NCBI RefSeq assembly: GCF_002532075.1
Contig: NZ_LYXE01000170.1
Span: 1 to 64,000 of the forward strand
Source: Candidatus Chloroploca asiatica
GTDB lineage: Bacteria; Chloroflexota; Chloroflexia; Chloroflexales; Chloroflexaceae
Direction: 5' to 3'
DNA length: 64,000 nucleotides
How positions within the stretch are numbered: position 1 is the stretch's first letter; each line of letters opens with the position of its first letter. The translations under genes were made by a program, and so were the position numbers. Positions 1-64,000 of the stretch are shown here, one piece after another. The notes under the pieces were generated by a model. The model searched no databases. It was not told the origin of the DNA and worked only from the letters and a program-made list of their open reading frames with translations.

Positions 1-1
1 C

Positions 2-61
2 CTGGCCGCGTTGCAGCGGTCGTTGGCAGCCGCCATCGACCGCCTCTTGTTCCGGGCCTGA
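2..61 (+). CDS. C-terminal tail of a truncated gene (unknown)
   Basis: An open frame entering from the left edge reads LAALQRSLAAAIDRLLFRA and ends at TGA (59-61). The composition looks like the amphipathic helical end of a real protein, but 19 residues are too few to name a family. It could equally be a chance open frame. Its stop is 273 bp from the distal end of the CRISPR array. Confidence 0.3.
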   Translation: MAALQRSLAAAIDRLLFRA

Positions 62-334
62 CTTTGCATCAGCCCTGCGATGGTGCGGAACACGATGGTG
101 CTGCGCCGGGCCGGGATATGACGCCATGTGTCGCACATGATCGCCTGCTTTCCGCTAGTGTCCAGGCCCACCCCGCCGCATCACCCAACCGCCCACCCCG
201 CTGCGTGGCTCCATCCTCGCGTACCAGGCGTATATGCGCACACATGCGTCAAAAAGCCGTCGTTATGTTCAGTGCCGCCATCGCGGAAGCGGCGTCGCTG
301 CGTTATGTTCAGCCCAACCCTCGGCCAAGTCAGC
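62..334. other. Non-coding flank at the distal (trailer) end of the CRISPR array
   Basis: No convincing gene is seen here; the short open frames run on into repeat sequence and are shadows. A 12-bp direct repeat CGTTATGTTCAG occurs at 261-272 and 301-312, with no CRISPR-like spacing. The oldest repeat (335-371) is intact, so the array shows no decayed terminal repeat in this flank. Confidence 0.5.
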
Positions 335-3300
335 GTTTCAATGCTCGCCCGGCACGATGGCCGGGCGCGACTCGTTGATCGCATCGACCAGGAACGCCAC
401 TTCGGGTTTCAATGCTCGCCCGGCACGATGGCCGGGCGCGACGCCAACACCGAGCGCCAGATCGCTCAATTCTCAATGTTTCAATGCTCGCCCGGCACGA
501 TGGCCGGGCGCGACACGGCAACCACCGACGGGCGCGACGATGCCATGTTGTTTCAATGCTCGCCCGGCACGATGGCCGGGCGCGACTGACGGATCAACGC
601 AGTGCCGGGAGTGCCAGGATGGTTTCAATGCTCGCCCGGCACGATGGCCGGGCGCGACGCCAGCGCATCTACGGATCGAGCGCTGATGGCGAGATGTTTC
701 AATGCTCGCCCGGCACGATGGCCGGGCGCGACCCGCAAGCGGTTCACGCGCCAGCCCTCGCTGTACCCGTTTCAATGCTCGCCCGGCACGATGGCCGGGC
801 GCGACTGACAATAGCATACTGACAGAAATTATGCAATAGGGGTTTCAATGCTCGCCCGGCACGATGGCCGGGCGCGACGTCAAGCCACTTCATTTCACCT
901 TCGTAAGTGTGGTTTCAATGCTCGCCCGGCACGATGGCCGGGCGCGACAGTTGCTCCTCAACCTGGCACAGCGCCGCGTGCGCTGTTTCAATGCTCGCCC
1001 GGCACGATGGCCGGGCGCGACGTTGATCCGTATCGGATCACAACGAGCGGCAAGCGTTTCAATGCTCGCCCGGCACGATGGCCGGGCGCGACCCCATCGG
1101 CCTGCTGCGGGCGGCTGAAGTCTGGGTGTTTCAATGCTCGCCCGGCACGATGGCCGGGCGCGACCGCAAAAGGCACGGTGCTCGCCTCGTGGAAGAGGGT
1201 TTCAATGCTCGCCCGGCACGATGGCCGGGCGCGACCCGGGCTGCATTGCCAGCGGGCGGCCACGTCGTCATACGTGTTTCAATGCTCGCCCGGCACGATG
1301 GCCGGGCGCGACCCGGCGGCTGTTGCGCAGTCCCGGCGTTTTTACGATGTTTCAATGCTCGCCCGGCACGATGGCCGGGCGCGACAAGGCTATGGCCCTC
1401 GCCAGCAGGCAGTACGAACGTTTCAATGCTCGCCCGGCACGATGGCCGGGCGCGACCGTCAACAGATCGCCGAAGCCGCGTGCGACATCCGCGTTTCAAT
1501 GCTCGCCCGGCACGATGGCCGGGCGCGACTGACTGATCACCTTGACGACCAGGCCGCCGAGTTGTTTCAATGCTCGCCCGGCACGATGGCCGGGCGCGAC
1601 ATCCGCCTCTGGAGCCGAGCGGCAGCGGGACAAGTTTCAATGCTCGCCCGGCACGATGGCCGGGCGCGACGTTCCACGCTGGACGCTGATTGATCGTCGT
1701 GAGCACTGTTTCAATGCTCGCCCGGCACGATGGCCGGGCGCGACACGAGAAACGTATAGAAGCTTTACGGAATGAAATGTTTCAATGCTCGCCCGGCACG
1801 ATGGCCGGGCGCGACGCGGCTGTTGCGCAGCCCCGGCGTTTTTACGATGTTTCAATGCTCGCCCGGCACGATGGCCGGGCGCGACGCTGCGTCGGGCGCT
1901 TGTGCATAGAGGCAAGGATGAGGTTTCAATGCTCGCCCGGCACGATGGCCGGGCGCGACAGAACCAACAACTCTTCGGCAAGTCGCTCGAAGAGTTTCAA
2001 TGCTCGCCCGGCACGATGGCCGGGCGCGACCGGTCGAGGCGCTGAACCCGGGCGAGAGTGCGACGGGTTTCAATGCTCGCCCGGCACGATGGCCGGGCGC
2101 GACCATAGCCACTGACAATCTCCGACGCCCCCACTTCGAACACGTTTCAATGCTCGCCCGGCACGATGGCCGGGCGCGACAAGTGCAATCTTGGCACCGC
2201 CACCATTGCTCGCCTGTTTCAATGCTCGCCCGGCACGATGGCCGGGCGCGACTTTCGGGATCGCCTGGTGTCGCCCATTGTTGATCTGTTTCAATGCTCG
2301 CCCGGCACGATGGCCGGGCGCGACAATCCACGGTGTACCGAAAGAAACGATTGAAAGGATGTTTCAATGCTCGCCCGGCACGATGGCCGGGCGCGACGGC
2401 GGTGGTTCGCCCAATCGCCACGAGTGCATAAGGAGTTTCAATGCTCGCCCGGCACGATGGCCGGGCGCGACAATATACCGCCATTCTCGCCTCGGTGTCA
2501 GGCGACGTTTCAATGCTCGCCCGGCACGATGGCCGGGCGCGACGCGGGTACTGCCGCGCTCAGAGCCCCACCGGAAAGGTTTCAATGCTCGCCCGGCACG
2601 ATGGCCGGGCGCGACGCTCGTTGATCGCATCGACCAGGAAGGCCACTTCGGGTTTCAATGCTCGCCCGGCACGATGGCCGGGCGCGACCACCGAGTGGCG
2701 GCAAGGACGGCGCGTGGTGTGGAGTGTGTTTCAATGCTCGCCCGGCACGATGGCCGGGCGCGACTCAGCGCCCGCAACGAGTTGATTGAGTGCAACCTGT
2801 TTCAATGCTCGCCCGGCACGATGGCCGGGCGCGACTGTTTGATACGGCCCATAGGAGGCCGCATCAAACAGTTTCAATGCTCGCCCGGCACGATGGCCGG
2901 GCGCGACGCGGGTACTGCCGCGCTCAGAGCCCCACCGGAAAGGTTTCAATGCTCGCCCGGCACGATGGCCGGGCGCGACGCCGATAGCCGCCTGCGTTCA
3001 TCGTGTCATTGATGTTTCAATGCTCGCCCGGCACGATGGCCGGGCGCGACCTGGCGTCACGAAGCATATCGGGGCTTGTTGGTCGTTTCAATGCTCGCCC
3101 GGCACGATGGCCGGGCGCGACGAACGGCATCACGCAGGCTAACGTCGAAACCGCCGTGTTTCAATGCTCGCCCGGCACGATGGCCGGGCGCGACAACAGA
3201 CGTTTGGCGCGGCGAACGTGTTGCCGGTGTTTCAATGCTCGCCCGGCACGATGGCCGGGCGCGACGTGTTAGCGGCGCGCCTCATCGAGGGCATCACGTG

Positions 3301-6018
3301 GTTTCAATGCTCGCCCGGCACGATGGCCGGGCGCGACAGGCGAATGCCGTGCTTGCGGTTGACCCGTTGCTGCGTTTCAATGCTCGCCCGGCACGATGGC
3401 CGGGCGCGACCGACTCATATCCGCGTGGTACGCACCCGCTAAGGAGTTTCAATGCTCGCCCGGCACGATGGCCGGGCGCGACGAATGAGGGCCACCTTGC
3501 CCGCGTGCGGTATCAGCGTTTCAATGCTCGCCCGGCACGATGGCCGGGCGCGACCGCATGATCGCCGGGGCCATTGATGACTACATTGACGTTTCAATGC
3601 TCGCCCGGCACGATGGCCGGGCGCGACGCGCACAACCCGCGCCTGCCCTGCTCTCAACACGAAAGTTTCAATGCTCGCCCGGCACGATGGCCGGGCGCGA
3701 CGGCAGCGTCTTGCATCAACATACTCTGCGGCACATCGTTTCAATGCTCGCCCGGCACGATGGCCGGGCGCGACCGCCCATCGTCGATCTGAACGTGCGT
3801 GCGTTGGTGTTTCAATGCTCGCCCGGCACGATGGCCGGGCGCGACCACTTGCAACAGCACGCTCTTGATCGCGCCGCGCTGGTTTCAATGCTCGCCCGGC
3901 ACGATGGCCGGGCGCGACGACCGAGATGGCCCCGGCAACAAGCCGCCCCGTGCTGTTTCAATGCTCGCCCGGCACGATGGCCGGGCGCGACCGGTGATGT
4001 AGTTTGTTGTGTGAGCCTCTGTCACGGGTTTCAATGCTCGCCCGGCACGATGGCCGGGCGCGACCTTGGCTTTACCTCGCCGCTGGTGTCGCCATCCTTT
4101 GTTTCAATGCTCGCCCGGCACGATGGCCGGGCGCGACCACGGGGATGGGCGTCGGATGCAAAGCCTTCTGGGTTTCAATGCTCGCCCGGCACGATGGCCG
4201 GGCGCGACGTCGAACTGCGCCGCTACTGTGAGGAACTTGAGAGGTTTCAATGCTCGCCCGGCACGATGGCCGGGCGCGACATCCACCCGGCGTTGATGCC
4301 TCGATGATAACCGTTTCAATGCTCGCCCGGCACGATGGCCGGGCGCGACCGTTTCACCGCTTGCATCAAACAGCACCGGCGACGGGTTTCAATGCTCGCC
4401 CGGCACGATGGCCGGGCGCGACGGCTTCTTTTCGGTCGCTGGCCTTTTCCGCTTCCGGTTTCAATGCTCGCCCGGCACGATGGCCGGGCGCGACATTGCC
4501 GGGGCACCCACGGGCGGCGACTTCTACTACGTTTCAATGCTCGCCCGGCACGATGGCCGGGCGCGACTTGATGAAATCGTAATGGGTGTGCGTCGCGGCG
4601 TTGTTTCAATGCTCGCCCGGCACGATGGCCGGGCGCGACAGTTCCCGTGGGCGAACCAGGCCACAGCCGACGTTGTTTCAATGCTCGCCCGGCACGATGG
4701 CCGGGCGCGACGCTTGGAAGGCCACGATTGGCACTCCGAGGACTGTGTTTCAATGCTCGCCCGGCACGATGGCCGGGCGCGACCGCTATAACCTGATGTC
4801 AAAGATAGCATACCAGTGTAAGTTTCAATGCTCGCCCGGCACGATGGCCGGGCGCGACGTCGAAAAAACAAGGCATTGGCATTGACAGGATACCAGTTTC
4901 AATGCTCGCCCGGCACGATGGCCGGGCGCGACATCAATAAACGCATGAATAAGCGCGGCAAACAATAAGTTTCAATGCTCGCCCGGCACGATGGCCGGGC
5001 GCGACGCGCTGGCGGGGTTGATGGCGGCAGGGCACGCGACGTTTCAATGCTCGCCCGGCACGATGGCCGGGCGCGACAAGCGGCGCGGGCGCTGTGGAAG
5101 GCCCACAACGATCTGTTTCAATGCTCGCCCGGCACGATACTGGCGAAATCACGAAGATCGCCACTGCCCCGACCCCACAACGATCTGTTTCAATGCTCGC
5201 CCGGCACGATGGCCGGGCGCGACTGACAATCTCTGCCGCTTTTAACGCGGCGCTCGGTGTTTCAATGCTCGCCCGGCACGATGGCCGGGCGCGACAATAG
5301 GCCGGCGCGCTATTTTCTCAACATATCACTAGTTTCAATGCTCGCCCGGCACGATGGCCGGGCGCGACAAGCAAGTTCAAGTGATTGAGCCGCAAGAGCA
5401 AGTTTCAATGCTCGCCCGGCACGATGGCCGGGCGCGACGGGGATGTACGCCGTCGCTGCGCTGTGCCTCGAAGTTTCAATGCTCGCCCGGCACGATGGCC
5501 GGGCGCGACTCGCCGCCCGTTGGCGCCCCGGCAATCGTCGCCCCGAGTTTCAATGCTCGCCCGGCACGATGGCCGGGCGCGACGCGGCAGTGGCACCACC
5601 ATCGGCACGCTGAACAACAGTTTCAATGCTCGCCCGGCACGATGGCCGGGCGCGACGGCCTTGGGGCCAGTGGGGTGAGCGTGCCATTGGTGTTTCAATG
5701 CTCGCCCGGCACGATGGCCGGGCGCGACCTGGCAGCGCAATGACGGCTATGGCCCTGCCACGGTTTCAATGCTCGCCCGGCACGATGGCCGGGCGCGACC
5801 CGAGGTGTGCCTCGACACTCGACACGCTGCCGTCGTGTTTCAATGCTCGCCCGGCACGATGGCCGGGCGCGACGTATCTGTTCAGTCACGGCACGCAGCA
5901 GGCAGACGGTTTCAATGCTCGCCCGGCACGATGGCCGGGCGCGACCTTGGCTTTACCTCGCCGCTGGTGTCGCCATCCTTTGTTTCAATGCTCGCCCGGC
6001 ACGATGGCCGGGCGCGAC
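335..6018 (-). CRISPR. Type I-C CRISPR array, 78 intact 37-bp repeats plus one aberrant unit
   Basis: Read on the minus strand, the repeat is 37 bp, begins GTCGCGCCCGGCC and ends GCGAGCATTGAAAC. It contains an 8-bp hairpin (CGCCCGGC / GCCGGGCG) around a 6-nt loop. The ATTGAAAC 3' end and the neighbouring cas genes are typical of type I-C, where Cas5 cuts 3' of the hairpin. I walked the array repeat by repeat: first repeat 335-371, last (leader-proximal) 5982-6018, spacers about 33-38 nt. The intact repeats appear identical. The only irregular unit is at 5102-5210. Two spacer pairs are identical (4065-4100 and 5946-5981; 2544-2578 and 2908-2942). Two differ by one base (372-405 and 2616-2651; 1313-1348 and 1816-1848). 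The spacer at 2836-2870 is itself a near-perfect inverted repeat. Apparent ORFs here are artefacts of the repeat. Confidence 0.98.
5102..5210. repeat. Off-register spacer insertion inside the array (37-bp duplication flanking 35 bp)
   Basis: Positions 5102-5138 and 5174-5210 are an exact 37-bp direct repeat, with different bases on both sides. It consists of the last 13 bp of one spacer (CCCACAACGATCT) plus the first 24 bp of the repeat on the plus strand. Between the copies lie 35 unrelated bases (5139-5173). Both lengths are exactly those of a normal repeat and spacer, but the register is shifted by 13 bp. This is the product expected if Cas1-Cas2 integrated a prespacer with the right ruler length but the wrong anchor. 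The repeat fragment at 5115-5138 lacks the 13 bases carrying one hairpin arm, so this unit should not be processed normally. Confidence 0.85.
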
Positions 6019-6230
6019 GCCACTAAATAGCCGTTTTACCTTCGTTTTGGGTTGTTAAGGTGCAAGACGAAGGTTGATTATTGCTTTGCAGAACCTTCAT
6101 ACAACGCTCAGATACCTCTGGTAGCTGTCTTGAAGCTGTGTTATTGTCATGTTGATGCGCGAACCTCCCAGGATTTTGTGAGCATTCTGGGTTCGCGTTG
6201 TCACCCCCTATATCTAGTAGGCTTCTGAAG
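6019..6230 (-). promoter_or_regulatory. CRISPR leader
   Basis: This 212-bp, relatively AT-rich, ORF-free stretch separates the cas2 stop from the first repeat, on the side where type I-C leaders lie. It holds an inverted repeat at 6158-6197 (CGCGAACC ... GGTTCGCG, extended by CCCAG/CTGGG) that could be an IHF-like or integration-complex recognition element. It also holds the 10-mer TGTGAGCATT (6177-6186), which recurs in the candidate operator upstream of the wHTH gene at 15185-15194. I could not place a confident promoter by eye. Confidence 0.75.
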
Positions 6231-6521
6231 TTAAAAAATAAGCGGCTCGCGCTGGTCATGTTCAAGTGGTTTGCCCAGAACAGTGACATATTTTTTCCGT
6301 GGCTCTTGCAGCCGGTAGAGGCGGAGATTGTCTTGTTCTACGTCAATCTCTTGTTCAAGTGCGTCAATGAGTAGAGCCAAATTCACCTGATCAATGACAC
6401 ACTCGAAGACAGAGAGTTGCACTCGTTGACCAAACCGCTCACAAACTTTTGCCACACGTCGAAGTCTCCTCCGGCCTGCTGCTGTCTCTGTGTTGACATC
6501 GTATGTTATCAGAAGCTCCAA
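6231..6521 (-). CDS. cas2: CRISPR-associated endonuclease/integration subunit Cas2
   Basis: Cas2 forms the central dimer of the Cas1-Cas2 spacer integrase. The 96-residue length is normal for type I-C. The N-terminus MELLITYDVNTE is the first beta strand of the ferredoxin-like fold with the conserved Asp (YDV), followed by the arginine-rich helix after TAAGRRRLRR and by LSVFEC, the usual QxSVFE-like strand. It lies 8 bp after cas1 and is the last gene of the operon, next to the leader. It is probably co-translated with cas1. Nothing suggests loss of function. Confidence 0.96.
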   Translation of the reverse strand: MELLITYDVNTETAAGRRRLRRVAKVCERFGQRVQLSVFECVIDQVNLALLIDALEQEIDVEQDNLRLYRLQEPRKKYVTVLGKPLEHDQREPLIF

Positions 6522-6529
6522 CTGTTGAC

Positions 6530-7561
6530 CTATCGCCCAAGAAAAGGGCTGTATTCTTCCAGGTCGCCACGCAGATGACGTGCAAGTAGACGTGCCTGGA
6601 TGTAGGGGAGCAGTCCGATAGGCACTTTCTGGTTCAAGATCCGGTGGGTCACCTCCTCTTCTTTGCGTTTTTGATATGCTTCAAGCACCGTGCGACGCCC
6701 CTGGTCACTTAAATGCACTGCGCCACCGGGGAGTTCGACAAAATCATCTGCCTGAACCTGTTTTCGGTTGATCAGGGTAAGAGCGAGACGATCAGCAATA
6801 ATTGGACGAAACTCTTCCATCAGATCAAGCGCCAGGGCAGGTCGCCCAGGGCGTAGGGCATGCAAAAAACCGACCTGTGGGTCAAGACCTACGCTTTCTA
6901 ATGATGCTGAACACTCAGCTCTGAGAAGAGCGTATAAAAATGAGATGAGAGCATTGGCTCGATCACGTGGTGGCCGTCGGGTTCTTCCATCCATGGTGAA
7001 ATGTGCTTTGTCACTTCGTATATGATACCCAAAGACGCTAAAATAGGTACGCGCTGCATCACCTTCAGATCCACGTAATTCGTCCATCGTGCGACAATCA
7101 GGCAATCGCGTAATTGTTTCAGCAAGGCGTTGGGATGCCTCAGAGAGTGCGGTTTTGGCCTCTGCAAGGCTTGCCTCTCGTGCACTACGAAGCAAAATCT
7201 GACGGCTGTTCTGTACTTTGGCTGCCACAATCTGTCGCGCAATGCGTAGGGTACGTTTCTTATCAGAGAGGGCGAGATGCTGGGCACGTCGCAGAAGTAC
7301 ATTGCCTCGAGCTTTGCCTTCAACGCGTGCTTTGAAGCGCCCATTTCGATCGAGCCAGACGAGATTGCGCCCATCTTCTGCACACCGCTGAATGAGAAAC
7401 GGTGTGACCGTAACACGCCCAAAGACTACAATCCCTGTTAAGCGAAGAAGTGGCAAGCGAAGCTTGGTCTCTTGCTCAACCGTGATACGAATTGCATCGT
7501 GATCGAGATGAAGAACTGCGCCCTGAGTTTGTACGTAGAGTGTATTGAGAAGTTCACGCAT
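6530..7561 (-). CDS. cas1: CRISPR-associated endonuclease Cas1 (type I-C)
   Basis: Cas1 is the metal-dependent integrase that inserts prespacers at the leader end of the array. The protein has 343 residues, the I-C norm. The N-terminal beta-rich dimerisation domain starts MRELLNTLYVQTQG. The C-terminal catalytic domain carries the Glu (ECSASLESVG), the His (GFLH) and the acidic LDLMEEFRP motif expected of an active enzyme. Its ATG lies 7 bp after the cas4 stop. The misplaced insertion at 5102-5210 is presumably a product of this complex or a close relative. Confidence 0.97.
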   Translation of the reverse strand: MRELLNTLYVQTQGAVLHLDHDAIRITVEQETKLRLPLLRLTGIVVFGRVTVTPFLIQRCAEDGRNLVWLDRNGRFKARVEGKARGNVLLRRAQHLALSDKKRTLRIARQIVAAKVQNSRQILLRSAREASLAEAKTALSEASQRLAETITRLPDCRTMDELRGSEGDAARTYFSVFGYHIRSDKAHFTMDGRTRRPPRDRANALISFLYALLRAECSASLESVGLDPQVGFLHALRPGRPALALDLMEEFRPIIADRLALTLINRKQVQADDFVELPGGAVHLSDQGRRTVLEAYQKRKEEEVTHRILNQKVPIGLLPYIQARLLARHLRGDLEEYSPFLGR

Positions 7562-7568
7562 AGCTTAA

Positions 7569-8249
7569 CTACTCCACTTCACTTATAGCCTGAGGTTTGT
7601 AAAGCTCGGCTTGCATGATCCGTAGGCGTCGTTCTTGCCCAACGATCTCAGGGAGACAGGCATTGATCAACGAACAGTTTGGGCAACGAGCATCATGTGC
7701 CGCAGGAGGGAGCATATCCTGGTTCATTAGCATCTCCCTGATCGCTGCGACAAACTGCAGTGTCTGCGCCCGTAGTTCTGAATCAAAGATGATTTCGTGG
7801 CGTTTGCGGGTAGCTCCATAATAGATTGCCCCACGAGGGACTGAGACGTGAAACATCTCTTCAAGACATATGGCCTGAGCGCATAGTTGAACATCAGCAT
7901 GTCTGCCATGGCGACGTCCGACTTTGTATTCAACAGGATAAGGCACATCATTGTGCCATTCGACTACGTCGGCTTTACCTTGTAAGCCATACTCTTCCGA
8001 CCAGAGTGGTAAGCCGCGCTGCGTGATGGTGCCACGATTAGGTGTCTTGTCACCACTATCTACCCGCTCATGAGCCAGGCTGCCACGAATAGTGTACACA
8101 TTTTCATCATAAGTCTGCTCGATGTGAATCAGGGCGCATTGGCGTGGGCAGTAGCTATAATGCTCAATCGCCGAGAGCAATACGTCGGGATGCATGTCGT
8201 CTTCAGTGTATGGCGGCACACCCGAGGGTTTTTGTTGATATGAATTCAT
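7569..8249 (-). CDS. cas4: Cas4 exonuclease, prespacer processing (type I-C)
   Basis: Cas4 is a RecB-family iron-sulphur nuclease that trims prespacers and fixes PAM and orientation for Cas1-Cas2. The 226 residues include the first cluster cysteine region CPRQC (about residues 33-37), the nuclease acidic motifs GKADVVEW and PVEYK (D...ExK), and a C-terminal CPNCSLINAC supplying the remaining cluster cysteines. A second ATG (MHPDVLL, residue 19) is a possible alternative start. It sits between cas7 (5-bp gap) and cas1. Duplicate spacers that share their repeat-proximal ends but differ in length at the distal end are what PAM-anchored trimming would give. Confidence 0.95.
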   Translation of the reverse strand: MNSYQQKPSGVPPYTEDDMHPDVLLSAIEHYSYCPRQCALIHIEQTYDENVYTIRGSLAHERVDSGDKTPNRGTITQRGLPLWSEEYGLQGKADVVEWHNDVPYPVEYKVGRRHGRHADVQLCAQAICLEEMFHVSVPRGAIYYGATRKRHEIIFDSELRAQTLQFVAAIREMLMNQDMLPPAAHDARCPNCSLINACLPEIVGQERRLRIMQAELYKPQAISEVE

Positions 8250-8254
8250 ATCCC

Positions 8255-9145
8255 TTATCCATGTACAAGTTTGGTCAGGCTTACCTTCTCAGGCATGTCT
8301 TCTTCATTGATCTTGATCTGATAATCATTGAAAGACCGAGGAACTGCCACTTCTGTACGACGTTCAACCGTGATACGTTCCAGCAAGCGATGAGCAGGGG
8401 CATCGCCCAGAGCAGAGGTGTGACTAAAGATGTAGAGGCCACGACTGGCCATAAAACCGCGTGAGGCAGAGCGATCAACATCCCACATCAGTTCAAGTGC
8501 TTGCCAGAACAGAGTCATGTCCTCTGCTGTCACACCGGTTTGCCGAGCAAAGTGCGGATTAAAGAACCCATGCGCTCGGTAGAGGCCATAAGGAACAAAG
8601 GATTTGCGGCCCATAGTGCCGAATTTATCACTTTCGTCACCTTCTGCACGCTTGGACTGGGATGCATTTTGTGCCGGGCCAACAATTGTAATATCCATTG
8701 GTGCAATTGGATCGATCGAGCGCGCAAATGTCAACTGAATGGGACCGCGTACCTGCCCTGCATTTGCCTCTTTCATACTCATGACTGCACCAAACATCCG
8801 GACATCAAAAAATTCTTCACACATCCAGGTGCGTCCCTCGTTGATGGATCCGCTTTTTCCACCCTCGGAGTGCGATCCAAAGATGCGGTTACGTGTATCC
8901 GTCAAATATGCGCCATGTTGAACATAGATCTTCAATCGCTCTTGCTTTCCATAACCCATATCAATCCAGTCACGAACTTTGCGCTTCAAAGCAACATCCG
9001 TGACCAGTCCTTGATTCGTTTCCGGATCAGTACGAGGCAAATTTCCGGCATCGGGGTCGCCATTAGGATTACCGTCGGTGACATCAAAAAGCAGGACGAA
9101 ATCGTGTCGACGTGCAACATCGGTGATGAGTTCCTCGTTAATCAT
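8255..9145 (-). CDS. cas7: Cascade backbone protein Cas7 (Csd2 family, type I-C)
   Basis: Cas7 polymerises along the crRNA spacer to form the Cascade backbone. The signature FDVTDGNPNGDPDAGNLPRTDP lies near the N-terminus, as in Csd2/Csh2 proteins. The frame can open at 9160, but the sequence there, ATGAAGGAGCTCATC, contains an ideal GAAGGAG six bases before the ATG at 9145. I therefore place the start at 9145 (MINEELITD, 296 aa) and treat the upstream codons as ribosome-binding site. It lies 92 bp after cas8c and 5 bp before cas4. Confidence 0.95.
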   Translation of the reverse strand: MINEELITDVARRHDFVLLFDVTDGNPNGDPDAGNLPRTDPETNQGLVTDVALKRKVRDWIDMGYGKQERLKIYVQHGAYLTDTRNRIFGSHSEGGKSGSINEGRTWMCEEFFDVRMFGAVMSMKEANAGQVRGPIQLTFARSIDPIAPMDITIVGPAQNASQSKRAEGDESDKFGTMGRKSFVPYGLYRAHGFFNPHFARQTGVTAEDMTLFWQALELMWDVDRSASRGFMASRGLYIFSHTSALGDAPAHRLLERITVERRTEVAVPRSFNDYQIKINEEDMPEKVSLTKLVHG

Positions 9146-9237
9146 GATGAGCTCCTTCATAGAAGTGATAGGCTTATGATATACGTCACAATCGCCCGAG
9201 CCTACCCGATAGGGGCAGGCGAAGTATGTTGTAAGGA

Positions 9238-9654
9238 TTATGCGTCAGAAAACATGCTTTCCTGCGCAGGGTTTTCGGCTTGCTTGCGTTCACGGGCAGC
9301 CCGGGCCTGCGCTCGATTGAAGGCACGCTGGTGATAAAAACCAAGCATGAAGAGCCCTTGCTGCTCAAGGGTCAGCACTGTTGGAAAGCCTTGCAGTTGA
9401 CTGAGAATCTCTTCTAGTCGCCGATCAAGTGCGTAATATGCTCGTTCATTGTCTCGCGCCAGTTTGGTCAAGTGTGGCTGTGCGCCACGGACGAGACGAT
9501 GAAAAACGAGCTGTGGTGCTGAAGAAGCCGTACCAAAAAAGCGCTCAACAACGGTTGTGGTGCCAATCGCTTCGTCCTGGATGTCAGCCAGAACTGCAAG
9601 CAAACGACCACACTGATACCCGGGATCGGGATGCGCGGGATCAAGGGCAACCAT
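9238..9654 (-). CDS. cas11c: Nested small subunit Cas11c from an internal start in cas8c
   Basis: Within cas8c, an in-frame ATG at 9654 (MVALDPAHPDPG) is preceded by AGAAGGAGAACACTTTT, a strong AAGGAG nine bases upstream. Translation from it gives a 138-residue, mostly helical protein identical to the Cas8c C-terminus. Independent translation of the Cas11 small subunit from inside cas8 is established for several type I systems including I-C, and the size and place agree. No separate cas11 gene exists in the locus. The feature is inferred from the internal ribosome-binding site and family knowledge. Confidence 0.72.
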   Translation of the reverse strand: MVALDPAHPDPGYQCGRLLAVLADIQDEAIGTTTVVERFFGTASSAPQLVFHRLVRGAQPHLTKLARDNERAYYALDRRLEEILSQLQGFPTVLTLEQQGLFMLGFYHQRAFNRAQARAARERKQAENPAQESMFSDA

Positions 9655-10971
9655 AAAAGTGTTCTCCTTCTGCTGGTAATGGGTGACAAGAATCAGTTTG
9701 ATCAGTGCAGCACGAGACAAGGTGACACGCTGTTCTGCGCGTGCTCTCCCTATCACCTGCGCCAACAATGCAACAGGAACTGGCGTGCCAAGCAGAGCCG
9801 ACGATAACAATGCTGGTGGTATGGACGCAATTAACCCCTCACGATCTGCTTTGCCATCGCCTTGGATCCGTAAGGTTGCATCAGCTAATCGAGCAATGCC
9901 AAGCGGTGCAGCGATCTGTCCGCTTTCATTAACAATCTGTTGACGTGCGAACCATTCGTGTAAATTCTGCTTCACGACACCAACGGTTGCATCAATCCAA
10001 TCACGGATCACCGCACGTCCACCCCCGGCCGAAAGCACTATCGCATAAAAAGCGGTAGCATCAACCTCTGGTTCTGCCCTACCCAGATAGGCTGAATCAC
10101 GTAACGCCTTTACGTCATGCGCCTGTGGTTCTGAGAGCATAGAATGCAAGTTCAGGCCAGTGATTGGCCGTTTAGTCCAGTACACAAAGATCGTATTGCC
10201 CAGCACAAAGCGGCTTTCCTGATCACCTAAGAGATGATTCAAAGCCTTTGTAAAGCGTTCACCACAATCTGCACAAGTTGGGGCTACGAGTGATGCCTCT
10301 AGCCCATAAGACTCAAATGCTTTTTCATTGGCTGAAATCACGGATGTTCCAGCTGTTTGACCTCCTGGAATGCCTTTGATCTTGCCTTGCAGACGGGTAA
10401 GTACGGGTCGCTCGCGTCCACAAATCAGGCATTGCATTATGGTCGCGTTGCGACTGGCAGGATTGTGTTCCTGTGCCCAAAATTCTTGCACCCCAGGTAG
10501 TTCGGTTGGAAACTCACCATCTACCCGAAAGGTGATCAAGGCACTGGGGTCGAAATCGTCGGGTAACTGAAGTTTGCCTGTCGGATCATTCGTCACAAAC
10601 GCGAGAATAGCCTGGACAGCAACTTCTTGAGTGTCCGCAGCACACCGGGCAACCAAGTCGCAATACGCCTGGTGGCATGCTCGTACACGTTCTGGTTTCG
10701 CCTGCTCGCCTCCAAGTCCCAACGTATAGTCAGCTTTGTCAGCGAAGAGGAGTGGACGAATGACGTTGGCACGTTGCACTTGTGGCACATATCGTTGTGT
10801 CCCTCGTTTTGTACGTGCATTAGCAGGATCAGCTGTATCCGTTGGATAAGGACTGAGGAGTTTACCCGTGAAATCAAGCTCAATAATGTAACGTACTGGC
10901 ATTTCACTGTACAACGTCGGTGGTAGCGCCATACGCTCATCTGCATATTCCTTCAGCCGCTGTAGTAACAT
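9238..10971 (-). CDS. cas8c: Cascade large subunit Cas8c (Csd1)
   Basis: Cas8c recognises the PAM and recruits Cas3. The product has 577 residues from ATG 10971. The GTG at 10977 lies inside the Shine-Dalgarno AGGAGGTGTAT and is rejected as the start. A zinc-ribbon-like pair CLICG ... CADCG sits in the middle of the protein, as in many Csd1 proteins. The C-terminal 138 residues form the helical small-subunit-like domain, which can also be translated separately (next entry). It is preceded by cas5c with a 14-bp gap. The family is assigned from gene order, size and recognisable sequence, not an alignment. Confidence 0.93.
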   Translation of the reverse strand: MLLQRLKEYADERMALPPTLYSEMPVRYIIELDFTGKLLSPYPTDTADPANARTKRGTQRYVPQVQRANVIRPLLFADKADYTLGLGGEQAKPERVRACHQAYCDLVARCAADTQEVAVQAILAFVTNDPTGKLQLPDDFDPSALITFRVDGEFPTELPGVQEFWAQEHNPASRNATIMQCLICGRERPVLTRLQGKIKGIPGGQTAGTSVISANEKAFESYGLEASLVAPTCADCGERFTKALNHLLGDQESRFVLGNTIFVYWTKRPITGLNLHSMLSEPQAHDVKALRDSAYLGRAEPEVDATAFYAIVLSAGGGRAVIRDWIDATVGVVKQNLHEWFARQQIVNESGQIAAPLGIARLADATLRIQGDGKADREGLIASIPPALLSSALLGTPVPVALLAQVIGRARAEQRVTLSRAALIKLILVTHYQQKENTFMVALDPAHPDPGYQCGRLLAVLADIQDEAIGTTTVVERFFGTASSAPQLVFHRLVRGAQPHLTKLARDNERAYYALDRRLEEILSQLQGFPTVLTLEQQGLFMLGFYHQRAFNRAQARAARERKQAENPAQESMFSDA

Positions 10972-10985
10972 ATACACCTCCTGGT

Positions 10986-11624
10986 TTATGGGTGGCTGGG
11001 AATAGAGAGAATCCCTCGCTCAAGGCGTGCATTGAAGAAACGAGGTGTACCACGCCCTGAACGATCAGGTGCGTAGTTCAGATCAAAAAGCATTGGCCCA
11101 AGTTCGCCTGATAGTTCAATTGGTGTTTCACTGCCGTCAGGTTCCGCAAAACTGGCGGTAAATTCGCGGCATCCCAGATACGGCATCGTAAAGCAACGTC
11201 CTTCACGGACTCGCCGTCGTAACTGATCGCGATACTTCACGACATCAGCATCTGCATGCGGACGGAGCATAACCTGCGCCTCGATCACATAATCAACCTG
11301 GCGCAACGCAAGCGTATGGCGCTGAGCGCGATCACTCGTCGCGTCATACCCTCCTCCACTCTGTTGCCAGGCTTTGGCGGTACGCTCACTCTGGCGGTTT
11401 TTGATTTCATTGCGCAGGATAGAGAAATATCGAATAGGCTTCAGAACGTGAATTGCCACAATCCGCCAGTCAAATTCTGGCTTCCAGAAGATGGCTTCGA
11501 GGAACCCTCGTGCCGCCGAGGGGGTCATCACAGGATAACTGACCCGTTCAACCTTCATCTCAGGTCGGGTAAAGCAGGCAAAATCACCCCAGACCCGTAC
11601 CGCTACTGGTGGATACGCTTCCAT
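10986..11624 (-). CDS. cas5c: Cas5c, crRNA-processing endonuclease of type I-C
   Basis: In type I-C, which lacks Cas6, Cas5 cuts the repeat hairpin and stays bound to the crRNA 5' handle. The product has 212 residues. The N-terminus MEAYPPVAVRVWGDFACFTRPEMKVERVSYPVMTPSAARG is the conserved Cas5d/c RAMP start (split here by eye into VRVWGDFACFTRP and SYPVMTPSAARG). The start has AGGAGGT nine bases upstream, directly after the cas3 stop. No cas6 is present nearby, which fits Cas5 as the processing nuclease. The repeat hairpin would leave an 11-nt handle ending ATTGAAAC. Confidence 0.93.
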   Translation of the reverse strand: MEAYPPVAVRVWGDFACFTRPEMKVERVSYPVMTPSAARGFLEAIFWKPEFDWRIVAIHVLKPIRYFSILRNEIKNRQSERTAKAWQQSGGGYDATSDRAQRHTLALRQVDYVIEAQVMLRPHADADVVKYRDQLRRRVREGRCFTMPYLGCREFTASFAEPDGSETPIELSGELGPMLFDLNYAPDRSGRGTPRFFNARLERGILSIPSHP

Positions 11625-11641
11625 ATAAGATCTACCTCCTG

Positions 11642-14600
11642 TTAAAAGATCATCAACGATCGTTCGTCATCGGGAACCAGACCCCGTATATGATCATATT
11701 GCCCATGCCAGATACCAATGCCTTCCAGGGGAAGTTCTTCAATGAGACCGGACTTGCGATGCTGCTGTGCCTCACGCAGAGGAATCGAGACAAGATAGGG
11801 CTGAAGTCGACGGATGGCAGTACGAGCCTGAGCCGGCTCTTCCCGCAAGAGTGTCAGTGCATCTTGCACATACTGGTGTATGACATCGTTATCTGGTGGA
11901 TAGGTTGTAACGACAACATGCTCGATTGCCTCATCAATAAGGTGGAACCGTTTGGCAACCTCAGGATAATTCAGTTGCTCACGCAGCACCTGGATTTGCT
12001 TGCTATCCAGGTCAATACTTGCAAACAACTCCCGGAAGTAGCGGCGCAGATCATCAGGAGCATCAAGATCCACACCAACTCCGCCAACAAGGGTTCGCGT
12101 GACATCGGTGGCAGTTCGATATGCTCCTGAAGGGATGCCACCATCAACTGGCTCAAAAACAACAACACGTCCACGTTCCAGAAGCCCTTCACGATTGCAA
12201 CGCCCAGCTGCCTGGATCACCCGATCGAGCGGCCCGAACGCACGGAACACGAGGGGAAAATCGAGGTCAACACCGGCCTCAATCACCTGGGTTGAAATCA
12301 GGCGGCACGGTAGCCCGTTCTGAAGACGTGCTTTGACTTGTGCAATCACATCACGACGATGAGCACCACAGAGCAGGGTAGAAAGATGGATTGCGGTCGG
12401 GTCTTCCATAGCCTCAAGCAGTGCCAACGCATCTTTTTTCGTATTGACGACAACCAGGGCTTGCGGATGTGCGTGGAGCATCTTCGCAATATCTGCCCAC
12501 GCCAGCGGCTGTTCAATGTGCCACTCATACTCGACTCGTTTGAGCGCCCGAAACCATTGGACTGCATCAGGAATAATCTCGTGTGCTCGTAGGTCGGCAA
12601 ACGCCTTGATATGCTCAAAGGCTGGTTGCGTAGCTGTCGAGAGGACAACAGTAGAGCCGTAATTGGTACAAAGCTCTTTCAGACCATCGAGGATTGGTGC
12701 CAACATTCCTGCTGGTAACGCCTGAGCCTCATCGAGAATAATCACACTTCGGGCAAGACGGTGCAGCTTGCGGCAACGACCAGTTTGATGAGCAAACATG
12801 CTCTCAAAGAGTTGCACTGTTGTTGTGACTACGACTGGTGCATCCCAGTTTTCCGCAGCAAGCCGTTGCCAGCGCGCTTCTGGGCTATATTCATGATCGT
12901 CACGCCCTGTAACACCACTGTGATGTTCGAGTACAAGTGGCTCGGAGTCATCCTCATGCTCAAAGATCGCACGGTATTCCTCTGCTGTCTGTTCAGTGAT
13001 GCTGATAAAAGGCACTGCTACAATGATACGACGAAGACCATGATGTACCGCATGTTGCAATCCAAAGACCATGCCTGAGCGTGTCTTGCCGCCACCAGTT
13101 GGTATTGCGAGACGAAAGAGCCCGGGCGGTAGTTCGGCTGCAGCAACACATGCCTGGTACATGGCATCGCGTGCTGTGTTGACAAACGTGGTTTGGCGGT
13201 TAGCCTCAAGATGTTTCTGATTAACCATAAAGCGTGCCAGCAAGTCTGCCATTGTTACTGAACTACCACGAAGTTTAGCGCGTTGCTGGTTCATGTGAGC
13301 TTCAGTATCGAGATAATCTGCATCGACCAATGCTGAAAAGAGCATGCGTAGGAAAAATTCGCTCCCTCGAGAATCCTTCACAAAAGAAGGCCCCTCAAGT
13401 GGCTTGGTTGGTTCGATCTCTGGTAGCAATACTTGCACGCGACGAATAGCCTCCTCCACCGAAGAGGTTTTGCCATCGGGTTCAAGGTCTTTTGTCTGAC
13501 GTTCCTTCAGCCATGTGCGGCACTCAACCAGCGTATTGAGGCCACCATGATGACCTTGGATCAGCAATGCAAGCGCATCCATATGACGTGTGGCAAAGGT
13601 TGCTCCTGCCGCTTTATGATCCGGACCACGCTGCTTTCTTGTGGGATTGGCATAACATTGTCGGAGGTATGCCTGAAAAGCCGGGCGACTTTTACCAATA
13701 TCGTGCCAGAGCCCAAGATAATAACCAAGTGTGCCCGCACCAAAAGGCTCTGCAAATTCACGGGTTAGCTCTGCAACCCTTTTGAGGTGCCCACTCAAGG
13801 TGTGCCATGCAGTAGAACCGTGGGCAGGGGTATGTGCAACCAATTCGTCATCAGGGCTAGTCGTGTGCTCTATCCCATACATCCGCATCTGCCGCCGTAC
13901 TTCGCCAATGATCTGTTCACGCAGGGGCGTTGGCTCGATCACTTCACACGCTGGTCCCCAGCCCCTGATCCAGCCCATCATCTCCTGGGGTTCATCAATC
14001 TCGGCTGTCCAGTTCAACTTTGCTTCGTTATCCACTTCGGTATGTTGCGAAGGATGCCAGACGGCCTCAAGTACCCGTCGGATCGTTTGATTGCCACTGA
14101 AACGCAGCCGTACGGTTGTTGGCTGATCGTCCAGGTCAAACCAGATGCCCCATGCTCCGGCGAGCAGGGCGTTGGGATCAAAGTCTGGAGGTATGGTGAA
14201 GGGTTCGTCGGTGAGTTCGATGCGTTCGATGCGTTCGACTTTGCGGGTGCGCAGTTTGCCCGGTGGCTCGGCGAGGCCAATGGCGTAGGTGCTGTAGCCG
14301 ATCGCTGATGGTTCGAGCATATATGGCGCAAAGGTGTGTTGAAAGGCGCGTTGCGCCTGCAATGGGCGGTACCACATACGGAGTTTGACGCCCGTGGCCC
14401 AGGCTTCGGTGAGCTTTTCCAGGGTACGCTGATAGTCGCCAGGTTGTTTTGGCAAGCGGTTGCGCAAGATGGTCGTCGTGCCGCTGATGTGCTGGCCGAG
14501 CACCGGCATCAAGCTCTGCAATGATGTGCCGAGTTTTTCAAGCGTCGCAACCGTGTGTTCGTTCGGTTTGTCGCTATAGCGTGCGAGCAGACGACACGCC

Positions 14601-14857
14601 AGAAAGACGGCGAGGGCTTCGTGCAGACGGAGATGGATCTGGCTGAGGTAGGCGGTGCGTTCGATGTAGATCAGGCCGTCGTCAGTTAGGCGGACGGGAA
14701 TGCCGTTGTCGATCATCCCTTGCACCAGGCGTCCAATCGTTGAACGATGCACTTCGCAGCGACGGGCTATTTCCGCCTGCGAAAGCGGCACGCGACTCGT
14801 CAATAAAAGCCGCTCTACCTGTCCAATGCGATCTGATTTGGCAAATGCTCGTGTCAT
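11642..14857 (-). CDS. cas3: WYL-domain regulator fused to Cas3 HD nuclease-helicase
   Basis: From ATG 14857 (GCAGGAGAGAACC upstream; the longer frame uses TTG inside this site) the protein has 1071 residues. Residues about 1-65 are a winged helix-turn-helix (LSQAEIARRCEVHRSTIGRL). Residues about 145-325 look like a WYL domain with C-terminal extension: KLRMWYRPL, then YMLEPSAIGYSTYAIGL, then TTVRLRFSGNQ and HPSQH. A normal Cas3 follows: HD domain (H357, WHDIGK 384-389, HH 436-437), Walker A IPTGGGKT (585-592), DEAQ (709-712), STATQP (740-745), and motifs V/VI STQVIEAGVDLD and QAAGRCNREG. The effector nuclease is thus covalently joined to a DNA-binding, ligand-sensing regulator module. Helicase and nuclease motifs look intact. 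It is the second gene of the operon, after a small wHTH gene. Confidence 0.93.
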   Translation of the reverse strand: MTRAFAKSDRIGQVERLLLTSRVPLSQAEIARRCEVHRSTIGRLVQGMIDNGIPVRLTDDGLIYIERTAYLSQIHLRLHEALAVFLACRLLARYSDKPNEHTVATLEKLGTSLQSLMPVLGQHISGTTTILRNRLPKQPGDYQRTLEKLTEAWATGVKLRMWYRPLQAQRAFQHTFAPYMLEPSAIGYSTYAIGLAEPPGKLRTRKVERIERIELTDEPFTIPPDFDPNALLAGAWGIWFDLDDQPTTVRLRFSGNQTIRRVLEAVWHPSQHTEVDNEAKLNWTAEIDEPQEMMGWIRGWGPACEVIEPTPLREQIIGEVRRQMRMYGIEHTTSPDDELVAHTPAHGSTAWHTLSGHLKRVAELTREFAEPFGAGTLGYYLGLWHDIGKSRPAFQAYLRQCYANPTRKQRGPDHKAAGATFATRHMDALALLIQGHHGGLNTLVECRTWLKERQTKDLEPDGKTSSVEEAIRRVQVLLPEIEPTKPLEGPSFVKDSRGSEFFLRMLFSALVDADYLDTEAHMNQQRAKLRGSSVTMADLLARFMVNQKHLEANRQTTFVNTARDAMYQACVAAAELPPGLFRLAIPTGGGKTRSGMVFGLQHAVHHGLRRIIVAVPFISITEQTAEEYRAIFEHEDDSEPLVLEHHSGVTGRDDHEYSPEARWQRLAAENWDAPVVVTTTVQLFESMFAHQTGRCRKLHRLARSVIILDEAQALPAGMLAPILDGLKELCTNYGSTVVLSTATQPAFEHIKAFADLRAHEIIPDAVQWFRALKRVEYEWHIEQPLAWADIAKMLHAHPQALVVVNTKKDALALLEAMEDPTAIHLSTLLCGAHRRDVIAQVKARLQNGLPCRLISTQVIEAGVDLDFPLVFRAFGPLDRVIQAAGRCNREGLLERGRVVVFEPVDGGIPSGAYRTATDVTRTLVGGVGVDLDAPDDLRRYFRELFASIDLDSKQIQVLREQLNYPEVAKRFHLIDEAIEHVVVTTYPPDNDVIHQYVQDALTLLREEPAQARTAIRRLQPYLVSIPLREAQQHRKSGLIEELPLEGIGIWHGQYDHIRGLVPDDERSLMIF

Positions 14858-14902
14858 GGTTCTCTCCTGCAATTGAGCATATCATATGCCTGCGACCAAA
14901 AT

Positions 14903-14953
14903 TGCAACAAGACTGTGGTATGAGGATAAGAAAGAGCAGATGATCTTGTTGCA
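14903..14953. promoter_or_regulatory. Inverted repeat between the wHTH gene and wyl-cas3
   Basis: TGCAACAAGA (14903-14912) and TCTTGTTGCA (14944-14953) are perfect 10-bp inverted arms whose centres are 41 bp apart, about four helical turns. They occupy the 103-bp gap upstream of the cas3 start. The half-site TTGCAAC also occurs at 15170-15176, with related GTTGCA/TGCAAC at 15226-15242. They could bind the WYL-Cas3 N-terminus or the small wHTH protein. Function is inferred. Confidence 0.45.
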
Positions 14954-14960
14954 GTATGAA

Positions 14961-15320
<360 letters not shown>

Positions 15321-15373
15321 TCATTCTCCTCCCACCCTACTGCTGGCGCACCGGTGCATTCCAGCTCCCCACC

Positions 15374-15830
15374 ACGGCGGGGCACGGCGCCGCCGTGCCC
15401 GTACGGGGGCGGCGGCATCGCCGTGCCCGTACGGGGGCGGCACGGCGGTGGGGCACGGCAGCGCCGTGCCCGTCCGGTGTAGGGGCGCAGCAGCCCACGG
15501 GCCACCGTGGGTGGCATCTGCCCCCGTATGCTGCTGCGCCCCCTGGCGTGTTGGTGGTGCCCCTCCGCCCCGGATTGAATCAAGGAGGCGTTTCATGTCC
15601 ACGGCAGCAGGGCGCAGCAGCGACGAGGGGGGCGGGGTGATGAACGGGGCGGGCGACTGGGCTGCTGCGCCCCTACGGGGTGGTGGTGCTGGTGCCGCGC
15701 GCGGCGGGGGCACGGCGGCGCCGTGCCCGCACGGGGGGATGGCGATGGGGCACGGCGCCGCCGTGCCCGTACGGGGGGGGCGATGGGTCGGCGTCGAGGC
15801 ACGGCGGCGCCGTGCCCGCACGGGGGATGG
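15374..15830. repeat. Cluster of GC-rich palindromic repeats; 15,315-16,018 otherwise without a gene
   Basis: Copies of the palindrome GGCACGGCGCCGCCGTGCC and close variants, usually followed by CG(T/C)ACGGGG, occur at about 15381-15399, 15451-15471, 15709-15728, 15749-15769 and 15799-15817, with partial copies between. Long open frames in several phases are rich in Arg/Pro/Gly and arise from the repeat. A GGAGG-ATG at 15595 opens one such frame, which I do not accept as a gene. A TATAAT at 15958-15963 could be the -10 of the SDR promoter, but its -35 is poor. Confidence 0.7.
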
Positions 15831-16018
15831 GCAAAGGGGCGGCGTGTGGGGCGCGTGCTTCGGCCTGACGGCCATGGGATGGCACTCCTTGCCATTGCTG
15901 CTGCGCCCACCGGCATTCTCTACAAAAGAAACCTGCACAACATCATCAAAGCTGAGCTATAATCAAGAAGGTACGTCTTATGCAGACAGAATAGTCCAAC
16001 AGATGCCACGAGGAGTCC

Positions 16019-16738
16019 ATGAAACTCAAAGGACGTGTTGCGATCATTACAGGTGCCTCTAGCGGGGTTGGCTACGCCACGGCTCGTGTCTTCGCCCGCG
16101 AAGGGGCCACCGTCATTGTTGCTGCTCGCCGCCGGGATCGTCTCGAGCACCTCGTTGCTGAAATTGCTGGTGAAGGGCAACAGGGTTTTAGTATTCCCAC
16201 CGATGTGACCGACTCGACCCAGGTACAACGCTTGATTGAGCAGACGGTTGCGCTGCTCGGCCGGATTGATATCCTGGTCAACTGTGCTGGTGGCATGATG
16301 AAGATTTCACCCATCGAACAGTTTACCGATAGCGAATGGCGTTCGATCATTGATACCAATCTGACTGGTGTCTTTTATACGTCCAGGGCTGTTATTCCCT
16401 ATATGAAACGGCAGCGCAGCGGTACGATCATCAACCTCGGCTCACGTGTCGGCAAGATCGGTATCGCCAATATCAGCCCCTTCAGCGCCGCCAAATTTGC
16501 GCTCGCTGGGCTCTCGCAATCGCTCGCCCAGGAAGTACGCCCGTACAATATCTTTGTGACCAATATCATCTCAGGGATGATCAACGCCGATCTCGCTCCA
16601 CTCAATCCCGATGAGACCTTCCGCCGTCGTTTGCTTACGACCGATGATGTTGCCCAGGCGATTCTCTGGACATGTACGTTGCCAGCGAGTCTCCGCGTTG
16701 ATGAGTTGCCGATTATGCCGCGGCAAGTCGATTTGTGA
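16019..16738 (+). CDS. Short-chain dehydrogenase/reductase lacking the catalytic tyrosine
   Basis: A classical SDR Rossmann protein of 239 residues. The cofactor loop is TGASSGVG, the NNAG-type motif is NCAGG, and the helix-4 Asn (DTNLTGVF) and catalytic-loop Ser (INLGSRVGK) are present. The usual YxxxK is replaced by FSAAK: lysine stays but tyrosine is phenylalanine. Classical SDRs need this Tyr as acid/base, so the protein may be a weak or non-catalytic binder, or may use another residue. The basic RRRDR after the second strand suggests NADP(H). It stands alone; a hairpin follows the stop. The substrate cannot be named. Confidence 0.88.
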   Translation: MKLKGRVAIITGASSGVGYATARVFAREGATVIVAARRRDRLEHLVAEIAGEGQQGFSIPTDVTDSTQVQRLIEQTVALLGRIDILVNCAGGMMKISPIEQFTDSEWRSIIDTNLTGVFYTSRAVIPYMKRQRSGTIINLGSRVGKIGIANISPFSAAKFALAGLSQSLAQEVRPYNIFVTNIISGMINADLAPLNPDETFRRRLLTTDDVAQAILWTCTLPASLRVDELPIMPRQVDL

Positions 16739-16747
16739 TATGTGGAT

Positions 16748-16790
16748 GGTAGGCGATCAGGAACGGCTTCGCTCGTCCTGATCGCCTACC
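16748..16790. terminator. Hairpin downstream of the SDR gene
   Basis: GGTAGGCGATCAGG and CCTGATCGCCTACC form a 14-bp stem, continued by ACG/CGT with one bulged base, around a GCTTCG-containing loop. It begins 9 bp after the SDR stop and probably terminates that transcript. No T-run follows. Confidence 0.65.
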
Positions 16791-16815
16791 CAGGGAGCAA
16801 CTCCCGAGAACAACA

Positions 16816-17118
16816 ATGGTTACGCAAATTATTGGTGACTACGAGATTACCTACGAGCCCAACGCAGAACCAGCCTTGCTGATCTACCATGTTGTCCGTG
16901 GCTACGATGCGCTGATGATGAACCAGCCGGCAACGGATCTTTTGCGTGAGTTGCTGGCCGTTCAGCAAAAACGCATTCGTGAGATCGGTGGCTACCGTGC
17001 CATTTTTGGCTCGGGCGGCGATGTTGTCTTTTATACCCCCGCCGGTCAACGGGCATGCTACTTTAACGAAGCCCACAGTGTACTGCTAGCACGGATGCTT
17101 GGGGTAACAACTCCCTAG
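16816..17118 (+). CDS. Hypothetical 100-residue protein
   Basis: The frame begins MVTQIIGDYEITYEPNAEPALLIYHVVRGYDALMMNQPATDL and ends LLARMLGVTTP (given in parts: GDYEITYEPN, YHVVRGYDALMM, VVFYTPAGQRACYF). Strand-rich stretches followed by helices suggest a small globular alpha/beta protein. I recognise no family, catalytic motif, signal or membrane segment. Only a weak ribosome-binding site (GGGAG about 20 bases upstream) is seen. It fills the space between the SDR terminator and lysA and is co-directional with both, which favours a real gene. Codon use resembles its neighbours. Confidence 0.5.
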   Translation: MVTQIIGDYEITYEPNAEPALLIYHVVRGYDALMMNQPATDLLRELLAVQQKRIREIGGYRAIFGSGGDVVFYTPAGQRACYFNEAHSVLLARMLGVTTP

Positions 17119-17166
17119 CTCGCTGCTGTCTGCCCGCCTTCAATGAACAGCGAAGGAGCCCCCGCT

Positions 17167-18402
17167 GTGCCAGGCCAGTTTCCTCTTGATGTCGCCCAAC
17201 TCCAGGCGCTTGTAGCCCGTTACCCAACCCCATTCTATCTCTACGATGCAGCAGGGATGCAACGCTCGGCCCGGGCCTTGCAACAGGCGTTTGCCTGGGC
17301 ACCCACCTTCCGTGAGTTTTTTGCCGTCAAAGCCACGCCCAATCCCCATATCCTGGCCCTGCTGGCCGCAGCGGGTTGCGGGGCCGATTGCAGTTCATTG
17401 GCCGAACTCGTGCTGGCTGAACGGGTGGGTTTAAGCGGTGAATTGATCATGTTCACCTCGAACACGACCCCCGCTGAAGAGTTTATCCAGGCGCGACGGC
17501 TCGGGGCGTTGATCAACCTCGATGACCTCAACCACCTCGCGTTTCTGGCCCACCACGCTGGCCTGCCTGCGATCCTCTCGTTTCGCTATAACCCGGGTGC
17601 GCAACGCACCGGCAATGTGATCATTGGCCGCCCCGAAGAGGCGAAATTCGGTGTCACCCGCGACCAACTCTTTGCCGGCTATGCCGCCGCCAGGGATCAG
17701 GGCATCCGGCGCTTTGGTCTCCATACCATGCTTGCCTCGAACGAACGCGAGCCGAGTTATTTTGTCGAGACCGCCCGCATGCTCTTTGAGCTTGTCGCTG
17801 AACTGAGTGCAAGCCTGGCGATTTCATTCGAGTTTGTCAATCTTGGGGGCGGCATCGGCATTCCGTACCGCCCCGAAGAAGCGCCCGTTGATCTGCATGC
17901 CCTTGGCGCAGGCATCCGTGCCGTCTACGAGGCCACCTTTGACGGCACAGGGCTGCCACGACCGGCCATCTTCACCGAATGCGGCAGGTTGATCACCGGG
18001 CCACACGGCTACCTGATCGCCTCGGTACGCCACATCAAACAGACCTACCGCACCTACGCGGGCCTCGACGCCTCGATGGCCAACCTGATGCGCCCAGGGA
18101 TGTACGGAGCATACCATCACATCACGGTACCGGCGAAAGCCCACCTGCCCAATGCTACGCTCTACGATATCACCGGATCGCTCTGTGAAAACAACGACAA
18201 ATTCGCCATCCAGCGCCCCCTACCAACGCTCGCCCCAGGCGACCTGCTCGTCATTCACGATGCCGGTGCGCACGGGCACGCCATGGGTTTCAGCTACAAC
18301 GGCAAACTCCGCTCCGCCGAGCTCCTGCTCGAAGCAGACGGACAGATCCGCATGATCAGGCGCGCTGAAACGATTGAGGATTATCTACAAACGATCGTTT
18401 AG
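17167..18402 (+). CDS. lysA: Diaminopimelate-decarboxylase-family PLP enzyme
   Basis: A fold-type III PLP decarboxylase of about 411 residues. The Schiff-base lysine is in FFAVKATPNP near the N-terminus. The phosphate-binding region is VNLGGGIGIPYRPEE. The C-terminal barrel has GRLITGPHGYL, YGAYHHI and SLCENNDKFA, matching the E-x-GR, Y and C-E-x-x-D positions of LysA. In LysA this step makes lysine from meso-diaminopimelate. Some motifs deviate (HTMLASNERE where HIGSQ is usual), so a related substrate is possible. I choose GTG 17167 because GAAGGAG lies eight bases upstream; ATG 17143 has no ribosome-binding site. tRNA-Val follows on the other strand. Confidence 0.8.
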   Translation: MPGQFPLDVAQLQALVARYPTPFYLYDAAGMQRSARALQQAFAWAPTFREFFAVKATPNPHILALLAAAGCGADCSSLAELVLAERVGLSGELIMFTSNTTPAEEFIQARRLGALINLDDLNHLAFLAHHAGLPAILSFRYNPGAQRTGNVIIGRPEEAKFGVTRDQLFAGYAAARDQGIRRFGLHTMLASNEREPSYFVETARMLFELVAELSASLAISFEFVNLGGGIGIPYRPEEAPVDLHALGAGIRAVYEATFDGTGLPRPAIFTECGRLITGPHGYLIASVRHIKQTYRTYAGLDASMANLMRPGMYGAYHHITVPAKAHLPNATLYDITGSLCENNDKFAIQRPLPTLAPGDLLVIHDAGAHGHAMGFSYNGKLRSAELLLEADGQIRMIRRAETIEDYLQTIV

Positions 18403-18457
18403 GGCTAACGTAAAGGGTTGCTACGAACGAAGGAGGACTTCTGGAAAAAACTGGCAG

Positions 18458-18534
18458 TGGTGGGCGATACTGGACTCGAACCAGTGACCTCATCCGTGTG
18501 AAGGATGCGCTCTAGCCAACTGAGCTAATCGCCC
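18458..18534 (-). tRNA. tRNA-Val (anticodon CAC), CCA encoded
   Basis: On the minus strand the sequence starts GGGCGATTAGCTCAG and ends ATCGCCCACCA. The acceptor stem GGGCGAT/ATCGCCC is perfect. The anticodon arm is CATCC-TTCACAC-GGATG, giving anticodon CAC (reads GUG, valine). The T-arm contains GGTTCGAGTCC. The discriminator is A (18461) and CCA is genomically encoded at 18458-18460. Confidence 0.96.
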
Positions 18535-18624
18535 GCAGTGACGCGAAGTATACCATACGCGCCGGGGACGCGCAAGTAAGGCCGAAGCACGCGCTAGGGC
18601 GATTGCATCATACGAAACCGGATA

Positions 18625-19083
18625 CAACGGGGCACCCGCAAGGGGCGCCCGTACCGGGGCGGGGGCCGAATCCGGTGTAGGGGCACCCGCAAGGGGTGCC
18701 CCTACAGGCTGGGGGCCGGGCCCGGTGTACGGGCACCCCTTGCGGGTGCCCTGGCGTACAGGCCGGGGGCCGGGCCCGGTGTACGGGCACCCCTTGCGGG
18801 TGCCCTGGCGTACAGGCCGGGGGCCGGGCCCGGTGTACGGGCACCCCTTGCGGGTGCCCTGGCGTACAGGCTGGGGGCCGGGCCCGGTGTACGGGCACCC
18901 CTTGCGGGTGCCCTGGCGTACAGGCTGGGGGCCGGGCCCGGTGTACGGGCACCCCTTGCGGGTGCCCTGGCGTACAGGCTGGGGGCCGGGCCCGGTGTAC
19001 GGGCACCCCTTGCGGGTGCCCTGGCGTACAGGCTGGGGGCCGGGCCCGGTGTACGGGCACCCCTTGCGGGTGCCCTGGCGGGG
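18625..19083. repeat. 54-bp tandem array of a palindromic repeat
   Basis: A 54-bp unit recurs at 18725, 18779, 18833, 18887, 18941, 18995 and 19049 (last copy partial). Each unit contains the palindrome GGCACCCCTTGCGGGTGCC, then CTGGCGTACAGGC and GGGGGCCGGGCCCG. Two degenerate, partly inverted copies precede it (18625-18715). As 54 is a multiple of three, open frames run through in several phases; these are not genes. The same core is reused at 22,034-22,249. Confidence 0.9.
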
Positions 19084-19262
19084 CGCGTCCTTCGGCCCAT
19101 CTTTCCATGACCATCGTCACCCCGCTGTGATGACGATCGACACTCATCACGCCCCCCTGGCACGCTGTATCATACCAATGACGATAAACGCGTTAGACTC
19201 AACCGGAATTGGCATCATATCCATGCCGAGAAGGCTAAAGCTCATTGACAGGAGGTTCACTG

Positions 19263-20543
19263 ATGACGCAGGCACCGGCAATGCCCGACGTTTCGCCAAT
19301 GCCCCAGGCTTCCGCTCGCCCTGTGGCCGAGACTGAACGCATTGCGACGATTGATATCCTTCGTGGATTCGCGCTCTTTGGCATTCTGACGGTCAATATG
19401 TATCTGTTTAGTAATCCGTTTCAGAATTATTTGCTCCCGCTCGACCCGAATATGCCCTGGTATGATCGGGTTGGCCTCTGGTTGGTGCATTTTCTGACCG
19501 AAGGCAAGTTTTATACGCTCTTTTCGCTCTTGTTTGGCCTGGGTTTTGCGCTTCAGCTTCAGCGCGCTCGCGCACGCGGCGGCAAGTTCTGGACGGTCTA
19601 TATGCGTCGGTTGCTGGTGCTGCTGGGGTTTGGCCTTGTTCACGCCTTTTTTATCTGGATCGGCGATATTTTGGTCCTCTATGCGCTGCTCGGGTTTGTG
19701 CTTTTGCTCTTTAGCAAGGTCAAACGCCCACGTACCTTGCTAATCTGGGCTGGCATCTTTCTGGCGATCCCGCAAGTGCTTAGTCTGGCGCTCGCTGCCC
19801 TGATCGAGTTTGGCCGCACTGTGCCCGAGGCTGCTGTCCAGATCGAGGCGGCGTTTGTCGAGCAAGAAGCGATGTTTGCCCAAGAGGCTGAGCGTGCGCG
19901 CGAAGTCTATCAAACGGGCTCGTTTCTGGAAATCACGGCCCAGCGCGCCCGCGATCTTCAGACGATGTGGCTTGGTACCCTCACGATGGCCCCGACGGTC
20001 CTGGGGATGTTTCTGATTGGGGCCTATTTTGGCAAACGCGAGATCTTTGCTGATCTCGCGGCCCACGCGACGCTCTTCCGTCGCCTGGTGATCTGGGGCT
20101 TTCTGATCGGTATTCCTGCTAATCTCTACTATGCTTTTGCGATCATGCAGGTCTCGCGGACGATCTTTGGCTGGGATCTGGCCTTTGCGAATCTCGCCCT
20201 GGCGATCGGTGGCGTGGCTCAGTCGCTCGCGTATCTCGGTAGCATCACGCTGCTCTCGCGCCGTGATCCGTGGCAGCGCCCCCTAAGTGCGCTCGCCCCC
20301 GTTGGGCAGATGGGCCTGAGCAACTATCTGTTGCAGTCGATCATTGCGACCCTGATCTTCTACAGCTATGGCCTCGGTTTCTTTGGGCAGGTTGGGGCGG
20401 CAGCAGGCTGGCTGATCGCCATTGCCATTTATGCCACCCAGATCCCGCTGAGCCACTGGTGGATGCGGCGCTTCCGCTACGGCCCCGCCGAATGGCTCTG
20501 GCGTACGCTGACCTATCTGCGGTTGCAACCAATGCGTCGCTAG
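19263..20543 (+). CDS. DUF418-family polytopic membrane protein (YeiB-like)
   Basis: The protein has 426 residues from ATG 19263, behind ACAGGAGGTTCACTG. The motif ERIATIDILRGFALFGILTVNM (given as IDILRGFALFGIL) is the typical start of this family. Around ten hydrophobic segments follow, with a soluble, acidic helical loop in the middle (about residues 185-225). The C-terminal DUF418 part contains PVGQMGLSNYLLQS and PLSHWWMRRFRYGPAEWLWR. The location is the cytoplasmic membrane. The function of the family is unknown; transport has been suggested. It is separated by 6 bp from the convergent FAD oxidoreductase gene. Confidence 0.87.
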   Translation: MTQAPAMPDVSPMPQASARPVAETERIATIDILRGFALFGILTVNMYLFSNPFQNYLLPLDPNMPWYDRVGLWLVHFLTEGKFYTLFSLLFGLGFALQLQRARARGGKFWTVYMRRLLVLLGFGLVHAFFIWIGDILVLYALLGFVLLLFSKVKRPRTLLIWAGIFLAIPQVLSLALAALIEFGRTVPEAAVQIEAAFVEQEAMFAQEAERAREVYQTGSFLEITAQRARDLQTMWLGTLTMAPTVLGMFLIGAYFGKREIFADLAAHATLFRRLVIWGFLIGIPANLYYAFAIMQVSRTIFGWDLAFANLALAIGGVAQSLAYLGSITLLSRRDPWQRPLSALAPVGQMGLSNYLLQSIIATLIFYSYGLGFFGQVGAAAGWLIAIAIYATQIPLSHWWMRRFRYGPAEWLWRTLTYLRLQPMRR

Positions 20544-20549
20544 GCTACC

Positions 20550-21923
20550 TCACAACTGTCCCACGTCCCCCCACTGCGCCAGGCGCGCCATATACGCCGG
20601 ATCATCATAGCGGCGCAGGTCAAAGGCAGGGGCATACGCGGGCAGGCTGGCCCCGACGACGTGAGCCGCGACCAACTCGCTCGCGCCACACGCGGCCATC
20701 AGCCCAAATCCACCAAGTGCGCCGATGAGGTAGGCCCCCTCAACCGGTAGGGGGCCTACCAACGGGCGGTTTTCGCGGGTGCGGGTGTAGTACCCACCAT
20801 CAATATAGCTCTGCGGCAGACGTTCGAGGTAAGCTGCTAGCCCCGGAATGAGCGTCGCCATGCCTCGCAGCACCACTTCGCTCACAACGGGATCGACCGG
20901 TAGAGGAAAGATTGGCTCGACCGGGGTTGTGTGGTAATCCCAGAGCAAGAGCAGCGTTGTCGCGCCGGGGCCGCCTTCGGGCCTCCCGTGGGCCCCGGCA
21001 GGCAACGGGTCAAGCAGCCAGCGCAACGCGGGATCCTCCGCCAGTGCTTCGCGCTCTTCGGTCGCCCACGGCAACACGACCGGATCGTTCAGGATCAGCA
21101 GCGGTGCGTCACGGGGTACAATGCCAAGCTGGTCGTTGAACGAGAGCTTGAGGTGCAATTCGTTGTAGATCGGCAGCTTCAGTCCAAGCATGGCGCCGAT
21201 CGTCTGCTGGAGCGGGCCGGCCGCGCTGACCAGGGCACGCGTAGCGATCTTCGTCGTGCCGCCATTAGCCAGATCCACCTGCACCCCGCGTACTGCCCCG
21301 CCCACCACGTCAACACCAGACAAGTGCCCACGGAGCAATTGCACCCCGGCGGCACGGGCTTGCTCAAGCATCAACATGCCAAGCTGACGTGCGCTAAACC
21401 AGCCGGCCCGTCGCACATGCAACGCGGCAACAGCCTGCTCAGTCACATACGGAAAGTTCCTCTGCAACAACGCACGGTCAAGGATCATATCGGCACCATC
21501 AGGCTGATCGGCAAACCCATGCGCCGACGCAGGCACATACGGCACGCCCGTTCCACCAGCACCATGCACGCGCAACGGTCCAGCCCCAGCCGCACTGACC
21601 TGCTGCGCACTCGCGTGCAACTGCTCGGCCCCCACCGGATCCAGCGTGACATAAAGATAGCCACGCCGGTTGAGCAAAAGCGCATGATCCGACGCCAGCG
21701 CCTCCAACCGATCAAGACTCCGGTTCATCAACGCCACCATCGCCTCATCGGGCCACCAGTTCCGATACGCCTCACTCGACTTATCACTCGTCAGCGCCAA
21801 CGGATCGCCCTGTTCCACCAGCACAACCCCACGCACCCCGTGGGTCACCGCCAACTCATAGGCCGTCGCAATCCCCGCAATCCCCGCCCCACAAATCACC
21901 ACCTCAGCCGACGCATCATGCAT
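20550..21923 (-). CDS. FAD-dependent oxidoreductase of the DAO (sarcosine/glycine oxidase-like) family
   Basis: The product has 457 residues from ATG 21923, with GAGGTGG upstream; the longer open frame adds repeat-like sequence and is rejected. The dinucleotide fold is VVICGAGIAGIATAYEL near the N-terminus with an acidic VLVEQG strand. SSEAYRNWWPDE is the usual DAO segment after it. The C-terminal FAD-binding end has GGYYTRTRENRPLVGPLP and LIGALGGFGLMAACGASEL. These enzymes oxidise secondary or tertiary amino groups of small amino acids. The actual substrate is not predictable, and no folate domain (as in dimethylglycine dehydrogenase) is present. Confidence 0.88.
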   Translation of the reverse strand: MHDASAEVVICGAGIAGIATAYELAVTHGVRGVVLVEQGDPLALTSDKSSEAYRNWWPDEAMVALMNRSLDRLEALASDHALLLNRRGYLYVTLDPVGAEQLHASAQQVSAAGAGPLRVHGAGGTGVPYVPASAHGFADQPDGADMILDRALLQRNFPYVTEQAVAALHVRRAGWFSARQLGMLMLEQARAAGVQLLRGHLSGVDVVGGAVRGVQVDLANGGTTKIATRALVSAAGPLQQTIGAMLGLKLPIYNELHLKLSFNDQLGIVPRDAPLLILNDPVVLPWATEEREALAEDPALRWLLDPLPAGAHGRPEGGPGATTLLLLWDYHTTPVEPIFPLPVDPVVSEVVLRGMATLIPGLAAYLERLPQSYIDGGYYTRTRENRPLVGPLPVEGAYLIGALGGFGLMAACGASELVAAHVVGASLPAYAPAFDLRRYDDPAYMARLAQWGDVGQL

Positions 21924-22033
21924 CACCCACCACCTCTGCGCCTCCGCGCCTCTGCGTTCAACCCACCCCGCTATTGTAACGCAGCAACGCCAAGACGCAG
22001 GGCGATGGCAATCTTCCGTGTATGCACCCCACC

Positions 22034-22249
22034 AGGGCACCCGCAAGGGGTGCCCCTACACCGGGCCCGCCCCCACCCCGGTACGGGCACCCCTTGCGGG
22101 TGCCCCACCCCGGTACGGGCACCCCTTGCGGGTGCCCCCACCCCGGTACGGGCACCCCTTGCGGTGCGGGCGCCCCACCCCGGTACGGGCACCCCTTGCG
22201 GGTGCCCCCACCCCGGTACGGGCACCCCTTGCGGGTGCCCTTGCGGGTG
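22034..22249. repeat. Second array of the GGGCACCCCTTGC palindrome; 21,924-22,383 otherwise empty
   Basis: Five copies of a CCCCGGTACGGGCACCCC unit with the 3' half TTGCGGGTGCC start near 22077, 22109, 22142, 22179 and 22212 (spacing 32-37 bp). An inverted copy precedes them at 22034-22060. The core equals that in the 54-bp array at 18,725, with different spacer sequence. The rest of the intergenic region has a CTCTGCGCCTCCGCGCCTCTG stretch (21935-21955, part of a dispersed motif) and no gene. Confidence 0.85.
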
Positions 22250-22383
22250 CTTGACAGCCCCCGCACTCTCACGCATAATTAAAAACACAGCCAAACATCA
22301 CCTACACCAGCGTTCGCAGACGAGTAAGCACGTGATCGTGCATTGCTGTGTGTTGACATGGAAAAAACTACAAAAAGGAGCCA

Positions 22384-23028
22384 ATGATGGATCCGAAAAC
22401 GACTGCGGTGGTCTTGATCGAGTTTCAGAACGACTTTACGTCGGAGGGTGGAACGCTTCACGATGCGGTGAAAGGGGTCATGGCCCAGAACAACATGCTC
22501 GCCAACGCGGTTGAACTGGCAACCCAGGCCCGCGAGCTTGGCGCAATCGTCATTCACGCGCCCATCAGTTTCGCCGAAGGCTATCCCGAGCTGCCCACCG
22601 AGCCCTATGGCATTCTCAAGGGCGTCGTTGATAGCAATTCGTTTCGCAAGGGCACCTGGGGGGCGCAGATCATTGACATTATGACACCCCACGCCGGCGA
22701 TCTCGTCGTCGAGGGCAAGCGCGGGCTCTGCGGCTTCGCCAGTACCAACCTCGATTTCATCCTGCGTCAGCGCGGCATCAAGACCGTCGCCTTGGCTGGT
22801 TTTTTGACCAACTGCTGCGTCGAGTCAACGATGCGCACCGCCTACGAGCTTGGGTATAACGTGATTACGCTGACCAACTGCACTGCAACCCTCAGCCCCG
22901 AAGAACAAGCAATGGCAACAACCAAAGACTTCCCCATGTTCTCGCGGCCAATGACGCACGACGAATTCCTTGCGGTCCTTGGTGGCGGCGAGGTAGTCGC
23001 TGCCGCAGGGCGCGGCTACGAGGCGTAA
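22384..23028 (+). CDS. Isochorismatase-fold cysteine hydrolase
   Basis: A 214-residue alpha/beta hydrolase of the isochorismatase/nicotinamidase superfamily. The catalytic triad is visible: Asp in LIEFQNDF (about residue 17), Lys in VVEGKRGL (about 113), and Cys in GFLTNCCVESTMRTAYELG, with the usual cis-peptide region before it. The start is ATG 22384 with AAAAAGGAGCCA upstream. Members hydrolyse vinyl ethers, amides or carbamates such as isochorismate, nicotinamide or N-carbamoylsarcosine. The exact substrate is unknown. The neighbouring DAO-type oxidase would be compatible with amino-acid/amide catabolism, but the genes point in opposite directions. A perfect hairpin starts at the base after the stop. 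Confidence 0.87.
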   Translation: MMDPKTTAVVLIEFQNDFTSEGGTLHDAVKGVMAQNNMLANAVELATQARELGAIVIHAPISFAEGYPELPTEPYGILKGVVDSNSFRKGTWGAQIIDIMTPHAGDLVVEGKRGLCGFASTNLDFILRQRGIKTVALAGFLTNCCVESTMRTAYELGYNVITLTNCTATLSPEEQAMATTKDFPMFSRPMTHDEFLAVLGGGEVVAAAGRGYEA

Positions 23029-23084
23029 GATCATGCCAAGAGGAAGCGGCCAGCTACAGCTGGCCGCTTCCTCTTGGCATGATC
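23029..23084. terminator. 27-bp perfect hairpin, bidirectional terminator
   Basis: Arms 23029-23055 and 23058-23084 are perfectly complementary; the apex is CCAGCTACAGCTGG. It begins at the base after the isochorismatase stop and ends 13 bp before the mgtE stop, so it separates convergent genes. There is no T-run on either side. Confidence 0.85.
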
Positions 23085-23097
23085 AAGGCGAGAACCC

Positions 23098-24450
23098 TCA
23101 CAAAATGCCGAGCAACCAGGTCGCCAGCGAGAAGTAGATCAAGACCCCGGCAATATCCGAGAGCGACGTGATCAAGGGCCCACTGGCCGTCGCGGGATCC
23201 ATGCCAAAACGACTCAAAATAAAGGGTAGCACCGTTCCGATCAGGCTGCCGACAATAACAATGATGATCATCGTCAGCGAGACCACCAGCGCTACCTCGG
23301 ATCCAGTGCGGAAGAAAGCGACCAGCCACACAGCCACAGCCATCGAGATGCCAAGCAGCGCAGAAACCAGTACCTCCTTGCGCAACGAACGCGCCCAGTC
23401 ACTCATCTTGATATCGCCCATCGCCATCGCTCGCACCATCAGGGTCGCCGATTGCGATCCGGCATTGCCGCTACTCGCGATCAGCAATGGCAGAAAGAAG
23501 ACCAGTGCTACCACTGCCGCAATCGTCTCCTCAAATGCTGCAATAATCGCCCCCGAAAAAATATTCACAAAAACCAACACAATCAGCCACGGCGCACGCT
23601 TCATCACCAGTTCGCCAATGCCCGTTTCAGAATAGCTTGCCCGCAGCGGGGCCACCGCCGCGCTCTTGTGGAAGTCCTCGGTTGTCTCTTCGTCAGCGAC
23701 GTCGATCAGGTCATCGAAGGTGACAATGCCCACCAGCACCCCATCCGAGTCAACGACGGGTAACGAGGCCAGGTCATAGCGACGCAACGCTCGCACCGCC
23801 TGCTCACGGTCGTCAAAGGCCGAAAGCACAATATAGGCCCGATCCATAATCTGTTCGACCGTCTGCTCTGGCTCGGCCATAATGAAACGCCGCAGATCAA
23901 TCGCATCAAGAAAGCGCCAGCGCGTATCAGTGACATAGATCGTATTGATCGTTTCACTGTCGCGCCCCCGCGTCCGAATATGATGCAGCGCCTGCGCAAT
24001 CGTCCAAGTAGGGCGAACCGCGACATAGTCGGGGGTCATCAAGCGCCCGACACTCTCTTCGGGGTAGCCGAGCAACTGACGCGCTTCACGCAGATCCTCA
24101 GGGCCAAGCAGATTGAGTAATTTCTGCGTCGCCTGACCCGGCAACTCCTCAAAGAGTTGCGTCCGGTCATCAGGGCTCAGATTCGCCAGCAAATGCCGGG
24201 TCTCTTCGCTGTTCAACTGGGTCAAAAGCTCGTTCTGCTGGTCGGTATCAAGGTGGGTAAAGACTTCACTTGAGATCTGGCGTGGCAGCAAGCGAAAGAC
24301 GACCATCTGCTCGGTGGGGTTCAATTCCATCAGCAGATCGGCCACTTCAGGCTCGGGCCAGAATGCAAGCATGGCACGCAATTCGGCCAGTTGGCGGTCA
24401 GCAACGAGCGTGCGGACATCCTCAACATTGGTGCTCGGAAACGTGGTCAT
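23098..24450 (-). CDS. mgtE: MgtE-type magnesium transporter
   Basis: The 450-residue protein has the three MgtE parts in order. The superhelical N domain (about 1-125) contains repeated leucine-rich segments such as LLMELNPTEQ and LLANLSPDDRTQLFEELP. Two CBS domains follow (about 135-260; LMTPDYVAVRP and SLPVVDSDGVLVGIVTFDDLIDVADEE). The transmembrane domain (about 285-450) has the conserved ASSGNAGSQSATLMVRA and DPATASGPL. MgtE is a Mg2+-gated channel whose N and CBS domains close the pore when cytosolic Mg2+ is high. The start is ATG 24450 behind a G-rich AGCGGGGGGGGAACC. A terminator-like hairpin in the leader suggests control by attenuation. Confidence 0.95.
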   Translation of the reverse strand: MTTFPSTNVEDVRTLVADRQLAELRAMLAFWPEPEVADLLMELNPTEQMVVFRLLPRQISSEVFTHLDTDQQNELLTQLNSEETRHLLANLSPDDRTQLFEELPGQATQKLLNLLGPEDLREARQLLGYPEESVGRLMTPDYVAVRPTWTIAQALHHIRTRGRDSETINTIYVTDTRWRFLDAIDLRRFIMAEPEQTVEQIMDRAYIVLSAFDDREQAVRALRRYDLASLPVVDSDGVLVGIVTFDDLIDVADEETTEDFHKSAAVAPLRASYSETGIGELVMKRAPWLIVLVFVNIFSGAIIAAFEETIAAVVALVFFLPLLIASSGNAGSQSATLMVRAMAMGDIKMSDWARSLRKEVLVSALLGISMAVAVWLVAFFRTGSEVALVVSLTMIIIVIVGSLIGTVLPFILSRFGMDPATASGPLITSLSDIAGVLIYFSLATWLLGIL

Positions 24451-25069
24451 GGTTCCCCCCCGCTATATGCATGCAACATGCACTGTTGTGTGCCGTGTGC
24501 AACGTGACAGAAGCATGGCGCGGGGTCGGCACAAAGGCCAGCCAGAAGCAGATCGCCGGTACAACCGACTCCAGAGGGAATAAAAAACCCGGTGGAGCAA
24601 CGCTCACCAGGTCTGAGGCAACATCAGGGGCATGCAGTCATCAGCACACGCCCACCGTGGAGGCACAGGCAGGGAGAGCGATTCTCAAGGCGGTTGTATG
24701 CGCGACACCGCGCCGCCGTGAATGACTACTAACGTCCATATTCCTTCCCGATAAACGAAATGCCCCTCACAAACACATGTGGGGGGCATCAGCACAAGAA
24801 AAGCTGATGAACTCCCCCCTGGTTGAGCTTAAGCGTTCCCACAACGTAGCAGTCGTGCTGCAGTCATCTTAACACATCCCTTAAGCCGAGAAGTGCCGTG
24901 TACCCCTGAGCGTCTCTCGACGGGCCGGGGCAATGACCTTTGTTTGTGGGAGCGCCGCGCCTAACGAAGGAGCATCGCTGCATATTTCACTCTCTATGGC
25001 CAAATTGTATGCCTGCGAGGGTGTTTTGTCAAGCACCTGTGCTGGCGACAACCTCTGTCTATCTCGCCC
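24451..25069 (-). promoter_or_regulatory. Long gene-free region upstream of mgtE with competing hairpins
   Basis: No gene is supported in these 619 bp. At 24761-24788 (TGCCCC ... GGGGCA) and 24781-24819 (GGGGGGCATCAGC ... GCTGATG, CCCCCC) two strong hairpins share 24781-24788 and cannot form together. This is the layout of a switchable leader, though each is also a simple palindrome. I looked for the M-box (ykoK) and cobalamin riboswitch consensus by eye and found neither. A magnesium-responsive leader is only inferred from the gene downstream. Confidence 0.4.
24581..24611 (-). terminator. Intrinsic terminator in the mgtE leader (candidate attenuator)
   Basis: On the minus strand CCTGGTGAGC-GTT-GCTCCACCGGG is followed at once by TTTTTTA. 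It is one of the few hairpins here with a real T-run. It lies 130-160 bp upstream of the mgtE start, so transcripts starting further upstream would end before the gene unless the hairpin is blocked. It could alternatively end a small RNA from 24,612-25,069. Confidence 0.6.
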
Positions 25070-25116
25070 GCGTGTGGTGCATAATGCCAGCAAAGCTGGC
25101 ATTATGCACCACACGC
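25070..25116. terminator. 22-bp perfect hairpin overlapping the glycoside hydrolase stop
   Basis: Arms 25070-25091 and 25095-25116 are perfectly complementary around CCAGC-AAA-GCTGG. The stop codon of the gene at 25102-26208 and its last four codons lie inside the right arm. It is probably the terminator of that gene. Confidence 0.75.
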
Positions 25117-26208
25117 CAAAGCATACTCCTGGACGGCGAGGTAGACGGCTCGCGGGGTGCCGTCAGGGGCCACAAAGTTCCAGGCATCCGGGTACGAGCG
25201 CGTCGCAAACGGTGTGCTGTGTTGCCACAATGCAACTGCTTCCAGCCACGGGTAGTTGCGCGCCTGCTCGTACATGGCAATCGTCCAGCGTACGCGGTCA
25301 GCCGGGCGTACCGCGGCACTCCAGCGCGGATGGTCGTTGTAGCCCCCTTCGGTGATGATGAGGCGTTTGTCTTCGTCACCAAAATGGTCAAGCATCGCTC
25401 GTACCAGTTCGATGCGCCGAAAGTTGACCCGCTCAGGCCCCGGCGCTGCATCCGGCGGCTCTTGGCCACCATACGCATGCACGGCCCACATATCAAAGTA
25501 TGGCCCCGCTTCGGCATCGTACAGTGAGGCTAGGTATTGCATGTCATCCATCCGACTTGCGCCATCTTCCAGCGAGGTTCCCGGCGAGAGTGCCCCGGCA
25601 ATAATGATTGCCTCTGGGGCAACTGCTTTGACCGCCGGATAGACGACTTTGAGCAAGGCGGCATAGGCGCCAGGATCCGGTGGACGCTCGCCCCATTCAA
25701 AGCGGAGGTTCGGTTCGTTCCAGATGATCAGGTGCCGTACGCCCAGCGGTGCGTAGCGCTCGGCAAAGGCGGCGACGTAGGCCGCATAGTCGTCGTAAAA
25801 CGCGGGATCGAGGTAGCGGTCGGTCGTGTTTGCTGGCCTCGCCCAGCTTGGCACTAGGTCGAGCCGGGCAACTACGGTTAGCCCCTGACGCCGCGCATGC
25901 TCGATGACCAGATCCGCGCCGACCCAGTCGTAGCCGTATCGTGAGCGCGGTTGCACATATGCCCACGGAAAAAGCTCGACAATCCACGGCGCTCCCATCT
26001 CGCGTACCTGCTCCAACGCACCGCGAATATAGGCCTCGTCACCAATGCCCGTAAGCCGCGTGTGCAGGCCAATGCGATCATTGCACGTAACGACGGTCTG
26101 CTGTGGGGGAAGATCGAGCACCCGTGGACCACGGAGATGCAGAAATTGAATGAGTAGCAGTGCTACGAGCAAGACTACCGCAATGCCGCGAACAATGAGC
26201 ATAAGCAT
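25102..26208 (-). CDS. Membrane-anchored clan GH-A glycoside hydrolase-like protein
   Basis: The protein has 368 residues from ATG 26208 (AAGGT upstream). The much longer open frame beyond it is antisense to the desaturase gene. An N-terminal hydrophobic segment (about residues 2-22, VRGIAVVLLVALLLIQFLHL) is a signal anchor, so the enzyme acts outside the membrane. A TIM-barrel follows, with the acid/base motif LIIWNEPNLRFEW (Asn-Glu-Pro) and the nucleophile strand LIITEGGYNDHP, the two glutamates of clan GH-A (GH5/GH39-like). FPWAYVQPRSRYGYDW and HAYGG are also typical. The substrate is unknown; cell-wall or exopolysaccharide trimming is plausible. Its 3' end is buried in a hairpin. Confidence 0.82.
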   Translation of the reverse strand: MLMLIVRGIAVVLLVALLLIQFLHLRGPRVLDLPPQQTVVTCNDRIGLHTRLTGIGDEAYIRGALEQVREMGAPWIVELFPWAYVQPRSRYGYDWVGADLVIEHARRQGLTVVARLDLVPSWARPANTTDRYLDPAFYDDYAAYVAAFAERYAPLGVRHLIIWNEPNLRFEWGERPPDPGAYAALLKVVYPAVKAVAPEAIIIAGALSPGTSLEDGASRMDDMQYLASLYDAEAGPYFDMWAVHAYGGQEPPDAAPGPERVNFRRIELVRAMLDHFGDEDKRLIITEGGYNDHPRWSAAVRPADRVRWTIAMYEQARNYPWLEAVALWQHSTPFATRSYPDAWNFVAPDGTPRAVYLAVQEYALACGA

Positions 26209-26292
26209 ACCTTGCGCCAGATTCTTAACCGTGATATAACGGTAATAGGCGACCGTTTTAGATAAGAGATTAGTATTGAAAGAGCACCTACG

Positions 26293-27681
26293 ATGCGTGT
26301 GATTATAGCCGGTGCCGGGCCAGCCGGAATGGTTGCGGCCCGCAATTTGATTGACCGTGGTCACGAAGTTATTGTACTGGAAAAGCGTGATGTCCCGGGT
26401 GGCAAAGTTTCTGCCTGGCAGGATGCCGACGGCGACTGGATCGAGTCGGGTCTCCATGTCTTTTTTGGAGCCTATCATCATCTCCTTGGTTTTCTTGATC
26501 GTTATGGCCTCGGTGATACCTTTAATTGGAAGCCCGCCGAGATGATCTTTGCCTCTGAACGCCACGGCCTCGCGGGGATTAGTTTTGTGCCCTGGCTGCC
26601 GACGCCGCTCAATGGGTTGGCCGGCGTCGCCAAATTCAAGCCACTGACGCTCGGCGACAAGGTGCGCATGGGCCTTGGTTTGATCCGCCCGATCTTCGGC
26701 GACCAGTCCTATGTCGATCAGCAAGATAATGAGAGTTATGCCTCGTGGCACCTGCGTCACGGGATGGGCCAGCGCTCGCTCGATGAGGTGATGCATACGA
26801 TGGCCCTGGCGCTCAACTTTCAACGCGCCGATAAGGTCTCCGCCAAGCTTGCCTTGACGGCGATGCTCCACTTTGCCCACGAGAAGAATGCACCCAAAAT
26901 GGCCCTCGTCAAAGGCTCGCCCGATATCAATATCTGGCGCCCCTTGATTGCGCAAATCGAGCAGTTGGGCGGTCGCGTTGAGCTTGGGCGCAAGGTGACT
27001 AGCATTGACTATGACGCCGAGACGAATCGGGTCATGGGTTTTGTCCTTGATGATGGCAGTACCATCACCGGCGATGTCTATATCTCGGCGATGCCCGTCC
27101 ATAATCTGCGCAAGATCATTCCTGATCGGTTGCGCGAGTACGATTACTTCGCCAACCTCAAGCACCTCAAGGGTTCACCAGTCATTACGCTGCAACTCTT
27201 CTTTGACCGCCGGATCGCTGGGGTCGATAACCTGCTCTTTAGCGCCGGGACGCACCTGAGTGTCTATGCCGATATGGCGATGGTTGCGCCCGAATACCAT
27301 AATGGCGGCAAGAGCATTATGCAGTTTGTGGTCGCACCAGCCGAAGACTTGATCAAATTGCCCGATGATGAACTGGTGCAGTTTGTGATGGAGGAGTTCC
27401 GTCGTTTGCACCCGATTGCCCGTGAGGCCAAGTTGCTCAAGCATACAATCGTCCGTATTCCCAATTCGGTCTACCAGGCGCTACCCGGTGTCGATAAGTA
27501 TCGCCCCGACCAGGCTACCCCGGTCAGCAATTTCTTCCTGGCAGGCGATTATACCCGCCAGCACTTCCTCGCTTCGATCGAGGGCGCAACAATCAGTGCC
27601 GAACAGTGTGTCGAGCGCATCATGACGGCGATAAATAATGGTACACTGAACCCGGAACACGAAGCCATCGCTGCCGATTAG
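26293..27681 (+). CDS. Carotenoid desaturase of the plant/cyanobacterial phytoene/zeta-carotene desaturase type
   Basis: An FAD flavoprotein of 462 residues. The N-terminal dinucleotide fold is VIIAGAGPAGMVAARNL, followed by VLEKRDVPGGKVSAWQDADG and the ESGLHVFFGAYHHL segment characteristic of PDS/ZDS (CrtP/CrtQ) proteins rather than bacterial CrtI. The middle has GSPDINIWRPL, and the C-terminal FAD end is NFFLAGDYTRQHFLASIEGA. Such enzymes introduce double bonds into phytoene or zeta-carotene with quinone as acceptor and work at the membrane. Which step it performs cannot be decided here. It is divergent from the glycoside hydrolase gene (84-bp gap) and followed, 122 bp after the stop, by a perfect hairpin. 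Confidence 0.85.
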   Translation: MRVIIAGAGPAGMVAARNLIDRGHEVIVLEKRDVPGGKVSAWQDADGDWIESGLHVFFGAYHHLLGFLDRYGLGDTFNWKPAEMIFASERHGLAGISFVPWLPTPLNGLAGVAKFKPLTLGDKVRMGLGLIRPIFGDQSYVDQQDNESYASWHLRHGMGQRSLDEVMHTMALALNFQRADKVSAKLALTAMLHFAHEKNAPKMALVKGSPDINIWRPLIAQIEQLGGRVELGRKVTSIDYDAETNRVMGFVLDDGSTITGDVYISAMPVHNLRKIIPDRLREYDYFANLKHLKGSPVITLQLFFDRRIAGVDNLLFSAGTHLSVYADMAMVAPEYHNGGKSIMQFVVAPAEDLIKLPDDELVQFVMEEFRRLHPIAREAKLLKHTIVRIPNSVYQALPGVDKYRPDQATPVSNFFLAGDYTRQHFLASIEGATISAEQCVERIMTAINNGTLNPEHEAIAAD

Positions 27682-27803
27682 GGCGTCGGTCAACGATATG
27701 TTCTCTCATGCTCACGACCTGTGAGGACTGACGGGCGCTCACGCTCTTTCTCTTGGCGCTACTGGCCCGTGGGCCATGTGCTCTTTAGGGTGACAAAACA
27801 CCC

Positions 27804-27848
27804 GCCCTGGTGGGAGGTCGGGCTTCTAGCCCGACCTCCCACCAGGGC
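27804..27848. terminator. 21-bp perfect hairpin between the desaturase and pseudokinase genes
   Basis: Arms 27804-27824 and 27828-27848 (GCCCTGGTGGGAGGTCGGGCT and complement, TCT loop) are perfect. It lies 122 bp past the desaturase stop and 30 bp before the next plus-strand start. It is probably a terminator, though it would also sit in the leader of the downstream gene. Confidence 0.7.
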
Positions 27849-27878
27849 AAGCATACTTCATTGGCGCTGAGGTAACTG

Positions 27879-30800
27879 ATGCTGGCACCCGAGACGACTC
27901 TCCATGACCACTATCGCATCCTGGCGGTGGTGGCTGAGTATGATGATGAGGTCATCTATCGTGCGCTCGATACTCGTCATGCGCTGCGTGTGATGATCGC
28001 GCAATTGCCCCAGCCAGATGCCCATGCGTTGACTGATGTGCAAGCGCTGACAACCCAGATCGCCAGTGTCGAGGCTCCGATGTTGTTGCGCCTGCATGAC
28101 CATTTTGTGCAGGGGGTTAGTTATTTTGTTGTGACCGATGACCCCGTTGGTCAGTCCCTCGATCAGGTTGCCCTCCAGCAAGATGGGCCGTTGCCTGAAG
28201 CTACGGTCCTTGCGTATGTTGAGCAACTATTAAACGGGCTCGATCATTTGCACAAGCACAGTCCGCCCCTGCTGGCAGGCGATCTGCGCCCAACTGATCT
28301 CTGGTCAGCCCTCGATGGCGGCCTCTTTCTGGCTCCGTTTGCGCTGGTGCGCCACGTCGGTCGCGACCGCTCGCCCTATCGTGCCCCCGAGTTGTACGAT
28401 CTTCACGCTGAACCAACGATAACGAGCGATGTCTATGCCATCGGTGCCGTGCTCTATCAGTTGCTTACCGGATTGGCACCGCTTCCAGCCCCTGAGCGTC
28501 AGGCTGGTACAATGCTCGATGCACCACGGGTGATCCATCCCCGCGTTTCGGTGCTCGCCGAGCAACTGGTGCTGCGCTCGCTTGAACTCAAGCCCGTAAA
28601 TCGCTATCAATCCGCCCGCGAGATGCGCAGTGCCCTCCATGCCGTACGCTTGATGGCCGGACAAACGCTCGGAGCCGTTGCGTCGGTCGAGTCAGTTCAG
28701 CCTCTAGGAGCAGTGCCGGCAAGCGCCCCCGTTCAGATGCTCGCCCCGGCGGTGCCTCCTGAAATCACCGGGCCGTTACCTCCTGCTCCCCCACCTGTGC
28801 TGTCCCCGCCGTCGTCTGGCACAACTCCATCCAGGCTCGCCTCTACTCAGTCGGCTGCCGATAGGTCGCATACGCTGCTACTTGCCCTCACAACGGCGCT
28901 CGTGATCATCGCTCTCTTTATCTGTGTGCTGGGTCTCTGGCTCGGTTTTCTGGTGTTGCGCGAGCGTACGGCGTTTTCAGGCTCAGACTCCGCAGCTCTT
29001 GGCACATCGGGCAGGGCAACCGGGGTGGTGGGTACCCCCGATCCTACCACAATTGCTCTCATACAAGCCGGGGCGAGCTTTACTCAGACCCGCCAGTTAC
29101 GTGATGAGCGGGTCGGCGTGGTACTCTATTCGCCTGATGGTGCGCTGATCGCAACCGGGCTTGGCCGCACCGTTGAGTTGCGCACTGGTACGAATTTTGC
29201 GCCACTAGCTCGCCTCGAAGGGCACGTCGGTGATGTGAGCGCTCTCGCCTTCGCGCCCGATGGCCGTATCCTCGCCTCGGGTGCTCAGGATGATCCTCGA
29301 GTCTATCTCTGGGATGTGATGAGCCGTCGCCAGATCAGGCAATTCGAGGGGCATACTGGTTGGATTAGGAGCCTCGCCTTTTCACCTGATGGCAGCTTGC
29401 TCGCCTCCGGAAGCACCGATGCAACCGTGATGCTCTGGGAGGTTGCGTCAGGTCGGCTACTCGCAACGTTCAGCGGGCATCGCGACTATCTTGGCAATCT
29501 TGCCTTTAGTCCGGATGGCACCACACTCGCCTCGGCCTCGCGTGATGGAACGGTGCGAATGTGGGACGTAGCGGGTGGGCGCGAGCGCACTACCTTCGCT
29601 TATACGGGGCCAATCAATCCAACCAGCGGTGAACCCTACTGGCTCACCGGGCTTGCTTTTAGCCCCGATGGACGCCAACTTGCGGTTGGTTCAGTCAATG
29701 GCTCAGTCTATGTGCTCGAAGCCGCCACCGGCCAGCTTGTCTACGAATTGCAAGGCCATCAGAGTTGGGTGGGCATGCGTGGCGTAAGTTTCAGCCCCGA
29801 TGGCACTACACTCGCCAGCGCAAGCCTCGACGGTAGCGTGCGTCTATGGGATGCCCGCAATGGGGCGAGTCGCGGCACCCTCAGCGAGCAGGGGTTGCAA
29901 CTCTTTAGCCTGAGTTGGCATCCCGATAGCACTAGGCTGATCGCGAGTAGTGATACTGCCGGTGGGCTAACTGTGTGGGATATCCAGCAGGGCTTGGCTC
30001 AACAACACATTCTGTTGAGCCAAGGTGCCGTCATTGCACTCGCCTATGCCCCTGACGGCAGCCTCCTCGGTACCGGCGGCATCAACGGTATCGTGAACCT
30101 GCACCAGCTTGCCACTGGCCGCCAACAGACCCTCAGCGGAGGATCACCAACCGGCCAGTATCTGGCGCTGCTCAGTCCAACCCGCATGGTTGCGATCAAT
30201 GAGGATGGCGCCCTCGTTGTCCTCAGCCTCGATGGTGCCAGTCATAACCGTCAACTCGCCGGTCTCGCTGGGCGCGCTGTGACCCTCGATGTGAGCGCCG
30301 ATCGGCAGCGTATCGCCGTAGGCAATAATCGCGGCGAAGTCGTGATCTGGCACACCGACACCTTGGATGTCCAACAGACTCTCCGCGGCCTCAGTGGCAC
30401 GGTGCTCGCCGTGGCCTTCAGTGATGACGGGCGCACGCTCGCAGCAGCCTCAAATACTCCCTCTGAACGCCCCGAGATCATGGTGTGGAATGTGGCGAGT
30501 GGGGTTCAACAAGGCCTCTTTCGTGGACACAGCGCCCCAATTACCGCCCTACGGATGATCGCCGGTCAGGATCTCGTGGCGAGTACGAGTCGCGACGGTA
30601 CCCTCAAGCTCTGGCGCGCTTCAGACGGTGCTGAAGTGCGGTCAATCGAGGCCCCACCAGACGATGGCTGGTTCACCAGTGTAACCGTCTCTGCCGATGG
30701 CTCCCTGATAGCCACCGGTAGTCTTGCAGGCCGCGTCACCTTCTGGGAGACCGCCACGGGCACACCGTTGAACCAGATCGATCTGGCGAGCAGCGGGCCA

Positions 30801-30890
30801 ATCCTCAATCTGCTCTTGCGTACCGATAGCCGTCAACTTGCCATTGCTACCCGTGATGCGGGCGTGCTCCTCTTTGAACCAGAGTTCTGA
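27879..30890 (+). CDS. Membrane pseudokinase with a C-terminal WD40 double propeller
   Basis: The protein has 1003 residues. Residues about 5-260 are a Ser/Thr-kinase fold (start HDHYRILAVVAEYDDEVIYRAL, split here as YRILAVVAEYDDE), but key residues are missing. The AxK lysine is not seen (ALRVMIAQL), the catalytic loop reads LLAGDLRPTDLW instead of HRDLKPxN, and DFG is replaced (LAPFALV). The lobe then has YRAPELYD and SDVYAIGAVLYQLLTG as in true kinases. A Pro-rich linker and one transmembrane helix (about 330-355, LVIIALFICVLGLWLGFLVL) come next. About 13-14 WD40 repeats (about 410-1000; LAFSPDGSLLASGSTDATVMLW and similar, split by eye) would make two beta-propellers outside the membrane. 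A non-catalytic scaffold or sensor is likely. Confidence 0.85.
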   Translation: MLAPETTLHDHYRILAVVAEYDDEVIYRALDTRHALRVMIAQLPQPDAHALTDVQALTTQIASVEAPMLLRLHDHFVQGVSYFVVTDDPVGQSLDQVALQQDGPLPEATVLAYVEQLLNGLDHLHKHSPPLLAGDLRPTDLWSALDGGLFLAPFALVRHVGRDRSPYRAPELYDLHAEPTITSDVYAIGAVLYQLLTGLAPLPAPERQAGTMLDAPRVIHPRVSVLAEQLVLRSLELKPVNRYQSAREMRSALHAVRLMAGQTLGAVASVESVQPLGAVPASAPVQMLAPAVPPEITGPLPPAPPPVLSPPSSGTTPSRLASTQSAADRSHTLLLALTTALVIIALFICVLGLWLGFLVLRERTAFSGSDSAALGTSGRATGVVGTPDPTTIALIQAGASFTQTRQLRDERVGVVLYSPDGALIATGLGRTVELRTGTNFAPLARLEGHVGDVSALAFAPDGRILASGAQDDPRVYLWDVMSRRQIRQFEGHTGWIRSLAFSPDGSLLASGSTDATVMLWEVASGRLLATFSGHRDYLGNLAFSPDGTTLASASRDGTVRMWDVAGGRERTTFAYTGPINPTSGEPYWLTGLAFSPDGRQLAVGSVNGSVYVLEAATGQLVYELQGHQSWVGMRGVSFSPDGTTLASASLDGSVRLWDARNGASRGTLSEQGLQLFSLSWHPDSTRLIASSDTAGGLTVWDIQQGLAQQHILLSQGAVIALAYAPDGSLLGTGGINGIVNLHQLATGRQQTLSGGSPTGQYLALLSPTRMVAINEDGALVVLSLDGASHNRQLAGLAGRAVTLDVSADRQRIAVGNNRGEVVIWHTDTLDVQQTLRGLSGTVLAVAFSDDGRTLAAASNTPSERPEIMVWNVASGVQQGLFRGHSAPITALRMIAGQDLVASTSRDGTLKLWRASDGAEVRSIEAPPDDGWFTSVTVSADGSLIATGSLAGRVTFWETATGTPLNQIDLASSGPILNLLLRTDSRQLAIATRDAGVLLFEPEF

Positions 30891-30904
30891 TCCCACAGCG
30901 TTCG

Positions 30905-31519
30905 TTATTCCGCGTAGCGCTCCTCTTTCCACGGATCAGCATGATTGTTGTACCCGTAGCGCTCCCAGAAACCAAGCTTGTCATGGCTCAGAAACTCAAG
31001 CCCACGGAGCCATTTGGCACTCTTCCAGAAATATTTGCCCGGCGTGAGCAAGCGCAAAGGATAGCCATGCTCGGGGGTCAACTCTTCACCCTCGTACGTA
31101 TAGGCCAGCAGCGCATCAGGGTGCAGCAGAACCTCCAGCGGCACATTGGCGGTAAAGCCGTATTCGCAGTGTGCAATGACATGTGTTGCCGTCGGCAACA
31201 GGGCCGGGATCGCCTGCAGAAAATCACTGAACCGAATCCCTCCCCACCGTGTATCAAGCTTGCTCCAACGGGTTACGCAGTGAATGTCGGTCACAATCTC
31301 GACCGTCGGCAAAGCCCGGAATTCAGCAAAGCTCAGCCGTGTGGTTGTTTCAAGCTCCCCCCACACACGCAGATCCCAATTCTGCTCCACATCAGGATAT
31401 GAGGGAACATTGCCATAGTGCAGTACCGGGAATTTGTCAGTCACATACTGTCCCGGAGGCACCCTCCCGGCTTCGGCAGCACTATTCTGGTCATCCTGCT
31501 TTTTGTACGCTTTGAACAT
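30905..31519 (-). CDS. Molybdopterin-dependent oxidoreductase of the sulfite oxidase/YedY family
   Basis: The 204-residue protein matches a single Moco-binding SUOX-fold domain. The conserved DIHCVTRWSKLDTRWGG holds the molybdenum-ligating cysteine. HCEYGFTANVPLE and GYPLRLLTPGKYFWKSAKWL are the usual later segments. There is no twin-arginine signal and no membrane segment, unlike MsrP/YedY, so it is probably cytoplasmic. The substrate is unknown; oxo-transfer is expected. It lies 12 bp after pgl and is the last gene of a five-gene minus-strand operon. The start MFKAYKKQDD has GGAGGGAC upstream. Confidence 0.88.
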   Translation of the reverse strand: MFKAYKKQDDQNSAAEAGRVPPGQYVTDKFPVLHYGNVPSYPDVEQNWDLRVWGELETTTRLSFAEFRALPTVEIVTDIHCVTRWSKLDTRWGGIRFSDFLQAIPALLPTATHVIAHCEYGFTANVPLEVLLHPDALLAYTYEGEELTPEHGYPLRLLTPGKYFWKSAKWLRGLEFLSHDKLGFWERYGYNNHADPWKEERYAE

Positions 31520-31531
31520 CGTCCCTCCTTA

Positions 31532-32263
31532 TCATGCAAGCTCACGTGCCGCAGCCGCATCAAGCATCCACGTCACCCGCCCAGCGGGCGGACGCACCAG
31601 TTGCGCTGGCAAGCGTTGTGGATCATAAGCACCTTGTAACACCTGACGTACCATCGGGGCTTTGTCGGCCCCGGCCACAAGAAAGATGACCCGACGCGCC
31701 CGGTTGAGCGCATGGGCCGTCAAGGTCACACGCGTTGGCGGAGGCTTCGGTGCATCGGTGACGGGCGCAACGAGCGTCTCAGGGCTAGCCTCAAGTTGGG
31801 GAAAACCGGGGAAGAGCGACGCCGTGTGTCCATCAGGCCCCATCCCGAGCAACGCAAGATCGATCTGCCCCCCATGGCGCTCAAGCAGCGCTTCGACCTG
31901 GTTTTGGTAGACCCGGGCGGCTTCTTCCACCGGATAATAGGTCGCCACCGGAAAGACCTGCTCGGAAGGGATCGGTACATGATCAAGCAGGGTTTGCCGG
32001 GTCTGAAAATAGTTGTTTTCGCGATCATGAAAAGGTACGAGCCGCTCGTCGGCCCAGAGGATGCTCAAGGCGTGCCACGGTACTAGGTTGCGCAGGGGAG
32101 CCTGACACAACTGGTGGAAGACCCCTGGCGGGGCCGACCCCCCCGACAGCACTACCAGGGCACGGGAACGTTGGGCCAACAGGGCTGCGATCTGACTCGC
32201 TGTGGCCGCCTGCGCTTCTTCGACCGTCGGATAGACCAGGATCTCCGGGTTGGTACTCATCAT
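31532..32263 (-). CDS. pgl: 6-phosphogluconolactonase
   Basis: The enzyme hydrolyses 6-phosphogluconolactone in the oxidative pentose phosphate pathway. It has 243 residues, the usual DevB/Pgl length. Diagnostic segments are ALVVLSGGSAPPGVFHQL (phosphosugar-binding loop), SILWADERLVPFHDRENNYFQTR (split as ILWADERLVP) and LALLGMGPDGHTASLFPG. The start codon overlaps the stop of the upstream APH-like gene by 4 bp, so the two are translationally coupled. Neither zwf nor gnd is in the window. Confidence 0.93.
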   Translation of the reverse strand: MMSTNPEILVYPTVEEAQAATASQIAALLAQRSRALVVLSGGSAPPGVFHQLCQAPLRNLVPWHALSILWADERLVPFHDRENNYFQTRQTLLDHVPIPSEQVFPVATYYPVEEAARVYQNQVEALLERHGGQIDLALLGMGPDGHTASLFPGFPQLEASPETLVAPVTDAPKPPPTRVTLTAHALNRARRVIFLVAGADKAPMVRQVLQGAYDPQRLPAQLVRPPAGRVTWMLDAAAARELA

Positions 32264-33264
32264 GCCCCCTGTCGGTTCGGCATACCTGCCACGGTTTCAA
32301 GCAAACTCCGCGCTTCGTCACGGGCGGCTTCGTGCGGCAAGGCGCGACTGTAGCGATATGAGGCAAGCCAGTAGTTCGCCAGTAACCGTAACCGAGGCAA
32401 GCGTATCTGTTCTGCTTCACTTAACGGCATCGTCGCGCAGTAACCGTCGAGCAGACCCTCGCGCCAGGCCGCAGGATAGCTGGCACAGAGGCCCGTCGCT
32501 AGGTCAAAAAGACCGTCACCACCAACACACGCCCCCGGTTCGACCAGGGCCTCAAGATGCACATGTGGCCCTGATGTACAGCGGACAGCCCCTGGCCCAA
32601 AGTTGCCGTGCATCAAGACGGGATGCTCGCACGTCAGCCGTGGATCATCAAGCAGGCGCGCCACGGCCTCCTGTTCAGCCTCGCTGAAAACTAGGCTATC
32701 AGTCGGCGGTGGGGCAAACGTGTGGCCGAGCCGTGCAAGCGTCGCCTGCCAGCGCATCGTTGGCCAGCGCCCATGCTTGTTGGGACGCCACATCCCCGGT
32801 GTCGTCACCCGCTGCATCCGCCGCAAGGCGCGCCCCGCCTGACGCCCAACCCCCCGCAAGAGGTGCGGTTCCGTCAGTTCAGCCGCGCTGATCCCGGGGA
32901 CGTAGGTTTCAAGCGTATACGCAAAGGGCAACAGACTGCGCGAAAGATCCCGCTGGATAATCTGTGGCCCAGGGAGTTGTTGCCCATTCAGGCAGCGCAT
33001 GAAAAAAATATAGGCGGTCAGATCATCCTCCGGGGCAATCCGCAGGATCAGGTGTTCACTCAAGGTCGAGATCCGTACCAGCAGGTGCGCTTCGGTCTGC
33101 CCATAAAAGATAACTTCGCGTGGACGAAGATTCGTCGTGCGGACAACCAGCGTCGTATAGTCACCCAGGTGCGCCAGTGCTTGCCGCCAGGGTTGACTGA
33201 CCCCTTCGGTCACCGGTGGGACATAATGGTTGAGATAGCTGTAATCGACGCTCCGTGAAATCAT
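32260..33264 (-). CDS. APH/choline-kinase-fold protein with degenerate active site
   Basis: The 334-residue protein has the aminoglycoside-phosphotransferase-type bilobal layout. The hinge is TLETYVPGISAAEL, the helical C-lobe starts ALRRMQRV, and the catalytic-loop position is VLMHGNFGPGAV. In active members this reads HGDxxxxN; here Asp is Asn and the later Asn is Ala. The metal-binding Asp of the next strand is not seen (LEALVEPGA), although GDGLFDLATGL is kept. It is therefore probably a pseudo-kinase or a strongly divergent one. It overlaps the 3' end of the TIGR03663-NHL gene (4 bp) and the 5' end of pgl (4 bp). Confidence 0.7.
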   Translation of the reverse strand: MISRSVDYSYLNHYVPPVTEGVSQPWRQALAHLGDYTTLVVRTTNLRPREVIFYGQTEAHLLVRISTLSEHLILRIAPEDDLTAYIFFMRCLNGQQLPGPQIIQRDLSRSLLPFAYTLETYVPGISAAELTEPHLLRGVGRQAGRALRRMQRVTTPGMWRPNKHGRWPTMRWQATLARLGHTFAPPPTDSLVFSEAEQEAVARLLDDPRLTCEHPVLMHGNFGPGAVRCTSGPHVHLEALVEPGACVGGDGLFDLATGLCASYPAAWREGLLDGYCATMPLSEAEQIRLPRLRLLANYWLASYRYSRALPHEAARDEARSLLETVAGMPNRQGA

Positions 33265-36200
33265 GGCATCTGGATTGCTGGTAATACAAAATAGAGCACC
33301 CGTCCCGACAGGCGATCAGTCACCCACACTCCTCCGTCGGCATCAACGGCCATCCCACTCGGTCCATTCAGCGAGGCAAGATCAGCCCCTGGCCCACCCC
33401 AGCGCAGCAGCGGATCACCCCGCAGGTTGAACGCAAGCACCTGATTCCTAGCCGGTACACTGACAAAAACGGTACTTTCAGCAGTTACGGCAATCGATGG
33501 GTCATCATAGGTGTTTTCATTCCACCCGCTGATCCGCCAGGTCACCAGCGGGATGCTGCTCACCCGCCCTGACCCATCCGGCGTAAAGACCTGCACTCGC
33601 CCATTCCAGATGTCGGCGACAAAGACATTGCCCCGTGCATCGACGGCCACCCCGGTCGGCTCATTGAACTGGCCGAGCTCACTCCCCGCCCCTCCAAACT
33701 GGTAGAGGAAGGTGCCCGTATCATCGGTGACGACAATGCGCCGGTTGCCGGTATCGGCAATATAGACCCTGCCTTCGTTATCAACCGCTATGCCGCGTGG
33801 CCCAAAGAAGCCCAGCGGATTGGCCTCGTTGCGTGCCGGGTCGCCATCGGTGATCGTCGCCCGTCGCCCGTCGGCGAGATCGCTCTCACCCGAACCCCAG
33901 GTTGTCATAACCTGTCCCTCGGGATTGTATTTGACAACCCGTGCGTTCCAGGTGTCGGCCACGTAGAGGTTGCCCGCGCTGTCTACGGCCACACCACGCG
34001 GCTCGTACAACTGGCCCGGTTCGTTGCCAAAACCACCGATGGAGCGGAGCAATTCACCCGTCGCGCTAAAGACGTGGATCTGGTGCCGCCCGGTGTCGGC
34101 TACATAGAGGTTGCCATTGGCGTCAACCGCCGCCCCGGTTGGATTGCCACCTTCTAATGGCCCGGCTGCAACCTGCTGTGCAACCAGACGCAACGACGGT
34201 GCTGCGCCGGTCGTGCCGCTTCCTATGCCGCTCGCCTCACCAACTCCACCCGCTAGATCCTGCCGCAACCAGAATTCCATCTCGCGTGCGCCTGGCACAA
34301 GCGGGTAGGGCAGTTCGCGATAGAGCACATATTTACCCAATGTACCCCAGTTTTCACGCCGGAACGGCCACATCAGCACTTCAAATGGCCCATAGACCTC
34401 CGCCGAAATGTCGCGCCCACATCCGCCCCCTTCCGACGTGCCCTCCAGTTCATCCCGTGGTGTCCAGGTACTGTAATAAAAGCGTTTGTACCCCGGACTC
34501 TGCGGTGAACACTTGTCCCCTTCGGGGAACCACCAGTTGAAGATGCTCGCCGGACCGTAGGGCTGCACATATGCTTCACTCAATACGTTGCGCACTTCAG
34601 TGGTCACATGGGGCTTGTAGAGCATGACCACGGGGGCGAGCACCGTGGTGCCGTCGGGCATCTGCGCCTCGAAGGTGCTCTGCGTCGGATTCGTCTGAAA
34701 GTCCTCGCGTTTCGTCCAGGCAACTCGCTGGAAGTCGCGGAAGTACCATTGCAACGGCCACGCCAGCGAACCGTCACCCGACGGCCCGCCACTGTCAACA
34801 ATGATCGGCATGCTCAAGCCGCCCGTCACATCCTCCGACGTGCGTGAGCCACGGGTCAGATTGATGGCTAGTTCGCGCACATCGGCGACATGCCGCGGCA
34901 CATCCGGGGCGGTCTGGGTGTAGATCATCGGCTCGATCGGCGTATCTGGATGGGTATAGACCACCAACCAGGTGGCTCGGATTGTATACGCCCCAACCAG
35001 TACCACCAGCGTCAACCCCGCGACTGCGGCTACCTGGCGGGCACCAAGGTGATGCGCCAGCGTCAGCAGCCAGTAGATCAGGCCGCCAGCAATCAGTAGG
35101 GGCACCAATCCTTGCAAAAAGTTCCGCTGCGCCTCTTGCCCTGCCCCGGTCTCGCCAAGTCGCCACAGCGCAACGCTCACGGCAACCCCGATCAGACTGG
35201 TCAGTACCGGGACGAGCCAGATCGTCGCCCACGCGAACGGCCTGCCTTCTCCAGCACCATCCTCGGCAGATGGGGTTGGCCTGGCCGCTTCGATCATCTT
35301 CGCAATCACCCATGCCATCAAGAGGTTGCCCGGCAGCGCCATATGCACGACCAGCCACGGCATCTTCTCGCCTGCCCACGAAAAGATGATCAGCGCCGTC
35401 CAGAACCAGAAGACGGTCAGCAATGGATAGAGCGGCCACGGTTTGGCCGGTACGACAATGGTCTCCTCAGACGCCGGAACCTGCTCGTCTTCGGCTGAAG
35501 CCTCCGGTACCCGCGCTTTGCGGGCGGCAACCAGGCGCTGCGCCACCGCCACAATCATTGCGACCACGGTACCAATGCCAGCCGCGAACGCCAGCGGATC
35601 ATACAGCGGCAAAAGGATCAGGTAGTAATACCACGGCTGATCACCTCGCGCATACTCTTGCTGGCTGCCCAACCAGTACGCTAAACCCGCATATAACCCA
35701 TCAAGCGCCCCTCGCATGTAAATAAAGAATGAAGAGTAGAGCACAAGGTAGATCGAAAAAAGGATGCCTAGCGCAATCCAGATCGTCTCACGCCGCTCAC
35801 GCCACAACTCCTGCAGCCGCGGAATCAAGATGGGCTGTGGCTCCCATAGGCTCTGACAGAGCCAGGCAAGCAGAAAGGCCGTCGCGACCAGAAAGGCTTT
35901 TTCACCAAAATAGAGCCCCTGACCAACCGGGATGCGCGGGTTAAAGACCATCAAGACCAGTGCCAGCGCCATGACGCCAAGCAAGAAGAAGTTCAAATAG
36001 CGGGCAAAGCGACTCTCGGCTAGCAAGCGCATTAATACAAAGATGCCAAAAATAAAGAAGAGAATGTAGTAGAGTTCATGAGTTGCGACCGCCAGGGCGA
36101 TTGCCACCGCTGTCAAATAGAGCCACCGGGCCTTGCCGGTGTCAAGCCACCGCAGTGCCCCAATGAACATCCACAGTTCCCAGAGCACCATCAGACCATC

Positions 36201-36713
36201 GTGGCGTGCAAACCGCGTATAGTAGAGTAAGGCCGGGGTAAACCCGAGCAACAGCGCCGCCACCAGGGCACCCCCACGCCCAACATAGGGCCGGAGCCAC
36301 CAGGCCGAGGCGACTAGGAAGATGCCAGCTACCGCCATCGGTAGGCGCGCCTGCGCGTCACCATCCCCAAAGAGAAAATAGGCCAGTGCCGTGAAATAGT
36401 AGAGTGACGGCCCATGATAGACCGGATCATAACAGTAGGTCGGCGAAATGCGATCAATGCGGGGGCGACCCTCTATCTCCACTCCACTCCAACAATTAAA
36501 GCCACCAGCACCCGTATAAAGTCGCCAACTCGACCAGGCATGAATGCTCTCATCGTGGTGCAGCGCCATCCGGTCAAGGCCCCAGAGATGGGCCATCACA
36601 CTGGCAACGATAATTAGCGTATACGCAACCACTTCCCATCTCACCCGCGCCAAATCAAAAGCACGGGTCAGGGCAAACGGGCGTGGGTTTGGATCAATGG
36701 TCTCAACTGCCAT
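33261..36713 (-). CDS. TIGR03663-type polytopic glycosyltransferase-like protein fused to NHL repeats
   Basis: The protein has 1150 residues. The first part (about 1-600) resembles GT-C/GT39-like membrane transferases: a first helix, then LDRMALHHDESIH with the acidic pair typical of the first outside loop, YHGPSLYYFTALAYFLFGDGDA, and about a dozen hydrophobic segments. An extracytoplasmic stretch follows. The last about 300 residues are NHL repeats (PTGAAVDANGNLYVADTGRH, EPRGVAVDSAGNLYVADTWN, GPRGIAVDNEGRVYIADTGN), giving a six-bladed propeller outside the membrane. Its relative directly upstream lacks the propeller, so the pair looks like a tandem duplication in which one copy gained it. 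Lipid-linked sugar transfer is inferred only. Confidence 0.85.
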   Translation of the reverse strand: MAVETIDPNPRPFALTRAFDLARVRWEVVAYTLIIVASVMAHLWGLDRMALHHDESIHAWSSWRLYTGAGGFNCWSGVEIEGRPRIDRISPTYCYDPVYHGPSLYYFTALAYFLFGDGDAQARLPMAVAGIFLVASAWWLRPYVGRGGALVAALLLGFTPALLYYTRFARHDGLMVLWELWMFIGALRWLDTGKARWLYLTAVAIALAVATHELYYILFFIFGIFVLMRLLAESRFARYLNFFLLGVMALALVLMVFNPRIPVGQGLYFGEKAFLVATAFLLAWLCQSLWEPQPILIPRLQELWRERRETIWIALGILFSIYLVLYSSFFIYMRGALDGLYAGLAYWLGSQQEYARGDQPWYYYLILLPLYDPLAFAAGIGTVVAMIVAVAQRLVAARKARVPEASAEDEQVPASEETIVVPAKPWPLYPLLTVFWFWTALIIFSWAGEKMPWLVVHMALPGNLLMAWVIAKMIEAARPTPSAEDGAGEGRPFAWATIWLVPVLTSLIGVAVSVALWRLGETGAGQEAQRNFLQGLVPLLIAGGLIYWLLTLAHHLGARQVAAVAGLTLVVLVGAYTIRATWLVVYTHPDTPIEPMIYTQTAPDVPRHVADVRELAINLTRGSRTSEDVTGGLSMPIIVDSGGPSGDGSLAWPLQWYFRDFQRVAWTKREDFQTNPTQSTFEAQMPDGTTVLAPVVMLYKPHVTTEVRNVLSEAYVQPYGPASIFNWWFPEGDKCSPQSPGYKRFYYSTWTPRDELEGTSEGGGCGRDISAEVYGPFEVLMWPFRRENWGTLGKYVLYRELPYPLVPGAREMEFWLRQDLAGGVGEASGIGSGTTGAAPSLRLVAQQVAAGPLEGGNPTGAAVDANGNLYVADTGRHQIHVFSATGELLRSIGGFGNEPGQLYEPRGVAVDSAGNLYVADTWNARVVKYNPEGQVMTTWGSGESDLADGRRATITDGDPARNEANPLGFFGPRGIAVDNEGRVYIADTGNRRIVVTDDTGTFLYQFGGAGSELGQFNEPTGVAVDARGNVFVADIWNGRVQVFTPDGSGRVSSIPLVTWRISGWNENTYDDPSIAVTAESTVFVSVPARNQVLAFNLRGDPLLRWGGPGADLASLNGPSGMAVDADGGVWVTDRLSGRVLYFVLPAIQMP

Positions 36714-36716
36714 GTT

Positions 36717-39137
36717 CTATCTTGTTCCACCATCAAGCTGTCCACTAAGACCAATTCCGATCTGGTTCGCCAGTTCCGGGCGCACCGCGATGACAAAGTC
36801 GCTTGAACCAAGCGCGGCCCCAGGGTCACGGAAGATCAAAAAGCGCCACCAGCGCTCGCCAACCTGGCGATCAAAAGGATTGCGCAACAACTGCCCCACC
36901 AGTGAAGCCTGTTCGAGCGGTACGTCCCGCCATCCCGGACCAAGCCGGTAGACCTGATCTTCAGGAAACCACCAGCGCAATGGGTAGCGCTGCACAACAA
37001 AACCCTCAAGGAGTGTACGATTCTCTGGGAACCGGTCAAGATTTTCTTGCAATAAGAAGACCGCCATGACCTCGTTGCCCGGTGCCGTGCCCAGTGTTCC
37101 CGACACACGTCGCGCATTGCTGAAATTGCGTAGGTACCACGTCCAGACGGTCTCATTATCATAGATCACCGGCATCGCCAGGCCGCGGCCACGGCGTATC
37201 GACGCCTCTTCGACCCGCCGAACGACCCGCATGACATCAGGCGATGTTTGGGTATAAACCATCGGCTCGCGGGGCACATCCCCATTGACATAGACCAGAC
37301 GCACGGTGCTACGCACAGTATACACGCTAAGCGCGAGCACGACGCATGTCACTAGCATCCCGGTTGCCGCCCGACTGCCCCACCGCAAACCGATGCCAAC
37401 CGTGAGCAACGCAATCAAGACAAGCGTCGCCGCCACGACCATCCACGGATAGAGGCGCGCCTCTTCGCCGTAGGTTACGACCATGGTCATCAGGGTAAAG
37501 CCAAGTCCACTAATCGCCGTAAAGAGTGCTCCGTAGATCACCCAGGCCGGGCGCGGGGCCACCGTCGGCAGTGGCGCGTCGGTCGTTGGGCGCGCGTGGC
37601 GCCCCCAGACCAGTTGTTGCACCGTCCAGCCCGCCAGCAGGGTAAAGGGCAGCGTGATATGGATCGTCAGCCACGGCATCTTCTCGCCAGCCCAGGTATA
37701 CATGCCCAGGGACGCCAGTGACCACCAGGCCACCAGCAGTACCGCAAAATTGACCGGCGTTACCGCCTGTGTCTCATCCACCCCGCGCACATGTTGGACC
37801 AGCCAGATCCCCACCAGTATCAGCCCAATACCCCCAAAGATCAGCAGCAACGGCTCGTACACACCAAGCAAAAAGAGGTAATAGTGCCCCGGTTGACCCC
37901 CGCGCTCAACATTATGCTGGGCCAACCAGTAGAGCAATGAACCAGCCACCCCGCTGATCGCCCCGAGGATATTCGTGAAGAAAGCGGTGAAGCCAACCAG
38001 ATAAATCGCGACAAAAAGCAGCAATGGAGGCAACCAGCGTCGCTCGCCCCCGAGACTCGCAAAGACCTGCGCCGCCGGAGCCTCCTGCGCATAGGCAAGC
38101 TCCCAGGGTGTTTGTCCATCAACCCCAGGCCGCCGCCAGATCAGATAGATCAGCGTACTCAACGTCGCTAAGCCCAACCCCGTTGCCAGCACTACCGCCG
38201 GATGGGCAAAAAAGCGTAGCAACTCACCGACATAGATCACCAGATTAGCAAAGAGGCCTCGCCCACCGCTCGCATCATCACGGTTGCGCACCAGCAACGC
38301 ATATCCATTATCGTCGGTTGGCAGCGGGGGCCACCCAAAAAGACCAGGGCGCTCAATCTGCATCGCCCCGGTCTCTGGATCGCGAATGGCATGATGGCCC
38401 CCATCAACCAGTGCCCGCCCCGGCACAACAAAAATCAGGGCCGCCACCACCACCCCAAGCAACGCAACCAGGGCAATTCCGGGCCGATAGACCTGCCACA
38501 GAAACACGACGGTAAGCGGGGCTAGCATGATCAGCAAAAAGAGATAACTCGACTCGTGATTGATGAACATTAACCCGAACGCAGCCGCGCCAACCATCAA
38601 CCAGCGGAACTGTCGCGTACTCACATAACGCACAATCCCTACAAAGACCAGGATCTCGCACAGCACCGAATAAATGTCGTGGCGAAAGAAACGCCCCACA
38701 TAGAGCGACACTGGCGATACGAGCAGATAGACTGCCGCCAGCAATGCGGCTGGACGCCCAAGTTCACGGCGCAAGAGATATGGCGTCAGTGTCAGTGCTG
38801 TCCCAGCCAGAGCCGGCATCAAACGTGCGGTGAAATCATTATCTCCAAAGAGAAAATAGCCGATGGCCCCTAGATAATAGAGCAACGGCCCGTGCAGCAA
38901 TGGATCGTGAATATACCCCCGTCCAACCAGCAGAAACCACGAATATGACGCATGCAACGTCTCATCGTGATGCAGCGCTCGATCCCCGAGTGCCCACACA
39001 TGTGCGAACAGAGCGACTACCCCAAGCAGGAGATAGGCCAGATGCTCTCCCGTCAACAACCAGGGGCCAGCACGCTCGGCAGACGCAGCTAGTGACGGGG
39101 TGGCAGTTGCGTGTCGTGGCAGATCAACACTGGTCAT
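36717..39137 (-). CDS. TIGR03663-family polytopic membrane protein
   Basis: The 806-residue relative of the next gene has a cytoplasmic start, then LGDRALHHDETLHASYSWFLL with the conserved HHDE, HGPLLYYLGAIGYFLFGDND, and about 12-14 hydrophobic segments. WAGEKMPWLTIHITLP is shared almost exactly with the neighbour (WAGEKMPWLVVHMALP). The C-terminal soluble stretch contains DNETVWTWYLRNF and RWWFPED, also shared. The fold is that of GT-C glycosyltransferases using polyprenyl-phosphate sugars; this is inference. It is the first gene of a five-gene operon, 3 bp before the second, behind a candidate promoter at 39169-39197. Confidence 0.85.
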   Translation of the reverse strand: MTSVDLPRHATATPSLAASAERAGPWLLTGEHLAYLLLGVVALFAHVWALGDRALHHDETLHASYSWFLLVGRGYIHDPLLHGPLLYYLGAIGYFLFGDNDFTARLMPALAGTALTLTPYLLRRELGRPAALLAAVYLLVSPVSLYVGRFFRHDIYSVLCEILVFVGIVRYVSTRQFRWLMVGAAAFGLMFINHESSYLFLLIMLAPLTVVFLWQVYRPGIALVALLGVVVAALIFVVPGRALVDGGHHAIRDPETGAMQIERPGLFGWPPLPTDDNGYALLVRNRDDASGGRGLFANLVIYVGELLRFFAHPAVVLATGLGLATLSTLIYLIWRRPGVDGQTPWELAYAQEAPAAQVFASLGGERRWLPPLLLFVAIYLVGFTAFFTNILGAISGVAGSLLYWLAQHNVERGGQPGHYYLFLLGVYEPLLLIFGGIGLILVGIWLVQHVRGVDETQAVTPVNFAVLLVAWWSLASLGMYTWAGEKMPWLTIHITLPFTLLAGWTVQQLVWGRHARPTTDAPLPTVAPRPAWVIYGALFTAISGLGFTLMTMVVTYGEEARLYPWMVVAATLVLIALLTVGIGLRWGSRAATGMLVTCVVLALSVYTVRSTVRLVYVNGDVPREPMVYTQTSPDVMRVVRRVEEASIRRGRGLAMPVIYDNETVWTWYLRNFSNARRVSGTLGTAPGNEVMAVFLLQENLDRFPENRTLLEGFVVQRYPLRWWFPEDQVYRLGPGWRDVPLEQASLVGQLLRNPFDRQVGERWWRFLIFRDPGAALGSSDFVIAVRPELANQIGIGLSGQLDGGTR

Positions 39138-39168
39138 CGCACCTCAAATCAAGCTCAAATGCAAGACA

Positions 39169-39197
39169 ATAATCTGTGGGCATTGTACACGAGTCAA
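39169..39197 (-). promoter_or_regulatory. Candidate sigma-70 promoter of the TIGR03663 operon
   Basis: On the minus strand TTGACT (39192-39197), a 17-bp spacer, then GATTAT (39169-39174). This gives 5/6 and 4/6 matches at optimal spacing, about 30 bp upstream of the start at 39137. Confidence 0.5.
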
Positions 39198-39307
39198 CCT
39201 GCCTGGGCAACCAGAATCGCTTCAACCATAGATCATGGTACAATAAGATGTTGAGCTCCCAGGGGGATGGGGCCTGCGCCCCTAAATATAGCTCCCAAAA
39301 ACTCACG

Positions 39308-39352
39308 TTGTGCTGGCACGCAGCCAGCGCGGCTGGCTGCGTGCCAGCACAA
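39308..39352. terminator. 21-bp perfect hairpin 20 bp upstream of typA
   Basis: Arms 39308-39328 and 39332-39352 are perfect around CCAGC-GCG-GCTGG. No gene ends here: the left gene is divergent. The hairpin ends 11 bp before the typA Shine-Dalgarno (AGGAG, 39363-39367), so it would form in the typA leader RNA. It may modulate typA translation, or terminate readthrough. Confidence 0.6.
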
Positions 39353-39371
39353 ACATAAACTCAGGAGCCTT

Positions 39372-41204
39372 ATGCGCCGTACCGATATCCGTAACATTGC
39401 GATCATTGCCCACGTTGATCATGGCAAAACAACTCTAGTTGATGCTATGCTCAAGCAGAGCCACATTTTCCGTGAGAATCAGACCGTCGAAGCCCGGGTC
39501 ATGGACTCGAATGCTATTGAGCGTGAACGTGGCATCACGATTCTTTCGAAAACAACCGCCGTCAGCTACCGTGGTACCAAGATTAATATTGTTGACACCC
39601 CCGGCCATGCCGATTTCGGCGGCGAGGTCGAGCGGGTGATGAATATGGTTGATGGCGTGCTCTTGCTGGTTGATGCCGTTGATGGCCCGATGCCCCAGAC
39701 AAAATTTGTCTTGCGTAAGGCGCTGCAGGCTGGTCACCGCGCGATTGTGGTGGTCAATAAGATTGATCGCCCTCAGTCACGCCCCAACTGGGTCGTCAAT
39801 GCTACCTTTGATCTCTTTGTTGATCTCGGTGCCAGCGATGAGCAGGCCGAGTTTGCGACGATCTTTACCAATGCCCTCCTCGGCCACGCGGCTCGCTCGC
39901 CTCTCAAACTCCACGATTCGCTTGAGCCGCTCTTCGAGGCCATCATTGATCGTATCCCTGCCCCCGATGTGGATGCCCACGGCCCTGCCCAGTTCCTCGT
40001 GACGACAAGTTCGTATGATGAGTATAAGGGCAAAATCGTTACCGGGCGCCTCTATCGCGGTACGCTGAATCGCGGCCAGCCGTTGGTGCGCATTGACCGC
40101 ACCGGGGCGCAGTTCCCCGCCAAGATTAGCCAACTCTTTGTCTACAATGGCCTGCAACGCCACGATGCCGAGAGTGTCCAGGCCGGCGATATTATCGCCC
40201 TCGCTGGTGTCGGTGATGCCAATATCGGCGATACGATCGCTGATGCCCTCCAACCCGAGCCCCTGCCAACCATCAATGTTGAAGAGCCGACGGTGCGTAT
40301 GACCTTTGGCGTCAATACCAGTCCCTTCGCTGGGCGCGAAGGTACCTTTGTGACGTCCCGCAAGCTCCGCGAACGCCTCTATCAAGAGACCGAGCGCGAT
40401 GTGGCCCTCAAGGTCGCCGATACGGGAAGTGCCGATGTCTTTCTCGTCAGTGGCCGCGGCGAGTTGCACCTCGGTATTCTCATCGAAAACATGCGCCGCG
40501 AAGGCTATGAGTTCCAGGTCTCGAAGCCCGAAGTTATTTTTCAAGAAGATGAGCACGGGGTCTCCCTTGAACCAATGGAATTGGTCGAGATTGAGGTCGG
40601 GAGTGATTATCAGGGGGTTGTCGTCGAGTTGCTCGGGAAACGCCAGGGCGAGATGCGTGATATGCACGTCCGTGACGATGGGAGCGTCCATTATGTCTAT
40701 GTTGTGCCCACCCGTGGCTTGCTCGGGTTTCGCCAACTCTTCCTCACCGCAACCCGGGGCACCGGCATCCTCAATAGTCTCTTTTATGCCTATGAACCTG
40801 TCAGCGGTGAGATCAATGCCCGCGAAAATGGCTCCCTGATTGCCTCAGAGACCGGCAAAGTCTCGACCTATGGCCTTAATCAGGTGCAGGATCGCGGTAC
40901 CTTTTTCGTCACCCCCGGCCAGGATGTCTACGAAGGTATGGTGGTCGGCCAACATATTCGCGATGTTGACCTCGAAGTCAATGTCTGCAAAGAAAAACAT
41001 CTTACCAATATCCGCAATAATAAAGGGGCCGAAAATGTTCGCCTCGATGCGGCGCGTACCCTGTCTCTCGATGATGCCGTTGAATACATCGGCGACGATG
41101 AACTCGTTGAAGTGACCCCGCAAGGCTGGCGCATCCGTAAAAAATTGCTCAGCTCCGATGACCGCCGCCGCGAAAAGAAAAAACGCGACCTCGCCCTCGC
41201 CTAG
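39372..41204 (+). CDS. typA: Ribosome-associated translational GTPase TypA/BipA
   Basis: The 610-residue GTPase starts at ATG 39372 with AGGAGCCTT upstream; the longer frame reads through the hairpin and is rejected. The G1 motif is [10 protein letters not shown], with switch [18 protein letters not shown]3 [14 protein letters not shown] and G4 NKIDRP. Domain II, an EF-G-like domain V ([25 protein letters not shown], split as [16 protein letters not shown]), and the TypA-specific C-terminus ([15 protein letters not shown]) follow. TypA binds the 70S ribosome at the elongation factor site and supports ribosome assembly and growth under stress. The length is standard. Confidence 0.97.
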
Positions 41205-41215
41205 ATGATGTTGCC

Positions 41216-41256
41216 GATAACCCAGCTACCCGGCTTGGCCGGTTGGCTGGGTTATC
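41216..41256 (+). terminator. Terminator hairpin after typA
   Basis: GATAACCCAGC and GCTGGGTTATC, continued by an imperfect CCGGC/GCCGG inner stem, begin 11 bp after the typA stop and are followed by TAAAAATAC. Confidence 0.7.
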
Positions 41257-41473
41257 TAAAAATACTCATCAATTTCTCATCTTTCCCTAAGCCCTTTCTT
41301 ACCCCCGTATCCCATAATGGATTCTTGACGTTCCCTCCCAGGGAGGTATGTGCCCTGTCTTGCGCATCCCTCCAGCCGGTTCCTTCGTCTTATTCTATCG
41401 GAACCACCGTGTCTTTCTGGTGTCAACCACCGACTCGCAGCGTCGGTGTTTCGACAAAAGAGAGGGGAGACCA

Positions 41474-42430
41474 ATGACAAATTCTGCTTACAACAGCCCT
41501 TTGGCGGCTGATTCGATTATTCTGTATCTGAACGAGATTGGCGATGAGCCATTGTTGACCTTTGGGCAAGAGCAAGATCTTGCCCGTTTGATGCAAGAAG
41601 GCCACGAGGCACGCCACCGGCTTGACCATCTTGACCATGAGACCCAACCGTTGACCCTGACCGAACGGCAGCAACTCGAGGCGCGGGTGCTTGCCGGTGA
41701 ACGCGCCCGTGCTCAGTTGATCCATTCGAATTTGCGCCTCGTTGTGAGCATTGCCCGTCGTTATCAGGGCCATGGGCTGAGTCTCCTCGATCTTATTCAA
41801 GAGGGTAGCCTTGGCCTCATGCGGGCTGTGGATAAGTTTGATCCGACCCGCGGACTCAAGTTTTCGACCTACGCAACCTACTGGATCCGCCAGAGCGTCG
41901 GGCGAGCAATTGCCGATCAGGGGCGAACCGTTCGCCTGCCGGTGCATCTCGGTGAACGGCTGTCGCGCCTCGCCCGCATGCGCCAACAGTTGACCCAGAT
42001 GCTCGATCGCGATCCGACTTGTGAAGAATTGGCCGAGGCTCTCGGTCTGACGCCTGAACAGGTCACGAAAGCTGAACAGGCCGCGCTTGTTCCCGCTTCG
42101 CTTGATGAACCACATACCGATGACGGCACTGGCTCGCTGGCCGAGGTTATCTCTGATCCGCTGCAACCATCTCCGCTCGATCAGATTAGCCATGGGTTGC
42201 TTCGCCAGGATCTCAGCGAGGCTCTGGCGCTGCTCACGCCACGCGAACGCAATATTCTGCAGCTGCGCTATGGGCTCAGTGGCGAGCTCGCTATGACGCT
42301 GGAGCAGATTGGACGCCGCCTCGGCCTTACCCGCGAACGGGTTCGCCAGCTCGAAAGCGAGGCTCTCCGCAAGCTCCGCGATCCAATGCTGGGCCGCCGC
42401 CTCCACGGCTATTTCGAGGAACGCGAGTAA
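41474..42430 (+). CDS. RNA polymerase sigma factor, sigma-70 group 2
   Basis: The 318-residue protein starts at ATG 41474 behind GAGGGGAGACCA. It lacks region 1.1 of primary sigma factors. Region 1.2 is SIILYLNEIGDEPLL. Region 2 contains NLRLVVSIARRYQGHGLSLLDLIQEG (2.1-2.2, split as RLVVSIARRYQG) and KFSTYATYWIRQSVGRAI (2.3-2.4). Region 3 has PVHLGERLSRL. Region 4 has LTPRERNILQLRYGL and the -35-binding HTH EQIGRRLGLTRERVRQLE. It should recognise promoters like the housekeeping ones. Lack of region 1.1 and small size suggest an alternative factor, as in cyanobacterial and Chloroflexales group-2 sets. A perfect hairpin follows. Confidence 0.92.
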   Translation: MTNSAYNSPLAADSIILYLNEIGDEPLLTFGQEQDLARLMQEGHEARHRLDHLDHETQPLTLTERQQLEARVLAGERARAQLIHSNLRLVVSIARRYQGHGLSLLDLIQEGSLGLMRAVDKFDPTRGLKFSTYATYWIRQSVGRAIADQGRTVRLPVHLGERLSRLARMRQQLTQMLDRDPTCEELAEALGLTPEQVTKAEQAALVPASLDEPHTDDGTGSLAEVISDPLQPSPLDQISHGLLRQDLSEALALLTPRERNILQLRYGLSGELAMTLEQIGRRLGLTRERVRQLESEALRKLRDPMLGRRLHGYFEERE

Positions 42431-42441
42431 TTTGCGTATGT

Positions 42442-42494
42442 TGCCTAGCTCATGCCCCCAACCGACTTTGCCGGTTGGGGGCATGAGCTAGGCA
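42442..42494. terminator. 23-bp perfect hairpin after the sigma factor gene
   Basis: Arms 42442-42464 and 42472-42494 are perfectly complementary (TGCCTAGCTCATGCCCCC plus AACCG), with loop ACTTTGC. It begins 11 bp after the sigma-factor stop and separates it from the next plus-strand gene. No T-run follows. Confidence 0.8.
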
Positions 42495-42540
42495 TGGCTT
42501 TTCAGTTCATTACTTCTTTATTACGCTTTTGCAGCCTCCC

Positions 42541-42600
42541 CTGGCGTACAATGCATTTGTACGGACACGGCGATGCCGTGTCCCTAATACGCCACAGGGG
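42541..42600. repeat. Single copy of a dispersed GC-rich palindrome
   Basis: GGACACGGCGATGCCGTGTCC is embedded in CTGGCGTACA ... TACGCCACAGGGG. It is a variant of the palindromes at 15,374-15,830, and its CTGGCGTACA flank also occurs in the 54-bp array at 18,725. It lies just upstream of the large membrane protein gene and its GGGGAGG ribosome-binding site. Confidence 0.6.
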
Positions 42601-42608
42601 AGGTTGCG

Positions 42609-45600
42609 ATGACGTCACTGATCTCAGCCCTCGTTTGTCTTGTCGCGCCGTTCGCTGTCTTGATGCTGAGCCTGGTCTGGTGGAGCAAGCAACGCCGCCA
42701 GGCCCGGGCCGAGCAGCCGTTTGATCTTGCGACCTTCAGCCAGTTTGACCGTCTGGTCGCGCGCTGGCAAACACAAGGCCAGATTACCGAGCAAGAGGCT
42801 GAGCGTGTGCGTGCGTTGCTTGCTGCTGAAGTCGCCCTCCTTACCCGTCAACCAGAGGTTGCCCCGGCCCAGGGGCAGCAAGGTATGGGGGAGCATGCCG
42901 CCCCAGTGGCACCAGATCTCGTTCCGCCCGCCGCCACGGACGATCCATCTGCACTTGCACCAGCGCCGCTGCCCGCAGCGCCACTCCTCGCCGAGGCCTT
43001 GCTACAGCCTCCACTCGCCAATGCAGATGTTCCTCCCCCTCCCCTTGCTGCTGTCGCGAACGAGTCGGCGGCTGAAGTCAGCCTTGTCCCTGCGCCAACG
43101 CCACCCCTCAGTAGTGCGCCAACGCCGGTCGCTCCACCGGTGCCCCGTACGACACGCCGCTCGGTCCGCGCAGCCCTCCTTGCCCTCGGCACGAGGCGCA
43201 TGCTGCTCTTCCTCGGCACCTTCTTGCTCTTGATGTCGAGCCTCACCCTCATCATTTTTAACTGGGCCGTCTTGCCGCCGCTGGCCCAGTTGACGATTAT
43301 CGCAGGTACAACCGGGCTGATCTGGGCCGGTGGGGCCTGGATGACGAGCAAACCCGATCTCGCCACCGCCGGGCAGAATCTACAGCTTGTCGCTGCCCTG
43401 CTCCTTCCTGTCGTCGGGTTTGCCCTGAGCCGCCCCGGCCTCCTTGAACTCGCTCCCCGTCAGGCATGGTTGTTCACCGCTGTCATCAGTCTCATCGGCT
43501 ATCTGGTGGCCGCCCAAAGGACAGGCCGAGCCTTTTATAGCGGGGCTGCCGTTGTTGCTGCAGCCAATCTCTTGCCCGCCTCGCTCGGTCAGTTGGCTCT
43601 CGGGTGGCAACTCTTTCCGATCTTGGTGCTGCTGACCGCCGTCTTGCCGCTCGCACACCGCCTCGCTCAATCCAGTGTACCTCGGTTAGGTTTCGGTGCG
43701 CGCATCGTCGCCCTTTTCGGCGCACCCCTCTGCCTCGCGCTGATCGCCCTAGTCGATCTTGGCATCTCCGGTGAGCCCTTTGCGCTCGCGGCGTCACTCG
43801 CGGCAGGCGCGTTGTTCGCCGGGGTTGCGCATCGCACCGAGCAGCGTGAGCCCTGGCTCTGGGCTGCGGTGTTGCTGCCCATTGCGGCACTGCGCGTCAC
43901 TTTGATGGCGCTGAACGCTGACCTTGCGATCAATGCATTGAGCTTTGGTCTGGCATCCCTCGTCTATCTCGGGCTCAGTGTGGCTGGGGCGCAACGTTTG
44001 CCCCCACTCGCACGGCCAGGGTTCGCTGGTGCTATTGTGCTGGTGCTCCTGACCTTGCCGTTGGCCTTGATCAGCCTTGACGCAACGCGCCTCGCTTTGC
44101 CTCCCCTGATTATCTTTGGCCTCGCCTTTGTGATCCTGGTCGAGCGTGGTTCGTTTGCGTGGCTTGGCACGCAGGTATCATTGTTCAGCACCGCGAGCCT
44201 GGCAAGTGCCGGGGTGCTGCTCTTTGTCTGGCTTGGGGTGCTGATCAATGATCGCTTGAATGACCTCAACGCTACGTCGCTCTACCTGTTGCCCCTGGCG
44301 GCCCTCTTTTTTGCTAGTGCCCGCTGGTGGCCCGGGCGGCTTCGTCAAGCTTACGATTACACCATGCAAGGGTTGGCGCTGCTTGTTACCTTGATAGCCG
44401 GTCAACCGACGCTGATGAGCGACGAACATCGCCTGGCTGCCGCCCTGCTGCTCGCCGTGATCTTTATGGGCCAGGCTCTGCTCCGTCCGCACGCTGTTTG
44501 GGCGGGCGTCGGGTTGGGCATGGTCAGCCTGGCCGTCGCCACCGCGATCGAACGCCTGGTTCCCGTCGTTGATCAGGGTCCCGTCGTTGCGCTCGTTGCC
44601 CTTGCGCTGGCCGCACTCTTGAGTCTGGGTGGCGAACGGTTGCGCCTCACCGCCTTCCGCCCTTGGACATGGCCAGGCCTCGGGTGGGCCACTGGCTGGG
44701 CGCTGGTTGCCGCCAGTGCTGCCTGGCTCCAATTCTCGCGCTACCCTGGCCTCACTGTTGGCGTCTGGCTCGCCCTGGCTGCGTTGCTCGGTTTGCACAC
44801 CTATCTCTGGCGGCAACCACGCATTGGCTACCCGGCGGCGCTGTTGCTCGCGAGTGCCGTACTGCTCGCCGCCAGCGAAGGCTTTTTCCTCGCGTGGCAA
44901 CCTGCGTTTGAGGATCTCGCCTATAGCATCATTGCGCTCACGGTCGCCCTGGCGCTGCTCGGTCAGTTCCTCCGCCGCTTCCGCCCCGCCTATGCGTGGC
45001 CCTACGAACGGGTGGCCTTTGTGATGCTGCTCGGTGCGCCCTTGATGGCATGGTTTGATCCCGCCCATCTGAGCCTCACCTGGATTATGCTGACGATGCT
45101 CTATTTTGTCGCCCGCTGGCGCTACCGGCTCCAGTGGATGCTCGCGCTGGCTTTTCTCAGCCTCGATCTGGCCGCGCTCACCACGGCGGCCTGGCAATTC
45201 CCCGGAGGCGAGCCTGCCGGCGCGGGACTGATGCTGGCCGTGATCGTCGTTGCTCAGGCTCTCTTCAGTGCTTTCATTCATCACCGCCTGCCCACCTGGG
45301 GCGACGCCTGGCGCTGGGGCTATCTCGCTGCTATCCCAGGAGCCGCCGGGGCGCTTCAACTCGCTTCGCCAAGCTCTGCGTATCTCGCCGCTGTCGCGGG
45401 CCTCTTCGCCCTGCTCGCCGGGGTGCTGGTCTGGCTCGAACGCCAGCACCTGTTGGCCTGGGCCTCGTTGATGCTGCTCGGGGTTAGCCTTGAGGCGCTG
45501 CATCGTTTCGCCGGGCTCAGCACCGACATGAGTCTGCTGCTTGGTAGCCTCGAAGCGCTCGCCATTTTTGGGCTTGGCTGGACCTTGCACCTGCGTGCCG

Positions 45601-46958
45601 CGCAACGCCCGGTGGCTCGCCTCTGGGATGATGCCCTGACGCTTGGTGCTGGCGGGGCGATGCTCTTGCTGCCAATGACCCTGGCAGGACAGACCTGGAG
45701 TACCGATGGCAGGTTCATCGGTGCCGCCATCTTCCTGACCGGGCTTGGGATCGGTCTCTTTGGTGGGCGGCTGCGCCAGACCGTGCTGGCCGGGCCAGCG
45801 CTCGCGGTCTGGGTCGTCGCTGTACTCGCCGAAGGCACCGTGCGTGTGCCGCTCTTCTGGGCCGATGCAGGCTCACAGCTGTTGCTTGGCCTGGCCTGGC
45901 TGATTGCGGCAGCCGCGCTGGCCCGGCGTCTCGGCAGTGCCCTGCGCACCCGGCAACCGCTCGCCGAGGCGAACCTTTTCCATGGCACGATCTACGGGGC
46001 CGCCCTCCTCTCCAGCGTACTGGCGCTGGTGGGCACTATCGGGAACGCCGGAACAACCGCGCTCATTAGCCTGGGGCTCGCGCTGCTCACCGCGTTCATT
46101 GCGAGTCTTGAACGGCGCGAAGCCGTCGCCTGGGCAAGCCTTGGCCTGGGTGTGCTCGGCGCATGGCTCTGGTTTGCTGCCTACACCAGCTTTGACGAAA
46201 TCTGGATCGCCGCGTGGCTGATCCTCGGCATGGTGGGCGTGAGTCTGGCAAGCTGGGGGGTGAGCCGCCTGGGGCTGACGGTGTGGCAACGCCCTGGTAC
46301 CTTTGGCACGCTCGGGATCGGAACTTTGCTTGCCCTGCTGGTCGGCTTTGTCACGAATGCGACCGGTATCCTGCCCCCGCTCACGCTGGCTCTGGTCAAC
46401 CTGGGACTCTTGCTCGTCACCCTCGCCGTACGCCAGCGCGAACTTGGCTATGCCTATATCGCCGGGGCAAGTTTTGTCGGGGCGATGCTCTGCCAACTTG
46501 CCGAATGGGGGTTCCGCGAAGCGCAGTGGTACGTCATTCCGTCAGGGCTCTACCTGCTCGCCCTCGCCGCCGGCCTCCGGCGTTTTCAGGGCCAGCGACG
46601 GGTCTCCCAACTCATCGAAACCGTGGCGACGATCCTGCTGCTTGGCGTCACCTTCATCGAAATGATCCGCAACGACGGCAGCCTCTTCACCAGCATCCTG
46701 CTCTTTGGTGAATCACTGGCGCTGGCGGGATACGGCGCGCTCACGCGGCTACGGGTACCCTTTGTCGGGGGCATCGGCTTCTTTGTCATCGGCGTCACCT
46801 GGATGACGCTCGAAAACGTCCGCTTTGCCAACCAGTGGGTCTTGCTCGGGATCATCGGCCTCTTGATGGTCGTTGCCTATGTCATCCTCGAACGCCACCA
46901 GGAACGCCTCGTGCGAACAGGACGCGCGTGGGTTGCCCAGTTACGGAGTTGGAGTTGA
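42609..46958 (+). CDS. Giant polytopic membrane protein (SCO7613/DUF2157-like)
   Basis: The protein has 1449 residues. One N-terminal transmembrane helix (about 5-22) is followed by a cytoplasmic stretch with FDRLVARWQTQGQITEQEAERV, the short helical motif seen at the start of DUF2157/SCO7613-type proteins. An Ala/Pro-rich linker (about 85-190) comes next. Beyond residue 195 the chain is an almost unbroken series of about 40 hydrophobic helices of 18-22 residues with short, often Arg- or Pro-containing loops. No catalytic motif is recognisable. The start is ATG 42609 behind GGGGAGGTTGCG. The function is unknown. It is convergent with the YcxB-like gene, with 1 bp between the stops. Confidence 0.85.
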   Translation: MTSLISALVCLVAPFAVLMLSLVWWSKQRRQARAEQPFDLATFSQFDRLVARWQTQGQITEQEAERVRALLAAEVALLTRQPEVAPAQGQQGMGEHAAPVAPDLVPPAATDDPSALAPAPLPAAPLLAEALLQPPLANADVPPPPLAAVANESAAEVSLVPAPTPPLSSAPTPVAPPVPRTTRRSVRAALLALGTRRMLLFLGTFLLLMSSLTLIIFNWAVLPPLAQLTIIAGTTGLIWAGGAWMTSKPDLATAGQNLQLVAALLLPVVGFALSRPGLLELAPRQAWLFTAVISLIGYLVAAQRTGRAFYSGAAVVAAANLLPASLGQLALGWQLFPILVLLTAVLPLAHRLAQSSVPRLGFGARIVALFGAPLCLALIALVDLGISGEPFALAASLAAGALFAGVAHRTEQREPWLWAAVLLPIAALRVTLMALNADLAINALSFGLASLVYLGLSVAGAQRLPPLARPGFAGAIVLVLLTLPLALISLDATRLALPPLIIFGLAFVILVERGSFAWLGTQVSLFSTASLASAGVLLFVWLGVLINDRLNDLNATSLYLLPLAALFFASARWWPGRLRQAYDYTMQGLALLVTLIAGQPTLMSDEHRLAAALLLAVIFMGQALLRPHAVWAGVGLGMVSLAVATAIERLVPVVDQGPVVALVALALAALLSLGGERLRLTAFRPWTWPGLGWATGWALVAASAAWLQFSRYPGLTVGVWLALAALLGLHTYLWRQPRIGYPAALLLASAVLLAASEGFFLAWQPAFEDLAYSIIALTVALALLGQFLRRFRPAYAWPYERVAFVMLLGAPLMAWFDPAHLSLTWIMLTMLYFVARWRYRLQWMLALAFLSLDLAALTTAAWQFPGGEPAGAGLMLAVIVVAQALFSAFIHHRLPTWGDAWRWGYLAAIPGAAGALQLASPSSAYLAAVAGLFALLAGVLVWLERQHLLAWASLMLLGVSLEALHRFAGLSTDMSLLLGSLEALAIFGLGWTLHLRAAQRPVARLWDDALTLGAGGAMLLLPMTLAGQTWSTDGRFIGAAIFLTGLGIGLFGGRLRQTVLAGPALAVWVVAVLAEGTVRVPLFWADAGSQLLLGLAWLIAAAALARRLGSALRTRQPLAEANLFHGTIYGAALLSSVLALVGTIGNAGTTALISLGLALLTAFIASLERREAVAWASLGLGVLGAWLWFAAYTSFDEIWIAAWLILGMVGVSLASWGVSRLGLTVWQRPGTFGTLGIGTLLALLVGFVTNATGILPPLTLALVNLGLLLVTLAVRQRELGYAYIAGASFVGAMLCQLAEWGFREAQWYVIPSGLYLLALAAGLRRFQGQRRVSQLIETVATILLLGVTFIEMIRNDGSLFTSILLFGESLALAGYGALTRLRVPFVGGIGFFVIGVTWMTLENVRFANQWVLLGIIGLLMVVAYVILERHQERLVRTGRAWVAQLRSWS

Positions 46959-46959
46959 A

Positions 46960-47430
46960 CTACGCACGTTCTTGAATCTGCTTTTTCAACAGATCATCAA
47001 GTGTTTTTACCTGAGCCTGGGGCACCGCTGCCTCACTAAAGACAAGCCGCAAGCCATTTTGCAGCGTCAACTCATAGACCCCAAGCGCCTTGCGCCACGC
47101 TGTGAAATCCGACCAAGTGAAACTACTATTGCCCTTGGGCGTATTCAAACGCACGCCACTTGTCGTCAACTCATACCGCATCGGCAAAAAGACCGGCAGA
47201 TCGGGATCATTGCTCCGACGAATAATCGCCGCCCAACCCCCGATGCTATAAGCGAGCAACGGCACAGGTGCAACCACATAGATGGCGATTGGCGCAGTCG
47301 GATTGGTGAGGGCATAGACGGTAAGCACCGCAAAAATAAAGGCATAAAAATAGAACAGCGAGCGCCGAAAATGGCGATTCAGTTCATACCGACGAAACTC
47401 TTCGGGGGTCAATGTGCTTTGAATAACCAT
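46960..47430 (-). CDS. YcxB-like membrane protein
   Basis: The 156-residue protein has two transmembrane helices (about 28-45 and 48-68: FYAFIFAVLTVYAL and YVVAPVPLLAYSIGGW) and a C-terminal cytoplasmic domain: YELTTSGVRLNTPKGNSSFTW, then SDFTAWRKALGVYEL. This strand-rich pattern with a conserved W and a phe/lys patch is that of the YcxB-like (PF14317-type) domain, whose function is unknown. Its start lies 11 bp beyond the hairpin at 47441-47487, which should insulate it from the symporter operon upstream. Confidence 0.7.
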   Translation of the reverse strand: MVIQSTLTPEEFRRYELNRHFRRSLFYFYAFIFAVLTVYALTNPTAPIAIYVVAPVPLLAYSIGGWAAIIRRSNDPDLPVFLPMRYELTTSGVRLNTPKGNSSFTWSDFTAWRKALGVYELTLQNGLRLVFSEAAVPQAQVKTLDDLLKKQIQERA

Positions 47431-47440
47431 AAGGATGGAG

Positions 47441-47487
47441 GGTTGACTGGGAAAACGCCAGCTACGCTGGCGTTTTCCCAGTCAACC
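47441..47487. terminator. 22-bp perfect hairpin after the symporter operon
   Basis: Arms 47441-47462 and 47466-47487 are perfect around CCAGC-TAC-GCTGG with AAAAC/GTTTT further out. It starts 28 bp past the symporter stop and probably terminates that transcript. Confidence 0.8.
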
Positions 47488-47515
47488 AAATTGGCTTCAG
47501 GTTGATCCAGCGATC

Positions 47516-49228
47516 CTAATCGTGGGCGCTCGCAGCGCCGGCACCACGGGGGATACGCACCGACTCGACCAATTCCTGGATCTCAGCAGGAGGTGGCGCG
47601 GTCATCCGCGAAACGATCAGCGTGACCACAAAGTTGAGGATCATTCCAATAGTGCCGATGCCCTGGGCACTGATGCCCAGAAAGTTGCCCATCAGCGGCT
47701 CGGCGGTACCAAAGATCCGCACCGACTGCATCATCAAAATCATCACGGCAGTAAAGATCAGACCCACCAGCATCCCGGCAATGGCACCCTGGCTATTGGC
47801 ACGCTTGTCGAAAATGCCCAGCAGAATGATCGGGAAGAAACTCGCGGCGGCCAGACCGAAGGCAAACGCCACCACTTCGGCCACAAACCCCGGAGGATTG
47901 ATCCCGAAATAGCCGGCCACAACTACGGCCCCAAAGATCACGATACGTCCAACGAGGAGGCGTCGCTCTTCAGTTGCTCTCGGGTTGATCAGGCGGTAAT
48001 AGAGGTCGTGCGCCAGCGAACTCGAAACGACCAAGAGCAGACCAGAGGCCGTCGAGAGGGCCGCAGCCAGACCACCGGCCGCCATCAGCGCAATGATGAA
48101 CGGAGCAAGCTGAGCAACCTCAGGGGTCGAAAGCACAATGATGTCGTTGTCAAGCTTGGTCAATTCGTTGGCAATGCCATCAGTTGCCTTGGGGCCACGG
48201 ATCTGCAGAATGCCATCGCCATTCTTGTCCTCGAAGGCAAGCAGACCAGTGCGGCTCCAACTCTGCACCCAACTCAACTCCTGGATTTCGGCAATCGGCT
48301 TGTTGTTGAGGCTCTCAAGCAGATTGGTGCGGGCAAAGATCGCGAGGATCGGTGCCGACAGGTAGAGCAGCGAGATAAAGAGCAGGGCCCAACCAGCCGA
48401 GTAGCGGGCGGCACGCACGTTTGGCACCGTATAGAAACGGACAATCACGTGGGGCAGACCAGCGGTACCGGCCATAAGCGCAATCGTGATCGCAATCACA
48501 TCAATCATGCTGCGGTTCGCAAAAGGCTGTGTATACTCATTGAAGCCAAGCTCAACCTGGATCTGGTTCAAGCGGGGAACTAGGTCACTCGTAATCAGTG
48601 CCAACTGAGGAATAGGATTGCCCGTCAGCTGGGCCGAAATCGCGATCACAGGAATGAGGAAGGCGATAATCAGCACCGAATACTGGGCGACCTGCGTCCA
48701 GGTAATGCCCTTCATACCACCGATCACCGCAAAGAACGCCACAATGATCATGCCGACAACCACACCCACTTCAATCGACATCCCAAGGAAGCGACTGAAG
48801 ACGACGCCGACACCACGCATCTGACCTGCAACATAGGTGATGGAGATAAAGACCGCCGCCACCGCCGCGATGGTACGGGCAGTTGACGAGTAGTAGCGGT
48901 CACCTACAAAGTCAGGCACCGTGTACTTGGCAAACTTGCGCAGATACGGCGCAAGCAAAAGGGCCAGCAGCACATAGCCACCCGTCCAACCAAGCAGGTA
49001 AATCGCGCCATCAAAGCCCAGCACCGAAATCAGACCTGCCATCGAAATAAACGAGGCGGCACTCATCCAGTCGGCAGCGGTTGCAGCACCATTCGCCAGC
49101 GCAGGCACACCCTGACCAGCAACATAAAAACCCTTCGTATCGCCCACCCGACTGGCGTATCCGATGTAGATGTAAATCCCAAAGGTCAGAAGGACCAGAG
49201 ACCAGGTCCAGATTTCTACTGCCGACAT
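47516..49228 (-). CDS. Sodium:solute symporter, VC_2705 subfamily (acetate-type)
   Basis: The 570-residue SSS-family transporter has about 13 membrane helices. Typical segments are FYVAGQGVPALANGAATAADWMSAASFI (split as GAATAADWMSAASF; the sodium-site helix 1), the conserved GGMKGITWTQVAQY and GLPHVIVRFYTV, and AALSTASGLLLVVSSSLAHDLY. It belongs to the subfamily that always partners a DUF4212 protein, which is encoded 14 bp upstream. It probably takes up acetate or other small organic acids with Na+. An external insert of about 60 residues (about 300-360) carries DKNGDGILQ, an EF-hand-like calcium loop. The photoheterotrophic lifestyle fits acetate uptake. Confidence 0.9.
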   Translation of the reverse strand: MSAVEIWTWSLVLLTFGIYIYIGYASRVGDTKGFYVAGQGVPALANGAATAADWMSAASFISMAGLISVLGFDGAIYLLGWTGGYVLLALLLAPYLRKFAKYTVPDFVGDRYYSSTARTIAAVAAVFISITYVAGQMRGVGVVFSRFLGMSIEVGVVVGMIIVAFFAVIGGMKGITWTQVAQYSVLIIAFLIPVIAISAQLTGNPIPQLALITSDLVPRLNQIQVELGFNEYTQPFANRSMIDVIAITIALMAGTAGLPHVIVRFYTVPNVRAARYSAGWALLFISLLYLSAPILAIFARTNLLESLNNKPIAEIQELSWVQSWSRTGLLAFEDKNGDGILQIRGPKATDGIANELTKLDNDIIVLSTPEVAQLAPFIIALMAAGGLAAALSTASGLLLVVSSSLAHDLYYRLINPRATEERRLLVGRIVIFGAVVVAGYFGINPPGFVAEVVAFAFGLAAASFFPIILLGIFDKRANSQGAIAGMLVGLIFTAVMILMMQSVRIFGTAEPLMGNFLGISAQGIGTIGMILNFVVTLIVSRMTAPPPAEIQELVESVRIPRGAGAASAHD

Positions 49229-49242
49229 CCTTGTCTCCTCAA

Positions 49243-49530
49243 TTATTCGTGAACGTTAAAGCGCTGGTCGTAGCGGTCCATCACTACGGCATAGACGAAA
49301 ATCAATACAACAAAGGTCATGATCGCACCCTGCTGCACAATCCAGAAACTGAGCGGCACCTGACCGAGGGAGATGTTGTTAAAGATCCCGGCCATTAGAT
49401 AGCCAGCAATAAATGAAACAAAGAACCAGATACCCAGCAGAATACCGATCAGACGAATGTTTGCCTTCCAGTAGGCAACTGCCATCTCTTCGCCGCCTTC
49501 GACCACGGCAACTTTGCGCGTTGAGGCCAT
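49243..49530 (-). CDS. DUF4212 small subunit of the sodium symporter
   Basis: The 95-residue protein has two transmembrane helices (about 26-46 and 61-82): IRLIGILLGIWFFVSFIAGYL and SFWIVQQGAIMTFVVLIFVYAVVMDRYD, the latter given as FWIVQQGAIMTFVVLIF. Motifs WKANIRLI and VMDRYDQRF mark the family. Such proteins occur directly before VC_2705-type symporters and are thought to be their accessory subunit. The start is ATG 49530 behind GAGGAGAACACAC. It heads the two-gene operon, with a long leader region upstream holding tandem 11-bp repeats. Confidence 0.9.
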   Translation of the reverse strand: MASTRKVAVVEGGEEMAVAYWKANIRLIGILLGIWFFVSFIAGYLMAGIFNNISLGQVPLSFWIVQQGAIMTFVVLIFVYAVVMDRYDQRFNVHE

Positions 49531-49932
49531 GTGTGTTCTCCTCTTTGTGCTAACGACAACTCCCGTTATGATCGAACCGTTTCTGATACCCCTGGCTCAG
49601 CGAGTGGTAAGCGCCATAAAACCAGTTGCGGCATGCACTCGCTTCGCTTTACCAACCTCCTTTGTGGCTGAAACTTCTCCATTGTGTCCCTGACTCACAT
49701 CACCGGAATGCATATAACCTGTCCCTCTGCCCTGGCATTGCTCCAAACGCAAAAACCCCGCGCTGCCTGAGAACAAGCTCGATGGAAGCACTCTCGAACG
49801 TGGAGAGACGCTGGTCAGCAAGGGTAATGACGCGGTGAAACCGTGACACAAAGGCCAACCAGGGTGGTCTGTTACGCACTATGGATATGAGTTCAGTAAC
49901 TAGGTGTTCTTAATCTATCAGAGGTTTTTCAG
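49531..49932 (-). other. Gene-free leader/upstream region of the DUF4212-symporter operon
   Basis: The open frames here have no ribosome-binding sites or recognisable protein. I checked by eye for c-di-GMP, c-di-AMP and T-box riboswitch consensus and found no match. GGGGTTTTT near 49755-49765 (minus strand) is not preceded by a good stem. The length (about 400 bp between the response-regulator-like repeats and the start) leaves room for a long 5' leader. Confidence 0.35.
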
Positions 49933-49966
49933 GTTTCGTTAAGGTTTCTGTAAAGTTTCTGTAAAG
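49933..49966 (-). promoter_or_regulatory. Tandem 11-bp direct repeats resembling a Pho box
   Basis: On the minus strand CTTTACAGAAA occurs twice in direct tandem, followed by CCTTAACGAAA. Three 11-bp repeats on one helix face are the classical target of OmpR/PhoB-type response regulators, and C-TTWAC-A/G spaced by AAA is close to PhoP/SphR boxes. The only gene pointing away from it is the DUF4212-symporter operon, about 400 bp downstream. Confidence 0.5.
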
Positions 49967-49997
49967 AAGTCACCAAAAACAGCCAGAGTCGCCGTCT

Positions 49998-50060
49998 CTC
50001 ACGCTTGAGCGCAGCAAAAAAGCCAGCGTTGCTGGCTTTTTTGCTGCGCTCAAGCGTGAG
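49998..50060. terminator. 30-bp perfect hairpin after pdhC
   Basis: Arms 49998-50027 and 50031-50060 are perfect around CCAGC-GTT-GCTGG, with A6/T6 tracts and an AGCGCAGC/GCTGCGCT outer stem. It begins 10 bp past the E2 stop. The internal T6 is inside the stem, not after it. Confidence 0.85.
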
Positions 50061-50070
50061 GCTTCGTATC

Positions 50071-51357
50071 CTAGATCAGGATGTTCAACGGGGCTTCGAG
50101 CAGGGCTTTGAGTTGCTGCAAAAACTGCGCCGCCACCGCGCCATCCACGACTCGATGATCGGCACTGAGCGTGATGGTCATGACTTGGCCCACGACGATG
50201 GCATCGTCACGCACGACTGGGATTTTGCGGACGGCCCCGACCGCCAGCGATGCCGCTTGCGGCGTGGTGATGATCGAGCCAAACTCACTCACTCCAAACA
50301 TGCCCAGGTTGGTCACCTGAAAGGTTGCCCCTTCAATCTCGCTCTGCTTGATCTTGCCCTCACGCGCATTGTTCGCCAGGGTGCGTATCTCAGCGCTAAT
50401 TGTGCCGACACTCTTTGTGTCTGCATCTTTGATCACCGGCGCAATCAGGCCGTCATCAAGCGCAACGGCTACACTGACATTGATCGCTGCGTGATGCGCG
50501 ATCGCCGGTTGTCCATCTTCGCCGACCACAAAGCTTGTATTCACGGCTGGAATCGCTTTGAGGGTCTTGGCGACCGCTTTGACGACCAGATCATTGACCG
50601 ACAACTTGACGGGCGCGGCACCTGCATCATTCAGTTGCGCCCGCAAGGCCATCACCGCATCCATGTCGATCTCCATCGAGACATAGATGTGCGGGATGCC
50701 TGGCTTTGCCTCGGTCATAGCGCGCGCAATCGCTTTGCGCATCCGCGACATCGGGGTCACCGTCGCCGAAGCCGGGGCCTTCGGGGCCGCTACAGGGGCA
50801 ACCGGGGCCGGTGTCGGCGGTGTGGCTGGCACCGCTGCCGGGGCTACAGGCGCAGGCTTCGTGCCTGACATCGTGGCCGCGTAGGCTTCGACATTCTCTT
50901 TCACAATCCGCCCGCCCGGCCCTGTCCCTTCCACAAGGTGCAGGTCAATGCCGAGTTCGCTGGCAATGCGTCGGGCGACCGGCGACGCAAGTACCCGTCC
51001 ATTCTCGTCGCTGCTACCAGAATTCGCCGCCACCGGGGCGACTGCCGGAGCCGTCTTCGCCGGGGCCGGCGGTGGAGCCGCACTCGCCGGTGGGGCCTTG
51101 GCGACCGGGGCGTCTTCCACCGGGCCATCCCCAATGTAGGCGATCACTTCGCCAATCGGTACCGTCTGACCCTCAGGCACCACTATTTTCTGGAACGTTC
51201 CCTTCTCAAACGCTTCCAGTTCCATCGTCGCCTTATCGGTCTCGATTTCGGCGATAATCTCACCAACCTCAACCTGATCACCTGGCTTCTTGAGCCAGCG
51301 CCCAACCGCACCCTCCGACATCGTATCAGACAGGCGCGGCATTGTTATCTCACCCAT
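50071..51357 (-). CDS. pdhC: Pyruvate dehydrogenase complex E2, dihydrolipoamide acetyltransferase
   Basis: The 428-residue E2 has one lipoyl domain (about 1-78) with the lipoylated lysine in EIETDKATME, an Ala/Pro linker, a peripheral subunit-binding domain (about 120-158; ASPVARRIASELGIDL and GTGPGGRIVKENV), a second Ala/Pro linker, and the catalytic domain (about 200-428) with SADHRVVDGAVAAQFL, including the catalytic His. It transfers the acetyl group from lipoamide to CoA. The gene is 3 bp after pdhB, and a 30-bp hairpin follows. E3 (lipoamide dehydrogenase) is not in the window. A branched-chain 2-oxoacid complex is an alternative. Confidence 0.9.
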   Translation of the reverse strand: MGEITMPRLSDTMSEGAVGRWLKKPGDQVEVGEIIAEIETDKATMELEAFEKGTFQKIVVPEGQTVPIGEVIAYIGDGPVEDAPVAKAPPASAAPPPAPAKTAPAVAPVAANSGSSDENGRVLASPVARRIASELGIDLHLVEGTGPGGRIVKENVEAYAATMSGTKPAPVAPAAVPATPPTPAPVAPVAAPKAPASATVTPMSRMRKAIARAMTEAKPGIPHIYVSMEIDMDAVMALRAQLNDAGAAPVKLSVNDLVVKAVAKTLKAIPAVNTSFVVGEDGQPAIAHHAAINVSVAVALDDGLIAPVIKDADTKSVGTISAEIRTLANNAREGKIKQSEIEGATFQVTNLGMFGVSEFGSIITTPQAASLAVGAVRKIPVVRDDAIVVGQVMTITLSADHRVVDGAVAAQFLQQLKALLEAPLNILI

Positions 51358-51360
51358 AGC

Positions 51361-52338
51361 TCACTCCATCACCTTGCGAATCGCGTAGATCAAACTGTGC
51401 GCACTCGGCTTTGAGGCCGCCGAAAGATCTTTGGCATAGGGCAACGGGGTTTCGATGCCTGCGACACGCTGAACCGGTGCGTCAAGATAGTCAAAAGCCT
51501 CTTCCTGGATCGTGGCCGCAATCTCGGCTGTGACGCCATACGAGTACCAGTCTTCGGCGATCACGACGGCACGGTTGGTCTTTTTGACCGACGCGATGAT
51601 CGTCGGACGATCAAGCGGGCGCAGCGAACGCAGATCAACCACTTCAACACTGATGCCCTCGTTCGCCATGCGCTGCGCAACTTGCATCGCTACGGCCGTC
51701 ATCCGTGAATACGAAATCACTGTTACATCGGTGCCGGTGCGTTTGACTTCGGCCACCCCGATAGGCACCACAAAATCGTTATCCTCGGGCACATCGCCTT
51801 TGGTATCATACAATGCCAGACTCTCGATGAACATCACCGGATCATCGTCGCGGATCGCAGCTCGCAACAGCCCTTTGGCATCATACGGGGTTGCAGGGGC
51901 TACGACCTTCAGGCCGGGACAGTAGGCAAACCAGTTCTCGAAACTCTGCGAGTGGGTCGCGCCGAGTTGGCCGGTGCCGCCCGAAGGGGTGCGGATCACC
52001 AGGGGTACCCGCACTTGCCCCCCAAACATGTAGTGGATTTTCGAGGCATGATTTACAACCTGATCAATCGCTACCAGGATAAAGTTGATCGTCATGATTT
52101 CGACGACCGGGCGCAACCCAAGCATCGCCGCCCCAATCGCTACCCCGACAAAACCCTCTTCGGCAATCGGGGTGTCAACCACCCGTTTGGGGCCATACTC
52201 TTGCAGTAAACCCTCGGTGATTCGGTACGAGCCTTGAAAGACACCGATCTCTTCACCCATTAAAAGTACATTGGGATCACGTTTTAATTCTTCGCCAAGT
52301 GTATCGTTCAACGCCTGACGATAGGTAATAATCGGCAT
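51361..52338 (-). CDS. pdhB: Pyruvate dehydrogenase E1 component beta subunit
   Basis: The 325-residue transketolase-like protein opens with ITYRQALNDTLGEELKRDPNVLLMGEEIG and contains RVVDTPIAEEGFVGVAIGAAMLGLRPV (split as DTPIAEEGFVGVAIGAA), the pyrimidine-binding Glu region. VRTPSGGTGQLGATHSQSFE and GLKVVAPATPYDAKGLLRAAI come next, and VDLRSLRPLD in the C-terminal domain. It forms the alpha2beta2 E1 with the upstream gene (1-bp gap) and decarboxylates pyruvate with thiamine diphosphate. Confidence 0.93.
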   Translation of the reverse strand: MPIITYRQALNDTLGEELKRDPNVLLMGEEIGVFQGSYRITEGLLQEYGPKRVVDTPIAEEGFVGVAIGAAMLGLRPVVEIMTINFILVAIDQVVNHASKIHYMFGGQVRVPLVIRTPSGGTGQLGATHSQSFENWFAYCPGLKVVAPATPYDAKGLLRAAIRDDDPVMFIESLALYDTKGDVPEDNDFVVPIGVAEVKRTGTDVTVISYSRMTAVAMQVAQRMANEGISVEVVDLRSLRPLDRPTIIASVKKTNRAVVIAEDWYSYGVTAEIAATIQEEAFDYLDAPVQRVAGIETPLPYAKDLSAASKPSAHSLIYAIRKVME

Positions 52339-52339
52339 C

Positions 52340-53407
52340 TTACACCTCTCCCCGATTGATCTTCACCGCCGCGATTGCATCTTCGGGGCCAGGTGTATTG
52401 GCAACTTCAGTGGCATACATAAACTGATAGAGATCCTCGATGTTTGGGTCGGAACTCGCATTGGCAAAATCGATTGCTTCCTGGATCTCGTGTTCAACCT
52501 GATCGGCTGTGGCTTTGAGCCAGGCATCATCAATGATTGCGTGTTCATGCAGCAAGGTCGCAAAATTGCGCACCGGATCGTGATCCTGACGGCCTTTGCG
52601 CACAAACTCAGGGTTGCGATAACGATCCGAGTCGATCACCGAGTGCCCGCGAAATCTGAAGCTGACTACATCAAGAATCACCGGATCAGCCTCGCGCTCG
52701 GCATAATCACGTAGACGGCGGCACGCATCACGCACAGCCAGCACATCAGTCCCATCGATCTGCTCACCATGAATGCGGAACGAAGCCCCCTTCTTCCAGA
52801 GATCCGGCTCCGAAGACCCCATCGCCACCGAGGTTCCCATGCCATAGCCATTATTGACGATAAAGAAGAGCACCGGACACTTCCAGAGTTTCGCCAGGTT
52901 GAGCGATTCGTAAAAAGCACCGATATTCGTTGTGGCATCGCCCATCTGGGCCACCACGACCCCGGGTTTCTCTTGGTAGCGCAGGGCATAGGCGGCCCCG
53001 ACCGCGAGGGGCACCTGCCCGCCAACAATCGCATACCCGCCCATGAAATGGCGCTCGGCATCAAATAGGTGCATCGAGCCACCCCGCCCACCACTCACCC
53101 CGGTCTCTTTGCCAAATAACTCGGCCATAATTGGCCCGGGCGGGGTTCCGCGTCCCAGCACATAGCCATGATCGCGGTAGTTCGTGAAAATATAATCTTC
53201 AGGTTTCAACGCGGCCATCAGGCCAACAATTGTCGCCTCCTCGCCAAGATTTAGGTGGCAATAACCACCAATTTTTGCCTTCACATACATCTCGCCCGTA
53301 CGCTCCTCGAAGCGTCGCAGCAAGAGCATTTGATAGTAATAGTGACGCAATTCGTCGGCATCTTCGTCGGCCAACGACGTGCGTACCACATCTGCTTCTT
53401 TGACCAT
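52340..53407 (-). CDS. pdhA: Pyruvate dehydrogenase E1 component alpha subunit
   Basis: The 355-residue protein starts at ATG 53407. The frame can open at GTG 53422, but that GTG is part of GTGAGGAGTGACCAG, whose AGGAG serves the ATG. YYQMLLLRRFEERTGEMY is the usual E1-alpha opening. ThDP binding shows as MGDATTNIGAFYESLNLA with IVNNGYGM after it, close to the GDG-N motif. GGSMHLFDAERHFMGGYAIVGGQVPLAVG is the conserved central region (split as GGSMHLFDAERHFMGG). FRFRGHSVIDSDRYR is the phosphorylation-loop equivalent. It follows the CBS gene by 15 bp. Confidence 0.93.
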   Translation of the reverse strand: MVKEADVVRTSLADEDADELRHYYYQMLLLRRFEERTGEMYVKAKIGGYCHLNLGEEATIVGLMAALKPEDYIFTNYRDHGYVLGRGTPPGPIMAELFGKETGVSGGRGGSMHLFDAERHFMGGYAIVGGQVPLAVGAAYALRYQEKPGVVVAQMGDATTNIGAFYESLNLAKLWKCPVLFFIVNNGYGMGTSVAMGSSEPDLWKKGASFRIHGEQIDGTDVLAVRDACRRLRDYAEREADPVILDVVSFRFRGHSVIDSDRYRNPEFVRKGRQDHDPVRNFATLLHEHAIIDDAWLKATADQVEHEIQEAIDFANASSDPNIEDLYQFMYATEVANTPGPEDAIAAVKINRGEV

Positions 53408-53422
53408 CTGGTCACTCCTCAC

Positions 53423-53890
53423 CTACATACCAGGCGGCACCACATCATGAATAAACGCCGTAGCGCCCGCGCCGCAACTGGGGCAGTAGTCAGGTGGTTC
53501 CAGGCCACGCACACTCTCACCGCAGACGCCGCAGACCCAACGCATCGCAATCTGGCGCACAAGATCCGACCGACTCACAATTCCGATCACTTTGCCGTCT
53601 TCGACCACCGGCACGCGCCGAATTCGCTGATTGGTCAAGAGGTGCTGGATCTGTTCAACTTCGGTCTCTGGCCCAATCGTGATGACCCCTCGACTCATAA
53701 TCTCACTCACGAGACGCCCCTGCCGGGCGATCAGGTCAAGCTCAGTCACCAGACCAATCAGAATGCCCGCCTCATTGACGACCGGCAAGCCACTGATCCG
53801 ATTGCGCGCCAATAAGCGTGCCGCGTCTTCAACGGTGGCATCATCCAGGATTCTGATCACCTCGGTGGTCATGATCTCGCGAGCCTTCAT
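53423..53890 (-). CDS. Tandem CBS-domain protein with C-terminal rubredoxin-like zinc ribbon
   Basis: The 155-residue protein has two CBS motifs (about 1-57 and 60-115; REIMTTEVIRILDDATVEDA and SEIMSRGVITIGPETEVEQI), forming one Bateman module that could bind AMP, ATP or a similar nucleotide. Residues about 118-143 read WVCGVCGESVRGLEPPDYCPSCG (split WVCGVCGE, PDYCPSCG), a four-cysteine rubredoxin-like metal site as at the end of rubrerythrins. It is the first gene before pdhA-pdhB-pdhC and is most likely co-transcribed. A regulatory or redox-sensing role toward the complex is inferred from this position only. Confidence 0.85.
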   Translation of the reverse strand: MKAREIMTTEVIRILDDATVEDAARLLARNRISGLPVVNEAGILIGLVTELDLIARQGRLVSEIMSRGVITIGPETEVEQIQHLLTNQRIRRVPVVEDGKVIGIVSRSDLVRQIAMRWVCGVCGESVRGLEPPDYCPSCGAGATAFIHDVVPPGM

Positions 53891-54028
53891 TGCCCACTTC
53901 CTTCTGTGCTGTCGCTTTTTTCACATAATTGTGATAAAAAGCACAAATATCATTCTCAAAAAAAGAGCGTACCCGTTAGTTCAGTATACCAGACATTGCC
54001 GAGGAGTTGCGCCCTTAAACGGGATTGG

Positions 54029-54073
54029 TTATGCTGGAAAGCCGCCAGCGTAGCTGGCGGCTTTCCAGCATAA
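54029..54073. terminator. 21-bp perfect hairpin after the VanW gene
   Basis: Arms 54029-54049 and 54053-54073 are perfect around CCAGC-GTA-GCTGG. It begins 29 bp past the VanW stop (minus strand) and lies upstream of the CBS-pdh operon start. Confidence 0.8.
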
Positions 54074-54102
54074 GCAAGACTCCTGAGGGTCACAGGCCCC
54101 CT

Positions 54103-55965
54103 TTAACGCCCCGTCCCACGGACATAAATATTTGGCCAGGGGCGAAACTCTGTCGCAAAGGTCTGCCGCGATGACTCGCCTCCCCTGGTGATCGTACGAT
54201 ACAACTCGATCTTGATCCCACCGCGCGCCACGTCGCTCTGGCGTACATAGCCCACCGGTTTCGTCGGATCATTCACATAGACCGGCGCCGTAGGCGCAGA
54301 CGTCTGCGCAACCACACGGTGATCATAGGTTACCGTGCGCCCCGTTGGCGTCCCATAGAGCGCCACCGACAGGCGCTGCCGGCTCAGATCTACATAGCTC
54401 TCCATTAAGAGCCAGTGACCAGTATCATTCGTAAAACGAAGATCGTTATACGGGGTAAAAATGGCTGCATCAAACCCTGGGGGTTCCCCAAGTTCTTCAT
54501 ACCAACTGATGCGAAAGGCGTGGGCATGGCGCTCGTTGATCGGCAAGCCACCAAAGAAGGCTGCCCGAAAGACGGTCGTCGAAACCTGACACAGCCCACC
54601 TCCCCACTCCTGCTGCGTCCGATTATTGACAATCGCCAAACCCTCGACAAAGCCATTCGCGGCATCAACCGACCCAAGCTGATCATTGAAGGAGAAGCGT
54701 GCCCCTGGCGGGATCAGCACCCCATGCATCCGCCGCGCTCCCGCACGAATATTGGTAATCCGATACTGCTCAGAATTCGCAAACGAACTGATGCCCGAGG
54801 CCACCTGGTGTGTGATGCCCAGGCTCGCCAGATTACTCGCCGTCACCGGTGGCGGGATCGCCACCATTGGCAGTTCGATCGTTCGCTCTTCGTGCGCCAG
54901 CAGCGAACGTATGTCAGCGACTGCCTGATCAACGTCCAAGCCCTGACCATTGGCTCCAGGGGCCGTAATTACGAGGTTGCCGCCATTCCAGGCTACCCTC
55001 GGCAAGGTGCCCTCTTCACGTACCGCCGTGGCAAGTGGGCGTAACAGGTTACGGATCTCTGTGGGATCAAGGCTAATCGCATAGGTCGGTTCGCCATCCT
55101 CGCCAATGATGCGTCGTACACTCAGCCACGAGGCAAGTTCGTCAATTGACCATTGCCATTGGCAACCCTGCACACATGCCCCCGTTGAGCCGTTGAGCAC
55201 AATGGGCTCACTGAGTATCAAGCGCAGTTCATCGGCAAAAGGTGCGACCTCTGCATCACGCAAGCGTGGCTCAACCTCTCGTGTGCGCACGATCACCGGG
55301 CGACGCACCAATTCCTGGACGGTCGCCGTCATATCGGCAACCGTCTCATCAATCAGCACCTGTTGGCCCCAGTGTTCTGGCTGCTGCACAACCGTGGCCC
55401 CCTGGAGCCACAGCGCTGCATCACGCGGCGGATCTTCGATCGTCGCAGCCAGGCCAAGCAGATACTGCTGCATCACCTGCTGATCAATTTCAAGGTGAAG
55501 CGGCAGATCAATGCCCTCTTGCCAGACGGTCGCTGCCATGCGCACATTCTCGAGCCGGGTAGCGCCACGCCCATAGGTCAGCGCCTCATCCAGCGCGTCG
55601 TCCAGCACTAGGCGCAACCCAAGTTCATCAGCCGCTGGATGCCAAACGTGCTCACGAAACTTTAGTTCGACCGGATTGTAGAGAAAAGCCCCGTATGCGC
55701 GTTCGACCTCGGCCCGGGCCTCTTCAAGCGTCATTCCGCTCACATCCACCCCTCGAATATGGATATTCGGGTAGATGCGCTGCTCGTATTGACGCTCAGT
55801 AAAGAGCAAGGTCAGCGTAAGGGCTGCTGTCATGCTCGCGACAATCACCAGCACCAGGATCAACCACTCGATCAGATGCCGAAAGAGTGATGCGCGCTGA
55901 CGCGGTTGTGGCACGTCATCAGCCAGCCGATCGTCGCTTATATGGTCAGGAAACGATGTTGACAC
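54103..55965 (-). CDS. VanW family membrane-anchored protein with peptidoglycan-binding-like domains
   Basis: The 620-residue protein has a cytoplasmic start, one transmembrane helix (about 33-55, IEWLILVLVIVASMTAALTL), then extracytoplasmic domains. Residues about 68-330 look like two PG_binding_4-type units (NIHIRGVDVSGMTLEEARAEVE, split as VDVSGMTLEEARAEVE). Residues about 400-560 are the VanW domain: IPPGARFSFNDQLG, EWGGGLCQVSTTVFRAAFFGGL and INERHAHAFRISWYE. A short beta-rich tail ends the protein. The start is GTG 55965. VanW is linked to glycopeptide resistance clusters but is widespread in Gram-positive-like lineages with no known reaction. A cell-envelope role is likely. Confidence 0.88.
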   Translation of the reverse strand: MSTSFPDHISDDRLADDVPQPRQRASLFRHLIEWLILVLVIVASMTAALTLTLLFTERQYEQRIYPNIHIRGVDVSGMTLEEARAEVERAYGAFLYNPVELKFREHVWHPAADELGLRLVLDDALDEALTYGRGATRLENVRMAATVWQEGIDLPLHLEIDQQVMQQYLLGLAATIEDPPRDAALWLQGATVVQQPEHWGQQVLIDETVADMTATVQELVRRPVIVRTREVEPRLRDAEVAPFADELRLILSEPIVLNGSTGACVQGCQWQWSIDELASWLSVRRIIGEDGEPTYAISLDPTEIRNLLRPLATAVREEGTLPRVAWNGGNLVITAPGANGQGLDVDQAVADIRSLLAHEERTIELPMVAIPPPVTASNLASLGITHQVASGISSFANSEQYRITNIRAGARRMHGVLIPPGARFSFNDQLGSVDAANGFVEGLAIVNNRTQQEWGGGLCQVSTTVFRAAFFGGLPINERHAHAFRISWYEELGEPPGFDAAIFTPYNDLRFTNDTGHWLLMESYVDLSRQRLSVALYGTPTGRTVTYDHRVVAQTSAPTAPVYVNDPTKPVGYVRQSDVARGGIKIELYRTITRGGESSRQTFATEFRPWPNIYVRGTGR

Positions 55966-56355
55966 AGCAATCTCACGGGGAATGCACCCAACTGCTACGC
56001 TACGCTACGCTACGCAACGAGAACTAATATGAGTGTACAACCCTAGCCATGGCTCTGTCAAGAAGCAGAGTGTTGCGAGCGGGGCGATTGCATCTGTGAG
56101 GTCTAGACCCAATCCCTTATCAAATAAGCTCACGCGAAGACGCGAAGGCGCGAAGGGTTTGGTTACCTACGCTAAAAACGTTGCGCCTTTGCGCCTTTGC
56201 GTCAAAACAAACGCGTTATTTGAAAAGTGAGGAAACCACGAAACATTGCACAAATCCTGGCACAGATCTGCAACGCAAAAGTGTTGTATCATGGCCGCGA
56301 ACAGGCTGTTCCTCTGGCGATGAGGCCAGAGTCTGATCATAGAGGAGGTTACGTG
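55966..56355. other. Intergenic region with short tandem and inverted repeats
   Basis: No gene is supported. CTACG is repeated four times near 55995-56015. The palindromic element at 56121-56222 is listed separately. The VanW start and the SDR start are divergent, so promoters for both should lie here, but I could not place a convincing -35/-10 pair. Confidence 0.5.
56121..56222. repeat. 102-bp palindromic element built from CGCAAAGGCGC-type repeats
   Basis: CAAATAA and TTATTTG end the element; inside, ACGCGAAGACGCGAAGGCGCG faces the near complement GCGCCTTTGCGCCTTTGCGT (each up to 20 nt shown). Single arms of the same motif occur at 57507-57532 (CTTTGCGCCTCTGCGCC) and 21935-21955. It resembles the small dispersed GCGCAAAGACGC motifs of many bacterial genomes. 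No coding potential. Confidence 0.55.
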
Positions 56356-57114
56356 ATGGTTGGACAGTTCACTGGCAAGGTAGCACTGGTAACAGGGGCC
56401 GGCTCGGGGATTGGACGGGCAAGTGCGCTCGCTTTTGCCCGCCACGGTGCCAAGGTGGTGGTGGCTGATATTGCCGAGGCCGCAGGCGAAGAGACGGCCG
56501 CAATGGCTCGCGCCGAGCAGACTGATGCGCTCTTTGTGCGTACCAATGTTTCGCGCCGCGCCGATATTGAAGCTCTGGTGAATCTGACGGTTGCGACCTA
56601 TGGCCGCCTCGATTTTGCCCATAATAATGCTGGCATCGAGGGTGCACGCTCGATGATGGACGCTTACCCCGAAGAGGTCTGGGACGAGGTGATTGGCATC
56701 AACCTCAAAGGGGTCTGGCTCTCGATGAAGTACGAGTTGCAGCAGATGCTCAAACAGGGCGGTGGCGTCATTGTCAATACCTCGTCCGTCGCTGGTTTGA
56801 CTGGTTCGCGTGGGGTGTCAGCCTATGTGGCGAGCAAGCATGGCATTATTGGTTTGACCCGCGCCGCTGCCCTCGAATATGCCCGTAGTAACATTCGGAT
56901 CAATGCGATTTGCCCCGGTACGATCCATACTGCGATGATCGACCGTTTTACTGGCGGCGATGAAGCGATCCTGCAGGAATTTGCCGAAGGTGAACCGGTC
57001 GGACGGCTCGGCCAGCCCGATGAAGTTGCCAGTGCGGTCATCTGGCTCTGTTCCGACGGGGCTTCATTTGTCACCGGCGCAACCCTCCCGGTTGATGGCG
57101 GCAGATTGGCCTGA
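56356..57114 (+). CDS. Short-chain dehydrogenase/reductase (intact active site)
   Basis: The 252-residue SDR starts at ATG 56356 behind AGAGGAGGTTACGTG. TGAGSGIG is the cofactor loop, and Asp in VVVADIAEAAG favours NAD(H). NNAGIEG, the tetrad Asn in INLKGVWLS, Ser in VNTSSVAGL and AYVASKHG (Tyr and Lys) are all present. PVGRLGQPDEVASAVIWLCSDGASFVTGATLPVDGG (split as RLGQPDEVASAVIWL) is the typical C-terminus. It should be an active oxidoreductase on an unknown alcohol or ketone. The ATL gene follows 5 bp later. Confidence 0.9.
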   Translation: MVGQFTGKVALVTGAGSGIGRASALAFARHGAKVVVADIAEAAGEETAAMARAEQTDALFVRTNVSRRADIEALVNLTVATYGRLDFAHNNAGIEGARSMMDAYPEEVWDEVIGINLKGVWLSMKYELQQMLKQGGGVIVNTSSVAGLTGSRGVSAYVASKHGIIGLTRAAALEYARSNIRINAICPGTIHTAMIDRFTGGDEAILQEFAEGEPVGRLGQPDEVASAVIWLCSDGASFVTGATLPVDGGRLA

Positions 57115-57119
57115 CATCG

Positions 57120-57428
57120 GTGAAGAGTTACGAGGCGATTTATGCGGTGGTGCGCCAGATCCCGCCTGGACGAGTCAGCAGCTATGGGCGCATTGCCGTA
57201 CTGGCTGGTTTTGGTGGTCAGGCGCGGCTGGTGGGCTATGCCCTCCATGCCCTGCGCCTGACCAGTGAAGACGAGGTGCCGTGGTGGCGGGTTGTCAATC
57301 ACCGCGGCCTTATTACCAATGCCTACGAACCTGCGTTGCAACGCGCCCTGCTCGAAGCTGAAGGGGTTATGGTTGATGCGGGCGACCGGATCGATCTCCG
57401 GCACTATCTCTGGGAGGCGAACCTTTAG
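57120..57428 (+). CDS. Alkyltransferase-like DNA repair protein (ATL)
   Basis: The 102-residue protein corresponds to the DNA-binding domain of O6-alkylguanine-DNA alkyltransferases. The helix-turn-helix region VRQIPPGRVSSYGRIAVLAG with the Tyr and Arg finger is conserved. The alkyl-acceptor motif PCHRV is replaced by PWWRVVNHRG, so the acceptor cysteine is absent. This Trp variant is the hallmark of ATL proteins, which bind O6-alkylguanine and hand the lesion to nucleotide excision repair. The start is GTG 57120, 5 bp after the SDR stop, so the two may be co-transcribed. An N-terminal MGMT domain is absent as expected. Confidence 0.88.
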   Translation: MKSYEAIYAVVRQIPPGRVSSYGRIAVLAGFGGQARLVGYALHALRLTSEDEVPWWRVVNHRGLITNAYEPALQRALLEAEGVMVDAGDRIDLRHYLWEANL

Positions 57429-57561
57429 CCCCAAGATCTTGCCAAGAAGCTTGACCCGAATGGACGCAACGGCACCAAGGCTTGCTCCGCACCTCTAGAT
57501 GAATCTTTGCGCCTCTGCGCCTTTGCGTCAAACAACCCGTCTTGTTTGCAAGGGCTTGCCT

Positions 57562-58422
57562 CTAGCTCACGCTTGCGAGATGCCGCAGCAACGCCACCGC
57601 CGGAGCCATATCTACGCCCACCGCAAGGCGATACACACCTGCTTCAACCAGGGCTGCGCAGGCTTGTTTTGTGGTCTTTTGCTGCAACTCGTGCTGAGCC
57701 AGCGCAGCTTCCAGCCGTTCAAGCTGGCTCGCCTGTCCGGTTCTCTGTTCGACCAGGCATGTGACCACCCGTTCAGCATGGGTTGCCCGGTTGCCTGGCC
57801 CCCCACTGGCATGCCCCCAGACGCGTAACCCGTGTGCCAGGCTAAGATAGACCGTCTGCTCGGCTAGCAGCGCCATCGCAGCTTCAATGGATGCCCTGGT
57901 AAGCGCACTGACAAGTCCCGCCTCACCACTGAGCAGAACTGCTGTTCCATCAAGCACGAGACCAGCCGCCGCAACAGGCAACCGGTCGTGACGACTTGCG
58001 AGCAACAGGCCAAGATACTCAATCACCTGAGGCACAACCACGGCCTCGTTGGCGCTCAACGCTGGGGTCAGAAACGCCACCGCCACACCCTGTGTCAGAT
58101 CCGCACTGAACAGATTGCTGCCCCGCGCAGCGACGACCGTATCCCCATATCTTCGTACCACAAAACGCGACAGCGCGGTGACATCAGGTTCATCAGCCTC
58201 AGGGTCTTGCACGATCAGGTGGAGGCTTGCTGGGGGCGTAGAGGCACGCAGCGCGGCAGGCAACATCAGCCACTGGCGAAAACAACCCATCAGCATCGGC
58301 TCAAAGCCTACCGCAGCCTTCACCACCAGCGGCACACCGAGCAGCGGCACCTCAAGCGCCACAACATCAGCAGAGCCCCCGCTATGCGGAGGCTCTGCCC
58401 ATAATGAACGATCTTCAGGCAA
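57562..58422 (-). CDS. HPr-kinase-like protein without a P-loop, last gene of the puf operon
   Basis: The 286-residue protein has an N-terminal region of strands and helices (VVALEVPLLGVPLVVKAA), then a C-terminal half that follows the HprK/SqqD-associated kinase layout: AAAGLVLDGTAVLLSGEAG, then ALTRASIEAAMALLAEQTVYLSLAHGLRVWGH (split as EAAMALLAEQTVYL). In active proteins the segment after LLSG reads like GxxGxGKST. Here it is EAGLVSALT, with no Lys-Ser/Thr, so ATP binding in the usual way is unlikely. The start lies 11 bp past the pufM stop in the same direction, suggesting co-transcription with the reaction-centre genes. The family call is by eye and tentative. Confidence 0.5.
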   Translation of the reverse strand: MPEDRSLWAEPPHSGGSADVVALEVPLLGVPLVVKAAVGFEPMLMGCFRQWLMLPAALRASTPPASLHLIVQDPEADEPDVTALSRFVVRRYGDTVVAARGSNLFSADLTQGVAVAFLTPALSANEAVVVPQVIEYLGLLLASRHDRLPVAAAGLVLDGTAVLLSGEAGLVSALTRASIEAAMALLAEQTVYLSLAHGLRVWGHASGGPGNRATHAERVVTCLVEQRTGQASQLERLEAALAQHELQQKTTKQACAALVEAGVYRLAVGVDMAPAVALLRHLASVS

Positions 58423-58433
58423 CGCAGGGCGCC

Positions 58434-59351
58434 TTATTGACTAGGTTGCGGGAACTGCGGATAGGCAATCCCGGCCTCGATGCCCCACTGGAACCAGTTA
58501 TTGACAAAATCGGGCATCGAGAGGAAGACCCCGATGGCACCAGTCACCCCACAGAGCCAGGCAAACCAGAAGGCCCAGAGGTGGATCGAGTAGGCATTCG
58601 CATTGAAGCCCATGCACCAGCGCCAGAAGAGCTGCGCCCGCTCGGTACCGGTACCAGGGGCCTGCAACTCGTCCCACTCTTCGTGAGCGGCATACTTCTC
58701 AAGCGCCCAGATCGTACCAGCGTGCATAGCCAGCAGCACTGTCGAACCAAGCAGGAAGAAGATCGAGAGCATATGGAACGGGTTGTAGTAGAAGTTCCCG
58801 TAGCGCACGCTTACGTTATTCGTCCAGTCAAGCAACGCCTTGAGACCGTGGGAAGGTGCCTCGGACCAATCGGCCATCCACATCGGACGAATGAGATAGA
58901 TCACCAGGTAGAGAACAATCGCACCGGTGAACCCGTAGGCCAAGTAGGGCTTGATACCAAGCGTCCTTGCACGGGTATAGAGGTGCATATACCAGCAAAA
59001 GATCGAAATCGTCAGGAAGAAAGTCGAAATGAGCCACCAGCCACCCTGATTGAGGGGTGGAAAGCTGAGACCATAGAAACTGGCAGGTGGATCGATTTGC
59101 AAGACAAAGAAATACTTCGCAAACGCAACGGGGTTCCAGTTGACCTGGATCGCCATCACGGCCAGCCAGATAAAGGTAAAGATACCACCGGTCACATACG
59201 CTGCAACATTCCAGAGGCCGAGAAACGTCGGGCCAATCTGGCTATCCAAGCCGAAGTTCTCAAGCACAGGAATTTCAATGGCCTTGCCGATCCGTCCCTG
59301 TGGATTGGGCCCCAGATCGAGATCGCCGGGGGTTCTATTCATTGTCGCCAT
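58434..59351 (-). CDS. pufM: Photosynthetic reaction centre M subunit (Chloroflexus type)
   Basis: The 305-residue protein starts at ATG 59351 (MATMNRTPGDL), with GAGGAGCAGTCTT upstream; the longer frame adds nine codons without support. There are five transmembrane helices. The special-pair His is in YYNPFHMLSI. The iron ligands are the His in LLAMHAGT, Glu in TGTERAQLFWRW and His in NAYSIHLWAF. The position that is His in purple bacteria and binds the accessory bacteriochlorophyll is Leu here (GLKALLDWTNN), which puts a bacteriopheophytin there, as known for Chloroflexus. It lacks the extra N-terminal helix of Roseiflexus fusions. It lies 71 bp after pufL. Confidence 0.97.
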   Translation of the reverse strand: MATMNRTPGDLDLGPNPQGRIGKAIEIPVLENFGLDSQIGPTFLGLWNVAAYVTGGIFTFIWLAVMAIQVNWNPVAFAKYFFVLQIDPPASFYGLSFPPLNQGGWWLISTFFLTISIFCWYMHLYTRARTLGIKPYLAYGFTGAIVLYLVIYLIRPMWMADWSEAPSHGLKALLDWTNNVSVRYGNFYYNPFHMLSIFFLLGSTVLLAMHAGTIWALEKYAAHEEWDELQAPGTGTERAQLFWRWCMGFNANAYSIHLWAFWFAWLCGVTGAIGVFLSMPDFVNNWFQWGIEAGIAYPQFPQPSQ

Positions 59352-59422
59352 AAGACTGCTCCTCAACTGTGTAGGCAAGCACTGGTCTAAGCAAGGGCAA
59401 CCCGCCCTGTTCGATCAGTGGC

Positions 59423-60358
59423 TTACACCCCACTCCACCAGGGAAGGACATTCCAGAAGTTCCAGAAACTCACCCAATCCTGCACGGGCCAACCCGAGAA
59501 GAGAATGCAGAGATTCGCTGAGAGCACACCACCACAAGCAAAGAGGAACCCGAGACGATGGATGCCCGACTCACCAACCGAGTAGACAATCGTATCGCGG
59601 AAGAAGATATTCTCGATATCTCCGCCTTCGGGCCCACGATACTGTGCTGCACTCAAGATGAGCGAACCGTGACAGGCAAGCAACCACGTTGAACCAAAGA
59701 GCCCGGTAATGCCAATCGCGTGGAAGGGGTTGTAGAAGAAGTTGTTGTAGCGGTACCCGAAATTCGAGACCCAATCGAGGTGGGGCATCACACCGAGCAC
59801 AAAGCCTTCGTGCCACATCCCGAGGGCGATGGGCCGAATAATCTGGAGCGTCACCCAGGATGAGAAGACGACGCCATAGGCAATTGCAATATGGTAGCCC
59901 ATGTTGAGCTTCATACTGATGTCAACCTGGCGCATCATCCAGCCGAAAAAGGCAAGCGTGGCAAATAGAACCGTCATCTGCCAGACAAACCCGGGTTGCC
60001 CGGGGCTGACCAGGGCCAGACCTACTTCGGCGGGCGGAGGATCAAGGCGCCCGGCAAAGAAGTTCTGCGGTAGCGAGAACGGTCCGTTGACCACCGTTGC
60101 ATTGAGGTAGAAGTAGCTACCGAAAATAATCCCAAGAACAGAAACAAACCCCCAGAAACCCACGTAGAACGGCCCCACCCAGAAATCAAAGGGGTCATTC
60201 TTGAAGAGGGCGCTGAAGGTTGTTTTGCCCTTAATCTTATATTCGGGCTCCATCTCTTCGATCGTGCGTCCCCCCGGAACTCGTGTTGAACGCGCTCCTT
60301 CTTCCACGGTAAAACCAAAATCGGGGAAACGTGGGTCCTTTGCCTTCGTACCACTCAT
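59423..60358 (-). CDS. pufL: Photosynthetic reaction centre L subunit (Chloroflexus type)
   Basis: The 311-residue protein has an N-terminal extension of about 60 residues and five transmembrane helices. The accessory-BChl His is in VMPHLDWVSN, the special-pair His in FFYNPFHAIG, and the iron-ligating His residues in LLACHGSL and SGIHRLGF. The residue corresponding to purple-bacterial His L168 is Phe (NNFFYNP), as in Chloroflexus. With PufM it forms the quinone-type reaction centre in the cytoplasmic membrane. The start is ATG 60358 behind GGGAGCCGGCC. It is the first gene of the operon, about 135 bp downstream of a near-consensus promoter. Confidence 0.97.
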   Translation of the reverse strand: MSGTKAKDPRFPDFGFTVEEGARSTRVPGGRTIEEMEPEYKIKGKTTFSALFKNDPFDFWVGPFYVGFWGFVSVLGIIFGSYFYLNATVVNGPFSLPQNFFAGRLDPPPAEVGLALVSPGQPGFVWQMTVLFATLAFFGWMMRQVDISMKLNMGYHIAIAYGVVFSSWVTLQIIRPIALGMWHEGFVLGVMPHLDWVSNFGYRYNNFFYNPFHAIGITGLFGSTWLLACHGSLILSAAQYRGPEGGDIENIFFRDTIVYSVGESGIHRLGFLFACGGVLSANLCILFSGWPVQDWVSFWNFWNVLPWWSGV

Positions 60359-60499
60359 GGCCGGCTCCCTTTCCAGGACGACTCAGTACAGCGGGGCATA
60401 ACATCACGCAATAGGGATGCGCCAGTCGGGCATGCCCCCATTTGTGTCACATACTCAGGGGATCTTGCAAGAAAGACAAAATCTTACGCGCTTGGAGGA

Positions 60500-60528
60500 A
60501 GTATAATACGCTTGAATAGGGTTGTCAA
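60500..60528 (-). promoter_or_regulatory. Promoter of the puf operon
   Basis: On the minus strand TTGACA (60523-60528), 17 bp, TATACT (60500-60505): a perfect -35, 5/6 -10 and optimal spacing. It lies about 140 bp upstream of pufL, implying a leader of about 135 nt. It is the best promoter in the window. Confidence 0.8.
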
Positions 60529-60543
60529 GCAAGAGTTGACAAC
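60521..60543. promoter_or_regulatory. Operator-like palindrome over the puf -35 box
   Basis: GTTGTCAA (60521-60528) and TTGACAAC (60536-60543) form a perfect 8-bp dyad with a 7-bp centre. One arm is the puf -35 element, so a dimeric repressor bound here would block RNA polymerase. A second, outward-facing TTGACA is created but lacks a -10. Confidence 0.6.
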
Positions 60544-60759
60544 CGAATTTTTCGCATTGCAATGAGAAAAAGACCTGAAGGGGCTCTTTTTTTAACTAAT
60601 GAGTCGCAACAATTTGTCTTGCATATAGTCAACTAATGCCATCTGAGCCGCTAGCTCAAATGGCATTCTTCACGTCGCGCTCTTGCCTGTGACCTGCCAG
60701 ATGTGGCGGGGTATGGATTGGTCGGCTCCCATCGCCAGCGAGGCGGCTTGGTTGTCTCG
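60544..60759. terminator. Gene-free stretch between puf promoter and MFS gene, with a hairpin at 60,635-60,667
   Basis: AATGCCAT and ATGGCATT with inner TGAGC/GCTCA form a hairpin at 60635-60667, 93 bp past the MFS stop, probably ending the glycosyltransferase-MFS transcript. A/T-rich AGACCTGAAGGGGCTCTTTTTTT at 60571-60593 could be a weak plus-strand terminator. Nothing else is seen. Confidence 0.5.
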
Positions 60760-61923
60760 CTACAACTGTTGCGCACGTCGGCTGACGACCACTACTGCGC
60801 AGGCCAGGAGAAAGACGATGCTCGTCGAAATGACGACGAGCAGGGCAACCGCCGGGGGGCCAGCGCGACTGAGCACCAGGCCCATCAAGGGGGGAATGAT
60901 GGCACCGCCACTGTTGCCAATGGCAAGGGCCACCGCAGCCGCTGTGCCTCGGCCCCCCGATGTAAGCGCAACCAGGGCCATCGTGGTGGGGAAGATCGGG
61001 CCGAAGGCCAATCCGAGCACCAGGAGCGCACCTATCGAACCAGTTGGGTTGCCAACCATGAAGAAGAGCAGAACCGAGCCAGACAACAAGAGGATGATCG
61101 TCATCAACAGTACCTGGAGGGCACTGAAACGCAAGCCAAGCAACGCACCTGCCCCACGTCCAACGGTCAGGGCAAACCAGAAGCCTGCGACGGCAATGGC
61201 AGCTTGCGCAGGGGCCATGTCAGCCCCGATCTCCAGGTAGAGGGCGGCCCATCCCCCCAGGGCAATTTCGGTTCCACTGTAGACAAGCAGCAAGCAGCCC
61301 AGCAGCAAGACAAGCAACCACGGGACAGAACCGTTGAGTGCACCCTCGGCAGGGACATCAGCTTCCGCAGCCAGCAGCGCCAGGGGAAACAGCCCAAGCA
61401 GCAACCCAGCCCCAAGCCAGAGCGCGGGCAAAGGGCTCCCCAATTGGGCAAGGGCGCGACCTGCCACCAGCGGGCCGACAATCGAGCCAACCCCAAAAAA
61501 GAGATTGACCAGGTTGAGCGCCGAGGTGCCCCGTACCGGGAAGAGCCGCGGCACCAGCACGCTCCCCGACGAGAGGATCGAGCCAAAACCGAGCCCACCG
61601 AGCCCAGCGAACACAAGCAAGAGCGTCAGTTCACGACTCAGGCTTTCGCCAAGGATGCCAAGCCCCATCATCAACAGCCCGAGACTCAGCACGGTACGCT
61701 GACCATAGCGGTCGCTAAAGGGGCCGACCACAAACTGCACCACGACAGTCCCAAGCGAAAAAGCGGTAAACTGACTGCCGATCAACGCCACATCACGGTC
61801 AACATTTGCGGCCAGCGCACTCAAGTTTGGTCCGATTGATGCCAGGCTAAGCCCTGCGCCAAAATAGACGGCGCAGAGCAACGCAAGGGTTGGCCCCCGG
61901 TTGAGACGTGGCAGGGGGGCCAC
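60760..61923 (-). CDS. Major facilitator superfamily transporter
   Basis: The 387-residue protein has twelve hydrophobic helices in two halves. The loop 2-3 motif is GPFSDRYGQRTVL (A-type MFS signature), and helix 5 has LVNLFFGVGSIVGPLVAG with the repeated glycines. The central loop is short and acidic (AEADVPAEGALNG). The second half contains LGLAFGPIFPTTMALV. The substrate is not predictable; small-molecule efflux or sugar transport is possible. The GTG start abuts the stop of the glycosyltransferase gene, so they are translationally coupled. Confidence 0.87.
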   Translation of the reverse strand: MAPLPRLNRGPTLALLCAVYFGAGLSLASIGPNLSALAANVDRDVALIGSQFTAFSLGTVVVQFVVGPFSDRYGQRTVLSLGLLMMGLGILGESLSRELTLLLVFAGLGGLGFGSILSSGSVLVPRLFPVRGTSALNLVNLFFGVGSIVGPLVAGRALAQLGSPLPALWLGAGLLLGLFPLALLAAEADVPAEGALNGSVPWLLVLLLGCLLLVYSGTEIALGGWAALYLEIGADMAPAQAAIAVAGFWFALTVGRGAGALLGLRFSALQVLLMTIILLLSGSVLLFFMVGNPTGSIGALLVLGLAFGPIFPTTMALVALTSGGRGTAAAVALAIGNSGGAIIPPLMGLVLSRAGPPAVALLVVISTSIVFLLACAVVVVSRRAQQL

Positions 61924-63207
61924 TTATGAAACCTGCGCAACAGGACGGCGGAGGGTGCGGGCATGCTGGCGTTCGCGAACCAGGGTTTCGTAGATGGAAC
62001 TCATGCGGCGGGCAATGCCCGGCCATCCATATTCAGTGGCCCGTTGGTGGGCACCTGCACGAAGCTGTGCCGCCAGCAATGGCCTGTCGAGCACCCACGC
62101 AATCCGTTCAGCCAGCGCGTGGTGATCATTAGGAGGGACGAGCAGGCCACTGCGACCATCTTCGATCGTCAGCGCAAGCCCGCCGGCATTCGAGGCAATC
62201 ACCGGAACACCAGAGGCCATGGCTTCGAGCGCAACCAGACCAAAAGACTCGTAGTGGGAAGGAACCGCAACCAGATCGGCAGCCGCAAAATACGTTGGCA
62301 GCAACTCTTGCGGCTGGGCACCAAGAAAACGCACCTGATCGGCGACCCCCAGGTGAGTACGGAGCGCATCGAGCCGACGCTGCTCGGCATTCCACGCCTG
62401 AGGCCGGGTTTCGGGTTCCCCACCGATTAACACCACACGAAGCGCATCAGCATCTGGGCGACCCTGCTCGCGGAGTAACGCCAGCGCCCTGATCAGGGCG
62501 TCCATCCCCTTCAACGGCTCCATGCGTCCAGCACAGAGCAACAGGCGTTCATTGGCAGGCAACCCAAGACGCTGACGCGCGGCAGCCTGATCAGAAGGTT
62601 GAAAACGCTTCAGATCGACCCCACATGGAGTGACGTTGATCCGGTCGGCCTCGGCCCCATAATTCCAGACCATCTGGGCACGGTCGAGTGAAGTCGCAGC
62701 GATAACTGCATCCACCTCATGCATCAAACGGCGCTCGATCGCGATCCGCTGGTTTGTCTCGGTCTCTTCCTTGCTGCGGGCAACGCTATTTTTCAGGGCA
62801 CCGAGGGTATGGAACATATGCACGATTGGCACCCCCCAACTACGGCGGAGGCGAAGCGCTGCTTCACCTGACAACCAATAGTGACTATGGATCACATCAT
62901 ACGACAGATCTTCGCCATCAGCGAAACAGCGCACGCGACTGACAAACTCGGGCAAGTGAACCTGCACCAGATTCTTATCGTACGGCGCAGCGGGGCCAGC
63001 ATGCAAATTGATCACCCGCACGCCACACGAGAGGGGTTCAATGGTTGGCGTCGCACGGCTCTGCGTACGGGTAAAAATATCAACCGGAATGCCGCGCCTC
63101 CCCAATTCACGGGCAAGCTCGCGGACATAGACATTCATCCCACCAGCCTCTTTACCCCCCAGACGGGCCAGCGGGCTACTATGAACACTCAACATTGCAA
63201 CACGCAC
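61924..63207 (-). CDS. Glycosyltransferase family 4, MshA/sucrose-phosphate-synthase-like
   Basis: The GT-B enzyme of 427 residues is placed at GTG 63207 (MRVAMLSVHSSPL), with CAGGAGCGAGCGTTC upstream; the longer frame has no ribosome-binding site. The N-terminal domain has SSPLARLGGKEAGGMNVYVREL, the acceptor-side glycine loop typical of MshA and sucrose-phosphate synthases, then HSHYWLSG and VHMFHTLG. The donor domain has LLLCAGRMEPLKGMDALI and the E-x7-E motif HYESFGLVALEAMASGVPVI. It probably transfers a sugar from a nucleotide-sugar to an unknown acceptor. It is coupled to the downstream MFS gene. Confidence 0.9.
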   Translation of the reverse strand: MRVAMLSVHSSPLARLGGKEAGGMNVYVRELARELGRRGIPVDIFTRTQSRATPTIEPLSCGVRVINLHAGPAAPYDKNLVQVHLPEFVSRVRCFADGEDLSYDVIHSHYWLSGEAALRLRRSWGVPIVHMFHTLGALKNSVARSKEETETNQRIAIERRLMHEVDAVIAATSLDRAQMVWNYGAEADRINVTPCGVDLKRFQPSDQAAARQRLGLPANERLLLCAGRMEPLKGMDALIRALALLREQGRPDADALRVVLIGGEPETRPQAWNAEQRRLDALRTHLGVADQVRFLGAQPQELLPTYFAAADLVAVPSHYESFGLVALEAMASGVPVIASNAGGLALTIEDGRSGLLVPPNDHHALAERIAWVLDRPLLAAQLRAGAHQRATEYGWPGIARRMSSIYETLVRERQHARTLRRPVAQVS

Positions 63208-63376
63208 GAACGCTCGCTCCTGATAAAAAGAGACGGAAGGGAGACAGGATCTACCTGCACCACATCCGCCCATCAATGGGTATATCGATGACAAAAGCAT
63301 AGTGGGCCAGGGCCCACCATGTAGAGTTATACCACTGTTTCGCTCTTCTCACAAGCAGCGCAGGGCTGATGCAACG

Positions 63377-63439
63377 TCTGCCTCCGGCGGTGGGGTGTAG
63401 AGCGGCGAAGTCGCTCCACACCCCACCGCCGGAGGCAGA
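63377..63439. terminator. 28-bp hairpin directly after the AEC transporter stop
   Basis: Arms 63377-63404 and 63412-63439 pair with a single mismatch (TCTGCCTCCGGCGGTGGGG and onward; GCGAAGT loop). The right arm begins at the base after the AEC stop (63440-63442). It probably terminates that gene and shields the downstream glycosyltransferase. Confidence 0.8.
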
Positions 63440-64000
63440 TCACAGCAAAACCAGCACAATCGCCAGCGTCAAAATGCTCACCACATTTGAGAACAAGACC
63501 GTTGCCGTCACAAATTCCGGTAACAGTTTATTCTCCATCGCAATGATCGAAACCAGCACAGCCGTAGGCATACTGGCCTGCAAAATCCCAACATTGCGTT
63601 CGAGGGCTGGCAGCATAAACCAACCGACCGTCGCAAACGCGAGCACTGGCCCGCTGATAAGCCGGATCGAACTCGAAATCAGCAGATCGGCACTGAGTTT
63701 AGGCACCCCGGCATTCGCTAGTTGCACGCCAAGCACAAGCAGCATCGTCGGGATCAGCGCCCCAGAGAGCAGATCAAGCGGGCGACTCACCACGGTCGGC
63801 AAGGCAATTCCCGACCAGTTCACGAGCAAGGCCGGAAACAGCGCAAGCAGAGCCGGGGTCTTGAAGACCTGAATGACAATGCGCATGCTAAACCCATGGC
63901 TAAAATTGGCTGCCGAGACACAGACAATAAAGGCAAGCACAAGATTAGCAAGGAAGTAGATCGTGGCAATGCCAAGCGCCTCGGGGCCTTCGGCAAATTG
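63440..64000 (-). CDS. AEC (auxin efflux carrier) family transporter, C-terminal part
   Basis: The frame stays open to the right edge (first codons QFAEGPEALGIATIYFLANL), so only the last 186 residues are seen; the start lies outside. They include about five membrane helices of the second inverted-repeat half: TPALLALFPALLVNWSG, the helix-breaking LIPTMLLVLGVQLANAG (conserved in AEC proteins), ISGPVLAFATVGWFMLP and MPTAVLVSIIAMENKLLPEFVTATVLFS (split as PTAVLVSIIAMENKL). The family moves organic anions such as malate or malonate. A perfect-type hairpin follows the stop. Confidence 0.85.
   Translation of the reverse strand, partial: QFAEGPEALGIATIYFLANLVLAFIVCVSAANFSHGFSMRIVIQVFKTPALLALFPALLVNWSGIALPTVVSRPLDLLSGALIPTMLLVLGVQLANAGVPKLSADLLISSSIRLISGPVLAFATVGWFMLPALERNVGILQASMPTAVLVSIIAMENKLLPEFVTATVLFSNVVSILTLAIVLVLL

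What the first reader, a model, noticed from the sequence alone, without database searches (positions are those of the whole stretch)
5102..5210. Fossil of an off-register CRISPR spacer integration
Seen directly: a 37-bp exact direct repeat (5102-5138, 5174-5210), made of 13 bp of spacer plus 24 bp of repeat, flanks 35 unrelated bp. Both lengths equal the array's own repeat and spacer lengths, yet the register is displaced by 13 bp and the site is 12 repeats from the leader. Normal acquisition duplicates the leader-end repeat exactly. Inference: Cas1-Cas2(-Cas4) kept its ruler but lost its anchor, integrating inside a repeat hairpin at an internal site. The event destroys one copy of the repeat 5' arm, so the new spacer should be buried in a long unprocessed crRNA between repeats, i.e. 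a dead acquisition. This is a natural record of off-target integration that preserves ruler length.
Basis: partly seen in the sequence, partly recalled or inferred. Interest (0 to 1): 0.85.

Follow-up and report, generated by a model that had tools for sequence, protein, structure and literature searches.

The report
CRISPR spacer inserted 13 bases off-register
In a large CRISPR immune-memory array, one new memory (spacer) was pasted in 13 bases away from the correct junction with every length kept exact, probably because the repeat contains a look-alike of its own start 13 bases in; it is a real and rare natural record of how the insertion enzyme measures DNA, though only one case is known here.

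Summary
The array (335-6018, type I-C, crRNA on the minus strand, leader at 6019 onwards) has 78 perfect 37-nt repeats plus one 24-nt fragment. At unit 12 a 37-bp direct repeat (5102-5138, 5174-5210) flanks a 35-bp insert that occurs nowhere else in the genome. Both lengths are those of this array, but the register is shifted by 13 bp. One Cas1-Cas2(-Cas4) integration displaced by 13 bp explains this in one step; rivals need two matched events or a length coincidence.

New here: (1) repeat positions 14-24 (ATCGTGCCGGG) mimic the repeat start (GTCGCGCCCGG), 8/11, the best of 79 non-zero offsets tested; the second site also resembles the repeat 3' half. The shift therefore looks like recognition of a pseudo leader-repeat junction. 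(3) A survey of 99 arrays (4,512 repeats, mostly type I-C-like) found no second case. (4) The insert is out of register as a guide; the old spacer's fate is undecided. No protospacer, reads or sister strain could be examined. Known enzyme, rare aberrant product.

The parts
335..6018 (-). type I-C CRISPR array: 78 perfect 37-nt repeats (GTCGCGCCCGGCCATCGTGCCGGGCGAGCATTGAAAC) plus one truncated repeat
6019..6230 (-). leader region between cas2 and the first repeat; ends ...TTTAGTGGC at the repeat
   Evidence: the leader of relative G014 has the same TTTAGTGGC end
5187..5223 (-). intact repeat 12, leader side of the event
5200..5210 (-). internal mimic of the repeat start (repeat positions 14-24, ATCGTGCCGGG against GTCGCGCCCGG, 8/11); inferred pseudo leader-repeat junction, strand attack between 5211 and 5210
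   Evidence: best non-zero offset at every window length tested (tied with offset 56 at length 10); 66-repeat comparison
5174..5210 (-). leader-proximal copy of the 37-bp target duplication (repeat positions 14-37 + first 13 nt of old spacer 12)
5139..5173 (-). inserted 35-bp spacer X, GTCGGGGCAGTGGCGATCTTCGTGATTTCGCCAGT in crRNA orientation
5102..5138 (-). leader-distal copy of the 37-bp duplication: truncated repeat (24 nt, 5115-5138) + first 13 nt of old spacer 12 (5102-5114)
5078..5114 (-). old spacer 12 (37 nt), the spacer next to the target repeat before the event
5041..5077 (-). intact next repeat (repeat 13 of the perfect copies)
6231..6521 (-). cas2
   Evidence: TIGR01573
6530..7561 (-). 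cas1, type I-C
   Evidence: TIGR03640, 502 bits against a cut-off of 385
7569..8249 (-). cas4
   Evidence: TIGR00372
8255..14872 (-). cas7 (csd2), cas8c (csd1), cas5c, cas3 interference genes
   Evidence: cas3 domains

Best explanation
A prespacer was integrated by the locus's own Cas1-Cas2(-Cas4) complex into a repeat-spacer unit, but 13 bp downstream of the normal position. The first attack fell between repeat positions 13 and 14, in the hairpin loop, because positions 14-24 (ATCGTGCCGGG) resemble the true start of the repeat (GTCGCGCCCGG). The second attack fell on the other strand 37 bp away, inside the old spacer, because the spacing of the two active sites is fixed; a partial mimic of the repeat 3' half there (GATCGTTG against GAGCATTG) may have helped. 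Gap repair copied those 37 bp on both sides of the 35-bp spacer. The upstream repeat stayed whole, so the array kept working and, if the unit was at the leader at the time, gained spacers 1-11 later. Shown: lengths, junctions, uniqueness of the insert, the internal mimic, an apparently intact I-C adaptation operon. Inferred: the agent, the order of the attacks, and the role of the mimic.
For: Duplication exactly 37 = repeat length and insert 35 = one of the two commonest spacer lengths. Insert absent from the rest of the genome, so it is not a local copy or repair filler from the chromosome. The structure arises in one step only by a staggered 37-bp integration. Offset 13 is the best-matching non-zero offset to the repeat start, 8/11, 9/12 and 10/14, and stays best with leader bases included, tied once. 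Shuffled repeats reach 8/11 at offset 13 in 0.3% and at any offset in 6%. Over whole 37-bp windows the used site is in the top 0.8% of 5,533 off-register positions, and on a both-ends score it is rank 3-4, the latter score chosen after the fact. Full I-C cas operon. Published: non-CRISPR integration sites of S. thermophilus Cas1-Cas2 resemble a leader-repeat junction (PMC6895254); non-canonical sites of Francisella V-A Cas1 carry the repeat-end palindrome motif (PMC13034035).
Against: A single event, and no protospacer or PAM found for the insert. No reads and no sister strain with the empty site. The array of L079, with an even better internal mimic (9/11 at offset 13, 93 repeats), shows no such event. 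Within the offset-13 sites alone the used unit ranks only about 5 of 78.
Confidence: 0.82

Rival explanations
1. The same integrase error, but at a repeat that was already internal (ectopic and off-register), chosen because old spacer 12 begins with a mimic of the repeat's 3' half. (A sub-case of the best explanation; its probability is not additional.)
For: Unit 12's spacer start is the best match of all 78 to GAGCATTG, 6/8; in-register ectopic acquisition inside arrays is known in streptococci (PMC7999890, PMC5338259).
Against: Needs a second deviation (wrong repeat) on top of the shift; the present distance from the leader says nothing, since later acquisitions move every unit inwards.
Confidence: 0.25
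2. Ordinary in-register acquisition of the 35-bp spacer followed by two later changes: deletion of 13 bp from the repeat and insertion of 13 bp copied from the neighbouring spacer.
For: A relative (G014, L029) has a repeat with exactly a 13-bp internal deletion between its TCGCGCC copies, so 13-bp slippage in this repeat family does occur.
Against: In the window the deletion would have no microhomology (G1 against A14), and a second, compensating 13-bp copy of the neighbouring spacer on the far side of the insert is needed; the relative's case has no such copy.
Confidence: 0.05
3. DNA-repair tandem duplication with a 35-bp filler, lengths matching the array by coincidence.
For: Such duplications with filler exist in general (own knowledge).
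Against: Both lengths must match by luck (roughly 1 in 2,000 by my arithmetic); the filler has no source in the genome.
Confidence: 0.04
4. Assembly or sequencing artefact.
For: Draft assembly of 199 contigs; repetitive region; window starts at a contig end.
Against: The abnormal junctions lie in mid-repeat and mid-spacer, not at shared repeats where graph errors join; all other 78 repeats are perfect; the assembly even resolves an exact 111-bp duplicate in the array.
Confidence: 0.04

Closest known systems
Ectopic spacer acquisition in Streptococcus thermophilus CRISPR1/CRISPR3 (PMC5338259, PMC7999890) and S. mutans (PMC8265633)
   Same: new spacer away from its usual place in the array; a motif mimicking the leader was looked for at the hot spot
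   Different: as far as the passages read show, those are additions inside the array at repeats, not shifts inside a repeat; here the cut falls inside the repeat and the neighbouring spacer
Aberrant second-site integration by S. thermophilus II-A Cas1-Cas2 with mutated repeats, and off-target sites that resemble the leader-repeat junction (Kim et al. 2019, PMC6895254)
   Same: integrase accepts look-alike junctions; partial duplication of the neighbouring spacer
   Different: engineered or in vitro, repeat length changed; here wild-type repeat, natural array, duplication length kept and the whole frame moved
Non-canonical integration sites in the type V-A array of Francisella novicida (PMC13034035)
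   Same: Cas1 chooses sites that carry the motif found at the repeat ends
   Different: in vitro, different CRISPR type, seen in the presence of Cas1 alone
Spontaneous CRISPR loci by non-canonical spacer integration in E. coli (Nivala et al. 2018; known to me by title and as cited in PMC11788318, text not held)
   Same: Cas1-Cas2 integrates at sequences other than the leader repeat
   Different: outside arrays and under Cas1-Cas2 overexpression, as cited
Two molecular rulers in I-E repeats (Goren et al. 2016, as cited in PMC13034035 and described in PMC6895254)
   Same: concerns what fixes the second attack site
   Different: there a motif in the repeat sets the second site; in this event the second site moved together with the first

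Membership tests
Type I-C CRISPR-Cas locus | Cas1 of subtype I-C, with Cas2, Cas4, Cas5c, Cas7, Cas8c, Cas3 | tested here: met
   TIGR03640 502 bits (cut-off 385), TIGR01573, TIGR00372, TIGR01876, TIGR02589, TIGR01863 all above cut-off; Cas3 HD above cut-off (TIGR01596)
Type I-C CRISPR-Cas locus | array with repeats ending in ATTGAAAC next to cas2 | tested here: met
Cas1-Cas2 spacer integration | target duplication of repeat length flanking an insert of spacer length | tested here: met
   37 and 35 bp
Cas1-Cas2 spacer integration | duplication coincides with the repeat borders (canonical site) | tested here: not met
   displaced by 13 bp towards the old spacer; hence 'off-register', not canonical
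Cas1-Cas2 spacer integration | insert of foreign origin with a PAM next to the protospacer | tested here: inconclusive
   absent from the rest of the own genome; no protospacer in viral, phage, plasmid or GTDB contigs
Ectopic (leader-distal) acquisition | insertion at a repeat that was not leader-proximal at the time | not testable with these tools
   needs strains with and without the younger spacers
Degenerate-repeat explanation | truncated repeat without a matching copy of the neighbouring spacer | tested here: not met
   the 13-bp spacer copy is exact; contrast with the 13-bp deletion in L029

The most novel reading that the evidence does not exclude
In this 37-nt-repeat I-C system the position of the second attack is set by distance from the first attack (integrase geometry) and not by a motif in the repeat, so a pseudo-junction inside the repeat moves the whole 37-bp frame; repeats with internal mimics carry a built-in, testable error mode.
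Probability: 0.4. Interest if true: 0.6.

Novelty: new variant of a known kind. Interest (0 to 1): 0.5.

Why it matters
It is a natural record of a full, two-ended integration with the frame moved by 13 bp and both lengths kept. Motif-anchored rulers, as described for I-E, I-B and II-A, would predict a 24-bp duplication for this first site (second attack staying at the repeat-spacer border); a geometric ruler predicts 37 bp, which is what is seen. The partial mimic GATCGTTG at the second site keeps the motif model alive, and the two can be separated by a simple in-vitro test. It also gives a recognisable signature to search for in large CRISPR collections.

Tried and rejected
Protospacer searches: full 35-mer and 20-21-mer cores in IMG/VR, 35-mer in GTDB contigs, blastn in phages and plasmids; nothing beyond chance. 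Cores of old spacer 12 and of the duplicated spacer 1/26: no viral match. Pre-insertion strain: among 60 relatives only G014 has a similar repeat, and its arrays carry other spacers. A search for the repeat's 3' end (no mismatch) across 400 Chloroflexota genomes found only the own genome. Irregular intervals in other arrays were printed and read; they were runs of N, degenerate repeats, short or long spacers or edge effects, not shifted duplications. The paper by Nivala et al. is not held; Goren et al. was not read.

Full report
Observation. The window holds a CRISPR array at 335-6018 next to a complete type I-C operon on the minus strand (cas3, cas5c, cas8c, cas7, cas4, cas1, cas2). In crRNA orientation the repeat is GTCGCGCCCGGCCATCGTGCCGGGCGAGCATTGAAAC. 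There are 78 perfect copies and no other array with this repeat in the genome. The leader lies at 6019 onwards. Between the 12th and 13th perfect repeats the gap is 109 nt instead of about 35. It reads: first 13 nt of old spacer 12, a 35-nt insert X, repeat positions 14-37, then old spacer 12 in full. The 37 bp 'repeat 14-37 + spacer 1-13' therefore stand on both sides of X, exactly and with sharp edges.

Is it more than chance? All other repeats are perfect, the extra 13 matching bases have a chance expectation of about 5e-5 over all repeat pairs (my arithmetic), and both lengths equal those of the array. X is found nowhere else in the 5.8-Mb genome with up to 3 mismatches.

What it is. One staggered insertion with a 37-bp target duplication gives the structure in a single step. 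That is the signature of Cas1-Cas2 integration, with the frame moved 13 bp from the leader-side border into the repeat and, at the other end, 13 bp into the old spacer. The alternative of normal acquisition plus later changes needs a 13-bp deletion without microhomology and a matching 13-bp copy on the other side of X. Repair duplication with filler needs both lengths by luck and leaves X without a source.

Why 13? Repeat positions 14-24 (ATCGTGCCGGG) match positions 1-11 (GTCGCGCCCGG) at 8 of 11. Offset 13 is the best non-zero offset for windows of 8 to 14 nt (tied once, at 10 nt) and remains best, tied in one of three tests, when leader bases are included. Shuffled repeats reach this at offset 13 in 0.3% and at any offset in 6% of cases. 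Among 66 distinct repeats in my survey this one is among the seven with an internal mimic of 8/11 or better. The second site resembles the repeat's 3' half: GATCGTTG for GAGCATTG, the best such spacer start of all 78. Over whole 37-bp windows the used site is in the top 0.8% of 5,533 off-register positions in the array before the event; on a both-ends score, chosen after the fact, it is rank 3-4. Within the offset-13 class it is only about 5th of 78. In a relative (G014), whose repeat has the still closer internal pair TCGCGCC...TCGCGCC, one repeat has lost exactly 13 bp, so this internal pair is also a slippage site.

Literature in line with a pseudo-junction: off-target sites of S. thermophilus Cas1-Cas2 resemble the leader-repeat junction, and mutated repeats give aberrant second sites with partial spacer duplication (PMC6895254). 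Non-canonical sites of F. novicida V-A Cas1 carry the repeat-end motif (PMC13034035). [quoted passage not shown] in this frame X's 3' end (...CCAGT) would be the first to join, at repeat position 14 (inference).

Where in the array did it happen? It is not: each later acquisition at the leader moves older units inwards. Since the shift was downstream, the first repeat and its junction stayed whole, and normal acquisition could go on. A leader-proximal event needs one deviation, an internal one two. I favour leader-proximal but cannot test it.

Consequence. An intact repeat folds into the 8-bp hairpin (-18.3 kcal/mol); the 24-nt fragment alone does not (-3.0). With the end of X included, UUCGCC can pair with the surviving arm and restore the lowest four native pairs (-8.8, not better than shuffles); in the fold of the whole 183 nt another pairing is preferred. 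So processing at the fragment is doubtful but not excluded. Whatever happens there, a crRNA from the upstream repeat starts with 13 nt of old spacer 12 and only then X, so X is out of register as a guide. Old spacer 12 survives as a guide only if the fragment is still cut.

How rare? I collected arrays around Cas1 relatives in GTDB contigs and Chloroflexota genomes and searched for shifted repeat-length duplications: 99 arrays, 4,512 repeats, one case, this one. The irregular intervals that I printed were read and were something else. The survey leans to type I-C-like systems and to one phylum, and its detector requires exact copies near the normal period.

Limits. No protospacer was found, so foreign origin and PAM are unproved. 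There are no reads and no sister strain. The agent, the order of the attacks and the role of the mimic are inferred.

Verdict.

Noticed in passing
window 4065-4100 and 5946-5981: Spacer 26 and spacer 1 (the youngest) are identical over all 36 nt; spacers 42 and 47 are also identical (35 nt). Re-acquisition or recombination.
   Followed up: partly
window spacers 46/77 and 57/64 (about 2616-2651, 372-405, 1816-1848, 1313-1348): Near-identical spacers with one changed base share the leader-side first base but differ in length at the other end, as expected if the PAM end is fixed and the other end is trimmed loosely.
   Followed up: partly
window 2836-2870: Spacer 43 is itself an almost perfect palindrome (14-bp arms with one mismatch, TGTTTGATGCGGCC...GGCCGTATCAAACA), terminator-like.
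   Followed up: no
window 11642-14872: Cas3 is read in one frame with an N-terminal WYL/WCX-type regulator (WCX above cut-off, WYL and MarR-type HTH below it), i.e. a possible regulator-Cas3 fusion.
   Followed up: partly
L029 about 4239-4295: In relative G014 one I-C repeat has an exact 13-bp internal deletion between its two TCGCGCC copies, a slippage product of the same internal pair.
   Followed up: yes
L101 10918-11040: A cas1 match that stops at residue 306 is soon followed by a 30-nt partial repeat 10 nt upstream of the first full repeat; no room for cas2 between. Array fused near the end of cas1, or a mis-assembly.
   Followed up: no
window about 18690-19130: Tandem repeat region (repeating GHPQGVPVHRARPPACTP-like reading on the minus strand) between unrelated genes.
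   Followed up: no
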